This document shows, piece after piece, positions 1-64,000 of a stretch of DNA of 64,000 nt (positions within the stretch are counted from its first letter, which is position 1; each line of letters opens with the position of its first letter). A program made the position numbers and the translations under genes. The stretch spans positions 2,041,940-2,105,939 of the forward strand of contig OY282444.1 in NCBI GenBank assembly GCA_958296125.1. Reading direction: 5' to 3'. The notes below the pieces were generated by a model. The model did not search any database and was not told the DNA's origin. It worked only from the letters and a program-made list of their open reading frames with translations. The stretch is from an uncultured Poribacteria bacterium. GTDB lineage: Bacteria; Poribacteria; WGA-4E; PCPOR2b.

Positions 1-764
1 CAGCCAAAGTATTAGACGGGTTAAACGGCGAAATCGAGTTCCGCAATGTCTGGCTCGCCTACAACGCAGAGAATTATGTCCTGCGCGATGTCTCTTTCAA
101 GGTGAAGGCGGGCGAAAAGGTCGCATTTGTGGGGCATACCGGGTCGGGCAAAACATCGATTATCAACCTATTATGTCGATTTTATGAAGTGAGCAAGGGA
201 CAAGTTCTAATTGATGGCGTAGATCTTCGGGAGATGGAGTTGGCAGACCTCCGCCGTGCTATCAACATCGTGCAGCAGAATATCTTCCTATTTTCAGGGA
301 CCATTGAGAAGAATATCAATCTGGACAATCCCGATATTTCAAAGGAGCAGACTATCGCCGCTGCAAAAGAGGTCCATCTAGATAGGTACGTGCAGAGAAT
401 GCCGGATGGCTACACAACAGAACTTAAAGAGGGCGGGGCAGGGTTATCGGTTGGACAGAAGCAGCTCGTTGCCTTCGCACGTGCGCTGGCTTCTGATCCC
501 GATATACTGATTCTCGATGAGGCAACCTCCAGCGTGGACACCGAAACCGAACTCCTCGTTCAGGATGCCCTGAGTCGCCTGATGGCAAATCGGACATCCA
601 TCGCGATTGCACACCGGCTGTCGACAATTCAGAATGCGGATAAGATCATTGTCATGCACCGCGGTGAGATTCAGGAGATGGGAACACACAACGAACTGCT
701 CCAGCAACGGGGTATCTACTATCGGCTGTATCAGCTTCAATACAAAGGGCAAGAGGTTGGGTAA
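1..764 (+). CDS. ABC transporter, ATP-binding C-terminal part (5' end outside window)
   Basis: The gene enters from the left; the frame is open from base 3. The visible part is a full nucleotide-binding domain of an ABCB/MsbA-type exporter half-transporter. It has the aromatic A-loop just before the domain core, Walker [10 protein letters not shown], a Q-loop (IVQQN), the signature LSVGQ, Walker [13 protein letters not shown] and the H-loop AHRLST. Signature and Walker B order is normal and no key residue is missing. The membrane domain would lie upstream of the window. It converges on the tRNA-Val gene, ending only 13 bases from it. The exported substrate cannot be told from this part; lipid, peptide or drug export are typical of the family. 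Confidence 0.93.
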
Positions 765-777
765 CCAAAGAAAATGA

Positions 778-850
778 TGGGGCGTACTGGATTTGAACCA
801 GTGACTTCTACCGTGTGAAGGTAGCGCTCGTACCCCTGAGCTAACGCCCC
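778..850 (-). tRNA. tRNA-Val (anticodon CAC)
   Basis: On the minus strand a complete cloverleaf can be drawn: acceptor GGGGCGT paired with ACGCCCC, D-arm with AGCTCAGGGG, a 5-bp anticodon stem CTACC/GGTAG around loop TTCACAC (anticodon CAC, reads GUG), and a T-arm with GGTTCAAATCC. Discriminator is A. The 3' CCA is not encoded. It follows tRNA-Ile2 by 44 bases and is probably on the same transcript. Confidence 0.95.
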
Positions 851-894
851 ATAGGCAGGATTGCGGGGAAAGGGAAAACCAAGATGGAAAAAAG

Positions 895-970
895 TGGTGG
901 GCCCACTAGGATTCGAACCTAGGACCGGCCGGTTATGAGCCGGCTGCTCTAACCCCTGAGCTACAGGCCC
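895..970 (-). tRNA. tRNA-Ile2 (anticodon CAT, lysidine type), CCA encoded
   Basis: Minus-strand cloverleaf with acceptor GGGCCTG against TGGGCCC (two G-T pairs), anticodon stem GCCGG/CCGGC around loop CTCATAA (anticodon CAT) and T-loop TTCGAAT. The GGGCCTGTAGCTCAG start and the CCGGCTCATAACCGG arm resemble the tRNA-Ile whose C34 is changed to lysidine, rather than Met tRNAs; this amino-acid assignment is by resemblance. Unlike the neighbouring tRNA-Val, it is followed by genomic CCA (895-897). Confidence 0.9.
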
Positions 971-988
971 GCCTAGAACTACGCAAGT

Positions 989-1017
989 ATTATAAAAGGT
1001 TGCCGCAGATTTGTCAA
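989..1017 (-). promoter_or_regulatory. Sigma-70 promoter of the tRNA-Ile2/tRNA-Val pair
   Basis: On the minus strand a perfect -35 TTGACA (1012-1017) and perfect -10 TATAAT (989-994) are separated by 17 bases. The -10 lies 18 bases before the tRNA 5' end. The tRNAs therefore have their own promoter downstream of rpoD. Confidence 0.85.
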
Positions 1018-1059
1018 CGTAAATATCAAGATGGTCGGCGCGTTTTATCAAGGAAGCTC

Positions 1060-2838
1060 TTAACCATCAAGGAAGCCGCGTAACTGCTGGCTCCGGGTTG
1101 GGTGGCGCAGTTTTCGTAGTGCCTTCGCTTCAATCTGGCGTATCCGCTCACGGGTGACTTGAAACTCCGTCCCAACCTCCTCTAGCGTCCGGGGGTATCC
1201 ATCCCCAATCCCAAATCTTAAGCGGATGACCTTCGCCTCGCGCTCTGTCAATGTACGGAGAACCTCTTCGATACGCTCTTTGAGCATGGTAAATGTTGCT
1301 TCAGCGACAGGGGACTTTGAAGTTTTGTCCTCAATAAAATCTCGGAGTTGGCTGTCGTCATCTTCTCCGACCGAAGTTTCCAAAGAAATTGGCTCTTGTG
1401 CAATCCGAAACACCTGTCGCACTTTGTCAATGGATATGTCCATCTCACCGGCGATTTCCTCCGGTAGGGGCTCTCTGCCCTTCTCCTGAACAAGGTAGCG
1501 AGAAGTACGGATCAGCTTATTGATGGTCTCGATCATGTGGACGGGGATGCGAATAGTACGCGCCTGATCAGCGATAGCGCGGGTAATCCCTTGGCGAATC
1601 CACCATGTTGCATAAGTGCTAAACTTATAACCCCGTTTGTACTCGAATTTGTCCACAGCTTTCATCAAGCCGATATTTCCCTCCTGGATGAGGTCTAGGA
1701 ACGTCAACCCTGGCGTTCGATTCCTATATTTTTTCGCAATGCTGACGACGAGCCGCAGGTTGGCCTCGACAATCGTCATCTTCGCTTCTTGCGCCGCCAC
1801 TTCTCCTGCGCGGATTCGCTGGGTCGCGCAGCTCAGCTGCTCCCGTGAGGCACCAATTTCACGCTCCAACCTTTTGATGGTCCGCCTCGCTTTGACAATT
1901 TCCCGGTTATATTCCTTGAGTTTCTCGATGCAGGTAGGCGCAGCTGGTTGTACCTTACCCAGCGTATAATCCTGCACCCGCTGACAGATTTCAGCCGCGG
2001 ATAAGTTGCACACCTTCTCAATCTGTGTCACCCGCTCTTCCAAATCCGCCATGCGTGCCGCAATATCCTTAATTTTACCTGCGATTTTACTAATCGCCTC
2101 ACGATCGATTTTGAGTCCCTTGAGGGTCTCCACCAATCCTAGACGGTTACATCCGATCTTTTGACGAAGGGCATGTTCTTCCTCAGGAGACAGCTTTTCA
2201 TAGTTCAGCTTGCGCTCATGGAGGCGCATTTCTAAATCCACCTCCTTCAAATATACCATCAGTTCCCGTGCTTTCTCCAAGTATTTTTCTTCCTTGTCAT
2301 TAGCAGATGTGCTTGAAACCTCCATCGCAATTACATCAGAAGCCTTTTTCTTACCAATTAAAATCTGATTGAGGAGTTTCCGAACCTCTGCAATTGCGAT
2401 TGGCGTTTCAAATATTGCCTCTTCGACTTTACGATGTCCTTCTTCAATCTGCCTTGATAAGGAGACCTCTTGCTGCTTAGTGAGCAAAGAAATACTCCCC
2501 ATCTCTCGTAGATACACCTTCACCGGATCGTCAACCTTATCGAGTTTACCCGGATCCAGTGGTAACTCGTTACAATCAGTATCGTTGTAATCTTCATCGT
2601 CGGAGTAATCAGGTGTATCAAAATCGGCTGTTTGATTGATAACTTTGAAATTCATTGTTAAATCCCCCTCATCAAGGTCTGCTGGATTTTCTGAAAGATT
2701 AATTTCTTCCAGGTCAATTTGAAGTAGGTCATCAAGATCGTCCGGTGGTGAAGGATTCGGTTGCTCATCGCATTCAAGGAAGTGTTTCTCTTTGCCTATA
2801 TTGATCAAGCGAGCATCTACTTTACTTACTGAAGCCAT
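1060..2838 (-). CDS. rpoD: RNA polymerase primary sigma factor RpoD (sigma-70)
   Basis: 592 residues. An acidic N-terminal segment (about 30-100) precedes region 1.2 ([12 protein letters not shown] near 103). A long helical non-conserved insert follows. Region 2 (about 355-430) carries the 2.3/2.4 core [16 protein letters not shown], then region 3, and region 4.2 at the end has the helix-turn-helix [20 protein letters not shown]. This is a complete primary sigma factor that directs housekeeping promoters, consistent with the many TTGACA/TATAAT pairs in the window. It lies 44 bases after dnaG in the classic macromolecular-synthesis arrangement. ATG start with GGAG upstream. Confidence 0.97.
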
Positions 2839-2882
2839 TGTAGTCTATTCTCCTAGTACCCTTCCCGAAGCACTAATAGGGA

Positions 2883-4667
2883 TTAACGGGCTAACTGTCT
2901 TCTTCGATTTGAGAGTTCAACGAGTTCTGCAAGAATGCTTTTGCTGTTATGCCCTTGTGCAAGGGCTTCAGAACGCCTCATACGTTCAACATCCCACAAC
3001 AGAAAATCTTTGAGTTTCTTCAGACACCCCTCTACTCGTGTACTTAAATTTGGAGGGATTGTCTTTTTTAGAAGAGCCTTGGAGATTACGCCTGTAATTT
3101 TTTCATTAGCACAAGCATTTATGAGATTCTGCATGTCAATAGTGGCCTCGCTATCACTCGCTTCCCAGAGCATTCTGCCAATGGTCGCAAAGTCAGGGTG
3201 GGTGAAGTCTTGATAGTGAAAATTGGCTTTGGCAAGGGGGATAAGATCGGGGCCTTGTAGCAGTGCTTCAATCAGTTGCCACTCAATTGATTCACGCGGG
3301 CTCATCTTTGCCGTTGGCGCGGCGTGAGTGTATCGCTGCGGCGAAACTGGACGAGATGTCTTGATGCCCAGACGCTGCAGCTCCCTCAAAAGCACTGGCC
3401 GGTCGATGTCAAGTTCTTGCGCTGCGTACCTCGTATATTCGCTGAGTTCAACCTGATTTTTCAGGTTCGATAGCGTCAAAGCAATCTCTTTGATGGTCTG
3501 CGTTTTCACATCAATGCGATGAATGGCATGCTGCCGCGTTGCTCGTTGGATCTGAAACTCGATCAGGTTCATCGCAGAATCAATCAACTGATTGAACGCA
3601 TCGAGATCTTGTGTGCGAATGAATTGATCCGGATCTGTATCAGATGGTAGGCTCGCAATCCGCACACGCAATCCTGCTGTCAAAAGGATGTGTAATCCCC
3701 GCAACGCCGCCTGAAAGCCCGCCGGATCCCCGTCATAGAGTAGAATGGTTTCTTCAGCGAACCGCTTTAATAAATCTGCGTGTGAGGTGCTGAACGAAGT
3801 GCCTAGCGACGCGACGACATTTTGGGCACCCGCTTGATACGGCATGAGCGCGTCAAAGTAACCCTCAACGAGAATGACTTTCCCCTCCTTTTGGATTGCC
3901 GGACGCGCCTCGTATAAATTGTAAAGGGTTTTGCTCTTATCGTAAAGGGCGGTGGTAGGTGAATTTAGATATTTGGGAAGATGCCCTTCGGACAGTGCAC
4001 GTCCACCAAATCCAACGGGATTGCCCCGTTCATCACGGATTGGAAAGATAACGCGCCCTCGGAATCGATCCATCGTCCCTTGGTCATCGCTCCGAATGAG
4101 TCCAACATCAATGAGTTGTTGGATTGAGAAGCCGGCTTGTGTGGCAGCCTTAACGATATCTTGGCGTCCCGGGGTCGCGTATCCAAGTTGAAATTCTCGG
4201 ATCGTTTGATCTTTGATGGCTCGGTTTTTCAAGTATGCCAGCGCATGGCCACCAATTTTTGGAGTCAGGAGTTGCCCGTGAAAATGCTCCATCGCAAAAC
4301 GATTCAGGTCTTGCAGCTCCAGACGTTTTTGGTTAATTTGGCGTGCTCTTCCATCTTGGGTTGGCAGCGGAATGCTTGCACGTTCTGACAGCCATTCCAT
4401 CGCTTCCATAAAAGACTTACCGTCATATTTTCTGAGGAAGCTAACGACATTGCCCCCGGCATTACACCCAAAACAGTAAAACGCCTGCTTGTCAGGGGAG
4501 ACATTGAAGGAGGGCGTTTTCTCGTCGTGGAAGGGACAAAGGCCTTTATAGGCTTTGCCAACAGGCTTCAACAGAACTCCACACTCCGATATCACTTCGA
4601 CAATATCGTTCTGTGCACAAATATTATCAAGTATCTCGCGTGGAATGTAGTTAGAAGCTTGTCTCAT
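2883..4667 (-). CDS. dnaG: DNA primase DnaG
   Basis: About 594 residues, normal for bacterial primase. The N-terminal CHC2 zinc site is intact (CPFHDEKTPSF then FYCFGCNAGG, about residues 44-69). The central TOPRIM domain shows the EGYFDAL metal-binding motif and LLYDGDPAG. The C-terminal part is the helicase-binding region and is poorly conserved. It makes RNA primers at the replication fork. The start is taken at ATG 4667, preceded by GGTGAG; a GTG one codon upstream is possible. It is followed directly by rpoD. Confidence 0.96.
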   Translation of the reverse strand: MRQASNYIPREILDNICAQNDIVEVISECGVLLKPVGKAYKGLCPFHDEKTPSFNVSPDKQAFYCFGCNAGGNVVSFLRKYDGKSFMEAMEWLSERASIPLPTQDGRARQINQKRLELQDLNRFAMEHFHGQLLTPKIGGHALAYLKNRAIKDQTIREFQLGYATPGRQDIVKAATQAGFSIQQLIDVGLIRSDDQGTMDRFRGRVIFPIRDERGNPVGFGGRALSEGHLPKYLNSPTTALYDKSKTLYNLYEARPAIQKEGKVILVEGYFDALMPYQAGAQNVVASLGTSFSTSHADLLKRFAEETILLYDGDPAGFQAALRGLHILLTAGLRVRIASLPSDTDPDQFIRTQDLDAFNQLIDSAMNLIEFQIQRATRQHAIHRIDVKTQTIKEIALTLSNLKNQVELSEYTRYAAQELDIDRPVLLRELQRLGIKTSRPVSPQRYTHAAPTAKMSPRESIEWQLIEALLQGPDLIPLAKANFHYQDFTHPDFATIGRMLWEASDSEATIDMQNLINACANEKITGVISKALLKKTIPPNLSTRVEGCLKKLKDFLLWDVERMRRSEALAQGHNSKSILAELVELSNRRRQLAR

Positions 4668-4850
4668 CACAACTCACCTTCGTCTGATACAGGTTTAGGC
4701 TTGCTTTTCCCCTGTCGAGCCGTGCCCTGTTTTTCAACCGAGCAACGCTAAAGAACCGAAATGGGAAATTTCAAACCGAAATCGGTATGAAACGTACTGT
4801 GAAATTCGACGGCTCAACGTGGCTTGGATTTAGCAATCCCAGTCGGTGGA

Positions 4851-5030
4851 TTAGGCAATGGTATCAATGGGGCGGTTAACTTTTAACATTGTCATTGCAA
4901 TACCGACCATGCCCTGTTGTAAGTCATCTCCTTCGATCGTCTTGTGAATTGAATAATTGTCCTTCGCAATTTTCCAACGCTGCTCGCAGAGAAAGGAAAT
5001 CTTCTCAATGCGAGCGGATAATTCTAAAAT
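4851..5030 (-). CDS. Possible small protein between mutS2 and dnaG, non-canonical start
   Basis: An open frame of 59 codons with protein-like composition (it contains ARIEKISFLCEQRWKIAKDN and ends MLKVNRPIDTIA) occupies the 382-base gap between mutS2 and dnaG, on the same strand. There is no ATG, GTG or TTG at its head; the frame opens after a TGA and the first plausible initiator is an ATT at 5030, about 10 bases after an AGAAGGA sequence. It may be a real gene started at ATT, or the remnant of a gene that lost its start. I do not recognise the family. Confidence 0.33.
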   Translation of the reverse strand: MLELSARIEKISFLCEQRWKIAKDNYSIHKTIEGDDLQQGMVGIAMTMLKVNRPIDTIA

Positions 5031-5052
5031 ATTAGTTCAAATTTCCTTCTGA

Positions 5053-7473
5053 CTATTCCTTCAATGTGACAATCGTTGCACCTGCTCCGCCTTCGTTGAG
5101 TGCTGCCAATTGAAAATCATTCACTTGCGCGTGGTCCTGCAAAAGGTCGTGAATTGCAGCCCGCAACGCTCCGGTACCTTTGCCATGAATAATCCGCACC
5201 CTCAGTAACCCCGCAAGAAATGCATCATCTATATATTTATCGGTTTCCGTCCAAGCCTCATGGACGGTTTTTCCTTGCAGATTCAACTCGGTTTTAACAT
5301 TCCCCGTCTTGCTATACTGGACATCCAAGATTGAGGTGGAGAGTTCGCGTTTGTTGTCTTCTGGGTGCACAGGCTCAATTTCGCCGTATGATACCCGCAT
5401 CTGCATGTTGCCAACCTTGACGAGTAAAGGAGTTCTCCCATTTGAAATTGAGAAGACCTCGCCAAATTGGTTCAGGCTTTTCACACGGACTTTATCACCG
5501 ACTTGCACCCTGATTGCATTGGGAGTTGGTTCTACCGAGCGTGTTTGCTGCTGGCATTCCTGCCTCAGTTTCCGCTGCGCCCCTTCAATACGACTAAAAG
5601 TGGTGCTGACACTGACTTTTGAGGCATTCTCTCGTCGCACTTCCGCTATCGTCTGTTCAACAAGTTTGCGCGCATCTTTGAGGATTGTAGCGGCTTCTCG
5701 CTCAGCTTGCTCCTGAAGTTCTTCCCGCTCCGCTTCGATCTGGTTGATTAACGCCGCGTGCTTTCTGGCGGCGGTATCCGCCACCCGGAGTTTCTCCTGC
5801 ACCATTTCACGTTCGACATCAAGTTCGTTCTGGGATGCCTGCATACTGACGATGAGATCTTCCACAGCAACAGTCTGGTTGCCTGTGTACGCCTTGGCGG
5901 CATCGGTAATTGCGTCAGGCATACCTAATCGCTGTGCAATTTTGAAGGCGTTACTACTTCCGGGTACACCAATCTGAAGGCGATAGGTGGGGCGCAACGT
6001 CTGCCAATCAAATTCCATTGAGGCATTTTCCATGCCTGCCTGTGCATGGGCGTATGCTTTCAGCGCACCGTAGTGGGTGGTCGCAACCGTGCGAACTTTA
6101 CGTGCCCCTAACCAGTCCAAGATTGCCATGCCGAGTGCTGCCCCTTCCGTCGGATCTGTGCCTGCCCCAATCTCATCCAACAACACCAACGAGTTTTCAT
6201 CTGCTTTTTTCAGGATGGCGATAATCTTGGTGATATGGGACGAAAAGGTGCTGAGATTCTGCTCGATACTTTGCTCATCACCAATATCGGCAAACATTTG
6301 GTCGAAGATGCCAACTTCGCTCCCCATTTTCGCGGGGATGTGCAGCCCCGACTGCGCCATGAGTGTGAGTAACCCAACCGTTTTGAGGACGACAGTCTTC
6401 CCGCCTGTGTTCGGTCCGGTGATAACCATTGTGTGAAATGTGTCGCCCAGCGTTGCATCAGTTGGCACGATCCGCTCTGGTAGACTAGGGTCGCGTTCTT
6501 CTTTCTTCAGTTTTGTGCTATCCCGAAACTTCATCTCAAGGAGCGGGTGTCTTGCTTCTATCAGCTTGATGGCACCTCGTACGTTAAGCATTGGTTCAAT
6601 GCCGTTGAGTTCCATGCTTAATCGCGCCTTCGCCCCCAGAAAATCCAATCCCCCCAATATATCCAAGGCCAGTTCCAGCACTGTCAAATGCTCGCGCACC
6701 AAGTCACTGAGCTCAAGCAGAATACGTCGTATCTCTTGGCGTTCCTCATCTGCTAGCTGATGCAGTTCGTTGTTGAATTCGACAATGCCAAAAGGCTCAA
6801 TGAAAGCGGTTGCCCCACTTGAGGATTGCCCTTGAACAACACCGGGAAAATTGTGCTTTGAATCTTGTTTGATGGGAATGACATAACGCTCATTGCGAGA
6901 GGTGATAACGTGTTCTTGGATAGATCGCTGATGGTGGGGAGAGTGGAGGATAATTTCTAACTTCGATTGAATGTTTGTTCGTGTGTGTGTCAACTTCCGG
7001 CGAATAGCGCGTAACGCGGGGCTAGCATGATCAAGGACATCACCATCTGGACTAAGACATCTGTCAATAGATTGGGTAATTTCAGGAAAGGTCGGAAGAT
7101 TGCGAACAATCGAGGATAGCTTGGGAAAGTCCTTCGGATTTCGCTTTTTGATAGCTCGTTGGACATTTTGGGCAGCCGCCGCCACGCGATCGATGCCAAG
7201 CAATTCGTCCACTTCCAAAATGGCACCGGGCTTCGACACCTTATGGAGTGTCGGAGAAATATCCTTTAAACCTTGCAGCGGAAAACCGTTGGAGGTTTGG
7301 TAGAAGGCTTTCGATTCGCTACATAACCGCTGCTGATAACGAACCGTATCAAGTTGCCGGAAGGGCTTCAACTTTGCTGCCCTTGACACCCCCAGTTGGG
7401 AGTGTGCATACTGCTTAAGCAATACCTTCAGCTTATCATATTCTAAGACTTTTTCAGTGTGAGGTGATATCAT
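5053..7473 (-). CDS. mutS2: Endonuclease/ribosome-rescue protein MutS2
   Basis: About 806 residues. A MutS-like clamp and lever region leads to the ABC-type ATPase with Walker A GPNTGGKT, Walker B LVLLDEIGAGTDPTEGAAL and the TTHYGALK switch. A charged coiled coil (about 520-630) follows, and the C-terminal Smr nuclease domain has LNLQGKTVHEA and HGKGTGALR. Family members lack the mismatch-recognition domain, suppress recombination and also act on collided ribosomes. ATG 7473 (AAGGT eight bases before) is preferred to an upstream TTG at 7503. It lies 69 bases downstream of the TPR gene and is probably co-transcribed. Confidence 0.95.
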   Translation of the reverse strand: MISPHTEKVLEYDKLKVLLKQYAHSQLGVSRAAKLKPFRQLDTVRYQQRLCSESKAFYQTSNGFPLQGLKDISPTLHKVSKPGAILEVDELLGIDRVAAAAQNVQRAIKKRNPKDFPKLSSIVRNLPTFPEITQSIDRCLSPDGDVLDHASPALRAIRRKLTHTRTNIQSKLEIILHSPHHQRSIQEHVITSRNERYVIPIKQDSKHNFPGVVQGQSSSGATAFIEPFGIVEFNNELHQLADEERQEIRRILLELSDLVREHLTVLELALDILGGLDFLGAKARLSMELNGIEPMLNVRGAIKLIEARHPLLEMKFRDSTKLKKEERDPSLPERIVPTDATLGDTFHTMVITGPNTGGKTVVLKTVGLLTLMAQSGLHIPAKMGSEVGIFDQMFADIGDEQSIEQNLSTFSSHITKIIAILKKADENSLVLLDEIGAGTDPTEGAALGMAILDWLGARKVRTVATTHYGALKAYAHAQAGMENASMEFDWQTLRPTYRLQIGVPGSSNAFKIAQRLGMPDAITDAAKAYTGNQTVAVEDLIVSMQASQNELDVEREMVQEKLRVADTAARKHAALINQIEAEREELQEQAEREAATILKDARKLVEQTIAEVRRENASKVSVSTTFSRIEGAQRKLRQECQQQTRSVEPTPNAIRVQVGDKVRVKSLNQFGEVFSISNGRTPLLVKVGNMQMRVSYGEIEPVHPEDNKRELSTSILDVQYSKTGNVKTELNLQGKTVHEAWTETDKYIDDAFLAGLLRVRIIHGKGTGALRAAIHDLLQDHAQVNDFQLAALNEGGAGATIVTLKE

Positions 7474-7542
7474 GAGATTGACCTTATTCGCTGAGTTGAC
7501 CAAGTTTCCATGCGATGGGCAAATCAGTCTTCACCAACAATT

Positions 7543-8652
7543 TCACTTCTGCACATATTGAAGTTTATCACGGCGGAAAAGTGCTTTTTCATAGAGCGTA
7601 CGGTGCGGCGCAAATCCAAAGACTTTTTCATAGAAACTACGCCCGCCGAGACCGACAGCTTGCACGTAGTAATACAAGGGGTCCCGCCCTTCCGACTCAG
7701 CTCGTCGAGCATCGCGCAGGTTTTTGAGAAAATCGTTCGCGGTCTTTTCAAAGCGATTGATATCTTTGCGCCGTTCATCGGTAAGTCCCCCATGAATATC
7801 CTTATCAACTTTGTAGTCATGAATCGCTGCGGCGTAAACAGCAAAAGCCTCGTGATAGTTGCCTTCACTTTCCAACCCTTCGGCGGCTGTGACGTTCGGC
7901 GGCTGCGGAAGGGTCGCAATCAGCATTTTTGCTCCGGGAATTAAGTCACGGCTTTTTTGCTGAATCGCTTTCTCCAGATTGGTGTCAAAGAGATCGATGA
8001 TATCTTTATAGATTGCTAGTGCATTATCAAAATCACCAAGTTTCTCATAGCAACGCGCTTGACTCAATCGAAAATCCGACAATGCGTAATCGCGCATGGC
8101 AATCTGAGGCAACTTATCCTCTGCGGGGGTATATGCCTCAAGTGCCTTTTGGTATTCGCCCTTCTGCTCATAGCAGTTGCCAATCGCTTTTTGAGCATAT
8201 AAAGCGAGAATCTGGTTTTCCGGTTGATGCTCGTTCACGACCGTTTGAAAGTGGGTAATTGCCCCGTCATAATCTCCTTGATAATAGTGCGCTTTTGCAT
8301 AATTGTATCGTGCTTTATCCGCAACAGAGGTGCTAGGATATGTTTGGAAAATGGTTTGAAGTTGCGTCGCAGCAGTTTCAAATGGATTTTCTGTCCCGTC
8401 CGCATCTACCCAATCGCTTTCGGCTTCCTGATATTTCTCGATGGCTTGGGTGTATTTTAAAAAGGCTTCTGCGCTTGCACTCTGTTGCTGGTGTTGATAA
8501 AAAGCAAATCCCCCAACAACCAAGATAACTATTGTTGCACCAATAATAATCGATTTTAAGTGCTCCTTAAGAAACTCATACACCTGTAGCGTACTGTCAA
8601 CAAACTGATCGCTTTTTATCTCTTTTTTTGTTAAACGTCTGTCTTGATTCAT
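7543..8652 (-). CDS. Membrane-anchored tetratricopeptide protein
   Basis: 369 residues. After a short basic cytoplasmic stretch there is one membrane segment (IIIGATIVILVVGGFAFY, about 36-53), giving an N-in, periplasm-facing topology. TPR-like helical pairs follow (YNYAKAHYYQGDYDGAITHF, ALEAYTPAEDKLPQ, RCYEKLGDFDNALAIYKDII). This layout resembles YfgM/BamD-type scaffold proteins of envelope assembly, but that is analogy only. The neighbours are DNA-replication genes, which gives no clear functional hint. Confidence 0.75.
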   Translation of the reverse strand: MNQDRRLTKKEIKSDQFVDSTLQVYEFLKEHLKSIIIGATIVILVVGGFAFYQHQQQSASAEAFLKYTQAIEKYQEAESDWVDADGTENPFETAATQLQTIFQTYPSTSVADKARYNYAKAHYYQGDYDGAITHFQTVVNEHQPENQILALYAQKAIGNCYEQKGEYQKALEAYTPAEDKLPQIAMRDYALSDFRLSQARCYEKLGDFDNALAIYKDIIDLFDTNLEKAIQQKSRDLIPGAKMLIATLPQPPNVTAAEGLESEGNYHEAFAVYAAAIHDYKVDKDIHGGLTDERRKDINRFEKTANDFLKNLRDARRAESEGRDPLYYYVQAVGLGGRSFYEKVFGFAPHRTLYEKALFRRDKLQYVQK

Positions 8653-8670
8653 CTAGTTTCTCTTGAACCT

Positions 8671-8961
8671 CTACTTAAAAAGTGGACCGCTCTGTCTGTC
8701 CTCGGAGGGATAATCGTAACCATGGTGATAAAATCTATCAGGCTTAGGTTTTTCGTGGATTCCCCACTTCTTCTCAATTCTACCGTTTTTTAGCGGCCGC
8801 TGTTTCAACTTTAGAAACGGAACTGAAAGAAAGGTGCAAATTGGGAATTTATGTTTAGGGTCTGGGTGTAAGAGACCAATAATTTCTGAAGATGCACAGC
8901 TAGATACAAAGATAGCACAAACTAACAGATGAAAACGGTGTCTATAGATTACCTTGAAAAT
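8671..8961 (-). CDS. Putative small lipoprotein, non-canonical start
   Basis: An open frame of 96 codons begins 8 bases after the FmdB-like stop and ends 18 bases before the TPR gene, so it fits exactly between two operon genes. Its head reads like a lipoprotein signal: basic residues (FKVIYRHRFH), a hydrophobic run (LLVCAIFV) and a lipobox SSC. The mature part is basic and rich in Pro, Lys and His. No ATG, GTG or TTG exists in frame; ATT at 8961 would be the start but overlaps the likely ribosome site GAAGG. It could use an unusual start, depend on coupling to the upstream gene, or have lost its true start by a small indel. Confidence 0.45.
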   Translation of the reverse strand: MFKVIYRHRFHLLVCAIFVSSCASSEIIGLLHPDPKHKFPICTFLSVPFLKLKQRPLKNGRIEKKWGIHEKPKPDRFYHHGYDYPSEDRQSGPLFK

Positions 8962-8969
8962 CCTTCAAT

Positions 8970-9197
8970 TCAGGCGCACGGTTTGGGTGTGTGATGTCCG
9001 CAAGTCCCACACATCGGTATATCAGTTGTTGATGCACCTACGGCCTCTAATGTTCCAACACCAAAGACAGAGAACAACTGTGTGATGTCGCCGCTTTCAC
9101 ATTGAGGACAGGCGGAAGAGGGTTCTTGTCGGCTCGAAGTGAAAAGTTGCTCAAACGTATTATCACACTGCCTGCAACGGAATTCGTAAATTGGCAT
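8970..9197 (-). CDS. FmdB-family zinc-ribbon protein
   Basis: 75 residues beginning MPIYEFRCRQC, the hallmark of the FmdB/CxxC_CxxC_SSSS regulatory-protein family. Four cysteines in two CxxC pairs (CRQC, CPQC) form the zinc ribbon; a further CGTC pair occurs in the tail. Start ATG 9197 is chosen because GGGGGA lies eight bases upstream; an upstream ATG would add ten poorly conserved residues. It is the first protein gene after tRNA-Gly. Function in this family is poorly defined. Confidence 0.88.
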   Translation of the reverse strand: MPIYEFRCRQCDNTFEQLFTSSRQEPSSACPQCESGDITQLFSVFGVGTLEAVGASTTDIPMCGTCGHHTPKPCA

Positions 9198-9258
9198 TTC
9201 GCTTCCCCCATAAAAACAAAGCCCCAAGGTGCGAAGTTCAGGTGTCCAAAACGGATAA

Positions 9259-9330
9259 AGCGGGTGACGGGACTTGAACCCGTGGCCCTCAGCTTGGGAA
9301 GCTGACGCTCTACCACTGAGCTACACCCGC
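9259..9330 (-). tRNA. tRNA-Gly (anticodon CCC)
   Basis: Minus-strand cloverleaf: acceptor GCGGGTG/CACCCGC, D-arm TAGCTCAGTGGTAGAGC, anticodon stem TCAGC/GCTGA around loop TTCCCAA (anticodon CCC, reads GGG), T-loop TTCAAGT. Discriminator is T and CCA is not encoded. It sits at the head of the long minus-strand block with its promoter just upstream. Confidence 0.95.
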
Positions 9331-9345
9331 TTGGAAAATCGCTAA

Positions 9346-9375
9346 ATTATACTGATTAACTTATTGTATTGTCAA
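9346..9375 (-). promoter_or_regulatory. Sigma-70 promoter of tRNA-Gly and probably the fmdB-mutS2-dnaG-rpoD block
   Basis: Perfect TTGACA (9370-9375) and perfect TATAAT (9346-9351) on the minus strand with an 18-base spacer. The -10 ends 15 bases before the tRNA 5' end. No terminator is visible between the tRNA and the following genes, so read-through into the block is likely (inference). Confidence 0.85.
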
Positions 9376-9437
9376 GGAATTTTAGAACCAAGCTAGGACA
9401 ATCGCATGTAAATATTGTGCCGGACTGACGCGCTTCA

Positions 9438-9530
9438 GTAGGGACCACCGATCGGTAGTCCCTACGAACTACAGCGACTGAATCGCTATTACGAGGCATT
9501 GAGCCATTCAACTGCGTAAGTCCTGTGATT
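9438..9530. repeat. Palindromic dispersed-repeat cluster
   Basis: The 403-base stretch 9331-9733 has no convincing gene. It holds a 28-base near-perfect palindrome (9438-9465, GTAGGGAC.. on both strands, one mismatch), a second palindrome AGCGACTGAATCGCT (9473-9487; a relative lies at 45983-45998) and the motif TGCGTAAGTCC (9513-9523) that recurs elsewhere in the window. The open frames crossing it follow from the repeat. The rest, 9531-9733, shows nothing I can assign. Confidence 0.6.
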
Positions 9531-9733
9531 TCTAAAATAAAATGGCTCATGTGAAAAGAAAATGCAGAGTTGCTTAGACTTATCGCCAAAACAAAGATGT
9601 CCAAGCCGTCCCGGTTGCCTTCCCTATTTGGGTCCGGTAGAGACTGCTTCTTGATATGATGGACAGGATGTTGTGTGCTGCCTCACGACTAAAAGCAACG
9701 TGGAAGGGGGTAATTGACATTGTTCTCACTCCT

Positions 9734-10639
9734 TCACGGGGACAACCCATCTTTCAACTGCAAGAGCTGTGCTTCTGGAAGGTTTGTGATTTCAGAAATG
9801 AGTGTCATCTCCATTCCCTTGGCAAGCATTGCCTTTGCAGTTTCAATTCTGCCTTCCTGCTTACCTTCAAGCAGACCGTTTTGAAAAAACTGCTCCCTTT
9901 CCTTCTCTAACGCGGTAACTAACATCGTCTTCACCTCCTCTTCGTTCCGATAAATGAACTCCAATGACTGGTAATCGCCAGATTCAATCCGTCCGTGGAA
10001 AGCCAACTGTCTAAACCAGTTTAAGAACAGACTGACCGCCTGTTTGTCCGCCTCCGAAGAGAACAAGTTCAGCAGTTCTACCTCCAACACATCTAAATCA
10101 TAATGGGATTCTGCTAAAAACAACGTGGATACGATGTTTCGGATTTTTAACAACGCTTCCTCGCTATATTCGTTCTCAGCAATCAGGAAATACTGAAAGT
10201 CTAATGCAAATGCGCCGAGTGGTGGTGTCTGCTCAATTAACGCCGCAAGGTTGACCGGTGCTGTCCAAGGGGTGCCTCCATTGTACAGCACGATTGGAAA
10301 AACCGCCGGTAATTTTTTGACATCCCTATTATTGACGAGAAAATCCATGTAAAAATTGGTGATGTAGTTCAGAACCCGTAATGCCATGAACGGATCCACA
10401 GTGGATTGAAACTCGATGAGGATGTAAATATAGACCTCGCGGTCGTGAAACTGGACTTTGTAGATTAAATCACTCTCGGTTTCTTTATAGTGTTCGGAGA
10501 TAAAGGATTTATCGAGGGGTTCACAACTGTCGAAATCGAGGGAATGGACCCACTCTTGGTTGACGAAGGTCTCAAGGAGTTGTCGAAATATGGTCCGATT
10601 TGAGAATAGCTTCTTATATCCGCTGTCGTGAAGGTTCAT
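9734..10639 (-). CDS. Rpn family recombination-promoting nuclease / YhgA-like (PD-(D/E)XK)
   Basis: 301 residues. The start (HDSGYKKLFSNRTIFRQLL) and the core ESDLIYKVQF ... ILIEFQSTVDPFMALRVL match the RpnA-E/YhgA (Transposase_31) family. The Asp and the E-x-Q of the PD-(D/E)XK nuclease core are present. The C-terminal part is helical and ends in a Q/L/E-rich segment with the AMLAKGM-type tail seen in this family. These proteins are abundant, variable and often linked to mobile DNA; E. coli members nick DNA and promote RecA-independent recombination. No ribosome site is obvious before the ATG. Confidence 0.82.
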   Translation of the reverse strand: MNLHDSGYKKLFSNRTIFRQLLETFVNQEWVHSLDFDSCEPLDKSFISEHYKETESDLIYKVQFHDREVYIYILIEFQSTVDPFMALRVLNYITNFYMDFLVNNRDVKKLPAVFPIVLYNGGTPWTAPVNLAALIEQTPPLGAFALDFQYFLIAENEYSEEALLKIRNIVSTLFLAESHYDLDVLEVELLNLFSSEADKQAVSLFLNWFRQLAFHGRIESGDYQSLEFIYRNEEEVKTMLVTALEKEREQFFQNGLLEGKQEGRIETAKAMLAKGMEMTLISEITNLPEAQLLQLKDGLSP

Positions 10640-10712
10640 GTTAACAATTCGTGCAACAGAAATCGTAGGGAACGCGGATCTGCATTCCTTACGGAAATGT
10701 GTAAGTCCTAAA

Positions 10713-11783
10713 CTAAGAAATTAGCACCTTCTCCCCGGTCTCCGCGCTCAAATAGATAGCGTCCAGCAACTTCATGAACGTCAACGCATCGGTGGGGGAC
10801 ACATCGGGCGGGTTTGTGCCACGAATCGCGCCAGCGAAATCGCGAATCTCTGCATTGAAATTACCATCACTGTGTGCCACGTATTCGTCAATGAAATCGT
10901 CACCTTCGGTGTAGATCGCGCCAAGCAGCCGGCGTGTCCCCGAACGTTTTGTGCCCGAAGACTGAGATACGGATTCCTGTTCAACTGTGCCAGTCGTCCC
11001 TAAAATTCGCAAACGGAGATCCCATGCGCGGTCTGTCCATGTCGGAATGACAGCGGAGGTATCCATCTGGATTGTGATACCGTTGGCGCACCCCACGAGA
11101 AAACTGAGGTAATCCTCAGAATGATGATCTACCTCTAGTGTCGTTGGAAACGCGCTATGACTGACAGCAAATGCCCATTCAGGTTGCGGACAGCCCATCA
11201 AAAACCAAGCCTGATCGAGGTAGTGTGATCCGTGTTGCCCCAACGCGCCGCCCTTGAACCCCCACCGATATAGCCAATCTCTGCCCGGTGACGGTGCATG
11301 GTTGACCCCACGTTCCCGATAATGATAGTGCACCCGTGCATGGTATACCCGTCCGATTTTACCCGCTGCGATAATTTGACGAGTCGCTTTATTCTCCGTC
11401 TCATGCCGCATGAAGTAGGAGTACACAAGGGTCTTCCCGGTGGATGCCGCCACGTCATTGATCTCCTCCACATCGGCGGCGTTGCACCCGTGCGGCTTCT
11501 GCACCAACACATGCTTGCCTGCGTTCAACGCATCGATTACCATCGGCTTCCGTACATCAGGGGGGGTGGCGACTCCAACCGCTTCCACCTCATCGTCCGC
11601 GAGCAGTTCCCGATAGTCGCCATACACCCTGGCGACATCGTTATCGGCGGCGACCTGTTGAGCGAGTTCCTGATTCAGATCGGCAACCGCCCAAGCGGTT
11701 GTATCTTCGCCTGCTTTTGCACCCGCTACCCACGTCCGACCAACCCTGCACCCAATTACCCCGATGTTGATTTTGTCTGCCAT
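10713..11783 (-). CDS. Gfo/Idh/MocA family NAD(P)-dependent oxidoreductase
   Basis: 356 residues. A Rossmann fold opens the protein (INIGVIGCRVGRTWVAGA) and the conserved catalytic-lysine motif is VQKPHG near residue 95, replacing the usual EKP with QKP. HGSHYLDQAWFLMG provides the substrate-site histidine-aspartate pattern. Enzymes of this family oxidise or epimerise sugars, inositols or amino-sugars. It starts 22 bases after the epimerase gene and has AAAGGAG upstream, so the two form an operon, probably for a sugar or cyclitol. The substrate is unknown. Confidence 0.88.
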   Translation of the reverse strand: MADKINIGVIGCRVGRTWVAGAKAGEDTTAWAVADLNQELAQQVAADNDVARVYGDYRELLADDEVEAVGVATPPDVRKPMVIDALNAGKHVLVQKPHGCNAADVEEINDVAASTGKTLVYSYFMRHETENKATRQIIAAGKIGRVYHARVHYHYRERGVNHAPSPGRDWLYRWGFKGGALGQHGSHYLDQAWFLMGCPQPEWAFAVSHSAFPTTLEVDHHSEDYLSFLVGCANGITIQMDTSAVIPTWTDRAWDLRLRILGTTGTVEQESVSQSSGTKRSGTRRLLGAIYTEGDDFIDEYVAHSDGNFNAEIRDFAGAIRGTNPPDVSPTDALTFMKLLDAIYLSAETGEKVLIS

Positions 11784-11805
11784 GACGATATGCTCCTTTC
11801 ACATT

Positions 11806-12573
11806 TCACGCATCATCGTTCAGCAACTGAGGAAGATGCGTTTGCATCAGGTTATCTTGCGGCTGATAACCGAGAATCTCAGCGGCACCACTAATATCAA
11901 GATAGCTCTGTTGGTAGGCGGTCGAATTGGCGGACCTGCCATACGTGATAAGATATTTCACAGGTCCTTCATAATCAACTGCCCGTCCAAAAAGTTGGGC
12001 ACAGTCGCGCGGGGTCAGAAGTGTGCTACAGGTACGTAAATGATTCGCTTCATACCCACCTGTGAAAGTACCAATACGGATACTGATAAAGCGCATGTCG
12101 AAGTCATTGACGAGGTAGCGACCGGCGACCTCTGCCATTCCTTTCATCGCCCCGTACCAACCATCAGGATTCACCTGCTCCGCTGTGGAGAATAACGGCG
12201 GTGAACTCAAGCGTTCGTTCCAACCTGTGACGTGGTTTGTGGACGCGAACACGATTTTTTGGACACCCTCTTCGCGGGCAGCTTCAAACAGCAGCATTGA
12301 TGCCCCGATATCGGTCACTTCGCCCGGCACTTTGCCAAATTGGTCTTGAGTCACAAGCGCGAGGTGAACGACGACATTCTGATTTTTGCAGAGTGCTCGC
12401 ATTCGCCGGTAGTCCCGAACATCTCCCAACTCAACGCGGGATTTCGCTCCCTCAACCTCCTTGATATCTACCAATGTCAAGATGTATTTATCTTTCTTTT
12501 CCCACGCACCCCACAATGTACTGCCGACTTTGCCTGCCGCGCCGGTAATGAGCACCCGTTGTTTTTCAGTCAT
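11806..12573 (-). CDS. NAD-dependent epimerase/dehydratase (extended SDR)
   Basis: 255 residues from ATG 12573 (AGGAT upstream); an in-frame ATG at 12615 would add 14 residues without similarity. It has the nucleotide-binding motif ITGAAGKVGS, the central ASTNHVTGW and a YGAMKGMAE segment that supplies the Tyr-x3-Lys catalytic pair. This is a short SDR of the type that acts on uronates or sugars (uronate dehydrogenase-like). It is co-transcribed with the downstream Gfo/Idh/MocA gene. Confidence 0.88.
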   Translation of the reverse strand: MTEKQRVLITGAAGKVGSTLWGAWEKKDKYILTLVDIKEVEGAKSRVELGDVRDYRRMRALCKNQNVVVHLALVTQDQFGKVPGEVTDIGASMLLFEAAREEGVQKIVFASTNHVTGWNERLSSPPLFSTAEQVNPDGWYGAMKGMAEVAGRYLVNDFDMRFISIRIGTFTGGYEANHLRTCSTLLTPRDCAQLFGRAVDYEGPVKYLITYGRSANSTAYQQSYLDISGAAEILGYQPQDNLMQTHLPQLLNDDA

Positions 12574-12638
12574 ATCTATCCTACCCCTTTCTGAGTATGG
12601 AATAACTGCGGTCATCCCCTATTAGTATTGGGTTCAAA

Positions 12639-12667
12639 AGCATAGCACGCATTGAAACGGTTTGCAA
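12639..12667 (-). promoter_or_regulatory. Sigma-70 promoter of the epimerase-oxidoreductase operon
   Basis: Minus-strand TTGCAA (12662-12667), 17-base spacer, TATGCT (12639-12644). It lies 65 bases before the epimerase start and diverges from the helicase promoter. Confidence 0.6.
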
Positions 12668-12724
12668 GCGGAATTTTTAAAAGAAGTAAATGCGTTAATC
12701 ACAGTTTACCGATCCATTTCGCAA

Positions 12725-12754
12725 TTGACAAACAAAGGCGGAAACGGTTATAAT
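12725..12754 (+). promoter_or_regulatory. Sigma-70 promoter of the Ski2-like helicase gene
   Basis: Perfect TTGACA (12725-12730) and perfect TATAAT (12749-12754) separated by 18 bases, 37 bases before the ATG; AGGAG follows at 12781. Confidence 0.85.
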
Positions 12755-12791
12755 CATCTTATTCGTTATTTTTATTTTTTAGGAGCTTTAA

Positions 12792-15179
12792 ATGCGTTAC
12801 AAGGGACTACAATTAGATCCGTTTCAGGAGGAAGCGATTCATGCCATAGATCGGAATCACTCCGTGCTTGTCACTGCGCCGACAGGAGCGGGCAAAACCG
12901 TGCTCGCCGAGTATGCTATTGAAAAATGTATTGAGATGGGGCACCGCGTGATTTATACAGCACCGATTAAGGCGTTGAGCAACCAAAAGTATCGAGATTT
13001 CTATCAGGCTTATGGCGATTGCGTCGGAATTGTCACTGGCGACGTGGTACTGAACCAATCTGCTCAAGTGCTGTTGATGACAACGGAGATTTTCCGCAAT
13101 ACAATCTTTGATGACCGTACCCGCTTAAACGATGTCAGATACGTCATTTTCGACGAAATCCACTATATCAACGATATTGAACGTGGGACAGTTTGGGAAG
13201 AGAGTCTCATTTTTGCCCCTCAGAATATCAAATTTGTCTGTTTAAGTGCAACAATCCCGAATATCAACCAATTTGCCGAATGGATGCGAACAGTCCGAGA
13301 TGTTGAGATTGACGTAATTGAAGAGCTGGAACGGCCCGTTCCTTTGGAGCATCACCTCTACTTGGAAGGATACGGTATTGGTGATCTTGAGGGCTTACAA
13401 CGGGTTCAAGAGTCTATTGCCTATGACAATTTCTACGACTATGATGGCTTCTACGACAACGACGAAGCCTCCGACGACACCGATGAGGATAAAACTCTTG
13501 AAGAGGCACTGTGTAATTATCTCATTCAGGCAGACCTGATTTCCTACATTCAGAATCAGAACAAACTCCCGTGTCTCTATTTCTGTTTTAGCCGCAAGGT
13601 TTGTGAGCATAACGCGGCGCATTATGCCAAACAGAATTTCCTGACCCCCAAACAACGGAAAGAAATCCTTCACCTGTTTGATCTGTTATGTACACAATAC
13701 AGCATCCGAAACGAGCGTAATATCCAAGTTTTTCGCCGCCTTGTTTCTAAAGGTGTTGCATACCACCACGCGGGTATGTTGCCGACCTTGAAAGAGGTCG
13801 TCGAGTGCTTGTTTACCTCTGGACTGATTCAACTGCTGTTCACGACGGAGACTTTTGCGGTTGGCATCAATATGCCGGCATGCACGGTTGTTTTCGAGAG
13901 TTTAGAGAAATACGATGGCATCAGTTTTCGCTACCTGAAAGCGCGCGAGTACCATCAGATGTCGGGCCGGGCGGGACGGCGTGGTATTGACTCAATTGGT
14001 TATGTTTATGCGCGAGTTTCCCCAAAATTTGTGCATGTTGAGAGTGTCAAACGAATCCTCTCCGGCAAAATCGAGCCAATCGAAAGCCAGTTCAATCTCT
14101 CCTATTCAAGTATCCTGAATCTTTATGAAAAATATGGAGATGAGATCTATGATGTATGCACCCAAAGCTTGAATAACTTCCAAAATCATGAGCGGGTGCG
14201 GAAAACGGAGGCACAGGTTCAACATACTTCCTCAACGCTGGGAAAACTCCCCAAACCTACCTGTATTCATGAGGGTGTTAATGGGTTTGATCAGATTGGC
14301 AGCTATAACCATCTCCGAGACCGGATCACTGAACAGCGCAAAGCCCTGAGAGCGGAACGTCGGGCGATCAAGCGAAAAGGAGGTAAGCGGAAACGGCAGA
14401 AGAATCTACACCAGAAGCTTATTGGGATCGAACGTCAGCTGCGGCAGATTGAATCCACGAAAAATGAAAATCTCTGCCATAACTGCGAACAGTTCAAAAG
14501 CTGCGATCAAAGGTACCGCAAAATCAGACAAGCTGAAAATCGGATTCAGAAGCTTCAAAATCGGAAAGTCCTCCTTGAAAATTATCAGCGACAACAGATT
14601 TCTTCGCGTTTGAAAATTCTTGAGGAACTTGGATATATCGATGCCTCTGGATTACTCGCACGAGGGAAGATTGCATCGCAAATTTACGGCTATGAGATAC
14701 AGGTGACTCAACTCCTCTTCAAAGGCTTCTTTGACAAACTAAGTGAAGATGAACTCAATGTCTTGGCAATGGCGATTGTTTGCGAAGAGAAAAAGGACTG
14801 GGGATACTATAAAAAACTGGGAGATAAAGGCATAAAAAAATTGCTGCGAACGGCGGACAGAGAGATTGAGGCAATTCAAATATTAGAGGGACGGTATCAG
14901 GTTGATCCGATGACCCCGAAGCTAGTAACCCAGTTGAGTACAGCGATGCTTGCGTGGAGCCAAGGTTGTGAGTTTGAAACGCTGCCTCAATATGTAAACT
15001 TAGCGGATGGAGACTTTGTGCGAGCGTTTCGACTTGTGATAGATCTCCTTCGGCAGGTACGCCGGGCAGTGGTTGGGCACGATTCGTTATTGGATAAGGT
15101 GGATCGGTGCCTGGACAAAATCAATCGTGATGTAGTAGATGCTGAACGTCAGCTACGCGCCGGACAGGAAGCGTTATAA
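12792..15179 (+). CDS. Ski2-like DExH-box RNA helicase with DSHCT-type C-terminus
   Basis: 795 residues. Motif I TAPTGAGKT (28-36), motif II DEIH (121-124), motif III SAT, motif V TTETFAVGINMPA and motif VI QMSGRAGRRG are all present, in the Ski2/Mtr4 pattern. Between the two RecA domains is a strongly acidic, Tyr-rich insert near 215-240. After the helicase core there is a basic coiled segment and a cysteine cluster CHNC ... C, then a helical C-terminal domain resembling DSHCT (GDFVRAFRLVIDLLRQVRRA). Such helicases unwind structured RNA; bacterial versions are poorly studied. Strong promoter and AGGAG ribosome site. Confidence 0.9.
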   Translation: MRYKGLQLDPFQEEAIHAIDRNHSVLVTAPTGAGKTVLAEYAIEKCIEMGHRVIYTAPIKALSNQKYRDFYQAYGDCVGIVTGDVVLNQSAQVLLMTTEIFRNTIFDDRTRLNDVRYVIFDEIHYINDIERGTVWEESLIFAPQNIKFVCLSATIPNINQFAEWMRTVRDVEIDVIEELERPVPLEHHLYLEGYGIGDLEGLQRVQESIAYDNFYDYDGFYDNDEASDDTDEDKTLEEALCNYLIQADLISYIQNQNKLPCLYFCFSRKVCEHNAAHYAKQNFLTPKQRKEILHLFDLLCTQYSIRNERNIQVFRRLVSKGVAYHHAGMLPTLKEVVECLFTSGLIQLLFTTETFAVGINMPACTVVFESLEKYDGISFRYLKAREYHQMSGRAGRRGIDSIGYVYARVSPKFVHVESVKRILSGKIEPIESQFNLSYSSILNLYEKYGDEIYDVCTQSLNNFQNHERVRKTEAQVQHTSSTLGKLPKPTCIHEGVNGFDQIGSYNHLRDRITEQRKALRAERRAIKRKGGKRKRQKNLHQKLIGIERQLRQIESTKNENLCHNCEQFKSCDQRYRKIRQAENRIQKLQNRKVLLENYQRQQISSRLKILEELGYIDASGLLARGKIASQIYGYEIQVTQLLFKGFFDKLSEDELNVLAMAIVCEEKKDWGYYKKLGDKGIKKLLRTADREIEAIQILEGRYQVDPMTPKLVTQLSTAMLAWSQGCEFETLPQYVNLADGDFVRAFRLVIDLLRQVRRAVVGHDSLLDKVDRCLDKINRDVVDAERQLRAGQEAL

Positions 15180-15201
15180 ACATCGTCAATGGACTTTTCC
15201 C

Positions 15202-15231
15202 TTGTCCTCAGATTCATGTTTATGTTACAAT
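15202..15231 (+). promoter_or_regulatory. Possible promoter of the GNAT gene
   Basis: TTGTCC (15202-15207), 18-base spacer, TACAAT (15226-15231), located 69 bases before the preferred start. Weaker than the other promoters in this window. Confidence 0.4.
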
Positions 15232-15299
15232 AGTTAATATTTGTTTGTAATCATGTGAAATCCAACAAATTGTACACACTTAATCAATGGAGAAATAAC

Positions 15300-15878
15300 A
15301 TGGCAGATCAAGAGTTTGAACTCACCACAACATTGCGAATTCGAGCTGCTGCTGCAAGCGATGTGAAAGCTTTGGAGCAGTACTGTTTTACCGGCAAAAC
15401 TACAGAAGAAATTGACAAGGAATTACAAGACGACCTCTCGCGGGGGCAGAAGGGGGAGGTCTATCGAATTATCGCTGAAGCAAGCGGACATGCGATTGGA
15501 AACATTCGGCTTGAGCGTCACCCTATTAACCATGAAATTGGTGAGGTCAGCCAGTTGGCGGTGTCTGCGCCCTTCCGGCAGTTCGCGGTTGCAGATAAAT
15601 TAATCGATGTTACTGAGCGGGTTGCACAAAAAAATGGCATTACGACCCTTCAGATTGAGCTCTCCCGGTCCGAGGAAGCAATCATAAACGCTTATAAAGG
15701 ATGGGGGTTCGATGAACGTCCTTTTGTGACACTGCAAAAAACAGTCAGTCCTCCCAGCCAAGAAGAAGAAGCCTCCACAGAGGAAAACCCTGTGCCAGAC
15801 GAAAACCTTCCACCAGAAGAATCCTCTGAAGAGTCGGTGGATTCCACTAGCGCAGAACAACAGCAAAAACTATTGTAA
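15300..15878 (+). CDS. GNAT family N-acetyltransferase
   Basis: 192 residues from ATG 15300 (GGAG eight bases upstream); an upstream frame-mate start lacks a ribosome site. RIRAAAASDVKALEQYCF begins the GNAT fold; the middle part GEVSQLAVSAPFRQFAVADKLI is the beta4-motif A acetyl-CoA site, and AYKGWGFDERPF is motif B. The last 45 residues are a low-complexity Glu/Ser/Pro tail. Substrate unknown. It is followed by a hairpin that overlaps the stop codon. Confidence 0.82.
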   Translation: MADQEFELTTTLRIRAAAASDVKALEQYCFTGKTTEEIDKELQDDLSRGQKGEVYRIIAEASGHAIGNIRLERHPINHEIGEVSQLAVSAPFRQFAVADKLIDVTERVAQKNGITTLQIELSRSEEAIINAYKGWGFDERPFVTLQKTVSPPSQEEEASTEENPVPDENLPPEESSEESVDSTSAEQQQKLL

Positions 15879-15904
15879 AACGCGTAAAATTTTGCGTTTT
15901 ACGC
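15875..15904 (+). terminator. Hairpin at the end of the GNAT gene
   Basis: Two alternative strong stems: GTAAAACGC (15875-15883) with GCGTTTTAC (15894-15902), or GCGTAAAA (15882-15889) with TTTTACGC (15897-15904). There is no clean T-run afterwards, so termination is uncertain. The switch between two mutually exclusive stems is worth noting. Confidence 0.4.
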
Positions 15905-15938
15905 CTTACATGTTGCGATTCACCGATTGGAGTGAATA

Positions 15939-16832
15939 ATGAAGAAATATTTCAAGTTACCTATTATTGCGATTAGCATCGCCGCCTTTCTTATCAGTTG
16001 CGGAAGCCAAAATCAGCACCTTTCCAAGGGTAAAGAACTGATCAAATCTGACAAACGACGGAAAGAAGAACGGGCCGCTCAACAGTTTAAGTTGGCAATT
16101 CAACTTGAGCAAGATAATGCAGAAGCACACTATCTTCTCGGTTACTACGATTCTGAGGCGTTTTACGCAGATGGCACCCCGGAAAAGGCGAAGGCATCGA
16201 TCGAAGAACGGGGTAAGCACATGTTCCAAGCCTACCAAAACGACAAACGGAAATATCTTGAAATCCTTGTCTTCGAGACGTTGAGAAACCGTGAGTCTGA
16301 CGTTCAGAACGCGGCGTTAGATGCACTCAAGCGCATCTACCAACAAGCCGACCGAAAAAAGTTACTCAATGCCTTGAAAAAAGCAATCAAGTCCAAGGAT
16401 AACCGGGATCGACATGACGCACAGTGGGTGTTGGCAGCCCTTGGCAGAAGTCACCCGGAGGCGATTGTACCAATTCTTGTAGACCTGCTGGAACACAAAC
16501 GCAGGGAAACCCGTTTGAACGCTATCAAGGCACTTGGTGCAATCGGTGATGAAACCGCAATTCCAGTATTAGTAGAGGTGGTCAACTCTGGTTCAGCCAA
16601 ATGGAAAAAAGATAGGGAAGACCCAGAGATACGTGGACTTGCTGTCGAAGCGTTGGGTAAAATCGGAGGCACTGCCGTAGAAAAATTGGTCGAAATCGTC
16701 CAGAACAAGGGTTCCTCAATGCGCGTTGATGCGATTCAGGCTTTAGAACAGCTCGGTGACGAAAGGGCAGTTAAGCCATTGTTAGAGGTGTTAAGCGAAC
16801 AGGGCAACCGACAGGTCGTTGTTCAATTCTGA
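15939..16832 (+). CDS. HEAT-repeat lipoprotein
   Basis: 297 residues. A classic lipoprotein signal (KLPIIAISIAAFLISC) puts Cys21 at the mature N-terminus. A TPR-like stretch (QQFKLAIQLEQDNAEAHYLL) is followed by at least four HEAT/PBS-lyase repeats (AIVPILVDLLEHKRRETR, AIPVLVEVV, AVEKLVEIVQ, AVKPLLEVL). The protein stops inside a repeat (..QVVVQF), which suggests C-terminal loss. It is probably a periplasmic or outer-membrane scaffold. The next gene is a second HEAT lipoprotein. Confidence 0.75.
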   Translation: MKKYFKLPIIAISIAAFLISCGSQNQHLSKGKELIKSDKRRKEERAAQQFKLAIQLEQDNAEAHYLLGYYDSEAFYADGTPEKAKASIEERGKHMFQAYQNDKRKYLEILVFETLRNRESDVQNAALDALKRIYQQADRKKLLNALKKAIKSKDNRDRHDAQWVLAALGRSHPEAIVPILVDLLEHKRRETRLNAIKALGAIGDETAIPVLVEVVNSGSAKWKKDREDPEIRGLAVEALGKIGGTAVEKLVEIVQNKGSSMRVDAIQALEQLGDERAVKPLLEVLSEQGNRQVVVQF

Positions 16833-16916
16833 TCTGAAAATTCAAAAATTAGCAATTCTCCATGAGAAACCTTGGGAAGCGGTACGACAAACTCTCCGAA
16901 GGTGATTTCTAACCTA

Positions 16917-17120
16917 TTGGGACTTACGCAGTTGAACACTCAAAGCCAACCCCCCGGCCCCCTTCAACTGTGGTCATTGTGGCTTTGCATATCACTGTGA
17001 CGGTGTAAGTGCAATCAATATCTGGAATAAAGTATCAGGGCGGGTGTTCCGCCCTGTAGTTGGGGTTATGGTGTCCCCCATAGGTGTTCGGTTCACCCCG
17101 CACCTATGTAAGTCCGTCGG
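16917..17120. repeat. Hairpin-rich intergenic repeat cluster
   Basis: The 365-base gap between two HEAT lipoprotein genes contains TTGGGACTTACGCAGTTG (16917-16934; reverse of the TGCGTAAGTCC motif), CAGTTGAA (16929-16936) pairing with TTCAACTG (16963-16970), CAAAGCCA (16941-16948) pairing with TGGCTTTG (16980-16987), CAGGGCGG/CCGCCCTG (17036-17043/17049-17056) and GTCGG/CCGAC near 17116-17131. The first two stems cross each other in pseudoknot fashion. No gene is seen. Confidence 0.55.
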
Positions 17121-17197
17121 ATAACACCGACGTTCAAGAATCCCAAGCCTTCAGGATTGGGAGTACGCCAATCGAAAATCAGTCTGAAAGGAATCTC

Positions 17198-18856
17198 ATG
17201 ATTTGGAAAATAAAACTCGGTTTTCTCTTAATTTTTACAATTCTATGTGTTGCTGGGTGCAGCGATAATCGCTATTACGACGATCAACTTCAAATGGAGC
17301 TCCAACAGTTGGATAGCGATCTCGACAACCGTTGGTCAACGACCGGCGTGGTCATAATTGACGTAAATGCAAACGGGCCCGCAAGTCGAGCAAACCTTGA
17401 AAAAGGCGAACTGATTTCTCATGTGATTGGTGAACGCACAATCGGTAGTAAAAGCGACTATAAACAAGCTGTCAGGAATGCAATGAAAGAGGACAATAAC
17501 TTTATCCTCAAGCTGACAGATGGTCGAGAAATCCGGTTGGCTGTCCGAAAAAGGGGCGATAAAGTCGGCTTAGAGGTTGATGGGGCACGCGTTAGCACAG
17601 TGACTTCGGGAAGTCCCGCTGACACAGGTAACATCAAGGTGGGTGACACAATCCAAAGCGTGATCGATGAGTGGAACATCCGAACCATTAAAGACTATAA
17701 GAAGGCACTCGGCGAATTTGCGAAGCATGACTCTAAGGTTACATTCCGCACAATCGAATTAATTGGTATTAAGATTGGCACCGTCAACGCGCTCGGTAAC
17801 CTGGGAGATGTACGCGCTGTCCAGCCATTGACCGCGATTTTAGAGAGTGAAGGCAGTACCTTGCGTCAACCGGGTGCTCAAGCCTTAGAACGCCTCGTCG
17901 CCTTGAGCCAATTGAATACTCTCTTTCAGCAATTCCAGAAAGCCAACGTTGACGAGTTACCCGCCGATCAGCTGAACCCGCGGCAGCGTGAATCTGCCGA
18001 AATCTTGGGGCTGCTCACAAGCGATCTTGAGAACAACCGCGTTACGCTCAACGATCCGTTCGGCACACAATTCCGGCATCGATCCGAAGCTTTATACAAG
18101 AAAATAACTGGTGGACAGATGGTCGAATTGGCACGCAAATATATCAAACGTGATATTGAGCCGAATCAGGAGATTCGACGGGCCTGCATCTCCATTTTGG
18201 GACATCTCAAACCGACATCCGCTATTGAAGATTTGATTGCCGTGATGGAAGACGGTATGGAGGTGCCTGGTATCCGCTTCAAAGCTGGACTTGCATTGAG
18301 CCAGATCGGCGAGGATTCTGTTGATGCCCTTATTACTGCCTTCGACCGCGGCGATGCGAGCGTTAAAGATATCGCTGCCTCCGCGCTCGGAAACATCGGC
18401 GGGAATAAGGCGCGGAACACGTTAATCAACGCTCTCAAAACAATAGACAACCCAACGATTAAATTGACTGTTGCCGATGCCGTTGCCAAAGTCGGTCGTT
18501 CCCCTTCGATTGAGGCACTTCGTCATCAAAGAGAGGGGCTCCCAGAGGGAAGCGGTTTAAGGACATTCCTCAACGAGCTGCAGATATTACTGTTCAATGT
18601 TGAGTTAAAGTACCAAACCCATCTGAACAGTGAAAATATCTCAGCGGAGTTACGACAGGAGTTTAAAAAGAATAAAATCCCGCTTTCTCAAAATGTCATC
18701 CTTTCGATTCAAAAGAAAGATAGCGAGTGGTGGATAGATGATAAGGATAACAAAAGAACGTATATTGTCCGTAAAGAAGCCCGTAAAGAAGAGGGTAAAC
18801 TCAACATCTATGAACCGCTTGACACACAATCGATCTCGTATTCGGTCACAAACTGA
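17198..18856 (+). CDS. Lipoprotein with PDZ-like modules and HEAT repeats
   Basis: 552 residues from ATG 17198 (GAAAGGA upstream). The signal IKLGFLLIFTILCVAGC gives a lipid-modified Cys. Residues of about 50-190 hold two PDZ-like modules: GVVIIDVNANGPASRANLEKGE and VSTVTSGSPADTGNIKVGD each show the hydrophobic loop and Gly pattern. HEAT repeats follow (GDVRAVQPLTAIL, AIEDLIAVMEDGME, SVDALITAFDRGD, ARNTLINALKTID). No protease catalytic site is visible. It probably binds envelope proteins in the periplasm. The opening HEAT unit resembles the end of the previous lipoprotein. Confidence 0.72.
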   Translation: MIWKIKLGFLLIFTILCVAGCSDNRYYDDQLQMELQQLDSDLDNRWSTTGVVIIDVNANGPASRANLEKGELISHVIGERTIGSKSDYKQAVRNAMKEDNNFILKLTDGREIRLAVRKRGDKVGLEVDGARVSTVTSGSPADTGNIKVGDTIQSVIDEWNIRTIKDYKKALGEFAKHDSKVTFRTIELIGIKIGTVNALGNLGDVRAVQPLTAILESEGSTLRQPGAQALERLVALSQLNTLFQQFQKANVDELPADQLNPRQRESAEILGLLTSDLENNRVTLNDPFGTQFRHRSEALYKKITGGQMVELARKYIKRDIEPNQEIRRACISILGHLKPTSAIEDLIAVMEDGMEVPGIRFKAGLALSQIGEDSVDALITAFDRGDASVKDIAASALGNIGGNKARNTLINALKTIDNPTIKLTVADAVAKVGRSPSIEALRHQREGLPEGSGLRTFLNELQILLFNVELKYQTHLNSENISAELRQEFKKNKIPLSQNVILSIQKKDSEWWIDDKDNKRTYIVRKEARKEEGKLNIYEPLDTQSISYSVTN

Positions 18857-18930
18857 CAGGTTTTCCCGTTATCCTGTTTTCTGGCACCCTTCCAATCTTC
18901 CATGCTTCCCTGCAAGCAGGCCCCAATTAG

Positions 18931-19767
18931 ATGAAAATTGGCGTTACTTCTGATCTGCATACCGATGTCACCCTGCTGAATAAACAGATTCTCCCGTATA
19001 TCGTCGAAGCGGCTGAGAAAGCGGCTTTGGATATCTTCATCCTTGCCGGGGATCTCTCGCCCAACCTGCTTGAACTTGCCAAAATCCTCATGGCGTTCAC
19101 CGAATCCAACCTGAACTGCCCAAAATTATTCGTTCCCGGAAACCACGATATCTGGGTTAGCGAACATCCCGACATCACGAGCGAACAGAAATACGATGCC
19201 ATCGCGGCAGTCTGTCGCGAGTGCGGTTTCCATCCACTGGATGCCACTCCCTTCGTGAAGAACGGGGTGGGTTTCTGCGGTACAATCGGGTGGTATGACT
19301 ACTCGTTTCGACGCAACGAGTATAATTTTTCAGAGGAGGCGTACGCGTCGAAACAGCTACTCGGATCCGTTTGGAATGACTCAAATTATGCAAAATGGGA
19401 TGGGACAGACCCGGAAGTTGCTCACCGATTTGAGAATAAATTACGGAACCAGATCAGTTCAATCAAAGATTCCGTCTCCCAGATTATTGTGACAACCCAC
19501 CATGTCCCCTTCCAAGAGTGCGTCCCCCCTCGCGGAACACTGCCGTGGGATTTCTTTAGCGCGTACATGGGGAGTCAGGGGCTTGGGGTGACCTGCCTCG
19601 AAGAACAGCTTGTCACGCACTCTCTCTTTGGGCATACGCACGTTCCAATTCGGCAGCAAGTTGGGGATGTCACTGCAATCTGCTCTCCGATTGGCTATCT
19701 GCATCAGGCCCCTGCGGGCGATTTATCTGCCTATGCACAGGAAAGGCTTACCTGCTTCGAGCTCTGA
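18931..19767 (+). CDS. Metallophosphoesterase (calcineurin-like)
   Basis: 278 residues. The metal-binding set of the superfamily is present in order: DLHTD (about 8-12), AGDLSPN, GNHD, TTHH and GHTHVP. It starts directly with the first beta strand (MKIGVTSDLH), as the family usually does, and has no signal peptide, so it is cytoplasmic. The substrate (phosphodiester, nucleotide or lipid) cannot be read from the sequence. Confidence 0.88.
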   Translation: MKIGVTSDLHTDVTLLNKQILPYIVEAAEKAALDIFILAGDLSPNLLELAKILMAFTESNLNCPKLFVPGNHDIWVSEHPDITSEQKYDAIAAVCRECGFHPLDATPFVKNGVGFCGTIGWYDYSFRRNEYNFSEEAYASKQLLGSVWNDSNYAKWDGTDPEVAHRFENKLRNQISSIKDSVSQIIVTTHHVPFQECVPPRGTLPWDFFSAYMGSQGLGVTCLEEQLVTHSLFGHTHVPIRQQVGDVTAICSPIGYLHQAPAGDLSAYAQERLTCFEL

Positions 19768-19772
19768 CCCTC

Positions 19773-19905
19773 GATAGTGAACAAACGGTTTGTGAACTAA
19801 GTTACGGAATCGTGGAACGGGGATTTGTACCATTCAAACAACGTGAAGAATCACATCTTAACAGTCTACTAAGATGTGATGAATAGTGCACGATTCACCA
19901 CTATC
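19773..19905 (+). promoter_or_regulatory. Nested inverted repeats in the leader of the C25 protease gene
   Basis: Three stems are nested in order: GATAGTG (19773-19779) with CACTATC (19899-19905); GAATCGTG (19807-19814) with CACGATTC (19889-19896); ATCACATCTTA (19850-19860) with TAAGATGTGAT (19870-19880), a perfect 11-bp stem with a 9-base loop. A short palindrome ACAAACGGTTTGT sits in the outer arm. The structure ends 12 bases before the AAGGAGG ribosome site. It may be a structured leader, a terminator-like element for the upstream gene, or a small repeat element. Confidence 0.55.
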
Positions 19906-19934
19906 CGCGCTTGTATCAAGGAGGCAACGCCCGC

Positions 19935-22900
19935 ATGAACCGTCTGAACCGACAAATCAGTGATTCCACGGAAACGGGTGTCAATTTCACCGAGAATACT
20001 ACGGTGCTGAGTCTATGGGCTTCTTACCTGCTGCCTTTTACGTTTTACGCATTATGTTGCTTCCATCTGCTTAATACGTGGACTTCAGACGCTCACGCAG
20101 GTTCAAACGTCAGAACCGATCAGAACGGAATTACTGTCGAGTTTAATCTTCCGAAACTTGAGGTCTCGACAGTTAAACGGAATGGCATTCGGTATCAGGC
20201 AGTCAGCTTCGAGGGAAGTGGGTTTACCAGTAAAGCGGGAAATCCACGACTCCCTGTGTCGCGCGTTATGCTTGGCATACCGCCAAAGGTCAAGTTTCAT
20301 GTCGAAACCCTTTATATAACTACAGAAACACGGTCGGGCTATCATATCCCGCCGGTACCACACAGCGTTCCTAAACCCCGCAGCGACAGCTCCTCTTCCT
20401 TTTCCCATCCCGAAAATTTCCAAACCATCCAAGAAGAATGGCGCGAAGATGGGCCCGCTTACAAATCCAGCAGTGCCTATCCGAAAGCCGTGGCGCAAGT
20501 TGTTTACGACGGTTACATCCGCTCCCAGCGGGTGCTTTATCTAGAACTCCGTCCAATCCAATATCAACCGAAATCCAGAGTGTTGCGGATTCACCCTCGC
20601 ATGACTGTCCGTGTTCACTTTAGGCACCAAGGTTCAGATAACAGATTTCAGAGTCCAAGCCCTTCATCTTCTCAATTCACGACCACAGAGCCCGCTTCAT
20701 TTGAGCGGATGTACCAAAACTTCCTGTTAAACTACGATGCTGCCAAACGTTGGCGTGTTCCAACGACGAGGGCGGGCACTGCGCCGGCGGGTCCCGCGGT
20801 GCGGAAACAAACGGTTGAAGAACGGTATAAGATCTTCGTCGATAAAACCGGCATCTACCGCCTGACAAGCGAAGACCTACGCCGCAAATGGGGGATTGAT
20901 TTGAGCGGGATCGATCCGCGGTATCTGCATCTTAGAACGAATGATAGAGAGATTCCAATATATGTTTACGGTGAAGAGGATGGACGGCTCGACCGTGGCG
21001 ACTTCATCGAATTTCTCGGCATAGACGCAAAGAATCGGTATACAAGGTGGAATGTTTATTGGCTCGGTGCTGAACGCACACGGGGGGCACGGGTTGCCGA
21101 AATCCATGCCAGCCCTGATGATTCAACGGCAAAACTGATTCCCAGCTTCCGATCGAAGCTTTACTTTGAAGAAGACCACTTCCATAGTAACTTGCGACAG
21201 GCCAAACCCGAAGATGTTTCGCCAGATGACAAGCACGGTTGGTTTGAAGCACTTGACTTCTGGTACTGGACCGGTGTCAAAAACCTAGCTGATGCAAATG
21301 AAATACATTTGGAGTTTCCACTTTATGACCTCACACAGAGTTTCGATCAACCGAGTATCAGCGTAAAGCTACAAGGTGGAACGCCAACCGATCACGAGGC
21401 TCTGGTTTCGATCAACGACATTCGGATTGATGAGGCAAAATGGCCAAACCACGACGTTGCCACAGTTGGCAGAACACTACGGGTCTGGAACAACCTGCGG
21501 GATACTACCAAGGGTGAAAAGAATGTGATTACCCTCGCTCGAATTGATACCACGGAAGAAGAAAATACCACAGCCTACCCTTATCACGTTTATATTAATT
21601 CTTTCGAGGTCGAGTATACCCGTCTGCTAAAAGCTGTCAACGATTCTCTTGAGTTCATCACGCCTGCCAGCACCGACCCACACAATGTCCGAAAACGGCG
21701 TCGGCTGGAATATACTATCCAGACCTTCCTTTCCCCAGATGTGACAATCTTTGAACATGACGGTGAAGTATTGGTCTCAAAGTTTCAAAACCTCAAGATT
21801 GAGCGCGTAGATTTGGACCGAACTGAACGCGACCGCCTCCGCGAAATCTACCGCGTCAATGCTGAAGCTGACAGCGCGAACCAACCATCGCTACAGGACA
21901 TCCCGCGCGTTGCTTACAATGCAACATTCCAGGTGCGTGACGCGCACAATGCCAAATATATTGCCGTTTCCTCTGCCAGTGTGCGGCATCCGGTTCGGGT
22001 TGAGACAGCAACGCCGAGTGATCTGCTCTCCCCCACTAACGGTGTGGATTATCTGATCATCAGTCATCCGGTATTCATTGAGCCATCGAAAAGGTTGGCG
22101 CGATGGCGGTCAACGCAAAAGGGCGGTGGATACCGAACGAAAGTTGTTGATGTGACGCAGATTTATGATAGCTTCAGTAATGGCATGGTTAATCCGCAAG
22201 CCATCAAGGACTTCCTCACGTATGCCTATAAAAATTGGGCACCGCCTGCGCTCTCCTATGTCACAATTATGGGGGATGGAACGTACGATCACCGCGGGAT
22301 TGATAAGGAGCTCTATCCAGAACCTCCAGAATTGGCGGGGTACATCCCAACCCACTACATCTGGACAACCTCCTTTGGAAAAACCTCTATCGATCATTGG
22401 TATACAACAGTGAACGGCATTGACGAACTGCCGGATTTCTACATTGGAAGACTGAGCGTGGAAACGCTTGAACAGGCCGAAAACGTTGTCGATAAACTCA
22501 TCAACTATGACGACAAACGCCCCAACGGAGACTGGCGTCGCCGGATTATCTCCGTAGCAGATGACGAAATCAATAACTCCGGCGACGAGATTTTCAAAAG
22601 AAGTTTGACCACGCTTTCAAAAAATCAGACACTGCTCGGTTACGAAACCGTCCCCATCTATCTCGAAGATGTCATTGACATGGTTGAAGCGAATCAAGCG
22701 GCTTACTCTGAGCTACCACAACGGGTGGCAAAGGACATGATCATTGATGCGCTGAGTGATGGCGCGGTTATCGCGCAATATGCGGGGCATGGTGGACGCA
22801 TTGTCTGGGCGCATGAGGCAATTTTTGATAACCGAGCACTCGATCAGGTGAGTCAGACCGACCACCTCCCATTTATGCTGGTGTTGAGTTGTTACAATGG

Positions 22901-25900
22901 CTATTTTGATGCCCCCGGCGAACCGAGCATGGCGGAAAAGATGCTCCGAAAGGATAAAAGCGGAATTATCGCCATGTTGAGCGCCACACGCCTGACCTAC
23001 GGCAGCGGTAACGACGCACTCAACTCTATCATTTTTGATATGATTTTTGAGCGAAATATACGGCAACTCGGACCAATCAGCTTCGACTCGAAGATCGAAC
23101 AGTTAATACAGGATGGTCGCGGGCAACTCGATGTCATGTTGGAATATACCCTATTCGGTGATCCGGCGATGAACCTCGCCATGGCGGATTATGAGGTTCA
23201 GGCATATATTGAAACGAAAACCGTTGCATCAGGACAGCTTCTCAAAACCGCTCCGGGGCAGATTGTCGAAGGCACATACGATCCCGCGATTAAAGGGAAA
23301 CGGTTTACACCGACTTCAAATTTCAACGGAAAGATTCAGGCAAGAGCAGTTTTCCCCGGTACTTATTCAACCGTTGAGGGAAAAGAGGGGCCACTGAAAG
23401 CATACTCAGGTGATGTTGCTATCGCCCAAGAGACAACCGTAGTGAACGGTAGATTCCCCGGATTTTCTCTCCCTGTGCCCAAAGGAATCAGTGCCGGTCA
23501 AGCCCATATTGAATTTTATGCCGAGAGTGCAACCAGTATTGCTGCTAGCGGATACTCATTTACCGTGCTCGTACCGAAGATTCTTGATATACAGCCGGAG
23601 CTCGTTGCCAGCAGGCCGGGAAGCGACCCCTCTCAATTTCGTATATCCGTGCAGGTCTCCGATGAATTGAACGAACAGGGCATCAAGTCAGTCCTCCTAG
23701 AATGGCGGGATCCGGTGAAGGGGGAACGGTTAAGAGAAACGATGATCCGGGACACATCACGCGGGGGTGGTTGGTATACAATTCTTAAACCGTTACCTCT
23801 ACCAGCCGACCGCGCAGGCATTCGATATGAGATTACGGTCATTGATATTGACAATCGACAGGTCAGTTCCGGACGGCGGACATACCGCCCGTTTATATTT
23901 CCTGACGTGCGAGTTATCTTTGGGCGGGGATTTTCAGATGCGTTAATCTACTACGGCTACTCCCGCAAAGATGGCATCTGGACCATTAACGCAGATATTG
24001 AGCAGATTGAAGATATTGAATTGGAAGAGAATCTAGAAGTCGCTTTTTTTGAGGGAAACCCCGACCGTGATGGAGATGATGTAGTTGATGTCGGTGCAAA
24101 GCTGCTTGGGAAAACGCAGATTCCACCCAGTGCGTGGCAGCGCAGAGATCCGGTAGAACCCCACAAAAATTCACTCAAAGACAGGGACGAAACCGATAGT
24201 CTGCTCCGGCCCCGTGCTTTCAGGGATAAACCTCTCAACACCAACTGGATTGCAACAGCGACCCTTAAACATGAATTGCCGATCGGTAATCACGAGATTT
24301 TTGTATATGTCGATCCAGCCTTCAATTCTGCCGAATTGCCTTATGGAAAACTGCGCGAAGGCAATGAGAAAGACAATATCGAATCGCGTCTCATCCAAGT
24401 TCAGAGTGTTCTCATCGGTCAGACGAATCAGCGTGTTTTTAGTCAAGACGCGTCTATCAATTTTCGTATACCCGCTCGCGCCGTTCCGCAGCTCGCCGTT
24501 TTGACGATTACACCGCTGAATAGTCAACAGCAGCCAAAACCGGTAAATCCATTGAGTCTCATCCCGGTGGCACTACCAAACGGGGATGACACAGCGGCCT
24601 ACAGTGCAGTGCTAGACATAGCGTCTTTGAATCAAACACCTTTACAACAGCCAATAACGGCGGAACTGCGATTCGACCGTTTGGCGTTACAAGAAGCGAT
24701 TAAGGATGAGTTAGGCTTGGAAGAAATCTCAAATCCGGCTCCCGATCAGATTGTGACGATTGACGAAGGAGCAGAAGCGGTCGCAAAGGAGATTGGCATG
24801 TATCTGTGGGTAGATGTGTTGAAAAACTGGGTTCGCCTTGATTCAGAGTTGGTTACATCGTCTGACGGATCGATGCAAACCCAATCTACGCTTGTAAACA
24901 TCAGCGCATCAAATCACGGGGACGGTGAAATCCGCAGGGTTATAATTGAGCCAGCTGGTGCCCGGGTGGGCAAGTGGGTGTTGTTGTTTACATCGTCCGA
25001 AACCTACCGCGTGCTGATTAGCGAAGCAGGGAAATCGGTTGAACTCATTGACTCAGATCGGCTGGTGGACCCATCTACCCAAGCACCAAGCGTGTTTAGA
25101 GACGGCGTTGCCATTGGGATACGGTTAGGCGAAAATGATTTTCAGTTTGGAGATGTCCTCACTTTTCAAGTCTTTGACAATGCGTCCAGCGGTTCCGACA
25201 TCACATTCTATGCCTCCTCCTTCCGCGAGCAGAATATTGGGAAAGGCAGCATCCAATACATTCGTCTTGAGGACAATTCATCAATGCCACTAGATCAGTG
25301 GGTCATTCTGTTCATTGATTCGGCGCACTTCCAGGTTGAAGGGCAAAAGAACGGTCCCCTGTCACGGAACGGTCAGCCCGTACGCGGTAAAGTTGATAGC
25401 GAGTTCGTTTATCCTGAATTCGGTCTACGTCTCAAGGTATCAACCGGCGAACGGGAATTTGAGGCAGGAGATAGCTTCCAGTTTAATACAAAGGAGACTG
25501 GACGGATCCGCGCTGAAGTCCCAATGCTTGGCACGTTGACATTGATGCAAAGTAACGATACCATTCCTCCCGATCTCCAGCTGACAATTGGCAAACAGAA
25601 TTTTATTGATGGCGACCCGGTTTCCTCAGAACCGTTCATCCAAGCGACGCTTACGGACGACAATGGTATTGATTACATTACCCGCCCTGTCCGTCTCGAA
25701 ATCAGTCGGGATAATCAGCAATTCACGTCAATCCCGGAAACAGAGTATCGACTTAGTAATTTTTCAGGGTCTAATCAGGTTAGTCTGAACTATCAGTCGC
25801 CCAATCTGGAACCGGGAACATATCAAATCCGCCTGAGTGCCAGCGATCTGGATGGGAACACAACCGAGGAAGAAATTGAATTCCGTATCCACAAAATCCT

Positions 25901-26192
25901 TCAGTTACTCAGAGCGATGAACTACCCTAACCCATTCAGCGGTGAGACCGAAATCACCTGTGAACTGACTGGTGCCGCCAATGAAATAACGGTCAAAATT
26001 TACAGTCTGTCGGGGCGGTTAGTCCGAGAGTTCACCGAACCGGCACGGGCGGGGTTCACAATGATACCTTGGGATGGACGTAACAGAGATGGCGATGAGG
26101 TCGCCAACGGCGTGTACTACTGCAAGATTCGCGTTAAGGCGGCGGGAGAGAAAGACTTGACGGAATACATCAAGATGATGAAGCTAAAATAG
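19935..26192 (+). CDS. PorU-like C25 (gingipain-type) protease with FlgD-like C-terminal sorting domain
   Basis: 2085 residues from ATG 19935 (AAGGAGG upstream). The N-terminus carries a hydrophobic segment ending in an SDAHAG-like cleavage region. A long propeptide-like region precedes the C25 catalytic domain, with the catalytic His in AQYAGHGG (His952) and Cys in LVLSCYNGYFD (Cys986). Several beta-rich domains follow, and the last 90 residues are a FlgD/type A sorting-like fold opening with NYPNPFSGET. In Bacteroidota, PorU is the sortase of the type IX secretion system and works with PorV; here the next gene is PorV/PorQ-like. Cell-surface location is likely. Whether it is a sortase or a secreted protease is open. 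Confidence 0.85.
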   Translation: MNRLNRQISDSTETGVNFTENTTVLSLWASYLLPFTFYALCCFHLLNTWTSDAHAGSNVRTDQNGITVEFNLPKLEVSTVKRNGIRYQAVSFEGSGFTSKAGNPRLPVSRVMLGIPPKVKFHVETLYITTETRSGYHIPPVPHSVPKPRSDSSSSFSHPENFQTIQEEWREDGPAYKSSSAYPKAVAQVVYDGYIRSQRVLYLELRPIQYQPKSRVLRIHPRMTVRVHFRHQGSDNRFQSPSPSSSQFTTTEPASFERMYQNFLLNYDAAKRWRVPTTRAGTAPAGPAVRKQTVEERYKIFVDKTGIYRLTSEDLRRKWGIDLSGIDPRYLHLRTNDREIPIYVYGEEDGRLDRGDFIEFLGIDAKNRYTRWNVYWLGAERTRGARVAEIHASPDDSTAKLIPSFRSKLYFEEDHFHSNLRQAKPEDVSPDDKHGWFEALDFWYWTGVKNLADANEIHLEFPLYDLTQSFDQPSISVKLQGGTPTDHEALVSINDIRIDEAKWPNHDVATVGRTLRVWNNLRDTTKGEKNVITLARIDTTEEENTTAYPYHVYINSFEVEYTRLLKAVNDSLEFITPASTDPHNVRKRRRLEYTIQTFLSPDVTIFEHDGEVLVSKFQNLKIERVDLDRTERDRLREIYRVNAEADSANQPSLQDIPRVAYNATFQVRDAHNAKYIAVSSASVRHPVRVETATPSDLLSPTNGVDYLIISHPVFIEPSKRLARWRSTQKGGGYRTKVVDVTQIYDSFSNGMVNPQAIKDFLTYAYKNWAPPALSYVTIMGDGTYDHRGIDKELYPEPPELAGYIPTHYIWTTSFGKTSIDHWYTTVNGIDELPDFYIGRLSVETLEQAENVVDKLINYDDKRPNGDWRRRIISVADDEINNSGDEIFKRSLTTLSKNQTLLGYETVPIYLEDVIDMVEANQAAYSELPQRVAKDMIIDALSDGAVIAQYAGHGGRIVWAHEAIFDNRALDQVSQTDHLPFMLVLSCYNGYFDAPGEPSMAEKMLRKDKSGIIAMLSATRLTYGSGNDALNSIIFDMIFERNIRQLGPISFDSKIEQLIQDGRGQLDVMLEYTLFGDPAMNLAMADYEVQAYIETKTVASGQLLKTAPGQIVEGTYDPAIKGKRFTPTSNFNGKIQARAVFPGTYSTVEGKEGPLKAYSGDVAIAQETTVVNGRFPGFSLPVPKGISAGQAHIEFYAESATSIAASGYSFTVLVPKILDIQPELVASRPGSDPSQFRISVQVSDELNEQGIKSVLLEWRDPVKGERLRETMIRDTSRGGGWYTILKPLPLPADRAGIRYEITVIDIDNRQVSSGRRTYRPFIFPDVRVIFGRGFSDALIYYGYSRKDGIWTINADIEQIEDIELEENLEVAFFEGNPDRDGDDVVDVGAKLLGKTQIPPSAWQRRDPVEPHKNSLKDRDETDSLLRPRAFRDKPLNTNWIATATLKHELPIGNHEIFVYVDPAFNSAELPYGKLREGNEKDNIESRLIQVQSVLIGQTNQRVFSQDASINFRIPARAVPQLAVLTITPLNSQQQPKPVNPLSLIPVALPNGDDTAAYSAVLDIASLNQTPLQQPITAELRFDRLALQEAIKDELGLEEISNPAPDQIVTIDEGAEAVAKEIGMYLWVDVLKNWVRLDSELVTSSDGSMQTQSTLVNISASNHGDGEIRRVIIEPAGARVGKWVLLFTSSETYRVLISEAGKSVELIDSDRLVDPSTQAPSVFRDGVAIGIRLGENDFQFGDVLTFQVFDNASSGSDITFYASSFREQNIGKGSIQYIRLEDNSSMPLDQWVILFIDSAHFQVEGQKNGPLSRNGQPVRGKVDSEFVYPEFGLRLKVSTGEREFEAGDSFQFNTKETGRIRAEVPMLGTLTLMQSNDTIPPDLQLTIGKQNFIDGDPVSSEPFIQATLTDDNGIDYITRPVRLEISRDNQQFTSIPETEYRLSNFSGSNQVSLNYQSPNLEPGTYQIRLSASDLDGNTTEEEIEFRIHKILQLLRAMNYPNPFSGETEITCELTGAANEITVKIYSLSGRLVREFTEPARAGFTMIPWDGRNRDGDEVANGVYYCKIRVKAAGEKDLTEYIKMMKLK

Positions 26193-26203
26193 AGCAGGAC
26201 TCC

Positions 26204-27373
26204 ATGATGACGAGAAAACGAGACGACCAGAAAACGAGACGACCAGAAAACGAGACGAATTTAACGCAAGGGTGCAAAGGCGCAAAGGCGCAAGGATTTT
26301 GTTTGGCTTTGCATCATTGCGTCATCGCGTCATGGCGTTTTATTTTTCCCCTTTTCCCGTTTTCCCGCTTCCCCACTTTCTGCATTCTCGTTGTCCTCTG
26401 TTGCCATACTGTTGCCCATGCTGCGGAAAAGTATGCGGGCGATTTCTTGACACTCGGTGTCGGAGCACGACCGTTGGGCCTAGGCGGAAGTTTTGCAGCG
26501 ATTGCGGACGATTCCACCGCGGCTTATTGGAATCCGGCTGGCCTCGGGCGTTTGCGCCATTCCGAAGCAGCTTTTATGCGCTCAAGTCTTGGCGACTTGG
26601 ATAGTTACGATTTCGTCAACTATGTTCACCCAATCGGTGGGGCTGCATCGCTTGGGTTGAGTTGGCTACGGGTGGGGGTTGATGACATCCCAATCACAGC
26701 ACTCCCACACCCTGCGAATCCTGTCAGTCCAGCCAATCGTCCTGAACAGGTCGGAACTTTTAGCAGCACCGACAACGCCTTCTTCCTCTCCTATGGTAGG
26801 CAGGTCGGATTCAACCTAGGGTCAAAGCGGTTGAACCTATTCCTTGGCGGAAACGCTAAATTAATCTACATCACCGCGCTGGGCAACACAAATGCACTTG
26901 GTGTCGGTGGAGACCTTGGTGTCCTCTGGACGACACCTCCCGAAAGATCTCGCCGCTTATCAGTTGGTATCGTCGCACAGGACTTTTTCAGGACAAAATT
27001 GTACTGGAATACACCACCAGAAAATCCAGGCGAAGCCTCCAATACAGACACGATTGAACCCAACCTGAAAATCGGGCTCTCTTACCGAGGTTCGATCAAA
27101 CCGTTGAACAGCCACTGGCTATTGACAGTTGATACTGATAGCTTGTACTCCTTTGAAATGCACTACGGCGCAGAGTATGTCTTTGCAGAGCTCTTGTCGT
27201 TAAGGATTGGGGTTCAAGAGCGGAAAGGTATCAATACCATCCGTCTAATGACGGCTGGCGCGGGGCTACGGCTTTCTTTCCTAACTGGTGCTGCCTTCTC
27301 CGTTGATTACGCTTTCTTGAGCAACAATGAACTTGGTAACAGCAATCGGATTTCTTTGATGACGCGGTTCTGA
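26204..27373 (+). CDS. PorV/PorQ-like outer-membrane barrel protein (UPF0164 type)
   Basis: 389 residues by the first ATG, which gives an odd basic 40-residue leader before a signal-like stretch (FPTFCILVVLCCHTVAHAAE). The mature start DFLTLGVGARPLGLGGSFAAI followed by DSTAAYWNPAGL is the hallmark of PorV/PorQ and related FadL-like barrels. Alternating beta strands run to the end (FSVDYAFLSN). It starts 11 bases after the C25 protease. The first codons contain a 16-bp tandem repeat (AAAACGAGACGACCAG, nearly three copies), so the true start may be downstream. In type IX secretion PorV delivers substrates to PorU. Confidence 0.8.
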   Translation: MMTRKRDDQKTRRPENETNLTQGCKGAKAQGFCLALHHCVIASWRFIFPLFPFSRFPTFCILVVLCCHTVAHAAEKYAGDFLTLGVGARPLGLGGSFAAIADDSTAAYWNPAGLGRLRHSEAAFMRSSLGDLDSYDFVNYVHPIGGAASLGLSWLRVGVDDIPITALPHPANPVSPANRPEQVGTFSSTDNAFFLSYGRQVGFNLGSKRLNLFLGGNAKLIYITALGNTNALGVGGDLGVLWTTPPERSRRLSVGIVAQDFFRTKLYWNTPPENPGEASNTDTIEPNLKIGLSYRGSIKPLNSHWLLTVDTDSLYSFEMHYGAEYVFAELLSLRIGVQERKGINTIRLMTAGAGLRLSFLTGAAFSVDYAFLSNNELGNSNRISLMTRF

Positions 27374-27441
27374 AATGACGAGAGAACGATCGAAATTTAA
27401 CGCAAGGATGCAAGAAAAAGCAGAAATGGATCTGCCTACGC

Positions 27442-28194
27442 ATGAAAACCTATCAATGCTCCCTCAGTTTTTTTACCCTACTCACGCTTATCCTCAGTAT
27501 CGGTGCGCCTGCCCCAAGCCACCCCGATGGGAATGCTGATGGAGACCTTTTCACCTTTGTGAGGCTAAAATACACAGGGAATAGCTGGTTCGGTAACGGT
27601 TGGGATGTCGATTTGCCCGCCGCGGATCGAAATTTTATCCGGCAGCTCGCGCGAGCGACCAACATTCCCGTTGCCCGCCGCGAAAAAATCATCTCTGTTG
27701 GCTCTCCAGAACTGTTCAACTATCCCTTTGCTTACATCTTGGAAGTTGGCACGCTCAACCTGACCAATGCGGAAGCCGCAAATCTCCGTGAATATCTATT
27801 ACGTGGCGGCTTTATCATGGTTGACGATTTCCACGGTGGACAGGAATGGCGCAATTTTTATCGTCAATTCAAGAAAATTTTCCCGCAACGCGAGCCTGAA
27901 GACATCCCCATCACCCACCCGTTATTCCACTGTTTTTTCGATATCGACAGACTCCGTCAGATTCCCGGTCTGAGATCCCTATTCAATGGACGCACCCACG
28001 AGCGGCGTGACGGCTATCCCGCCTATTGCCGCGGCGTTTACGATGAAAATGGCCGCTTAATGATGATGATCAATTTCAATACCGATATCGGGGATGCCTG
28101 GGAACATGCAGCGGAGGGTTTCTATCCACGCGAGTTATCGGATATAGCATACCGCATGGGAATCAACGCTGTGGTTTATGCGTTGACGCATTAG
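27442..28194 (+). CDS. DUF4159 family exported protein
   Basis: 250 residues. A signal peptide (SLSFFTLLTLILSIGAPAPS) is followed by the DUF4159 fold: FTFVRLKYTGN at the head, NLREYLLRGGFIMVDDFHGG in the middle and ITHPLFHCFFDID later. These proteins have a glutamine-amidotransferase-like (flavodoxin-like) core, are common in bacteria that also have gliding or surface modules, and have no known reaction. It sits 68 bases after the PorV-like gene and is probably in the same transcript. No strong ribosome site is seen. Confidence 0.78.
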   Translation: MKTYQCSLSFFTLLTLILSIGAPAPSHPDGNADGDLFTFVRLKYTGNSWFGNGWDVDLPAADRNFIRQLARATNIPVARREKIISVGSPELFNYPFAYILEVGTLNLTNAEAANLREYLLRGGFIMVDDFHGGQEWRNFYRQFKKIFPQREPEDIPITHPLFHCFFDIDRLRQIPGLRSLFNGRTHERRDGYPAYCRGVYDENGRLMMMINFNTDIGDAWEHAAEGFYPRELSDIAYRMGINAVVYALTH

Positions 28195-28396
28195 TAGCCC
28201 GGATAACACAGGGTGCTGAGGGATTCGACCATGATCCGTCTTATGAGCAATGCACGATACAAGGATGGGAAAACGATAAGGAAGAAAAAATTGATTTTTT
28301 GTTGACAAGTTTTGCCAGGTGTGGAAGAAAAGCAGCAAGCGCGGATGCAGCGTTCTATGACTGCTTGAGGGGGCATAGCAATTAAGGGGGTTAGCG

Positions 28397-28858
28397 ATGA
28401 AAAGTAAAAAGCCAATCAAACCTCGCTGGTGGCAAGTGGAAATTGGGTTTATGCAAAGCGCAGGCTTTCGAGTGGTGATGAGGATGATTACACTAGCCGT
28501 CATAGGTTATTGTGGTTATAGCGTCTCAGTTTGGATTATCCAAAAGCGTGAGCATAACCGTCTGTTACGTCTCGATCAAGAGGCTAACCCTTCTGGATAT
28601 GTTCCACGACTGCCTTCTCCCCCGTTCAAAAACGAAGGTGCACCCAACGATTCCCCCCAAGAGGTAACTGATGGACAGCCGCCTTCCTCTGTGGAAAATG
28701 GTTCTCTCGCTGATCCGTGGATCAAGAGGTCTGCCACCCAGAATAGGTATTCTGGTGTGAACAAGCATAAGATGTTTATGGAGTGGATTGATACTGGGAA
28801 AAAAAACGATTTGATAGAGGCATACATTAAAGAGTCGCAAGCCAATAATCCGTTTTGA
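28397..28858 (+). CDS. Membrane-anchored protein, N-terminal half of a TGA-split gene
   Basis: 153 residues. One membrane segment (MRMITLAVIGYCGYSVSVW) is followed by a Pro/Ser-rich linker. AGGGGG precedes the ATG. The stop is TGA at 28856-28858; the same frame continues after it without any other interruption into 28865-29896. The intact relative at 37533-38270 has membrane segment, linker and the downstream domain in one chain, so this is the front half of one ancestral gene. Function unknown. Confidence 0.6.
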   Translation: MKSKKPIKPRWWQVEIGFMQSAGFRVVMRMITLAVIGYCGYSVSVWIIQKREHNRLLRLDQEANPSGYVPRLPSPPFKNEGAPNDSPQEVTDGQPPSSVENGSLADPWIKRSATQNRYSGVNKHKMFMEWIDTGKKNDLIEAYIKESQANNPF

Positions 28859-28864
28859 AGTAAG

Positions 28865-29896
28865 GTGATACAACGGGTTGTGAGCCCCCAGGGGCAAATT
28901 CACACCGTCCTTGTCCCCGAAGGATATGAGTATCAGGAGGGAGATGCTATCTTAAGATCGGAACTGAACCCGCCGACGCGCGTCTTTTCTTTCGGAGGGG
29001 ATCCGATGACATTGACAGTAGGCGGGGTTAAGTATGAAGTGCCCGGATATCATTCTATAGCGGATCCGTATGAACGTGAAGAGTATTTTAATAAATTCAC
29101 CTGGTCTATAAAAAATGGTGTTTCTATGGCTGAAGTTAAAAAAAAAGTAGAAGCAAGGGAACTTGATTTTTCGTTGTCTGAGAAAATGAGAAGATATGTG
29201 GATCGAATAGAGGGACAGCGGGAAAGGGCACAGTGGCTATCGGATCAGTTTCCAAAACCGCTGCCGCCTGACAGACCACCGGTGAAAGTGCGTTTTCTGC
29301 CCGATGAAGGTGAAGACGCACTACCGGGGTGGATGCAAAAACTGGAACGCAACCCCCGGCTAGAAAGCGGGGAAGCAGTAGCTAGCGGGAGTGATTCAGG
29401 AGTAGACCTTGTTTCTGAGGGAGACAGCCCTATTGATACAGAAGGGACGCTTTCTCCTAAAGATCTACCCGATATGGTCAAGCCGACACCTTCTGATCAA
29501 AGCATGGCAGAACTCGAAAAGCAATTGACACCGGAGGGGATTGAAACGAAACTGAGCAACGGGTTATCACCGGAGCGTTTTTCAAAGGTACAACAGTTGA
29601 TTGACCAGTATGGTACAGAGGAAGGGCTACGTCGTTTGAGGGAGATGGACCCTGAAGCTGCTAAACAATTTGAGCGGGAGCGGTCTGCTCCCCCTGTCCG
29701 TTCCAAGCCAGATGATGATGCACCCGCGACACAGAAGAGACAGATTTTTTTCAACACCCTAAACGATATCCTTCCTTTTAATCCCGTCTGTGGGGTAGGA
29801 GGGATACCGTTTTTTTACTTACTTTCCCGCCCGCGGACTTTCTCCCTTTTGCCGAGTATTAGAATTTTCCAAAAACGCGCACGAAGGTTTCCATAA
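28865..29896 (+). CDS. C-terminal half of the TGA-split gene (possible GTG restart)
   Basis: 343 codons from GTG 28865, in the same frame as 28397-28858. Residues 5-25 (VVSPQGQIHTVLVPEGYEY) align with IQAPNGNLRIIYMPAGREY of the gene at 37533-38270, and YFNKFTWSIKNGVSMAEV with YLDKMRWASAFSISIEEV. The long acidic/Pro-rich tail has no match there. The final 40 residues run through low-complexity sequence and overlap the end of the converging gene by 38 bases, so the natural end may also be altered. It could be made by reinitiation, by TGA read-through, or not at all. Confidence 0.5.
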   Translation: MIQRVVSPQGQIHTVLVPEGYEYQEGDAILRSELNPPTRVFSFGGDPMTLTVGGVKYEVPGYHSIADPYEREEYFNKFTWSIKNGVSMAEVKKKVEARELDFSLSEKMRRYVDRIEGQRERAQWLSDQFPKPLPPDRPPVKVRFLPDEGEDALPGWMQKLERNPRLESGEAVASGSDSGVDLVSEGDSPIDTEGTLSPKDLPDMVKPTPSDQSMAELEKQLTPEGIETKLSNGLSPERFSKVQQLIDQYGTEEGLRRLREMDPEAAKQFERERSAPPVRSKPDDDAPATQKRQIFFNTLNDILPFNPVCGVGGIPFFYLLSRPRTFSLLPSIRIFQKRARRFP

Positions 29897-31817
29897 AGTT
29901 ATCATCGTTCACGTCCGCGTTGGCGCGTTGATCGATATATTGTGCGCCGATGTGCAGAAACAGTTCTTTTTCGTAGGCGACAAAGCTCTTTTCCATCTCA
30001 GCCAGAAGGGCTTGGCGAATGAAATCGTTTCCATCCTCAAGCATATCGTTAAAGAGTAGCACCTGTCCACCGCCGGTAATTTTGATTGTCTTAGTGAATT
30101 GATAGACAACTTTGAGAATAAATGCAGCCGCCGCGTCGCGCACATCCGCCGCTTCAATGACACGAAGTCGGATATTGCGTGAAGTCGTTTCACCGTCGAT
30201 ATCTCCCATCAATGAAAGATGTTCCAGACGGTCTTCTGCCATCTGAAAACCGTTGCGAATTGTGTATTTGAACATCGGCGTAATTTCGAGCGATTTGGAT
30301 GGACGGATGCGGTAGTTTGTTTTCAGGATACCGACCTCGTAATGTTTGTTATCCCGATCGAAATCGAGATTGTATCGTAGTTTGAAGCGTCCTGTTGTAA
30401 CCATCTGCTTTATCCCCGAATATTCCCAAGTGACCTTGGCGGTGTTGATGAGATCATCCTGCATCAACAATGGATCTTTGCGTCGCTTCTCGACCTCAAC
30501 ACCGCTATCTATATCAAAAAACGTCACATCCCCTCGCGCCTCCATTTTCTGCACGTCAGGTTGCGCTCGGTAAAGTTGTCCTTCGGCTCTACTCAAGAAA
30601 CCGGCAAAGTACCACGTCTCATCGGGGATGCGGTCTTTTACCCACTTCAATTCGTTCTCGACCACCAAGGCAGCCTCCTGAGAGAGATCTTTCTTGTAAA
30701 TTATATTGGTGAACGCCTTTGTTGCCGTCGAAGAACGGCGGAACGCTGTATTCCTGAGATCCTTTTCAAATTGCAAACCAATATCGAGGTCTGTGGAACT
30801 GCCACTACGACTGGTCTTCCGTTTCATCAGCAGTCGCAGCCCACGCAGTCCAACATCAAATTCGTAATTGGGGTCTTTATCGTTCTCTTCCTCGTCCCGG
30901 AGCCCATTGTTATTCTGATCTCTTTCGTCAAGGAAATCCTCATCGACATCAAAGAGCAGAATATCGTCCTCATAATCAAAGGTGCCGTTGTTGTTCTTAT
31001 CAAGGTCGCCGGGAATAATCAGGGAAGGCGGGTCTAGCCATGTGTTATCGGTGTACCGGTCCTGATCATCGTTATCCCCGACAGAACGAGAGGCATCGAA
31101 ACGGGGACCGACGCGGAAGGCTTCCCCTTGAAAGATTGTGTCCCCAACGGTTCGGAATGCCTTAAACACTGTCGTCGCTGCGTCAAAACGCGAACCGAGG
31201 TCCTTTCTCAACGCGCTTTTTGGTGTCGTCGCGAACTCCGCCTTCAGACCGTAGTTTGCAAAGTTGGTCTCCATATCCAAAGCCCATACCGGCGTGTCGC
31301 GGAAATACCAAGAAACTCCCAGCTTGGACTTTCCGAATTTCGTCACTTCGCGTATGCCGACCCCCGACCCCTCGACACCTTCCTGGCCAATCACCGGATT
31401 GAGCAAGCCGGGGACCATTAAGATCATCCAATCGGTGCGTTCGGAGCGCACATCCCAACGCACCCCTGAGAGGTCAATCTGATCGAAGGTGAACTTTGTG
31501 AAGGTAGTGGGAACCTCTCCTAAACTCAAGATGTTTTTGACATTGCCAGCAGTTTCCTCAATAATCATGACGCTATGGAAGCCGCGCCGAAACACGCGGT
31601 CAAAATCGAACTCGTTCTGCCGGACTGCATCCTCCTCCGTATCTGCGAGAAAGTCTCGTTTATTAGTGAAATCATATTCCACACGCCCTGATATAAAGAG
31701 CTTGCCGAACAAACTGTAGACATCCTCCGCCTCTGCCGGAAAGGTCAAAAGGTTGAAGAGGAAAAGAACCGCAAAGCCGAAGACCGAAAACTTCGCCTTT
31801 ACCTTCCATTTATTCAT
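29859..31817 (-). CDS. Predicted outer-membrane beta-barrel protein with EF-hand-like calcium motifs
   Basis: 652 residues. Signal peptide (FAVLFLFNLLTFPAEAED). The chain is made of alternating beta strands with aromatic ends and closes in FMETFVRVFGKF, a Phe-ending strand typical of BAM substrates. An acidic insertion near residues 270-320 has two EF-hand/dockerin-like loops (DKNNNGTFDYED and DQNNNGLRDEEE), which probably bind calcium on the outside. The family is not recognised. It lies 36 bases downstream of the propeller fragment and shares its strong promoter. Confidence 0.65.
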   Translation of the reverse strand: MNKWKVKAKFSVFGFAVLFLFNLLTFPAEAEDVYSLFGKLFISGRVEYDFTNKRDFLADTEEDAVRQNEFDFDRVFRRGFHSVMIIEETAGNVKNILSLGEVPTTFTKFTFDQIDLSGVRWDVRSERTDWMILMVPGLLNPVIGQEGVEGSGVGIREVTKFGKSKLGVSWYFRDTPVWALDMETNFANYGLKAEFATTPKSALRKDLGSRFDAATTVFKAFRTVGDTIFQGEAFRVGPRFDASRSVGDNDDQDRYTDNTWLDPPSLIIPGDLDKNNNGTFDYEDDILLFDVDEDFLDERDQNNNGLRDEEENDKDPNYEFDVGLRGLRLLMKRKTSRSGSSTDLDIGLQFEKDLRNTAFRRSSTATKAFTNIIYKKDLSQEAALVVENELKWVKDRIPDETWYFAGFLSRAEGQLYRAQPDVQKMEARGDVTFFDIDSGVEVEKRRKDPLLMQDDLINTAKVTWEYSGIKQMVTTGRFKLRYNLDFDRDNKHYEVGILKTNYRIRPSKSLEITPMFKYTIRNGFQMAEDRLEHLSLMGDIDGETTSRNIRLRVIEAADVRDAAAAFILKVVYQFTKTIKITGGGQVLLFNDMLEDGNDFIRQALLAEMEKSFVAYEKELFLHIGAQYIDQRANADVNDDNFMETFVRVFGKF

Positions 31818-31853
31818 CTGATGAATTTCCTTTTACGTTTTGTATTTCGCATT

Positions 31854-32177
31854 TCACCTCTCAGATTCCGTCATGGTCAAACCGTTCGGTATAAACCGTC
31901 CACTGTTCGTGCCGAGCCAAGCATATTTTTCGTCAACTGTCAGGCAGGTGACACTTGGGGTGTCATCCTCCTCATCATCCATCCCCTTCATACGAGGGGC
32001 AAACCAACGGTCTGTTTGTTTGTCATAGCGATGTAAACCATCCGATGTCCCTAACCACACATAACGTGCTTCGGAGGCAATTGCGTACACTTTCCGCCAA
32101 GGGTTCCAAACCTTCGCACGTTTTCCTTGATTCAAGTCGAATCTGTTCAACAACACTCCAAATAAGTTTGAATTCAT
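31854..32177 (-). pseudogene. Truncated two-component-regulator-type propeller protein
   Basis: 107 codons. Two blades are visible, YVWLGTSDGLHRYDKQTDRW and YAWLGTNSG, the WLGT..GL.RYD pattern of Reg_prop propellers, which normally have 7 or 14 blades. After the second WLGTNSG the frame degrades; another frame reads VYTERFDHDGI and then stops, so a frameshift is likely at the end. It lacks a signal peptide. A strong promoter lies just upstream. It looks like a leftover of a large periplasmic propeller gene. Confidence 0.6.
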
Positions 32178-32209
32178 GATAGAATGATTTGATGTCTGCG
32201 GATCGTGGA

Positions 32210-32238
32210 ATTATATCACAGTCACATAAAGCCTTCAA
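32210..32238 (-). promoter_or_regulatory. Sigma-70 promoter upstream of the propeller fragment and barrel gene
   Basis: Minus-strand TTGAAG (32233-32238), 17-base spacer, perfect TATAAT (32210-32215), 33 bases before the ATG of the propeller fragment. Confidence 0.7.
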
Positions 32239-32256
32239 GTGAAGTACAAGTAACCT

Positions 32257-32380
32257 TAGGGCTATTTAGTTTTCCGTTTTTTGACCGATTTTGGCGGGTA
32301 GTCCGTTCCCCCGCCTGCGGGGAGACCAGGGAATGCCTCGCCCCTGGTCTCGGAGCGGACCAAAGAATTAAATGACCCTA
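32257..32380. mobile_element. MITE-like element, copy A, with perfect 10-bp target duplication
   Basis: 124 bases, no gene. The ends are TAGGGCTATTTAGTT and the reverse complement of a right end that reads TAGGGTCATTTAATT inward. It is flanked on both sides by CAAGTAACCT (32247-32256 and 32381-32390), a perfect 10-bp target-site duplication. Inside, GAGACCAGGG and CCCTGGTCTC form a 10-bp hairpin stem. The remaining gap up to 32549 shows nothing I can assign. Confidence 0.8.
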
Positions 32381-32549
32381 CAAGTAACCTGTATAAATTT
32401 CTATTAACGATTCTCTGGATGAAACTCCGAGGGGAATCCAGTTTCTTCAACATATTTTGGTAAACCACAGATAATCATCGCTCCGACTTTCACTCAATCC
32501 GCAAAACCGTAAACACCTAAACAACGCTAAAAATAGGGGAAAATTCACA

Positions 32550-33830
32550 ATGATTCAAGTAGGATTTGGTCAACGTGTCATTACGCCAAAAATCGGCACA
32601 GAAATGCCCGGAGGTATTAACAAACGCTTTTCTCAAAGCGTACATGATGACCTCTTTGTCAATTCAATGGTAATGGACGATGGCGCTACACAGCTTGTCC
32701 TAGCAGGGCTTGATGCACTATCAATAAAGCGCTCGATAACACTGAGTGCACGAAAACAAATTGCAGATGCCACCGGTATTACCGCTGACAACGTGCTGAT
32801 CGCAGCAAGCCACACACACAACGGCGGAGCTATCGCAGATGTCTTTATGAGCGAATCGGATGCGGCTTACTGCGACTTCGTTGCTACACAGATTGCACAA
32901 GCAGCCATCGAGGGGTATGAGAAACGGGAGCCTGCTACATTGGTCATTGGTGCGGGACACGAGGGAAGTGTTGCTTTCAACCGACGTTTTCGCATGAAAG
33001 ATGGATCGGAGCGCACCCATCCAGGAGTGGGCAACCCCGATATCGTTCAAGTCGCAGGACCCATTGACCCAATGGTCGGGGTTATCGGTGCTATAAATCA
33101 ATCGTGCAAATTTCTTGGATGCTGGGTCAACTACTGTTGCCATGCCACACTGGGTGTCGGCGGGGATGGGTTTTCCGCTGATTACATCTACCATCTGAGA
33201 AAAACCGTTCAGCAAGCGATGAGAGCTGACCATGCCATCATCGTCTTTGGAAATGGCGCATCAGGCGATGTCACTCAAGTCGATAATCTCAGAGATCGAG
33301 GGAAGCAGTCTGGTGAATGCTGGGGATGGCATGTCGGTACAACGGTTGGTGCGGAGGTCATCAAGGTGTTGGCACGCATGGATTATACAGATGAGGTTCC
33401 CTTAGCATGTGCAACTGAAACACTTGAACTTCCCTTACGTGATCTTGGCGATGCGGCACTCAACCAAGCACAATCTTGGGGAGATCAAGCAGTTTGGGCA
33501 AGGGAGCTTGAATTGCTCAAAGAAATCAAGGGGATTGAACCGAAGGTTACGGCAGAGGTACAAATGATGCGGATTGGGTCAGCGGGAATGATTGCGGTGC
33601 CTGCGGAATACTTCTGTCAGTATGGGTTGGGTATTCAGGAGTGTTCTCCCTTTGATCCAACGTTTATTGTCTCCCTCGCTAACGGTTGTGTCGGGTACGT
33701 CCCAACACCACAAGCATTTGTCGGTGGGGGGTATGAACCGCGAACCGCACGGTCTAGTAAGTTGTGTCCAGATGCGGGGGATCGAATTGCAGCGACAGCA
33801 GTTCGGCTACTTCATGGTGCTCATGGATAA
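32550..33830 (+). CDS. Neutral/alkaline non-lysosomal ceramidase-like hydrolase
   Basis: 426 residues. Matches the N-terminal zinc amidase domain of the ceramidase family: VGFGQRVITPKIGTEMPGG at the start, the metal-site motif ASHTHNGG (about 90-97), NYCCHATLGVGGD and VFGNGASGDVT. The C-terminal Ig-like domain of true ceramidases is missing, as in many bacterial homologues, and there is no signal peptide. The substrate is therefore uncertain; a cytoplasmic amidase of another acyl compound is possible. AGGGGAAAA precedes the ATG. Confidence 0.82.
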   Translation: MIQVGFGQRVITPKIGTEMPGGINKRFSQSVHDDLFVNSMVMDDGATQLVLAGLDALSIKRSITLSARKQIADATGITADNVLIAASHTHNGGAIADVFMSESDAAYCDFVATQIAQAAIEGYEKREPATLVIGAGHEGSVAFNRRFRMKDGSERTHPGVGNPDIVQVAGPIDPMVGVIGAINQSCKFLGCWVNYCCHATLGVGGDGFSADYIYHLRKTVQQAMRADHAIIVFGNGASGDVTQVDNLRDRGKQSGECWGWHVGTTVGAEVIKVLARMDYTDEVPLACATETLELPLRDLGDAALNQAQSWGDQAVWARELELLKEIKGIEPKVTAEVQMMRIGSAGMIAVPAEYFCQYGLGIQECSPFDPTFIVSLANGCVGYVPTPQAFVGGGYEPRTARSSKLCPDAGDRIAATAVRLLHGAHG

Positions 33831-33852
33831 ATGCCAGAACATGTTAGGGTCG

Positions 33853-34890
33853 CTAATCGCCTTGGCTGGCAAGACTCACCTCATAGGGAGGGTGAGCGAT
33901 ACCTTTCTCCGTGATGATTGCGGTGATGAGGTGGGCGGGAGTGACATCAAAGGCGGGACTGTAGACTTTAACTCCTTTGGGTGCCGTTCTGTTGCCGAAG
34001 CCCTCCGTCACTTCTTCGGCGGCGCGCTGCTCAATCGGAATCAGATCGCCCGTTTTAAGAGAGAGGTCAAGCGTTGAAGTTGGCGCGGCGACATAGAAAG
34101 GGAGGTCGTGTGCCTTTGCCAATATCGCAACGTTATAGGTTCCAATCTTGTTCGCGGTGTCACCGTTTGCGGCAATCCGGTCCGCCCCAACAATGACACA
34201 CTGAATCTTTCCTTCCTTCATGACCTGTGCCGCCATGTTGTCACAAATCAACGTCACATCAATCCCCGCCTGCATGAGTTCCCACGCTGTCAACCGTGCG
34301 CCTTGCAATAACGGGCGCGTCTCATCGGCATAAACACTGATGTTCTTTCCCGATTCGTGTGCAGAGAACATAACCGCTAGTGCCGTGCCGTAATCAGAGG
34401 TTGCGAGTCCTCCTGCATTGCAATGTGTCAAAATGGTATCACCGTTACGGATGAGGTCTAATCCATGTTGACCGATGGCGCGACACCTCGCCCGGTCCTC
34501 CTCAATAATGCTTTGTGCTTCATCAAGAAGAGTGCTCTTGAGTTGCGGAATCTCAAGGTCTTTGTGCTTTTCCGCTGTTTGCTCGATGCGCTCAAGAGCC
34601 CAAAAGAGATTCACTGCTGTCGGGCGTGAGGTCGCAAGATAAGCCGTTACCTTTTTGAGTTCATCCGCAAAATCAGGGTAGTTTGTCGCCGTTGACTTCC
34701 AGATTCCAAGCACCGCCCCCAATGCGCCCGCAATCCCGATCGCGGGTGCCCCACGAACTCGAAGTGATTTAATCGCCTCCCAAACGCTTTCTACATCGTA
34801 ACAATAAATCTGCTTGAATTCATTCGGTAGCAGGGTTTGATCAATTAGGTGGATTCTACCATCAACCCATTCAATTGTCGGAATCGGCAT
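33853..34890 (-). CDS. mtnA: S-methyl-5-thioribose-1-phosphate isomerase (methionine salvage)
   Basis: 345 residues from ATG 34890, preceded by GGAGGAGG. Conserved family features: RVRGAPAIGIAGALG for phosphate binding, THCNAGGLAT containing the catalytic Cys, and VGADRIAANGDTANKIGTY containing the catalytic Asp. It converts methylthioribose-1-phosphate to methylthioribulose-1-phosphate. It overlaps the last 20 bases of the upstream pyrophosphatase-like gene, so translation is probably coupled. An exported MTA nucleosidase, the enzyme step before this pathway, lies at 55.8 kb. Confidence 0.93.
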   Translation of the reverse strand: MPIPTIEWVDGRIHLIDQTLLPNEFKQIYCYDVESVWEAIKSLRVRGAPAIGIAGALGAVLGIWKSTATNYPDFADELKKVTAYLATSRPTAVNLFWALERIEQTAEKHKDLEIPQLKSTLLDEAQSIIEEDRARCRAIGQHGLDLIRNGDTILTHCNAGGLATSDYGTALAVMFSAHESGKNISVYADETRPLLQGARLTAWELMQAGIDVTLICDNMAAQVMKEGKIQCVIVGADRIAANGDTANKIGTYNVAILAKAHDLPFYVAAPTSTLDLSLKTGDLIPIEQRAAEEVTEGFGNRTAPKGVKVYSPAFDVTPAHLITAIITEKGIAHPPYEVSLASQGD

Positions 34891-35518
34891 CTTCCTCCTC
34901 CCCTCGGTCATCATGGTCAGCCCATTCAGCGTTCACCGCTGCCACGCTAGCTTCTTCAAGATTTTCATTGAACCCTTCGGCGGTCTTGTCATCTTCGGAA
35001 TCGTCGTCGATTCGGGCTTTGGTGCCACGAAGTTTAGGGCTCGCAATATATGCTTCGTGTGCATCTGTAATCACCTTGACCGTTTCGGCATGATTGAGCC
35101 AACCGGATAATTCAAAGTAGGGTTCAAAAAACTGCACGATTTTTTTGAGCAACTTAACGTCCAAGTCAGAAATATCCTTAACCGAGGTGTAACGCTCATC
35201 GCCCAACATCACACAGATAACGTGATGGTCTCGGTCTTTACGCTTTAGTACGCCGATGGGTCGCGCCTCACAGATGTAGCCGGGGTGACTCGCATTGCGA
35301 GCGATTACCATTGCATTCAGGAAATGCCCATCTTCAGCAACTGTTTCCGGAATCCAACCGTATTCCGTTGGCACCGGCATACTAAATTCATACGCCAACC
35401 GAAACTTTCGGCTCTTCGCATGGTAGCGATATTTTTTCCGACTGCCCTTTGGTGCCTCAATAACAACATTGATGATTGAGGGTGCATGGCGTCCCAGTGA
35501 AATATCTCGCAAGTTCAT
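34871..35518 (-). CDS. Inorganic pyrophosphatase family protein with altered metal ligands
   Basis: 215 residues. The family I pyrophosphatase fold is recognisable: VVIEAPKGSRKKYRY, TEYGWIPETV, ARPIGVLKRKD and SGWLNHAETVKVI match the E. coli enzyme in order. However, the metal-binding DGDPVD motif reads DGHFLN here (residues 63-68), so two of its three Asp ligands are replaced by His and Asn. The Glu of KYEID is Arg and the active-site Arg near residue 43 is also not evident. A 60-residue very acidic tail follows. It may bind a phospho-ligand without hydrolysing it, or act on another substrate. First gene of the mtnA operon. Confidence 0.72.
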   Translation of the reverse strand: MNLRDISLGRHAPSIINVVIEAPKGSRKKYRYHAKSRKFRLAYEFSMPVPTEYGWIPETVAEDGHFLNAMVIARNASHPGYICEARPIGVLKRKDRDHHVICVMLGDERYTSVKDISDLDVKLLKKIVQFFEPYFELSGWLNHAETVKVITDAHEAYIASPKLRGTKARIDDDSEDDKTAEGFNENLEEASVAAVNAEWADHDDRGEEEDADSDN

Positions 35519-35771
35519 TTTTCTTCCCTACCTTTGAGCATGTCCCCATGAAAACGGGGAACGGTTACCGGTATCTGTAACCTTAACAGACCTGAAATTC
35601 AAAGGAGGTAATGCAGCCCCTCCATAACCCATGAGGAAGGAAATGAACCATCCCACTCCTCAACTCTTATCGAACCGGATAAATCCTGATATAATCCATC
35701 AATTCAATCCTGAGAATCTAGTAAAATTTGCTCAAGACGATTCAAGCGGCTAAGTTTTGGCTGACTAATAG
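35519..35771 (-). promoter_or_regulatory. Long structured 5' leader of the pyrophosphatase-like/mtnA operon
   Basis: The promoter at 35778-35806 implies a leader of about 250 nucleotides. It contains three stems close to the start codon: TCCCC/GGGGA (35543-35547/35556-35560), GGTTAC/GTAACC (35563-35568/35577-35582) and GGAGG/CCTCC (35604-35608/35619-35623). No match to SAM, cobalamin, FMN or T-box consensus could be made by eye. A regulatory RNA is plausible but unproven. Confidence 0.4.
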
Positions 35772-35777
35772 TTTGAC

Positions 35778-35806
35778 ATTATAGCACACCTCACTTAACC
35801 TTGCAA
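35778..35806 (-). promoter_or_regulatory. Sigma-70 promoter of the pyrophosphatase-like/mtnA operon
   Basis: Minus-strand TTGCAA (35801-35806), 17-base spacer, perfect TATAAT (35778-35783), about 260 bases before the first gene. Confidence 0.65.
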
Positions 35807-35869
35807 TGGAAAAACTGGTCAGTTACAATTTATCAGCGAGCCAACAGCCAAAGGTTCAAATCCAAAGGT

Positions 35870-35898
35870 TTGTTTTCAAAGCCGTGTTGGGGTATAAT
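35870..35898 (+). promoter_or_regulatory. Sigma-70 promoter, plus strand, reading into the repeat region
   Basis: TTGTTT (35870-35875), 17-base spacer, perfect TATAAT (35893-35898). Predicted start near 35905, more than 450 bases before the next gene, so it could make a non-coding RNA or a long leader of the amidohydrolase mRNA. Confidence 0.5.
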
Positions 35899-35930
35899 AA
35901 CGCAAGTTGCTAGCTGAACCTCCTCCCAGT

Positions 35931-36214
35931 AGAGAGGCATATCTATAGAACATACAACAGCCAAAACTTTCCACTCCAGCATGTAGGTTAGGTTGAACGG
36001 CATTAGTGAACAAACCTAGCATGTTACTTGGATTGAGAGGTTCGATTCTGATTGAATTCTCACAAACATATTGAAACCCAACTCTTGATAATCACCGCGT
36101 GAGTTGGAGGGAGTGTTGGGTTTCACTGTATCTATCAATAAGACGGTGTTTTTGAAAGGCTATGCCTCTCTTGTCATCGATAGAGATTTGGTTTAACCGT
36201 TCAACCCAACCTAC
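35931..36214. repeat. Inverted-repeat region upstream of the amidohydrolase
   Basis: This stretch of the 842-base gap has no gene. It holds AGAGAGGCATA (35931-35941) with TATGCCTCTCT (36161-36171); an 18-bp arm GTAGGTTAGGTTGAACGG (35983-36000) with its inverse, one mismatch, at 36197-36214; and GAAACCCAAC (36073-36082) with GTTGGGTTTC (36115-36124), inside which CAACTC pairs with GAGTTG. The first two pairs cross. The GTAGGTTGGGTTGAACG and GAAACCCAAC words resemble a repeat type seen in many bacterial genomes (from memory). Confidence 0.6.
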
Positions 36215-36360
36215 CAACTATCAAGGCAAAATAAGGAACTCGACCTATTGGCATGCTATCAACTAGGTAATTATATTCGCGGATTGAAATCACGGGGTGT
36301 ACATTTCTCTGAGGATTAACTAAACTATATAACTGTTGAAAACAACTTGGAGGTTACAAC

Positions 36361-37506
36361 ATGGCTTACGATCTGCTAATCAAAGGCGGCACATTGATTG
36401 ATCCCGCACAAAATATCCACGCAAATAAAGATGTGGCATTTTCAAACGGCGTTGTCGCCGAAGTCGGTGACGATTTGTCAAAGGCGGACGCACATGAGGT
36501 ATTGGATGCCAGTGGGTGCCTTGTCACACCGGGCATGATTGATTTGCACGTCCATGTGTTCTACGGTGTCAGTCATTACGGTATCGACCCGGATCCAACC
36601 TGCTTGGCAAAGGGTGCGACGACGGTAGTTGATGCCGGTTCGGCGGGAGCCGACATTTTTCCCGGCTTTCGCAAATACGTGATTGATGTGAGCGAAACGC
36701 GCATCTTGGCGCAAATCAATATATCGTCGCAGGGGATGCTGACACAAGAAATTGGCGAGTTCGAGATTCCTGAGTACGCCGATGTGAGCAAAGCCTGTGC
36801 AATGATTGAAAAACATCGCGATGTGATTTTGGGGGTGAAGGTGCGATTGACAAAGCACAGCATCGTCAGTGAACGGTCAGGGATGATTCCGCTGCATCAT
36901 GCGCGTGAAGCAGCGGATGCAGCGGGGCTACCCATTATGGTGCACCCACAAGCTGCTTGGTGCGATTCTATAGATGACATTTTGGCGGTTATGGGCAAGC
37001 GCGACATCTTGACGCACTGCTTCCATGAGAGTGAATGTGGCATCTTGGACGACAACGGGAAGGTTCGTAAGTCGGTACATGAGGCAGTGGAGCGCGGTGT
37101 TATCTTTGATGTGGGGCACGGTGCCGGATCTTTCTCTTGGGATATCGTTGAACAGGCGATAGGCCAAGGTGTTGCACCGCAAACAATCTCATCAGACCTG
37201 CACATTTACAACGTCAACGGGCCCGTCTATGACTTAGCGAATGTTGTAACAAAATTCCTCCATCTCGGTATGTCGCTCGACGAGGCCATCGCGAAGGTCA
37301 CTTCAGTTCCGGCAGAGGTGATTCTGATGTCCGACAAAATCGGCACACTGGCACCCGGTGCTTGGGGAGATGCGATTATCTCTGAACTGCGCGAAGGCGA
37401 ATTCCAACTGGTAGACTCGCGTGGCGAAGCCCGTATCGGCAGCCAGAACTTTGTGCCGATTACCGTTGTCAAAGGTGGACGGGTGTATCGACAAAGAGCG
37501 AGTTAA
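36361..37506 (+). CDS. Amidohydrolase/deacetylase family metallohydrolase (EF_0837-like)
   Basis: 381 residues. The start MAYDLLIKGGTLIDPAQNI and the metal motif PGMIDLHVHVF are typical of the amidohydrolase superfamily. A likely bridging lysine lies in GVKVRLT; metal or active-site His residues are in MVHPQAAW and DILTHCFHE, and the catalytic Asp in TISSDLHIYN. The pattern best fits the EF_0837/AHA_3915 group, which deacetylates N-acyl amino-acid-like compounds or acts as a D-amino-acid deacylase. Ribosome site TTGGAGG is strong. Cytoplasmic; substrate unknown. Confidence 0.85.
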   Translation: MAYDLLIKGGTLIDPAQNIHANKDVAFSNGVVAEVGDDLSKADAHEVLDASGCLVTPGMIDLHVHVFYGVSHYGIDPDPTCLAKGATTVVDAGSAGADIFPGFRKYVIDVSETRILAQINISSQGMLTQEIGEFEIPEYADVSKACAMIEKHRDVILGVKVRLTKHSIVSERSGMIPLHHAREAADAAGLPIMVHPQAAWCDSIDDILAVMGKRDILTHCFHESECGILDDNGKVRKSVHEAVERGVIFDVGHGAGSFSWDIVEQAIGQGVAPQTISSDLHIYNVNGPVYDLANVVTKFLHLGMSLDEAIAKVTSVPAEVILMSDKIGTLAPGAWGDAIISELREGEFQLVDSRGEARIGSQNFVPITVVKGGRVYRQRAS

Positions 37507-37532
37507 GATAGAGCACCCCTGCGGTGACAATT

Positions 37533-38270
37533 TTAACCGCTTTCCTTCTTGAAACGAAAGCTGGCGATCCAGTTGCGGCGGAATGGGGATGTCTCGTTGT
37601 CCCTGAAAATCGATCGCGAACAAAAGGCAACCTCTTCGATGGAGATACTAAAGGCTGAAGCCCAACGCATTTTATCTAGGTACGACTCGGCAGTTTCCCC
37701 TTCTGGAATATCTGAGTCCCGAACCGACATCGGCGCGTCGAACTCCCACGGAGGGAAAGCAGTAGGCCCGCTGGCCCACTCCTCTGACAGCCCAATATCC
37801 CCGTCTTTGTACTCTCTGCCTGCAGGCATGTAGATTATGCGGAGATTTCCGTTAGGGGCTTGGATAAGCAGCGGCTTCAGAGGAGCACCAGAAAGCTGCT
37901 CTCGCTGCGCCTCTAGCTTCGCCCGCACTTCTGGTGGAAGCTCCGACATGTCTACGGGTTTTGCTTTCCCCATATCTTCCTTTGAAATCACTGCCACTTT
38001 CACAGGAGGGGCGCTGATATCTAGCGGATGCGGCGGGTATGTCGTCGTTGAAGTGCTCGTATCTATCCCTTGAGGATTGGCTTCCGTCTGCTCAGTCCGT
38101 TCCGAGACCAGGGGTGGATTGGCCTCTTTATCCAAGGCTGCTTGAACTTTTGCCATAAACATCTCAAATTCAACATACTTTTGGTATTCCCTATAGCCCA
38201 TGTAGCAGACTGAAAGCAACACAACAATACCTACCACAATGAGATAGGGGCTGAAACGATGATTAACCAT
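37533..38270 (-). CDS. Membrane-anchored protein, intact paralogue of the TGA-split gene
   Basis: 245 residues with AGGAGG upstream. One membrane segment (PYLIVVGIVVLLSVCYMGY) is followed by a Pro/Thr-rich linker and a domain beginning LLIQAPNGNLRIIYMPAG, with SYLDKMRWASAFSISIEEV near the end. The same order is found at 28397-29896, where the chain is cut by TGA. Likely N-in with the domain in the periplasm. I do not recognise the family. It converges on the amidohydrolase gene, 26 bases apart. Confidence 0.6.
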   Translation of the reverse strand: MVNHRFSPYLIVVGIVVLLSVCYMGYREYQKYVEFEMFMAKVQAALDKEANPPLVSERTEQTEANPQGIDTSTSTTTYPPHPLDISAPPVKVAVISKEDMGKAKPVDMSELPPEVRAKLEAQREQLSGAPLKPLLIQAPNGNLRIIYMPAGREYKDGDIGLSEEWASGPTAFPPWEFDAPMSVRDSDIPEGETAESYLDKMRWASAFSISIEEVAFCSRSIFRDNETSPFRRNWIASFRFKKESG

Positions 38271-38754
38271 GATAACCTCCTAGCCTCCACATTCCCATCC
38301 ACTGGATCCGTAATGATCGGCATAAATGTATCTATTCTCAATGCGCCGTGTTCCTGGCAACTCTCTTCTTCCTTATAACCATCATTTAGACCTAAAAACA
38401 GAAAGAGGGCTGCATCCTCAAATCGCGCAACCCTTCTGTTTTGGATCGAAACCAATGGCTTAAACGGGTTATACTATGAAAGATTGTCAGATGTTGGTTC
38501 ACCTATCAATCATGAAGCGATTCGAGTCCATCTCTCGTCTTGCTTCAGAGGGCTTCGAGTATACGGCTTGAAGTCCCCACAATTATCGATCTTAAACCAT
38601 CTTGAAAAGGGTGTCAATAAAAAAGTTCACTTTATACGCATAAGCTCCCCTAGTTGCCCCTGGTGCACTTCTTTGTCTTAGTGTCGCCCAACTTTTTTAT
38701 TTACAAAACTGTCTAAGAACCTTCGACAGTGGAGATAACGAAAGCAGAAATAAT
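38271..38754. other. Intergenic stretch with an imperfect long hairpin
   Basis: 484 bases between divergent genes. An imperfect stem AAAACAGAA..GGG / CCC TTCTGTTTT spans 38395-38442. Otherwise I see no gene, tRNA or clear promoter; the ribosome site of the ubiD-like gene is weak. Confidence 0.35.
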
Positions 38755-40203
38755 ATGGCATATTCCAGTCTGAGAGATTTTGTAAAAGAGTTAGAACAAG
38801 CCGGCGAATTAAAGCGGATTAAAGCCGAAGTCTCCCCAGATCTTGAGATTACACAGATCACGGATCGGGTGAGTAAGGCTGAAGGACCCGCACTGCTGTT
38901 TGAAAAAGTTGAGGGAAGCGACATGCCGCTGCTGATTAACGCGTTTGGCTCCTATCGACGGATGGCGATGGCACTCGGTGTTGAAGATATGAACGAAATC
39001 GCCGATGAAATTGAAGGCATGATCCGGCTCGGTCCCCCAGAATCACTACTCGACAAGGTCAAACTCCTCGGCATTCTGAATAAACTGACCAAATTCCCAC
39101 CGAAAACGGTCAGGCGTGGTGCATGTCAGGAGGTGGTTTGGACCGGTGATCAAATTTCATTAGACCGCATCCCGCTCATCAAATGCTGGCCCCTTGATGC
39201 AGATAAATATATTACCTTGCCGCAGGTCTTTACGCATAGTCTGAAAACGGGTCAGCGCAATGTAGGCACGTATCGGCTGCAAAAACTTGATGAACGGACG
39301 CTAGCAATGCACTGGCAGATCCACCATGATGGTGCCGGGCATCACCGCGAATACCGCGAGGCAGGACAACGGATGCCTGTTGCTGTCGCTATCGGCGGCG
39401 ACCCCGTCATGTCCTATATCGGGACTGCGCCGCTGCCAAGTGGCATTGATGAACTTCTGTTTGCAGGGTTTCTCCGCAAAGCCAATGTGCCGATGGTCGC
39501 GTGCGAAACCATCGATATGTTGGTCCCCGCAGATGCGGACATCGTGATTGAAGGGTATATCGAACCGGACGAGATCTGCATCGAGGGGCCCTTTGGTGAT
39601 CACACCGGCTACTACTCCCTTGCGGACGAATACCCCATATTTCACATCACCGCTATCACGCACCGTAAGCGTCCCATCTACCAAACAATTATCGTCGGTA
39701 AACCGCCGATGGAAGATTGTTACATGGGCAAGGCAACGGAGCGCATCTTCATACCTTTGATCCGGACCCAGCTGCCAGAGTTGGTCGATATGAACCTGCC
39801 GCTGTTCGGTGTATTTCACAACTTTGCTTTAATTTCCATCGACAAACGCTACCCTTTCCACGCAAAGAAGATTATGCACAGCCTGTGGGGGCTTGGTCAA
39901 CTGATGTTCAGCAAGATTATTATCGTCGTGGACAAAGATGTTGATGTGCAGAACGTTGATGAAGTACTTTTCCGCGTTGGCAGCAACGTTGATCCCAAGC
40001 GAGATGTGACCATCGTTGAGGGGCCTGTTGATGTGCTTGATCACGCAGCACCACTGATGGGAGCAGGATCAAAGATGGGGATTGATGCAACGACCAAATG
40101 GCGTGAAGAGGGTTATCAGCGCGAATGGCCTGATGAAATCAAGATGTCTCAGGAAATCATCGATCTGGTGGACAAGCGGTGGAAGGAATATGGGATTGAA
40201 TAA
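38755..40203 (+). CDS. UbiD family decarboxylase
   Basis: 482 residues. Matches UbiD through SSLRDFVKELEQAGELKRI at the start, EGPALLFEKVEGS, VGTYRLQ, and the prenylated-FMN and catalytic core GYIEPDEICIEGPFGDHTGYYS. UbiD enzymes use prenyl-FMN, made by UbiX (not in the window), to decarboxylate aromatic or unsaturated acids, for example in ubiquinone or menaquinone synthesis or aromatic breakdown. No quinone gene lies next to it, so the substrate cannot be named. Confidence 0.92.
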   Translation: MAYSSLRDFVKELEQAGELKRIKAEVSPDLEITQITDRVSKAEGPALLFEKVEGSDMPLLINAFGSYRRMAMALGVEDMNEIADEIEGMIRLGPPESLLDKVKLLGILNKLTKFPPKTVRRGACQEVVWTGDQISLDRIPLIKCWPLDADKYITLPQVFTHSLKTGQRNVGTYRLQKLDERTLAMHWQIHHDGAGHHREYREAGQRMPVAVAIGGDPVMSYIGTAPLPSGIDELLFAGFLRKANVPMVACETIDMLVPADADIVIEGYIEPDEICIEGPFGDHTGYYSLADEYPIFHITAITHRKRPIYQTIIVGKPPMEDCYMGKATERIFIPLIRTQLPELVDMNLPLFGVFHNFALISIDKRYPFHAKKIMHSLWGLGQLMFSKIIIVVDKDVDVQNVDEVLFRVGSNVDPKRDVTIVEGPVDVLDHAAPLMGAGSKMGIDATTKWREEGYQREWPDEIKMSQEIIDLVDKRWKEYGIE

Positions 40204-40302
40204 ACCGCCAAACGCGGCCGTTTTCCTAATCGCTCGCAAGACAAAATCTTGAGAAGGCTTGTTTTGAGGGAACAGATTTTACATTACAATGGAGGCAAAA
40301 CG

Positions 40303-41382
40303 ATGAAAACTTACCGCGCCGCTGTCATCGGCTGTAGCCGGATGGGGGCATTTATCGACAATGAAGTACCCGATTATCAAGCAATTCAGCTGCCGTATTC
40401 ACATGCAGCAGGCTTTTATGCCGAAGCACGAACAGATCTTGTCGCTTGTTCAGATCTGCGTCCGGAGGTTATGGAGGTTTTCGGAGAGCGGTATGATGTA
40501 CCCAAAGAACGGCAATACACCGACTACCGAGAACTCATTGACAAAGAGGACTTGGACATCGTGAGTGCGGCGACGCAGCCGGAACACCGCGCGGAAGTTG
40601 TTATCTACGCTGTGGAGCACGGGGTCAAAGCGATCTACGCGGAAAAGGCGATGGCGGCTTCTATGGACGAAGCGGATGCGATGGTGGAAGCGGTGGAACG
40701 CAACGGAGCCTTCTTCAATTTAGGCACAAATCGCCGTTGGGACACCGGCTTTGACAAGATGAAGGAGGTTATTGACAACGGTGAATTGGGAGCACTCAAA
40801 ACACTAATTATTTACGGGAACCACTCGCTCTTTAACGGCTCCAGTCATCAGTTCGATCTAATCCTGCGTCTGAACAGCGACCGCCGCGCCTTGTGGGTAT
40901 CTGCACATATCACCGATGATGACAGTATCTTTGACGGTGATATTGTTCGGGAAGATCCGAATGGTCAGGGGATAATTCAGTTTGAAAACGGTGTTACGGC
41001 GCATGCCCTCCTCTCCCCGCGCGGTGGCGAGTGGGAGGCAATCTGTGAAAAGGGGGCCGTGACATGCTGGAATAATGGTTGGCAGTGGCACCTCCGGCGG
41101 CAAGCTGACGTTCCGGGGTGGAGAAGTTGTTTTGTGCCGGAGCCTTTTCCTGAGTTTGAACACACCAGCAGCACAACAAATCTCATCAAAGATCTGGTTC
41201 ATTCGCTCGATACCGGCGAGCCATCGCGTTGCGGTGTCCGCGTGGCACATGCAAGTACGGAATTAATCTTTGCGTTCATGGAATCACACTTGCAGAACGG
41301 GGCGCGGGTCCAACTTCCGTTGAAGGGATCGAAGCTGCGGTTGCAGAGAGAGCGTGCCCCGAGGCAACCTAGGTTTCAATAG
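40303..41382 (+). CDS. Gfo/Idh/MocA family oxidoreductase
   Basis: 359 residues from ATG 40303, which has GGAGG nine bases upstream; an earlier start at 40249 has no such site. Rossmann motif RAAVIGCSRMGAFI, catalytic-lysine region IYAEKAMA (EKA in place of EKP) and NRRWDTGFDKM. The family acts on sugars, cyclitols or related compounds with NAD(P). It follows the UbiD gene by 99 bases, but function is unlikely to be linked. The C-terminal 20 residues are basic. Confidence 0.85.
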   Translation: MKTYRAAVIGCSRMGAFIDNEVPDYQAIQLPYSHAAGFYAEARTDLVACSDLRPEVMEVFGERYDVPKERQYTDYRELIDKEDLDIVSAATQPEHRAEVVIYAVEHGVKAIYAEKAMAASMDEADAMVEAVERNGAFFNLGTNRRWDTGFDKMKEVIDNGELGALKTLIIYGNHSLFNGSSHQFDLILRLNSDRRALWVSAHITDDDSIFDGDIVREDPNGQGIIQFENGVTAHALLSPRGGEWEAICEKGAVTCWNNGWQWHLRRQADVPGWRSCFVPEPFPEFEHTSSTTNLIKDLVHSLDTGEPSRCGVRVAHASTELIFAFMESHLQNGARVQLPLKGSKLRLQRERAPRQPRFQ

Positions 41383-41659
41383 AAAAATCAGGGCAGTCTC
41401 ACGGACCCGCTCCTTACAATATTATGCACACGCCTCAACGAAATAGCCTTGGTCAACTGGAATTGCCTCTGTTATAGAAATTAGCCAACTGAGCAATCAG
41501 AATCTTGGGTGAAACCTGTGCCCACGATTGGATTTTCATTGTCGTATGCCAAAGTCAGAGTCAGACACAGCCGGAAATAGGACATGATTTTCGCAATTGA
41601 CGTGCGTAAGTCCTACACAATATTTAATGCGATTGCCCTGGGTCAACTGGATAATATGC
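41383..41659. repeat. Diverged direct repeat in the gap before the DNA methyltransferase
   Basis: Two loosely similar blocks of about 50 bases lie at about 41411-41462 and 41610-41652. Both run from a TCCT..ACAATATT start to GCC.TGG(G)TCAACTGGA. The second block begins with TGCGTAAGTCCT, the motif also found at 9513 and 16921. No gene is seen in this part. Confidence 0.4.
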
Positions 41660-41688
41660 TTGAGTTTACCGTTGTGCAATGCTATAAT
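41660..41688 (+). promoter_or_regulatory. Sigma-70 promoter of the DNA methyltransferase gene
   Basis: TTGAGT (41660-41665), 17-base spacer, perfect TATAAT (41683-41688). The leader to the gene would be about 175 nucleotides. Confidence 0.65.
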
Positions 41689-41872
41689 GACGACGTGCTT
41701 TGGTTATGTCAAACCGACAGACACCTCACTTGACATAGGAACTTTTAACCAGTTCAGAGAGGTGATTAACCGCTGGGTCCGGTATGATAGTTGCTCACGA
41801 AGACGTTTTCACTTTCCATAAGGAATAAATCTCACGATTTGAGAAAATTTTGAGAGAGTGAATTGTAAAATA

Positions 41873-42853
41873 ATGAAAGCGTATATCAATCAGATTCTTC
41901 AAGGCGATTGTCTCGAATTGTTTCACCAAATTCCTAATAACAGCGTCGATATGACCTTCGCCGACCCGCCCTTTAATTTGAAGAAGAAGTATCACAGCAC
42001 GAGAGATAGCCTTGAGTTGGAGGAGTATCTGCATTGGTGCGAAAAGTGGATTTCGGAGATGGTGCGTGTCACAAAGGAAACGGGATCGATTTTTGTACAT
42101 AACATTCCCAAATGGTTGACGTACTATGCAGGCTTTTTGAACAAGTTAGCTGATTTTAAGCATTGGATTTCGTGGGAGGCCCCCACGGCACCGATGGGAA
42201 AGACGCTTCAACCTGCACATTACGGCATCCTATTTTATGCCAAAGATGCAAAGCAAAATAAATTTTATGAAGTTCGTTATCCGCACAAACGTTGTCGTAA
42301 ATGCAATTATTTGCATAAGGATTACGGCGGGAAAAAGGGGGGGTTGCATCCTTTTGGGCCGCTTGTTCCAGATACGTGGACAGATATTCATCGGATAAAA
42401 CACAACAAATATCGAGATCCACATCCATGTCAATTGCCGATTCATTTGTTAGAACGGATCATCTTAATGTCCACTGATGAAGGCGATACAGTGCTTGATC
42501 CGTTTTTGGGAACCGGAACAACAGCAATAGCTGCAAAGCGACTTGGACGGCACTACGTCGGTTTTGAACTCGATGAAGTTTACGCAACGATCGCCCATAA
42601 TAAAGTGAAGCAACAGGCATCGAACTCCCGAATTAGAAATGTATGGGTCAGTGTTTACTTAAACGAAATTATCACACTCCGTAATCAAGATTGGGAGGTG
42701 TTACAGCCAGAATTTCATACCCCTGAGTCTGCCAAAGTAATCGATTACACCAAAATAGTGCTAAAAAGTAAAAGACCGCTTACACCAACGGTTAGCCAAC
42801 AGGAAACACATCAAGAAACACAGTTGCGATTGATAGAGAATCGCGAAAGATAA
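41873..42853 (+). CDS. Solitary DNA methyltransferase (N6-adenine or N4-cytosine, class beta)
   Basis: 326 residues from ATG 41873. Motif IV DPPF (31-34) comes before motif I FLGTGTT (211-217), the class beta order. DPPF rather than NPPY or SPPY favours adenine-N6 (for example CcrM/HinfI-like) but does not prove it. A small CRKC pair lies at 141-144. No restriction enzyme or specificity subunit is adjacent, so it is an orphan that may act in regulation or be part of a lost system. A GTG at 41858 is an alternative start. Confidence 0.87.
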   Translation: MKAYINQILQGDCLELFHQIPNNSVDMTFADPPFNLKKKYHSTRDSLELEEYLHWCEKWISEMVRVTKETGSIFVHNIPKWLTYYAGFLNKLADFKHWISWEAPTAPMGKTLQPAHYGILFYAKDAKQNKFYEVRYPHKRCRKCNYLHKDYGGKKGGLHPFGPLVPDTWTDIHRIKHNKYRDPHPCQLPIHLLERIILMSTDEGDTVLDPFLGTGTTAIAAKRLGRHYVGFELDEVYATIAHNKVKQQASNSRIRNVWVSVYLNEIITLRNQDWEVLQPEFHTPESAKVIDYTKIVLKSKRPLTPTVSQQETHQETQLRLIENRER

Positions 42854-42954
42854 GATATAAGTAACTATAAACCATACCCTGTTTTCGTTAGGAGGTTGAC
42901 TTTTATCGCACCTCACATAACTAGCGACCTACGTTATAAGTAAGGAGGGCTTTT

Positions 42955-44001
42955 ATGCCTACAATCGATCATGATGTTTTGAGGAAATTCGTTTATGATA
43001 TGTACATCGGCGCTGGGGGCGTTGAGGAAGACGCACGGATCGTCAGTGACCACGTCGTAGATTCCAATCTGATGGGGCACGATTCACACGGCGTGATCAA
43101 CGCGCCCAACTACGCAGGCGGGATGAGTGGCGGTCCCTCGACAGATAAGATGGAAATTGTCCGTGAGACCCCTGCAACGGCGGTGATAAACGCGAACGGT
43201 GGGCTCGGCATGGTCATCGCTCAGAAAGCGATGGAGTTGGCAATTGAAAAGGCGAAAACGCACACATTCGGCGGGGTTGGACTTCACCGTTGTGGACACG
43301 CCGGGCGGATGGGGACGTATCCCCCACTTGCCGCAAAGGAAGGGATGATTGGACTCGTCTTCCTAAATGGCGGTGGACGATTTATGCACCCTTTTGGTGG
43401 CACATCCCGAAAACTCCCACCCAACCCAATCGCCATCGCAGTCCCACGCAAAAATGGTGAACCGTTGATGCTCGATATGACGCTGAGTGTTGTTGCAGGC
43501 GGGAAGATACTGGTCAAACGCGCGCGCGACGAGGAGATGCCAGAAGGTTGGATGATCGATTCAGAAGGGAAGCCGATCACCGATCCAAATGCTTTCCTAG
43601 ACCGCCATGACGATACGGCGGTGATGCCAGTAGGTGGTTTTCAATTCGGGCACAAGGGCTTCGGCCTAGGGTTTATGATCGATGCCATTGCCGGTGGGCT
43701 TTCGTGGGCGGGTTGTAGTCGTCAAGAACCCACTCGTGGGGCGAGTGGGATTGTGATGCTCGCCATCAAGATCCAGGATTTCATCGATCTTGAGGTCTAT
43801 CAACAGGAGATCGAGTACCTTACGGAATGGGTAAAGTCATCCGAAAAGCTGCCCGGTGTTGATGAGGTGTTCGCTCCCGGTGAATTTGAGGAACGGAGCC
43901 GTGAACAGCATCTGAAAGCTGGCATCCCAATCGAAGAAAAAACGTGGGATCGCCTAATTGAAGCAGCTGCGTCCTATGGCGTTTCAGCACCAGAAGTCTA
44001 A
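42955..44001 (+). CDS. Ldh2/malate-L-sulfolactate type dehydrogenase
   Basis: 348 residues. Belongs to the Ldh_2 family of NAD(P)H-dependent 2-hydroxyacid dehydrogenases, not the classic Rossmann type. DSNLMGHDSHGV carries the conserved His pair near residues 42-46; VGLHRCGHAGRMGTYPPLA and GFGLGFMIDAIAGGLSWAG are further family signatures. It reduces or oxidises 2-keto/2-hydroxy acids such as malate, ureidoglycolate or 2,3-diketogulonate. AAGGAGGG ribosome site. The last codons are partly duplicated just after the stop (CCAGAAGTCTAA twice). Confidence 0.9.
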   Translation: MPTIDHDVLRKFVYDMYIGAGGVEEDARIVSDHVVDSNLMGHDSHGVINAPNYAGGMSGGPSTDKMEIVRETPATAVINANGGLGMVIAQKAMELAIEKAKTHTFGGVGLHRCGHAGRMGTYPPLAAKEGMIGLVFLNGGGRFMHPFGGTSRKLPPNPIAIAVPRKNGEPLMLDMTLSVVAGGKILVKRARDEEMPEGWMIDSEGKPITDPNAFLDRHDDTAVMPVGGFQFGHKGFGLGFMIDAIAGGLSWAGCSRQEPTRGASGIVMLAIKIQDFIDLEVYQQEIEYLTEWVKSSEKLPGVDEVFAPGEFEERSREQHLKAGIPIEEKTWDRLIEAAASYGVSAPEV

Positions 44002-44017
44002 ACCAGAAGTCTAACGG

Positions 44018-44104
44018 ACGAACAGAGCTATAGGCACACCGGAGCGCGCTATTTGGCAGCTCGACCGTTTCGCCAAGGAGGTCATGCCCGCATTCAGAAA
44101 CTAG
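44018..44104 (+). pseudogene. C-terminal fragment of an LLM-class flavin-dependent oxidoreductase
   Basis: An open frame ending in TAG at 44102-44104 reads TNRAIGTPERAIWQL then DRFAKEVMPAFRN. The ending GTPE..I..L..FA.EVMPAF is typical of the C-terminus of luciferase-like (LLM) oxidoreductases. No start or upstream body is present; the frame is cut at the duplicated end of the Ldh2 gene, suggesting a deletion joined the two. Confidence 0.55.
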
Positions 44105-44118
44105 TGTATTAGCCCGCT

Positions 44119-45360
44119 CTACTTCTCTAGAACCATGCCCTCTCGCTCGATTCGCGCAAGCATCTCCCCAAAGGCTGGGGTGCTGTCGTCGTCCCAATAC
44201 TCGGTCTCGATCGGCGCGTCATAACTCATGGGAACCAACCCACCACGCCAATCTGGCCTCACCATAAAGTGACCGCTATTGGCTGGATCATAGCGATTAT
44301 ACATCATAGAACCGTTGGCAAAACGCGACCTGATAATCCACGGTGCCTGCGCTGGCAACTCCAGATGCTCCAGTCGCTCCAGCGCATCACGATCTAATGT
44401 GAGCCCCAACCCGGGTGTTTCCGATACGCATACAAATCCGTTGACTGGATCTAATCTTTCCTTCACGACATCGCTCTTATAAATCTCCGTGGTGGTGACA
44501 AAGTGGAAGGTGGCTGTAGGAAAGGCCGCCATCATGTGCGTGGTCATAGCTCGGGTGATAGTGCCACCAACGTTTTGTAACATGAAGGGGATATTGCCTG
44601 CAGCAAAGAGACCGGCACAACGTATGGCTGCGCCTATCTTCTGGTGTCCTCGCATATACACATCTCCAGCCCCCATCAGTACTTCGTAGGTGGCATCCAG
44701 CGGTGCTTGGTGACGTACGATGGGCAGCGGCACTCGCTGGCGCAGATCGATCGAAGCCAGCGTATCCCCGGCGTTAATGCAATCCTCGAAGCATCCGGCA
44801 ATGGGAAACTGCGCCAATTTGCCCAGCAATTCTGGCATGTAGTCGTCTGTCCCGCCGCCGGTGAAGTCGTAGTGAATCTTGAAGCCCTTGGGTGCCACCG
44901 CCTCCATAGCCTCAGTCTGGTCAAAGACGTTTTCAAAGGGTGAAAGGTGGTACTTCATCCAAGTGTAGCCCCGCGCTGCGTACCGCTCTACAGCCTCTGC
45001 CATACGCCGGGGGTGCGTTGATACTGTCCAACTGCTCACCGGCACCCATGAGCGAGTCTTCTGGCCGAAGAGTTGGTAGACCGGCACACCAGCAGCCTGC
45101 CCCATTAAATCGTACATGGCTGTTCCTAAAGCCAGCGAGGTTTCGTCCCCGATCCACTTGAAGGGGTTGGTGTTGATGTACTGATCGATGACCTCCTGCG
45201 GCTCGGGTCTGCCGCCTTCTCCAAGCCCTGTCCGTCCGTCGTCTGTATGTACCACATACACCGTACGGCCTGCGGGCCCTGAATAGTGGTTGAGTTGGTA
45301 GGCAATCCAGTCTTGGTATTCGGGGGTAATTTGATGGACTTCGATTTCGGTGACTTTCAC
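44119..45360 (-). CDS. Mandelate racemase/muconate lactonizing enzyme family protein
   Basis: 413 residues, enolase superfamily. The capping domain comes first (EIEVHQITPEYQDWIAYQ). The barrel has a K-x-H in WMKYHLSP (136-138), first metal ligand Asp165 in HYDF and second metal ligand Glu192 in GCFEDC. The usual third Glu/Asp ligand is not evident; this strand reads PIVRHQAP. GHQKIGAA corresponds to the next barrel motif. The enzyme probably acts on an acid sugar or other carboxylate. Minus strand, monocistronic. Confidence 0.85.
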   Translation of the reverse strand: MKVTEIEVHQITPEYQDWIAYQLNHYSGPAGRTVYVVHTDDGRTGLGEGGRPEPQEVIDQYINTNPFKWIGDETSLALGTAMYDLMGQAAGVPVYQLFGQKTRSWVPVSSWTVSTHPRRMAEAVERYAARGYTWMKYHLSPFENVFDQTEAMEAVAPKGFKIHYDFTGGGTDDYMPELLGKLAQFPIAGCFEDCINAGDTLASIDLRQRVPLPIVRHQAPLDATYEVLMGAGDVYMRGHQKIGAAIRCAGLFAAGNIPFMLQNVGGTITRAMTTHMMAAFPTATFHFVTTTEIYKSDVVKERLDPVNGFVCVSETPGLGLTLDRDALERLEHLELPAQAPWIIRSRFANGSMMYNRYDPANSGHFMVRPDWRGGLVPMSYDAPIETEYWDDDSTPAFGEMLARIEREGMVLEK

Positions 45361-45508
45361 ATCGTCCTCCTGTCAGGGCAGCACTAATTGATCGCCAATG
45401 ACGGATTTTGAATCGTTGCATGAAGTTATGACAGTGGAAGGGTAGTTTTCACAACCGCTATAGCATAGCACTGTACAGTTGTTGTGTCAATCTCGAAAAA
45501 GACAGAGT

Positions 45509-45888
45509 TAGGGCTATTTAGTTTTCGGTTTTTTGACCGATTTTGGCGGGTAGAATGCCCCCCCTCTAATCTCCCCGCGGGCGGTACCCCCCTTAATCCC
45601 CCCGCAGGCACCACCCCCCTTAATCCCCCCGCAAGCGGTACCCCCTTTAATCCCCCCGCAGGCGATACCCCCCTTAATCCCCCCGCAGGCGATACCCCCC
45701 TTAATCCCCCCGCAAGCGGGGGGAAGGGGGGGCCTACATCGTAGGCGGGGCATCCTGCCCCGCCCCTGGTCTCCCTGGTCTCGGCACGGACGGCACGGAC
45801 GGCACGGACCGAAGAATTAAATGACCCTAAGACAGCGTGAAGTGTCGGGATTCGGAGATCCCTCCTACGGGAGAATTAAATGCCCCTA
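45509..45888. mobile_element. MITE-like element, copy B (composite, with tandem array)
   Basis: Starts TAGGGCTATTTAGTTTTCGG (45509) and has a first right end at 45829 (GAAGAATTAAATGACCCTA), flanked by near-identical AGACAGAGT and AGACAGCGT. A second right end, TGTCGGGATTCGG ... AATTAAATGCCCCTA, follows to 45888 and matches the right end of copy C. It is thus a nested or fused pair. Inside are a 27-bp tandem array, a hairpin GGCGGGGCA/TGCCCCGCC (45744-45752/45756-45764) and three CGGCACGGA units. The rest of the 45361-46061 gap holds an ATGTTACA/TGTAACAT inverted repeat (45958-45965/46012-46019). Confidence 0.72.
45566..45727. repeat. 27-bp tandem repeat array, about six units
   Basis: Units start at 45566, 45593, 45620, 45647, 45674 and 45701; the third-to-fifth units are nearly identical. 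Each unit is TTAATCCCCCC, then GCAGGCGATA or a close variant, then CCCCCC. Being a multiple of three it leaves open frames on both strands, which are by-products. Confidence 0.85.
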
Positions 45889-46061
45889 AGTAGACTATTC
45901 TTTCCTTGACGTTCAGATAAAATTCTGCGAAAATAGAGTCGAAAATATAAATGGTAAATGTTACAACGATGGTTTCGTAGTAGCGACTTCAGTCACTCCT
46001 TGTTTGCAATCTGTAACATAATACTCGAAAATTCGTATCAGAAAGATTGAGGTAATTCACC

Positions 46062-46973
46062 ATGAATCACGATGCGGCGAATCGAACTTTTGACTGCGAA
46101 TCTACCCTCACCGACACGCAGGTTCTGGAATTTTGTCGAAATGGTTTCCTCACCTTGGAAGGCGTTGTCTCCGATGAGATCAACCAACGGACATGCGATT
46201 ATTTGAATGGGAAGCTACCTGCTAACCCCTGTTTCATTCCCGAAGGACTTACCGATGCGGATTTAGAACGCATCCGCAGCACTCATGAACCGAGCACAAT
46301 CCTTCTTGAGGATTGGTTTATTGAGCATGTGCTTCTCAATGAACAGGTCGCCGGTGCCCTGCGGTCATTGCTTGGTAAGCATGTGGGGCTGCCTGTGCTC
46401 GTGAGCGACCATAGTGTTGAATGTCCAGCACCCGCCCAAGGGTGGCATCAGGATGCCGACCACATCTTCGGACCGGAAGTCAATTTCATTGAGGTTTTTT
46501 ACTTTCCTCAAGATACGCCCCTGGAGATGGGCCCAACTGAGATTGTGCCAGGGTCGCATATCGGGCCCGCTCAACGTGACGCAGCGGATCCAGGGGTGCC
46601 AACCGGTGGGCCCGCTGGATCGTTTGCCCTCCACTCCCAAAGTATTCTACATCGCAGAGGTGAATCGAGTGGGAAAGGGTTGCGCCACATGCTAAAATAC
46701 AGTTACTGGCGGACAGGGGCACCAGAAAGAGATTGGATTATTGAGCCTGACTTTGATTTTCATCGATCCTATTATGGAGGCCACCGCGCTGCCAGATACG
46801 TTGCTCATATGTTTTATTGGTTATGTGGAAAAGGCGATGAATTTCGGGTTATCGGGGGACAGGGGTGGCCCTGGTCAACTGAGAACCAAATTGGGCCGTC
46901 TTATGGATTTGGGGCGGTGGGAGGATACCTGCCGGATTGGCGCAGGAATAACCTTGACGGTTACGCAAATTAG
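46062..46973 (+). CDS. Phytanoyl-CoA dioxygenase family (PhyH) protein
   Basis: 303 residues. Fe(II)/2-oxoglutarate dioxygenase with the metal triad H129-x-D131 in GWHQDAD and distal His about 197 in SQSILHRRG. The N-terminal part FCRNGFLTLEGVVS is the typical PhyH opening; VPGSHIGPAQRD follows the jelly-roll. These enzymes hydroxylate small molecules; the family is very abundant in poribacterial genomes (from memory). GAGG precedes the ATG. The substrate is unknown. Confidence 0.9.
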   Translation: MNHDAANRTFDCESTLTDTQVLEFCRNGFLTLEGVVSDEINQRTCDYLNGKLPANPCFIPEGLTDADLERIRSTHEPSTILLEDWFIEHVLLNEQVAGALRSLLGKHVGLPVLVSDHSVECPAPAQGWHQDADHIFGPEVNFIEVFYFPQDTPLEMGPTEIVPGSHIGPAQRDAADPGVPTGGPAGSFALHSQSILHRRGESSGKGLRHMLKYSYWRTGAPERDWIIEPDFDFHRSYYGGHRAARYVAHMFYWLCGKGDEFRVIGGQGWPWSTENQIGPSYGFGAVGGYLPDWRRNNLDGYAN

Positions 46974-47030
46974 AGTAGTTTATTTATCAAAAATCCTGCT
47001 TTAACATTTTTTTATACAAAGAGGAGAAAC

Positions 47031-47348
47031 ATGTACGTCATAGTCGCACCAATTCAGATTAAGGAAGGACACAGGGAGGCGTTCATTGAAGCCATGCTCG
47101 ACGATGCCAAAGGCTCGGTGAACAATGAGCCCGGATGTCTAAGATTTGATGTAATTCAGGACGGTGCCGATCCCAACCGGATCTGGCTCTACGAGGTTTA
47201 CGTAGACGAGGCAGCTTTCCAAGACCATCTGCAAGCTTCTCACTTCATAAAATGGCGAGATACGGTTAAGGACTGGTTTGCTGAGGGGCCCAAAGGTGCG
47301 GGCGGAGGAAGTTTCAACATCTGGCCCCCCGATGATGAGTGGAAATAG
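47031..47348 (+). CDS. Antibiotic biosynthesis monooxygenase (ABM) domain protein, YgiN-like
   Basis: 105 residues forming one ABM dimeric alpha/beta barrel: MYVIVAPIQIKEGHREAFIEA, NEPGCLRFDVIQD and YEVYVDEAAFQDHLQASHF are conserved. Such small proteins act as quinol monooxygenases or stress proteins. It follows the PhyH gene by 57 bases with AGAGGAG, and ends in a clear terminator, so the two genes are one unit. Confidence 0.88.
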   Translation: MYVIVAPIQIKEGHREAFIEAMLDDAKGSVNNEPGCLRFDVIQDGADPNRIWLYEVYVDEAAFQDHLQASHFIKWRDTVKDWFAEGPKGAGGGSFNIWPPDDEWK

Positions 47349-47366
47349 TGTAGTCCTTGCCATAGG

Positions 47367-47412
47367 CTTGACGTACTCTCAAGCATTCACCCTTGGCAGT
47401 ACGTCAAGTTTT
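47367..47412 (+). terminator. Intrinsic terminator after the PhyH-ABM unit
   Basis: Perfect 11-bp stem CTTGACGTACT (47367-47377) / AGTACGTCAAG (47398-47408) followed by TTTT; the loop has an inner CAAG/CTTG pair. Confidence 0.85.
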
Positions 47413-47498
47413 GGCTAATCACACATGGAAGGAATGATAGCAGAGTTAAGGGGTTAGTGATAGAAAGATACCCCTACTTAGGCCCGCCTAAATACCTT

Positions 47499-49475
47499 TC
47501 AAAGCTCCCGTTTCAGTTCCGCAATCTCATCCCGCAAAGTCGCCGCTTTTTCAAACTCCAGATTCGCCGCCGCCTCGTGCATCTGTTTCGTCAGATCAGC
47601 GATTAAGGCATCGATTTCTGCCTCAGATGTCGCCTCCGAGATTTCGATTTCCAGAGTATCCCCCTTCTCATCGTTATCAGCAAGTTCACTGATGAGATCT
47701 CGAATTTCCTTGTCAATCGTCGCTGGCGTTATGCCGTGTGCTTCGTTATAAGCCATCTGAATTTCGCGGCGCCGTTCTGTTTCATTGATGGCATTGCGGA
47801 TGGCATCGGTTATCTCATCAGCATACAAAATCACTTCGCCATCAAGGTTTCGAGCGGCGCGGCCCGCAGTCTGGATCAGCGACGTTTCGGATCGGAGAAA
47901 GCCCGCCCGATCTGCATCGAGAATAGCGACCAGCGACACCTCGGGTAAATCCAACCCCTCACGGAGCAAGTTAATCCCGACAAGCACATCAAAGTTGCCC
48001 TGTCGGAGCTCTTTTAAGATTCGCGCTCGATCTAAGGTATCAATGTCCGAATGGAGATATTCGGCTTTGATGCCGGCTTCAGTGAGGTAATCAGTCAGAT
48101 CCTCAGCCATGCGCTTGGTGAGGGTCGTGACAAGGACTCGCTGCCTTTGAGCAACCCGTTCGTTGATAACTCCGATGAGGTGGTCGATCTGTCCTTCGAC
48201 CGGGTAGACGGAGATCTTTGGATCAATTAAGCCGGTAGGACGAATAATCTGTTCGACTATTTGGGTACTGTGTTCAAGTTCATAAGGGCCCGGTGTCGCG
48301 GACACAAACACCGCTCGAAGGAGATGCGATTCAAACTCCTCAAACTGGAGCGGACGATTATCCAATGCCGATGGCAGACGGAAGCCGTAGTCCACCAATG
48401 TCTGCTTCCGGGCGCGATCGCCCCGATACATCCCGCGAATTTGTGGCAGGGTCACATGGGATTCGTCAACAATCATGAGATAGTCATCGGGAAAGTAGTT
48501 GAGTAAACAGTAGGGCGGTTCGCCGGGGGCTAGCCCTGAGAAATGGCGTGAGTAGTTTTCGATGCCCTGACAGTAGCCGACTTCCCGCATCATTTCAAGA
48601 TCGAACCGGGTTCGTTGTTCAATCCGTTGGGCTTCCAACAGTTTGTTGTTAGCAATGAAGTGGTCAATCTGATCTTGAAGTTCGGCTTCAATGTTCAGTA
48701 ACGCCTGTTCAAACCGTTCAGCGTCCGTCATGAAGTGCTTGGCAGGAAAGAGCATGATTGTCTTATGTTCCTCCAAGATCTCGCCCGTCAGTGTATCAAT
48801 CTCAGTAATCCGCTCGACCTCGTCGCCGAAAAGTTCGATTCGGTAGGCGGTATCCGCATACGCGGGGAAAACCTCGATCACGTCGCCGCGCGCCCGGAAA
48901 CTCCCACGCGAAAAATCGATGTCATTCCGTTCATATCGAATATCCACAAACGCACGCAGGAGTTTATTCCTTTTGATGATGTCCCCACGGTTCACCTCAA
49001 CCCGTTGAACATTATACTCCTTAGGGGATCCAATGCCGTAGATGCAGGAAACACTCGCAACGATGATAACGTCAGGTCGCGTGAGCAGCGATGCAGTTGA
49101 GGCGAGACGGAGCCGATCGATCTCCTCGTTAATCTGTATATCTTTTTCAATGTAGGTATCTGTGGTCGGCAGATATGCTTCAGGTTGGTAGTAATCGTAG
49201 TAGCTGACGAAGTAGTGGACAGCGTTGTTCGGGAAGAATTCCCGGAACTCGCTATACAACTGTGCGGCAAGGGTTTTGTTGTGCGAAATGACTAACGTAG
49301 GACACTGTAAATTGGCGATGACGTGTGCCATCGTGAAGGTTTTTCCCGAACCTGTAACACCTAACAACGTTTGAACGTCGTTCCCCTGTCGCAAAGGACT
49401 TTCTGTAAGCATCTGAATCGCCTGCGGTTGATCTCCCTGCGGCGTATAGTCCGAAACCAACTCAAACTTTTCCAT
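47499..49475 (-). CDS. uvrB: Excinuclease ABC subunit B (UvrB)
   Basis: 658 residues from ATG 49475 (AGGAAG upstream); an upstream start would add 16 residues. Walker [17 protein letters not shown], beta-hairpin region with [27 protein letters not shown]-type helix [11 protein letters not shown], motif [11 protein letters not shown], and the C-terminal UVR domain ([22 protein letters not shown]) that binds UvrC. It is the damage-verification helicase of nucleotide excision repair. Full length. Confidence 0.97.
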
Positions 49476-49638
49476 ATTTTCACTTCCTAGCAGCATCATG
49501 CCGACCCTAGCAAAGCCTAACAATCGTTATTCCCTACAGGCATCGGTTGGATTTTCGCCCCAATGGTGTTTCTTGCTCCGCCGTAAAAAACTCGGTTTCT
49601 GACGCTTTCTCCACGCTTCACGTTTTACGTTTCCCGCA

Positions 49639-52086
49639 TTACTGATGTGCATTACACAGCATCTTCGGTTCATGTCCAACGAGGAAGGCTTCCTTAATAA
49701 TAGCTTCCTCCGGACACTTCCCTTGGTATTTCAGCATTCCTGTGTTTTTATCAATGTCTCGCAAAACAACGTTGGGCGGTTTATCAAAATCCTTGACGGG
49801 TCCGCGTGCCCCTTCAATCATAAATCGAGCCCAAATGGGTAAGGCACCCTGAGCTCCTGGGAACGTTGTCTTCTTCTGTGGATCGTTAAACCCGACCCAA
49901 ACCCCGGCGGCGAGATTCCGAATATAACCGACAAACCACGCATCTGTATAATCGTCCGTTGTGCCGGTTTTGCCGGCGGCGGGACTTTTGAGCCCCATCA
50001 GACGCGCCCGCCTACCGGTGCCATTATCAATCACGCCTTTCATGAGATGTGTCATGAGATAGGCAACCCCTGCGTCAATGGCCTGTTTTGCTGGCAGTTC
50101 ATTTTCAATTAGGATGTTCCCATACTGATCTTCGACATACTGAATACCTATCGGTTTCTTACGCAGCCCACCATTAGCAAAGACCGCGTAGGCAGCAGTG
50201 AGTTCAAGTAGTGGCAATCCGCCTGCCCCTAACGCAATTGACGGATATGCGGGTAAATCTTTGTGGATGCCTAGACGTTTGGCGGTCGCAAGCGTTCGAT
50301 TAAGCCCGGCAGGTTTGTCGTTTTCCTCTATCGGTGTCTCCCACATCATTCTTGCTGTCGCAATGTTGATCGATTTCTCTAATACCCTTCGCGCGGTAAT
50401 ATCTCCGTAGTAGCGCCGTCCGTAATTCCGAGGTCTCCATCTTCTCTTCGTTCCAACGTTAATAGACCACGCTTCGTCACGGATAATTGTTGCTGGTGTT
50501 ATTAAAGGCGGGTGGTTAAGCAGTGCTGCAAAGACAATTGGCTTGAAGGCTGAACCGGGTTGGCGATCTGCATCGACAGCTCGATTAAAAAAGTTAATCT
50601 TTTGCTGGGTGATATAGAAATCGCGTCCCCCCACCATCGCTTTGATGTGCCCCGTTTGTGGTTCAAGTGCGATTAGCCCCGCTTGCAAGTAATTGGTAAT
50701 TGGATCAATGCCATTTGGATTATTTTTATTCTCGTCGTAATCGGGCAGATTTCTGTAGGTACCCTTGCCCCTCAGGGTCTGATCCAATTCCCGCAAGTGG
50801 TTAGCAACAGTCCTTTCCGCAATCTCTTGCATGGAGACATCAATTGTCGTGTACACCCTTAACCCTTGGTTGTACAAATGTCCTTCTAATTCAGGTATGC
50901 CTATCAGTTGTTCATGAACATATTCCAAAAAATGTGAACCCCCTCGGCCTTGCGCGCTTTTAGGCACTTTGATGACAACGGGTTTCTTCACATTTGTAGC
51001 GTATTCCTCTGCATCAATGTAACCTGCTCGTAGCATCAATCCGAGCACCAGATTGCGCCGTTCTTTTGAACGCTCCGGATGACGCACCGGCGAATAGCGT
51101 GTCGGTGATTTCGGAATGCCCGCCAGGGTGGCGCACTCGTGGATTTCTAACTCCCATACATTTTTCCCAAAATAGTTTTGGGCTGCCTCTTGGACACCCA
51201 GTACCTCCTGCGAGCTGTATCGCCCCAAGTTAATTAGGTTCAGATATCTTTCGAGAATTTCGTCCTTGGAAAATTGATGCTCAATACGAACAGCGAGCAA
51301 GGCTTCCTTCACCTTTCGCAACATCCGCCTCTCACGGGTCAGATAGATATTCCGTGTGAGTTGCTGGGTGACCGTGCTCGCGCCTTGCAGCGTTCCCTGT
51401 GTTCGCCTCAAATATAACTGAGCATTGTGAAGGGAGGCGCGGAGAATCCCCAGAAAGTCCACACCCCAATGGCGGTAAAATCGCTGATCTTCAACCGCGA
51501 GGAATGCCTGTAGTAGATGGTCTGGCATCTGCACGAGTTTCACAATCTCTCGTACCTCGGCTTCACCTTTTCTATCATAAAGCGCGTTAAGCAACTCCGG
51601 TCTAAGATCGAAACTATCGATTTTTTCACCGTCCTCATTTTGGATTGTCTCAATTTTTCCATCAACCACAGCAAGCTCGACCTGATATGCCTCCCGATTC
51701 GCACGTGGAAAATGGAAACCTTGGAGGTAAATCCATAGCCTCTCAGGTTGCCCTTGTCCATCGCGCCCAATTGAATATTGTCCAATAACACTCGGTTTAA
51801 TAAATTCCCCGCTTTCTTCATACTCCAACTGCTTCAATTTATCCAGCAGGAAATCAACCGAATCTCCTAGTTGAACCGTACAAAGGGAGGAATAGACCTC
51901 AAGATGCTGTTTCCACGTCTCGACCTCGCGATATTCAAGTTGGCCCAAGTCGATATCTTTGATGGAGTCCCACGAATCGAAGACAACACCTCCTACAAAT
52001 CCAATACCAACGAAGATTAGCATCATCACACAGATAGTAGTAATGAGAAACAGTGTGAGCGTGCCTCGAAGAATTTTTTTAATCAT
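49639..52086 (-). CDS. Penicillin-binding protein 1A (glycosyltransferase/transpeptidase)
   Basis: 815 residues. One N-terminal membrane segment (about 8-35), then the GT51 glycosyltransferase with EDQRFYRHWGVD and GASTVTQQLTRN. The transpeptidase shows its three motifs in order: SxxK in GSAFKPIVF, SxN in KSINIA and KTG in AGKTGTTDD. It polymerises and cross-links peptidoglycan in the periplasm. GAGGAAA precedes the ATG. It lies 163 bases upstream of uvrB on the same strand. Confidence 0.96.
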   Translation of the reverse strand: MIKKILRGTLTLFLITTICVMMLIFVGIGFVGGVVFDSWDSIKDIDLGQLEYREVETWKQHLEVYSSLCTVQLGDSVDFLLDKLKQLEYEESGEFIKPSVIGQYSIGRDGQGQPERLWIYLQGFHFPRANREAYQVELAVVDGKIETIQNEDGEKIDSFDLRPELLNALYDRKGEAEVREIVKLVQMPDHLLQAFLAVEDQRFYRHWGVDFLGILRASLHNAQLYLRRTQGTLQGASTVTQQLTRNIYLTRERRMLRKVKEALLAVRIEHQFSKDEILERYLNLINLGRYSSQEVLGVQEAAQNYFGKNVWELEIHECATLAGIPKSPTRYSPVRHPERSKERRNLVLGLMLRAGYIDAEEYATNVKKPVVIKVPKSAQGRGGSHFLEYVHEQLIGIPELEGHLYNQGLRVYTTIDVSMQEIAERTVANHLRELDQTLRGKGTYRNLPDYDENKNNPNGIDPITNYLQAGLIALEPQTGHIKAMVGGRDFYITQQKINFFNRAVDADRQPGSAFKPIVFAALLNHPPLITPATIIRDEAWSINVGTKRRWRPRNYGRRYYGDITARRVLEKSINIATARMMWETPIEENDKPAGLNRTLATAKRLGIHKDLPAYPSIALGAGGLPLLELTAAYAVFANGGLRKKPIGIQYVEDQYGNILIENELPAKQAIDAGVAYLMTHLMKGVIDNGTGRRARLMGLKSPAAGKTGTTDDYTDAWFVGYIRNLAAGVWVGFNDPQKKTTFPGAQGALPIWARFMIEGARGPVKDFDKPPNVVLRDIDKNTGMLKYQGKCPEEAIIKEAFLVGHEPKMLCNAHQ

Positions 52087-52164
52087 CCAATTTTCCTCAT
52101 CCCCAATCTTGATTTTATCGATTTTCCTGAAAAATCCAGAAAACTAAAGAATCCTGATTTGAAT

Positions 52165-52776
52165 TTATGGTGTCCGGCTCCGATCCCTCTCTTTCCTAAC
52201 ACGCTTGATAGTGCAGCCAAACGCCTTCGTCTTTTTGAGGGCTTCGGGAATTTCTTTCCCGGCAACCACGAGGTCAAGTACCTCGCTTAAATAGTGTGTT
52301 TCGGGGTCATTCTGGCTATTATCAATGGCACCATGATACCGAAGTATCCGCTTTTCGTCCAACAAGTAGATTTCAGGCGTACGCTTTGCCCCAAAATTAT
52401 CCGCAATCTCATTTCTCAGATCCTTCAGAACCAAGAAACGGAACTTGTTTGCTTTGTTATGCTCAGCTATATCTTTGACGGATTCCCTTTTGTTGGAGTT
52501 GATCCCAATGAACTGTACCCCCCGATCTTTGTAGTTGTTATGTAGCGCGATAATCCTTTCGTTGTAATTATTAGAAACAGGACATTGGGTCGAAATGAAC
52601 ATTACAACGGTCGCCTTTTTGTCGTGGCTCAAATCCTTGAGTGAATGCTCTTTGTCCATAGCGTCTTTGAGTGTGAAGTTAGGGACCTCCTTATCCATCT
52701 TGACGGTGTCGGCGATCACACTAGAAGCTAGGGTAAAAACAGATATCAGGGCAAGGATTCGGATCAATAATTTCAT
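52165..52776 (-). CDS. Exported redoxin (AhpC/TlpA-like thioredoxin fold)
   Basis: 203 residues. Signal peptide (LIRILALISVFTLASSVIAD), then the redoxin fold: VPNFTLKDAMDKEHSLKDL, VMFISTQCPVSNNYNER with the CPVS active site and RTPEIYLLDEKRILRYHG with the cis-Pro. The CPVS motif has a single active-site cysteine, and a second cysteine is in KAFGCTIKR near the C-terminus. Likely a periplasmic thiol peroxidase or disulfide enzyme. Perfect AGGAGG ribosome site. It lies 78 bases before PBP1A on the same strand. Confidence 0.85.
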   Translation of the reverse strand: MKLLIRILALISVFTLASSVIADTVKMDKEVPNFTLKDAMDKEHSLKDLSHDKKATVVMFISTQCPVSNNYNERIIALHNNYKDRGVQFIGINSNKRESVKDIAEHNKANKFRFLVLKDLRNEIADNFGAKRTPEIYLLDEKRILRYHGAIDNSQNDPETHYLSEVLDLVVAGKEIPEALKKTKAFGCTIKRVRKERDRSRTP

Positions 52777-52976
52777 TTGATTCCTCCTAAGGTTGCAATC
52801 AATCTTCCGGTCCGCTCGAATTCAAATGACATTCTATTAAGACGTTTAACATCCCGTTCCGTTTAGGATTGCTTTTAAGCAGTTGGACAGATTCAACTTC
52901 GTGCTACTTATATTGCACACGCTTTATAACTACTATTCTTAATATTTAAACGTTCAGATTGAAACGAAGGTAACAG

Positions 52977-53177
52977 TTACTGGATAAAAATATACCAATC
53001 CATTTGCGAAGCCTCGCGATCGCTAATGCTACGCAGTTTCTGTAGGATCTCAGAGGAGGTGGCACATAGTATGCCAAATTCGATAAAAGCTGGCTTTGGC
53101 GTTTGTAAGCGAATTTCTCACCATTTATGGCAAGATGGGCCCTTCATATTGTTCATTTTTTGAACACTTCTGTTCAT
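52977..53177 (-). pseudogene. Small reading frame interrupted by one in-frame TGA
   Basis: From ATG 53177 the frame gives 19 codons (ending GPSCHKW), a TGA at 53118-53120, and then 46 further codons with protein-like composition (EIRLQTPKPAFIEFG, SSEILQKLRSISDREASQMD) to TAA at 52977. GGAG lies about 11 bases before the ATG. This stretch fills part of the 449-base gap 52777-53225; the rest is AT-rich with no clear feature. It is probably a decayed small gene; the family is unknown. Confidence 0.3.
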
Positions 53178-53225
53178 AAAGCTGATAATCTCCGTTCCTT
53201 TCGGGGCAAACTTTGTCTCTTCGCT

Positions 53226-54170
53226 TCACGCTTCAATGCGCTTTGTTACCGAGTGCGTGGGACCGCCCCATCTAGGAATTGCGACCGTCCATTGACCCGC
53301 AGGACCTCCGGCAACGATGATAATGATATCTTCAGGGAGCCGATTCGTCTGTTGGTGAATATATGCTTGTATATCGCTCCTGCTAAAATTATCTCTGGCG
53401 ATTATCTTCATGTGCTCAAGGCTAAACACAAGAACAATTTCAGCAGATGGGGATCCCAGTGCCGAAAGGCTGTGGCAAATTGTGTTGAGGATACTCTCCG
53501 CTGTGTTCCCGCTGGAACCGATGTGATATGGAGAGGAACCTGCGTGGACTGTCACCGTGCTGTCAGAAGGTTGGAATCCCCGTTCAACGTGCAAAGGCTT
53601 CCACAGACTTGCCTCCTCCCGTTCAGCGATGCAGAAGGTATATTTACCAGCGTGACCCAAAGTCGATCGGTCTAATTCGCCGGGTAATGCACCACCGATA
53701 TTCGTGCCGATTAAGCGGATTGCCCGCCCGATCGTCGCGTTTGCCCGCCAACCTTGCCCAAAAACGTTAAAACTGTCATTGATATCCAACTGCTTGCGGA
53801 TGGGACCATTGATAATCAGCAACGGTGTGGAGTCAGCGGTTGTCACTTGAACACCGTGCAGATTGAATGCTGCTTCGGTGACTGCCTCGGTCGCTGCGAT
53901 GACGACCGGCAGATATTCCGGCTTGCAACCCGCCATCACCGCGTTAATAGCGATGCGTCCGATTGTTGCGTGACCCCATTTGGGAGGGATCGATGCGAGC
54001 AATTCATCCGGCTGTCTGTGCGTACCGGCTAACATTTTTTCTACCCGATCCGGTGTCGGGGGGACAACCGGCAAGCCGTCAGTCCAACCGTTTTGGTAGC
54101 AAAGTTCGATGAGGTCTGTGTCATCAGCCGCTTCAATCTGATTTGACTGCCATTGGATTTGTGTCATCAT
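53226..54170 (-). CDS. Conserved protein of the WTDGLPVVPPTP family
   Basis: 314 residues, no signal peptide. The hallmark is LIELCYQNGWTDGLPVVPPTP near residues 20-45, then IPPKWGHATIGRIAINAVMAGC, LLIINGP and RAIRLIGTNIGGALPGELDRS. I recall this domain from proteins associated or fused with UGSC-family (seleno)proteins, but that is from memory and no such partner is visible here. The product has no assigned reaction. AAAGGAAA precedes a double ATG (54170/54167). Divergent from the MlrC-like gene, with a shared 98-base control region. Confidence 0.7.
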   Translation of the reverse strand: MMTQIQWQSNQIEAADDTDLIELCYQNGWTDGLPVVPPTPDRVEKMLAGTHRQPDELLASIPPKWGHATIGRIAINAVMAGCKPEYLPVVIAATEAVTEAAFNLHGVQVTTADSTPLLIINGPIRKQLDINDSFNVFGQGWRANATIGRAIRLIGTNIGGALPGELDRSTLGHAGKYTFCIAEREEASLWKPLHVERGFQPSDSTVTVHAGSSPYHIGSSGNTAESILNTICHSLSALGSPSAEIVLVFSLEHMKIIARDNFSRSDIQAYIHQQTNRLPEDIIIIVAGGPAGQWTVAIPRWGGPTHSVTKRIEA

Positions 54171-54206
54171 AAATTTCCTTTCAAATTCTGTTTTTTTGTG
54201 ATATTA

Positions 54207-54241
54207 TGCGTAAAATATAAGCAGAAATAACATCTTACGCA
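54207..54241. promoter_or_regulatory. Possible operator in the divergent control region
   Basis: TGCGTAA (54207-54213) and TTACGCA (54235-54241) form a perfect 7-bp inverted repeat with a 21-base centre, between the divergent WTDGLP-type gene and the MlrC-like gene. It could bind a dimeric regulator or form an RNA stem. Confidence 0.35.
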
Positions 54242-54268
54242 GTAAGCTATACGAACGGAGACATACTT

Positions 54269-55747
54269 ATGCGGATCGCAACGGGTTGCATCGGTCATGA
54301 AACAAACACATTTTCATCTGTGCCGACTTCAATCGACGACTTTAAGAACAATTACCACATCGGTGATGAGATAATCTCAGCGTTCAGACAGACGAGCACC
54401 ATCACCGGCGGGTTTATTGAGAGTTCAGAGAAGCTGGGGATCCAGATCGTTCCGCTCCTATGGACGTTCGCAACACCCTCTGGCGCAGTTGAGCAAGGGG
54501 CGTACGACACACTTAAAGGAGAGTTCCTTGACCACTTGCGAAACGCTGGACAGATTGACGGGGTTTTCCTAGATTTACACGGGGCAATGGCAACGGAGGA
54601 GATCGAAGATGCCGAGGGCGATCTGATTCGATCGGTGCGTGAAATTGTCGGCTCCCTCCCAATTGTTGTGACGCTAGACCTCCACGCGAACATCACCGCT
54701 GGAATGGCGGAATGCAGTGACACAATTATTGGGTTCGACACCTATCCGCATGTCGATTGTTATGACCGAGGTGTTGAGGCAGCACAAGTAATATTTGACA
54801 CAATTCAGGGAAACATCCACCCGACAATGGCGTATCGCCAACTGCCGCTACTGACCTCGCCGCCGGCGCAATGTACGATGAAACCCCTGATGAGTGGGGT
54901 AGTGGAACACCTTCACGCCCTCGAAACGGAGCCGGGGGTGGTAACGGCAACTCTATCGATGGGGTTTCCTTTTGCAGATATACGCGATGCCGGTGTCTCG
55001 GTGCTCGTAACGACCAACGGCGATCAGCAACTCGCTGAGCATCATGCAGACAAGTTTGCGGGATACATCTGGAACCTGCGAGAGGCATTTAATCCGAATC
55101 TTGTTTCCGTTGAGGAGGCAATCGAAATCGCGGATCGGGCAGAAGGGCATCCAGTTGTTCTCGCGGAGGGTTCGGATAATCCCGGTGGAGGCGGTCCCTG
55201 CGATGGAACGATTATTCTTCGGAAATTCATTGAAGCCGATGTCCAAGATGCGGTTATTGCTATAATCGCTGACCCAGAATCCGTAGCCCTCGCGATCCAA
55301 GCAGGGATTGGCAATACCGTAGCACTCAATGTCGGTGGAAAAACGATTCCGTTGCACGGCGATCCGGTTGCGTTGACAGGCTATGTGAAAACAATCTCCG
55401 ACGGACAATTTGTGCATAAAGGTCCGATGGGCCGCGGAGTCAGAAGCAGTTTGGGACGAACAACCGTTGTCAAGGTCGGCGGCATCGAAATCATCCTCAC
55501 GGAACGGCGTGTCCAACCCCTTGACGCTGAAGTGCTCCGTAGTGTCGGCATAGAACCGAGGGATCGGAAACTCATTGCGCTCAAATCGGCTGTTCATTTC
55601 CGTGCAGATTACACGCCAATCGCTCATAAGATCTTGGAGGTAGACACCCCCGGCGTGCATAGCCCGGATCTTTTCACCTACGATTATCAGAAGGTACGAT
55701 GCCCCATTTATCCACTGAATGCAGACGCTGATTTTCGGCAAACGTAA
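54269..55747 (+). CDS. M81 family metallopeptidase, MlrC-like
   Basis: 492 residues. The N-terminal M81 domain has RIATGCIGHETNTFSSVPT with the first zinc His, FLDLHGAMATE and TLDLHANITAGM with the other ligands, and GFDTYPHVD. The C-terminal MlrC domain has DNPGGGGPCDGT. MlrC was defined as the last enzyme of microcystin breakdown, but most homologues act on other small peptides or amides. GGAG precedes the ATG. Full length, cytoplasmic. Divergent from the WTDGLP-type gene. Confidence 0.9.
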   Translation: MRIATGCIGHETNTFSSVPTSIDDFKNNYHIGDEIISAFRQTSTITGGFIESSEKLGIQIVPLLWTFATPSGAVEQGAYDTLKGEFLDHLRNAGQIDGVFLDLHGAMATEEIEDAEGDLIRSVREIVGSLPIVVTLDLHANITAGMAECSDTIIGFDTYPHVDCYDRGVEAAQVIFDTIQGNIHPTMAYRQLPLLTSPPAQCTMKPLMSGVVEHLHALETEPGVVTATLSMGFPFADIRDAGVSVLVTTNGDQQLAEHHADKFAGYIWNLREAFNPNLVSVEEAIEIADRAEGHPVVLAEGSDNPGGGGPCDGTIILRKFIEADVQDAVIAIIADPESVALAIQAGIGNTVALNVGGKTIPLHGDPVALTGYVKTISDGQFVHKGPMGRGVRSSLGRTTVVKVGGIEIILTERRVQPLDAEVLRSVGIEPRDRKLIALKSAVHFRADYTPIAHKILEVDTPGVHSPDLFTYDYQKVRCPIYPLNADADFRQT

Positions 55748-55802
55748 CCTGTGGAAGTTCCTTCGTTACAATAAACTCACTTCAAACTCTATAGGTGTTA
55801 CT

Positions 55803-57122
55803 ATGAGAACAATTTTACACATCGCACTCATCTGGAGTACGATTCTCCTTTTGCTTGCTTCGGGAGTCGGGGCAGCACATGCCTCACCTGTAGCCATACT
55901 CGGTGCATTTGATGAAGAAGTCGCCATCCTTGAGGCACAGCTTGTAAATCCAAGGGCGCATACCATCGAGAGGATGCAATTCATCACAGGGACGCTCAAC
56001 GAGCAAAACGTAGTTATCGCAAGGACAGGGGTTGGCAAAGTCAATGCAGCAATGACAGTCACTCTGATCATTGAGCATTTTCGCCCCAATCAAGTCATCT
56101 TCACGGGGGTTGCTGGTGGACTCAATCCAGAACTGCAGCTTGGAGATATTGTCATCGCACAAAAGACAGCACAGCACGATTTGGGCAGATTGGAATCAGT
56201 CGAGATCGAAAACAGAGGTGTCAGGAATCCTATCAATGGGAAACGAAATCCCATCTTCTTTCCTGCCGACCCTGAGCTGTTGCAGATAGCAGAAACCGCT
56301 CTGGAGGGAATTAAACTTAACCCATTTCAAACCCCTCAAGGTCAACGGCACCCACGAATCATCAGGGGAACAGTTGTAACTGGGGATGTATTTGTCGCTT
56401 CCGATGCAAAAAAAACAGCCTTACATAAAAATCTTGGTGCCGATGCAGTAGAGATGGAAGGCGCAGCAGTTGCCCAAATCTGCTGGCAATACAACGTTCC
56501 CTGCTTGGTCATACGCAGCCTTAGCGATGATGCCGGTGCAAACGCTTCAGAAGATTTTAAGAAATACTACAAAATCGCCGCGCGCAATTCCACAGCACTC
56601 GTTACCCGTATTATCAGTCAACTTCATTCTGAGCAATCGCTGCAACCGGATCCGAAAATCAATCATGCACAGAAGCGAGAGGCTTCTGTATCACCACAGC
56701 AAAACGCGCTTACCCCTAATGAGCGGCGATTTCAAAAGATGCTTTCGGGCGTTACTCTCGTTGGTCACTTCACTATCACAGGGGAGGGAGATCAGAGCAC
56801 CCTAAGAGCAGAAAAGTATACTATCACAAAAGTCACCAAAATGAGCGGCGATTACTGGCTCTTTTTTGTACGAATCCAATACGGTGGGAGGGACGTAACT
56901 GCGCCATTGCAGCTTGAAGTCAAATGGGCAGACGACACCCCCATCATCACATTAACTGATCTGGAATTGCCAAACTTGGGAACCTACACTGCAAGGGTGT
57001 TAATCTATCGTGGACAATACGCTGGCACTTGGAGCAGCGACAAACACGAAGGACATTTGTTCGGAATGATAACCAAGAATACGCCCAAATCAGATAATAC
57101 TGACTCCCAGCGGCAGGACTAG
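55803..57122 (+). CDS. Exported 5'-methylthioadenosine/S-adenosylhomocysteine nucleosidase with extra C-terminal domain
   Basis: 439 residues from ATG 55803. Signal peptide (IALIWSTILLLLASGVGAAHAS) followed by a full MTAN domain: VAILGAFDEEVAIL with the conserved Glu, FTGVAGGLNP, VEMEGAAVAQ and RSLSDDAG with the catalytic Asp. The usual enzyme is cytoplasmic and about 230 residues; here export and a further 130-residue beta-rich domain (LVGHFTITGEG, TARVLIYRGQYAGTW) are added. It would cleave MTA or SAH in the periplasm. Starts 56 bases after mlrC-like. Confidence 0.82.
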   Translation: MRTILHIALIWSTILLLLASGVGAAHASPVAILGAFDEEVAILEAQLVNPRAHTIERMQFITGTLNEQNVVIARTGVGKVNAAMTVTLIIEHFRPNQVIFTGVAGGLNPELQLGDIVIAQKTAQHDLGRLESVEIENRGVRNPINGKRNPIFFPADPELLQIAETALEGIKLNPFQTPQGQRHPRIIRGTVVTGDVFVASDAKKTALHKNLGADAVEMEGAAVAQICWQYNVPCLVIRSLSDDAGANASEDFKKYYKIAARNSTALVTRIISQLHSEQSLQPDPKINHAQKREASVSPQQNALTPNERRFQKMLSGVTLVGHFTITGEGDQSTLRAEKYTITKVTKMSGDYWLFFVRIQYGGRDVTAPLQLEVKWADDTPIITLTDLELPNLGTYTARVLIYRGQYAGTWSSDKHEGHLFGMITKNTPKSDNTDSQRQD

Positions 57123-57296
57123 CAAATACAGATTCATTCTGTGTGGACCGAACATGAGAAATCCGTCTGATGGTGATTGAACACGGCTCGGTGCATGGAT
57201 GAGGTCAGAGTACGGATTCTCAAGAGTTTGGTAATAGTACGCGTGCTCTATTTGAGTGACATTCGACTTAACCTAACAATATGAGGAAATTCGACA

Positions 57297-57749
57297 GTGC
57301 AAATCAAAGGCGATTACACCATTTCCGCCCCGCGTGAAAGGGTCTGGGAATATTTCACGACTCCTGAGCTTTTGCAGCAATGTATCCCCGGCTGCGAAGA
57401 GTTAAAACCACTTGACGCTGATACTTTTGAGGCGACAATTAAGATAGGGGTCGCTACGATCAAAGGGGTATATAAAGGCTCGGTCAAGATAGAAAATAAA
57501 CAGTCCCCTTCAACCTACCGGTTGGGTGTTCAAGGCGAAAGCAAGATTGGCTTTGTCAACGGGGCGTGTGATTTCACGCTGGAAGAAACTGGGGGAAATC
57601 AAACGGCGGTCAACTTGACTGGAGAATTAACGGTTGGTGGAAACCTTGCCCGTGTGGGGCAGAGAATCATCGGGGGGGCATCTAAAATGATGATCGGTAA
57701 ATTCTTCAACGAGGTTGAGCAGTTGGCGAAATCCGAAACGGGAACTTAA
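57297..57749 (+). CDS. CoxG-like SRPBCC protein (CO dehydrogenase subunit G family)
   Basis: 150 residues. One START/SRPBCC domain matching CoxG: GDYTISAPRERVWEYFTTPELLQQCIPGCEEL at the start and NLARVGQRIIGGASKMMIGKFFNE at the end. CoxG anchors CO or xanthine-type dehydrogenases to the membrane, but no cox genes are near and this protein lacks the usual C-terminal membrane tail, so it is a solitary homologue. GTG start with GAGGAA upstream. Confidence 0.82.
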   Translation: MQIKGDYTISAPRERVWEYFTTPELLQQCIPGCEELKPLDADTFEATIKIGVATIKGVYKGSVKIENKQSPSTYRLGVQGESKIGFVNGACDFTLEETGGNQTAVNLTGELTVGGNLARVGQRIIGGASKMMIGKFFNEVEQLAKSETGT

Positions 57750-57929
57750 TTGAGGATGTGTGCTATCAGATGACTCCGTGCATCCGCACCATACCAACTT
57801 CACGCTAGATGTTGAACGGTAGATGCGCGTCAGCCACCGAATCTGCTGCGAGAATAGGGATAGCACACCACGCCTTATGTGCTTACTGACGGTGTCCACA
57901 AGTTGATTTTTTGACAATAGCTTCAGGAC

Positions 57930-59339
57930 TCAAGGAATTTGATGGATGTATATGTCAGCGTCTTTGCCCCGGTAATCACTCCAAACTATAAATGCCCCAC
58001 CCCTGCCGTTGGCGATTGCACGAGGCGCAATCTGATCCCCGTCAGCCGTACATACAGGTGCCCCGTTAAACGTCCAGATAGATTTACCGTCCGCATCAAT
58101 CCGTTGGGCATAGATTGCATCTGCGGTAACGTTCCCATAATCCTCTCGAAAATCTTTCCAGTAGATTATTGCGCCTTGTGAGCCATCGGAAACGAGGTGA
58201 GGCTCGCGCTGAACACCTGCTGCCACACAGATGGGACTCCCGTTGTTTTGCCACATCGGCACCCCATCTGGACCGATTCGCTGTGCGTAAATATCGGCGA
58301 AAATATCACGGTCATCCCACCAAGTAACAATCAACCCACCCATACCGTCGCTGATTCCCTCGGGTTGCTGTTGATTTGACGGGTCATTACAGAAATTGAT
58401 GCCATCCTTTTCCCAGAGTACCTTCCCATTTGCATCAATCCGCTGGGCGTAGAGGTCTGCGCTACTGAAAATATTCGGATCGTTACGGTAGTCTGACCAG
58501 ACCACAAACGCTCCCCCCGAACTATCGGCAACGACAAACGGACCTCCCTGATTGCCGGGGGCTGTACATACCGGAACGCCCCCATTTTCCCAAACCCGCT
58601 CTCCTGTGGCCCCCATCCGTTGAGCGAAGACATTCCAATCCGGTGTACTGATGTCCCACCATGCGATGATTGCGCCCCCGGTGTCGTCTGTCGTCAAAAA
58701 CGGGTCATACTGATCGCCCTCCCCTTTATAGACAGGCACTCCGTTGAGTTCCCAAGCCGGCTTTCCAGTGCCATCAATCCGTTGGGCATAGATATCCAAA
58801 TTTCCATGCCGGGAATCCTCCCACACAATAATCGTCCCACCGTTACCGTCGGAAATTGCTTTGACATCCTCCTTCAGGAAGGGCACGATGCTGACAGGGA
58901 TTCCATCCTTACCCCAAAGTAACTTGCCGTTTGCATCAACCCGTTGGGCATAGATGTCCCGGTTGCGGTGGCGCGAATCCCCAAAAACAATGATTGCGCC
59001 TGCTTCCGCATCGGGAACCAGGAGGGGCCAGCTTTGCGCGCTAGGCTGTACGCAGATTGGAATGCCATCGTTTTCCCACAGCATTTCGCCATTTGCGCTG
59101 ATCCGTTGTGCGAATACATCCCGATTCCCGTTCCTCACATCGCGCCACGCGACAATAATGCCGCTGTGGTTGTCGGAAATTAGGTCGGGGAAATGCTGAT
59201 CCTCTCTCGCAATACAGACTGGCAGATTTTGGCTAGCATCCTTTATCCATTCAGCGGGCAAACCCTGAAGCCACACATTCATGAGGAAAAAAGAGAAAAC
59301 AAGGAGAGGGCACTTCCGTCTACTCTTCCATTCTTTCAT
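57930..59339 (-). CDS. Secreted repeat protein with about eight propeller-like blades
   Basis: 469 residues from ATG 59339 (AAGGAAGA directly upstream). A signal-like hydrophobic stretch (CPLLVFSFFLMNVWLQGLPA) is followed by about eight repeats of 50-57 residues with the pattern W.D.R....DIYAQRIDANGK.LW...G.P.C. Each repeat contributes one Cys near its end, so the Cys are regularly spaced. The layout suggests a single beta-propeller on the cell surface or in the periplasm. Function unknown. Confidence 0.72.
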   Translation of the reverse strand: MKEWKSRRKCPLLVFSFFLMNVWLQGLPAEWIKDASQNLPVCIAREDQHFPDLISDNHSGIIVAWRDVRNGNRDVFAQRISANGEMLWENDGIPICVQPSAQSWPLLVPDAEAGAIIVFGDSRHRNRDIYAQRVDANGKLLWGKDGIPVSIVPFLKEDVKAISDGNGGTIIVWEDSRHGNLDIYAQRIDGTGKPAWELNGVPVYKGEGDQYDPFLTTDDTGGAIIAWWDISTPDWNVFAQRMGATGERVWENGGVPVCTAPGNQGGPFVVADSSGGAFVVWSDYRNDPNIFSSADLYAQRIDANGKVLWEKDGINFCNDPSNQQQPEGISDGMGGLIVTWWDDRDIFADIYAQRIGPDGVPMWQNNGSPICVAAGVQREPHLVSDGSQGAIIYWKDFREDYGNVTADAIYAQRIDADGKSIWTFNGAPVCTADGDQIAPRAIANGRGGAFIVWSDYRGKDADIYIHQIP

Positions 59340-59369
59340 TCTTCCTTTCCTTCCCACTATTTGACGCAA

Positions 59370-60052
59370 TAGTGCAAATCCCTCGATTCCACTTCAGTAT
59401 TTACATTACATATAATTTGGAGGCCATCAGCGGTCATAAATGTAGGGCCGGTGTTGAAGCGTGAGTAGAAGGGAGCAAGGGTTGCGAAGAGCAAGTTTTT
59501 CCAGCTTCGCTTGACTCACCAATTGGCCGATTTGTGAATCGTGGAATCCTTCGTCCTTGCCGTCAGGGTTGGGTGTTTAGTGTTGACTGCTCCCAATGTT
59601 GTCCGCAGGCGAGACCAGGAAAACATTGGGATTCCTATGATAGACTGACCAGTAGCAGTCCGTTCCGCACCGTTCCGTGTGCAGGCCTGCCCCGATGCAA
59701 TCGGGGAGACCATGGTTGCTCTGTGCTATCTTCCTGCTTCAACGATTCGAGCCTCAACTGCTGAGGGCTTACAGAATCTCCACCCCGATAAATCGGGATT
59801 CAAAGCAACAAGCGTTTAATGTCTCCGAGTGCCCCCCGGCGACGCTATACTCAACCCTGGTCTCGGCACGGACCCGTCCACTTCATTGTCTCGAACCACC
59901 GCTTCAGGGGAGTATAAAATAATTATAACACACTTCTAAAGCGTGTGCAAGGTAAATCACACGGTTTGACCCAATGCTGTCCATTCCGATGACCCCCGCG
60001 AACGGGACAGGCAGGCAAGCATTGGGCTTGTGCTAATTTCTGTCATACACGC
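59370..60052. repeat. Dense cluster of hairpins and repeat fragments
   Basis: 683 bases, no gene. Visible: TCCCAATGTT (59591-59600) / AACATTGGGA (59622-59631); GCAGGCCTGC (59681-59690); CCCCGAT/ATCGGGG (59690-59706, 3-base loop); CCCGAT/ATCGGG (59784-59797); CCCAATGCT (59970-59978) / AGCATTGGG (60018-60026). The words GAGACCAGG (59611-59619) and CTGGTCTCGGCACGGAC (59857-59873) also occur in the MITE copies A and B. The first and last hairpins share the same arms, so they are related elements. Confidence 0.65.
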
Positions 60053-61021
60053 TTAGTTCGGGGGATCATCAAGGATAATATGGTTTTTTGGATCCTGCCA
60101 TTTGCCGTTGGCATAGACACCGTAGTGTAAATGGTCACCGGTGCTTGTACCGCTATTTCCCACATAACCGATAATTTCATAGCGTTTGACCCGTTTTCCG
60201 ACTCGGAGGCCGTCAGCGTGATTTTTCAGGTGCCCGTATAACGTCTTCATCTGTGTAGACTTATGTTCAATCTGGATCAGATTGCCGAGGAATCGATCTT
60301 TCGCGATTCGATTGATAACACCACCAGCGGTAGCAATCACTGGTGTTCCTCGAGGTGCCGCGATATCCAATCCCTTATGAAATTGAGGTTTTCCCGTCAA
60401 CGGGTGTCGGCGGTGCCCGAATCCGGAAGAGAACCAATAATCCGTTGGCATCGCAATTGGCAAAAGAGAAGGCTTCTCCGCCAACTCTTCGACCTTACTT
60501 TTTAGGTGTTCATAGATCGGTGTAATCTCGCGTCTTACCTGTATAATCTGATTGATTAGGGGATTGTCTGCGAAATCAGTAGGGACTGGCATCGAAGTAG
60601 ATTGTGTTTCGACAATCGAAGTTGTTAATTCATTATCACTCACCTGTTCGGTGTTGAAACCACTGCCCCCCTGCCCGAGGATACCTTGCTCTTGGTTCAT
60701 GCCTGCCCATACCTCGATCTGGCGTCTCATTTGACGAACATCTTCGATCTCTTCTTTGATGGCCTGCTTCTCTTTTTCATACTTTTCAATTGTTTTTTCA
60801 AGATGTTCTCTATCCGCGACTTCACCTTGTAACTCAGTCTTGTAGTAGACACCGTGTTTCATTCCTGAAACAGCAAAAGTGATTATCAAGGTAAACACCA
60901 GACATAGAAAAAAACCTAGGAATAATGCACACCAATGTTTAATCGAGATTTGCCGTACTGAATCTTGATTAGATGACATAAGTAAAATCGTATATGTGTT
61001 TTTCAATGAACTCCCCTTCAT
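60053..61021 (-). CDS. M23 family peptidase, membrane-anchored
   Basis: 322 residues. A membrane segment (ALFLGFFLCLVFTLIITFAV, about 31-50) is followed by a coiled coil (about 65-110) and the M23 lysostaphin-type domain: GFGHRRHPLTGKPQFHKGLD with the first zinc His and Asp, and TSTGDHLHYGV with the HxH motif. The catalytic set is complete, unlike EnvC-type regulators. It would cut peptidoglycan cross-links in the periplasm. Own promoter at 61066-61093. Confidence 0.9.
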   Translation of the reverse strand: MKGSSLKNTYTILLMSSNQDSVRQISIKHWCALFLGFFLCLVFTLIITFAVSGMKHGVYYKTELQGEVADREHLEKTIEKYEKEKQAIKEEIEDVRQMRRQIEVWAGMNQEQGILGQGGSGFNTEQVSDNELTTSIVETQSTSMPVPTDFADNPLINQIIQVRREITPIYEHLKSKVEELAEKPSLLPIAMPTDYWFSSGFGHRRHPLTGKPQFHKGLDIAAPRGTPVIATAGGVINRIAKDRFLGNLIQIEHKSTQMKTLYGHLKNHADGLRVGKRVKRYEIIGYVGNSGTSTGDHLHYGVYANGKWQDPKNHIILDDPPN

Positions 61022-61065
61022 ACTATACAGGACCTGAAGTATAAGTTGATTACCATATATAAGCT

Positions 61066-61093
61066 ACAATAAATAGTATAGCACAGATGTCAA
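61066..61093 (-). promoter_or_regulatory. Sigma-70 promoter of the M23 peptidase gene
   Basis: Minus-strand perfect TTGACA (61088-61093), 16-base spacer, TATTGT (61066-61071), 45 bases before the ATG. Confidence 0.6.
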
Positions 61094-61164
61094 AGTAAGG
61101 CAAGCGTATTGTCTATGTTTCCGCATCTTTTCTTATCAAGATGGTAACTCGGATTATATTATAA

Positions 61165-61227
61165 ATTTCCCGGCATCGGGACTGGTTCAGCCCGTCAAAT
61201 ATCAACAGAACCTACTGTCCGGGAAAT
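61165..61227. repeat. Inverted repeat between hrpB and the M23 gene
   Basis: ATTTCCCGG (61165-61173) and CCGGGAAAT (61219-61227) are a perfect 9-bp inverted repeat with a 45-base centre. The rest of the 61022-61325 gap carries the M23 promoter and nothing else I can assign. Confidence 0.4.
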
Positions 61228-61325
61228 ATTTAACGAGACCTATACAGAAAGCGTTTCATGACTTCCATTCCAGTCACAGAAAACCAATGATTAAAATAAT
61301 CCTGTCTTGGGTTTTCATTCAATTT

Positions 61326-63731
61326 TCAAGAACGTAGCGTTCGGAGTTGTCCGCGAATATCTGCCTGTACCTTCCAATCTTCCCAATGGGGTAGCATCCA
61401 CGGACTGAGGTGTGGCTGCCGGACTCCCCCCATCCACTTCAATGTGATTCTCCGTTCTTGCGGTTCATATTCAACTCGGAATTTCGCCCCATTCATTGAG
61501 AACGCTTGTGGATAATTTCCGTTGATTTCTGCGAACGCCGTCTCGTCGATTAGCGTAAATGCAAAATCATCCGGCGATAACAGCAACCAATCCTGTGCAG
61601 CTTCAACGCCCAAATCGGTGAGGCGCGAGAATAACCACGCACGAGGCTCCACTGTAGCGGTGCCCCCTCCCATCGCTAGATGGAGGTTGTAGGCGTTGAT
61701 GCGATCAATCAGACGTTCTCCCAGATTTGGAAATAAACGCCCTGAAAGGAGGAGAGTTGCAATAGCCTCTCTGAGTAGCACTCCGGTCAGCGGTTGACGC
61801 TCCCGTTCAATCTCTTGACCTGCGTATACGAAACGCACCTGCCCGATGATTTCATTTTCAACTAAGGTTGGTGCCTCCAAGTGAGGGGTTCCTAACCCAA
61901 CCTCTTGCAAATCTGCAAAGGTGCAAGGGAGAGCGGTGCGGCCCAAGAGTTGAACGCGCGTGCCTTTCGCAAGTCCTTCTTTTTCGAGAATAAGCGCGGC
62001 CCGTACCTCTGGACGAATCAGCGAACTGGAATCTAATAGCACTTCGTCCTGACCGTTCCCCCACGTGTCCCCCTTACGCCGTCGAACATAGGCGCAATTC
62101 TGCCATTCTCGCAACAGGTAACGCATGAGCCCAAGTCGATCTGGTTGAATAGGGCCTCGATCTTCGTCCAAGGTTGGCACACCAAAAAGCGAGCGAAGCT
62201 GGGAGGCAATTCGGCGGCATTCCGAGATAGCCGCGCTATGGAGGTGGTGACGCTTAGGATTGCCGTATCGTAAGGTCAAAATCAACGCCGTGATGTCACA
62301 GTGACTACGGGTTAAATCTTTACGTCGTGCTTCAGAGATAGCGTAGATTTCTTCGGGTGAAAGTCGATCCAATTTCCGCCACAACGGCGCGGGGCGTTCC
62401 AGCGTTGCAATCAGGTCAATGAGATCTCGCCAGACGGAAGGTGGTGCTTCGGCCAGTAACCGTGCATAAGAAACGTCAACAGGAAGCACAGATAACCTTC
62501 GCCCAAAATCGGTCAGTGTTCCGTCCTGAGAGAGGATGCCCCATTGTCCCAACTGTTCTTGAGCACGCTCAACAGCAAAAGCCGGCGGCGCATCGAGAAA
62601 TTCTAGGTCCTGCGGGCGAAACCCTGTTGCGGCAACTGCGAGCACAAACTGTGCTAAGTCCTCTCTTACAATTTCGGGCGGTGTCTCCCTTTCAAGTTGT
62701 CCTCGTTCTTCCCACAGCCGGTAGCACACGCCGGGCATGAGCCTTCCCGCCCGTCCGCGGCGTTGTTCCGCGGAGGCATGCGATATGGGACGCAACGCAA
62801 GAACAACCCGTTGTGCCTGATGGATGCGCTGACGCACCAAGCCTGTGTCTACAACCGCTGTTATGCCTGGTAGTGTGACAGAGGTTTCAGCAACATTCGT
62901 TGACAGGATCACGCGGCGGCGGGTCGTCTCCTCAAAAACCCGATCTTGTTCTGCCGTCGACAAATCGCCATGTAACGGCAAGATCTCAACATTTCTTAGG
63001 TGGCGCAATTCATCAAGACATGCAGAAATCTCCCCTTTGCCCGGTAGGAAGACCAATATGTTCCCATCTGTCTCTCTTAACGCTCGACGTACCCCCCGTT
63101 CCACCCGCTCCTCCAACCGCCGCGCTGTCGGAACAGTCACATCGCCAAGGTAGCACACATCAACCGGGTAGGCTTTTCCCGCCGCGGACAGCGATTTTCC
63201 ACCGACAAACTGAGCGAATTTCTGGGCATCTATCGTCGCAGACATCAGGACAAGCCGGGTGTCTGGATACTTCTTTCGGCAAATCGCCAGAAAGAGATCC
63301 GATTCTAGCCCGCGCTCATGAAATTCGTCAAGTATGATTGTCGCATATCTGTCAAGCTCTCCATCAGCTGCATAGCGTAGGGCAACCCCCGGTGTGACAA
63401 ATCGGATTCGTGTTGCTTTAGGCCCGACATCTTCAAACCTCACCGTGTAACCGACTGAAGTTCCTAACGGCTCTCCCCGGAGTTTCGACAGCCAACGAGC
63501 GAGCGAACGGCACGCAACTCGCCGTGGTTCCAAAACTAGGGTTGGGCGGTCCGACAATTCTGCACACCAGATCGGGACCATCGTAGACTTTCCACTACCG
63601 GTAGGGGCTGTAATAATGAGCGGTTGAGTTGCAAGGGCAGTTTGAAACGCTGCACGCAGTGGCGTAATTGGAAAAGCTGTGTTGTTTAATAGTTCTGCGT
63701 GTTGCGTCTTACCCGATGCGCCATCCATCAA
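61326..63731 (-). CDS. hrpB: ATP-dependent helicase HrpB (DEAH box)
   Basis: 801 residues, normal for HrpB. Motif I TAPTGSGKSTMVPIW, motif II DEFH, motif III SAT, motif V LSTNVAETSVTLPG and motif VI QRRGRAGR are present. The C-terminal HrpB-specific domain follows (SPWMLPHWEDWKVQADIRGQL at the end). Bacterial HrpB is a non-essential DEAH helicase with roles in RNA handling. Strong promoter upstream; the ribosome site is weak. Confidence 0.93.
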   Translation of the reverse strand: MMDGASGKTQHAELLNNTAFPITPLRAAFQTALATQPLIITAPTGSGKSTMVPIWCAELSDRPTLVLEPRRVACRSLARWLSKLRGEPLGTSVGYTVRFEDVGPKATRIRFVTPGVALRYAADGELDRYATIILDEFHERGLESDLFLAICRKKYPDTRLVLMSATIDAQKFAQFVGGKSLSAAGKAYPVDVCYLGDVTVPTARRLEERVERGVRRALRETDGNILVFLPGKGEISACLDELRHLRNVEILPLHGDLSTAEQDRVFEETTRRRVILSTNVAETSVTLPGITAVVDTGLVRQRIHQAQRVVLALRPISHASAEQRRGRAGRLMPGVCYRLWEERGQLERETPPEIVREDLAQFVLAVAATGFRPQDLEFLDAPPAFAVERAQEQLGQWGILSQDGTLTDFGRRLSVLPVDVSYARLLAEAPPSVWRDLIDLIATLERPAPLWRKLDRLSPEEIYAISEARRKDLTRSHCDITALILTLRYGNPKRHHLHSAAISECRRIASQLRSLFGVPTLDEDRGPIQPDRLGLMRYLLREWQNCAYVRRRKGDTWGNGQDEVLLDSSSLIRPEVRAALILEKEGLAKGTRVQLLGRTALPCTFADLQEVGLGTPHLEAPTLVENEIIGQVRFVYAGQEIERERQPLTGVLLREAIATLLLSGRLFPNLGERLIDRINAYNLHLAMGGGTATVEPRAWLFSRLTDLGVEAAQDWLLLSPDDFAFTLIDETAFAEINGNYPQAFSMNGAKFRVEYEPQERRITLKWMGGVRQPHLSPWMLPHWEDWKVQADIRGQLRTLRS

Positions 63732-63769
63732 TTTATCAACCCACTCCTCTTTTTCTTAGTGACGAGGCT

Positions 63770-63799
63770 ATTATCGCATAATTAAAGTTTACCTGTCAA
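63770..63799 (-). promoter_or_regulatory. Sigma-70 promoter of hrpB
   Basis: Minus-strand perfect TTGACA (63794-63799), 18-base spacer, GATAAT (63770-63775), 39 bases before the ATG. Confidence 0.75.
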
Positions 63800-63830
63800 G
63801 GGCACAAAATTCCTTACAGATAGGGGCATT

Positions 63831-63943
63831 TAATTCTCCTGTAGGAGGGATTACCGAATCCCGACACACATCGCCGTAGGATTCATCTTCCGATAGCGAC
63901 TTCCTACTCAGACAGGGAGAAAACCGAAAACGAAATAGCCCTA
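63831..63943. mobile_element. MITE-like element, copy C
   Basis: 113 bases from TAGGGGCATTTAATTCTCC to the inverse of TAGGGCTATTTCGTTTTCGG. The flanks ATTCCTTACAGA and ATTCCTTGCAAT agree at 9 of 12 positions, an aged target duplication. GGGATT and AATCCC form an inner stem. The TGTCGGGATTCGG...AATTAAATGCCCCTA end matches the second right end of copy B. Confidence 0.7.
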
Positions 63944-63961
63944 ATTCCTTGCAATCAATGA

Positions 63962-63990
63962 TTGACATCTCTTTCGCTTTGTTGTATCAT
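63962..63990 (+). promoter_or_regulatory. Sigma-70 promoter for a gene beyond the right edge
   Basis: Perfect TTGACA (63962-63967), 17-base spacer, TATCAT (63985-63990), ten bases from the window end. Confidence 0.65.
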
Positions 63991-64000
63991 TAACCGATTG

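Follow-up and report, generated by a model that had tools for sequence, protein, structure and literature searches.

How does a gene come to carry a stop codon in the middle of its reading frame? The question is raised by positions 28397-29896 of the window, a 64,000-nucleotide stretch from the 5.16-Mb, single-contig genome of a sponge-associated member of Candidatus Poribacteria. On the + strand, 28397-28855 and 28859-29893 lie in the same frame, with one TGA (28856-28858) between them and a final stop, TAA, at 29894-29896. This bears out the sequence-only reading, in which 28397-28858 and 28865-29896 shared a frame and were separated by that TGA. The 345 codons that follow the TGA contain no further stop or frameshift; in random sequence of the same composition such a run would arise with a probability of ~4e-8, and the pairing of the two frames therefore exceeds chance.

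The gene product falls in a multi-copy family whose named relatives are all Candidatus Poribacteria. In our genome and its sisters, the intact open frames span 329-483 codons. The encoded proteins start with a short hydrophobic helix; a variable linker leads to the middle domain, which is predicted to be mixed alpha/beta, and a second, disordered linker connects this to a conserved helical module at the C terminus. Structure prediction for an intact member gave a mean pLDDT of 64.7 and a pTM of 0.42, and the middle domain was confidently predicted at residues ~85-296 of the L072 member. The best match of the intact-member model to the PDB by fold had an E value of 0.68. By sequence, the full family had no match in the PDB and the C-terminal module alone gave only a chance-level one; Pfam, NCBIfam and PHROGs held nothing convincing for the family, and no relative was found among phage records.

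The C-terminal module, of about 48 residues (SPERFxxAxxLLxxYGxEEGLRRLRExDPExAxxFER), is unannotated and lies near the end of many poribacterial proteins that otherwise differ and are mostly anchored at the N terminus. When it was searched alone it appeared in 54 of 85 genomes of the phylum that were compared, at 0-15 copies per genome and almost all in one order. Loci that carry it include L072:10524-11843, L073:3192-4415 and 4905-6452, L078 and L079, as well as our window at 29534-29677 (+ strand; SPERF..QLIDQYGTEEGLRRLRE.DPEAA..FER), where 48 residues near the protein end match with 91.7 bits (E 1.4e-25; G000:C1:2071473-2071616). The module is possibly an interaction or targeting tag.

Recognisable homology to this family begins ~27 codons before the TGA and extends ~290 codons beyond it. 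Upstream, residues 127-153 align to intact members with a score that was equalled in only 0-6 of 1000 shuffles; downstream, residues 155-445 align at ~50% identity to the intact paralogue of the same genome. Since family homology lies on both sides, we conclude that one ancestral gene has been interrupted by the stop, with the rest of the family frame, from the middle domain through the linker to the C-terminal helical module, at 28859-29731 on the + strand. The N-terminal part (28397-28855, + strand, 153 codons) comprises a hydrophobic segment and a linker, and matches the family only in its last ~27 codons. Its first 126 codons could not be reliably related to those of other family members, and a search for relatives of all 153 codons in 21 genomes and the compared family loci returned no reliable match. 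The broken gene is thus a member of the poribacterial C-terminal-module family through its middle and C-terminal parts, whereas no relationship is recognisable in its first 126 codons. An earlier claim that this protein and the one encoded at 37533-38270 join the same parts must for this reason be restricted to the middle domain.

We then asked what other members carry at the position of the TGA. Eight of them could be aligned there, with K, E, T, E, A, E, G and A, and neither a stop nor a Cys in any (0/8 for each). The seven intact relatives continue through the position with K, E, T, E, A, E or G, so that a homologous frame runs here through a stop that intact relatives lack. The column is hypervariable and is located just after a predicted helix. 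The TGA, whose conservation among homologues had been proposed as a check, is therefore not conserved, each aligned member having a sense codon.

An in-frame TGA could be read as selenocysteine, and such decoding is possible in this cell, as the genome encodes selA, selB and tRNA-Sec. The search for these genes suggested by the sequence-only reading found all three in one cluster: a tRNA-Sec (76.6 bits, anticodon TCA), a SelB (370 bits) and an adjoining SelA-like ORF, the last recognised by eye from sequence and position. The three lie side by side in this poribacterium genome, in L064 and L056 (G000:C1:47917-51500). SelA and SelB are reported to occur together in most bins of sponge symbionts, which belong to various phyla (PMC5649159); the literature on Poribacteria with selenocysteine or pseudogenes otherwise supplied background only. 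Bacterial selenoprotein genes are identified by Cys homologues at the TGA and a SECIS-like stem, that is, a stable stem-loop just after the TGA with a small apical loop containing a G (PMC1088965). At 28879-28904 (+ strand), ~20 nt 3' of the TGA, there is indeed a stem with a 4-nt loop (TGTGAGCCC/CCAG/GGGC..TCACA), which had earlier been described as strong. The stem exists, but its stability is ordinary: the 81-nt stretch folds with a z of -0.70, and 50 of 200 shuffles were as stable, leaving it unsupported as a SECIS. The locus resembles bacterial selenoprotein genes (SelA/SelB/tRNA-Sec dependent, bSECIS) in its in-frame TGA, the machinery in the genome and the nearby stem, and differs from them in that Cys or Sec occurs in none of the homologues at the TGA column, the TGA is not conserved, a CxxU-type redox motif is absent and the fold is no better than that of shuffled sequence. 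The native stop of the gene, as discussed below, is apparently lost as well. With the machinery present and the evidence at the site negative, we reject selenocysteine decoding of this TGA as extremely improbable.

Programmed or leaky read-through of the stop, yielding the long protein, would equally account for the shared frame on either side and the long open frame 3' of the stop. Yet relatives do not conserve a stop at this codon, and UGA is an ordinary terminator in many genes of the window: as had been claimed before, TGA serves as a normal stop here and closes 11 of the 35 open frames that reach 250 codons. Moreover, the frame proceeds beyond the family end into unrelated sequence. We consider read-through highly improbable, and recoding of either kind at 28856-28858 is, as far as the sequence allows us to judge, unsupported.

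The end of the gene is itself informative. Family members terminate 28-47 residues past the conserved YG of the C-terminal module, and the broken copy ~95 residues past it. A comparison of this copy with L010/L076 (...EDAASTQ-stop vs ...DDAPATQ-KRQIFF...) places the usual family end at ~29731; from there a C-terminal extension beyond the end of the relatives (29732-29896, + strand) overruns by ~50 codons and enters the convergent gene 29859-31817 at its 3' end. Because the reading frame extends past the point where relatives end, the native stop has apparently been lost, as judged from an alignment of this variable tail.

This second putative lesion bears on the possibility that the TGA is a sequencing or assembly error, and that in reality a sense codon stands there and the gene is intact. 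An error would fit with a frame that is open and family-like before and after the TGA, and with the absence of a second lesion within the 345 codons that follow. Nevertheless, two errors would be needed if the native stop is gone too, and the one at the TGA would have to be a substitution. In long-read assemblies substitution errors are rarer than indel errors, which would make it the rarer type if this genome is such an assembly. An error seems quite improbable to us.

Alternatively, the gene could be split, its post-TGA part being produced separately, as a protein without the anchor, by reinitiation or internal initiation at GTG 28865 or ATG 29006. In favour of internal initiation are only the open downstream frame, with its family-like constraint, and a GGAGGGG motif before ATG 29006, a better downstream start than GTG 28865. 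No Shine-Dalgarno was seen at normal spacing before that GTG, however, and a start at ATG 29006 would drop the conserved segment VIQRVVSPxGxxHxVxVPxGxxYxEGDxI. Furthermore, no relative is built in this way. We regard such a split gene as unlikely, and it is similarly doubtful that the copy has become an anchor peptide plus a free soluble domain, with a stop that is tolerated since the half beyond it is made alone.

Of the mechanisms that the sequence-only reading had listed for this site, then, nonsense mutation is supported, whereas programmed read-through, like selenocysteine, is not; reinitiation at GTG 28865 is less likely, with no Shine-Dalgarno seen there at normal spacing. Nonsense mutation is supported by the absence of a stop from all eight aligned members, by other copies in the genome that are broken in other ways and by the apparent loss of the native stop. 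We sought to elucidate how old the lesion might be. The post-TGA part differs from the intact L072 paralogue by a pairwise dN of 0.37 and dS of 0.85, values in the range found between intact copies. Signs of decay in the broken copy are hence mixed: its native stop is apparently lost, yet dN and dS do not set it apart from intact copies. The latter, together with the open frame, suggest that the lesion is recent or that the downstream part is still translated.

The surroundings of the gene bear on its origin. It sits between two convergent genes, 27442-28194 and 29859-31817, which are direct neighbours, 18-191 bp apart, in the other five genomes of the genus (5/5). The ~1.67-kb stretch that carries the gene (28195-29859) is missing from the same place in these five sisters, and since the flanks adjoin there, it is either lineage-specific among the genomes compared or was lost once in the others. 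That the sister genomes lost the gene, with no insertion having taken place here, could in principle be the case. At the borders of the insertion a search for repeats found only short, chance-level ones and no clear target-site duplication.

The genome contains four full-length-type members of the family, of which only G000:C1:2022523-2023839, ~47 kb upstream of the broken copy, is intact. The second family copy in the window, at 37533-38270 on the - strand, had been taken for an intact paralogue, and this proved wrong. It matches a sister-genome member (L080, genome G001) over residues 1-201 and not beyond, its family match stops at profile position 241, and the C-terminal module is absent. 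The final ~27 codons correspond, in reverse complement, to the end of a small gene resident on the + strand, which is kept between the same neighbours in a sister genome. Lacking the family's C-terminal part and ending antisense to a neighbouring resident gene, 37533-38270 is a 3'-truncated insert. The insert that holds this truncated copy occupies 37615-38735 and is absent from the three sister genomes checked; neither a transposase nor a clear target-site duplication was seen in it. A third copy, at G000:C1:797.6-798.9 kb (L073:17611-18866), is split by a frameshift into frames of 109 and 335 codons, through either a genuine lesion or an indel error. In a sister genome, a divergent relative (L080:4708-5682) stands in tandem just upstream of a full-length family member; it is similar in its middle region and has no recognised C-terminal module.

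Taken together, the internal stop, the apparently lost normal end and the empty site in related species make an ordinary decaying duplicate most likely, and not special decoding. On sequence evidence, the locus is very probably a pseudogene-like copy disrupted by a nonsense codon; the family to which it belongs is multi-copy, membrane-anchored at the N terminus and found in Candidatus Poribacteria only. The copy would have entered an intergenic gap through duplication or transfer and would now be decaying, its lesion probably recent; translation would end at the TGA and leave a 153-aa anchor/linker fragment without the middle and C-terminal domains. In its single in-frame stop, its apparently lost native end, its lineage-specific location and its coexistence with paralogues that are intact or broken in other ways, it resembles nonsense pseudogenes of multi-copy bacterial families. 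It differs from them in that what is left of the frame is still open and family-like, and so looks recent.

These results close a possible recoding case, gene decay being the best explanation of the in-frame TGA despite the selenocysteine machinery. Decaying copies like 28397-29896 should be filtered out when such genomes are searched automatically for selenocysteine or read-through genes. The locus also points to an unannotated protein family of sponge-associated Poribacteria with rapid gain and loss, whose intact members are found side by side with truncated, frameshifted and nonsense copies.
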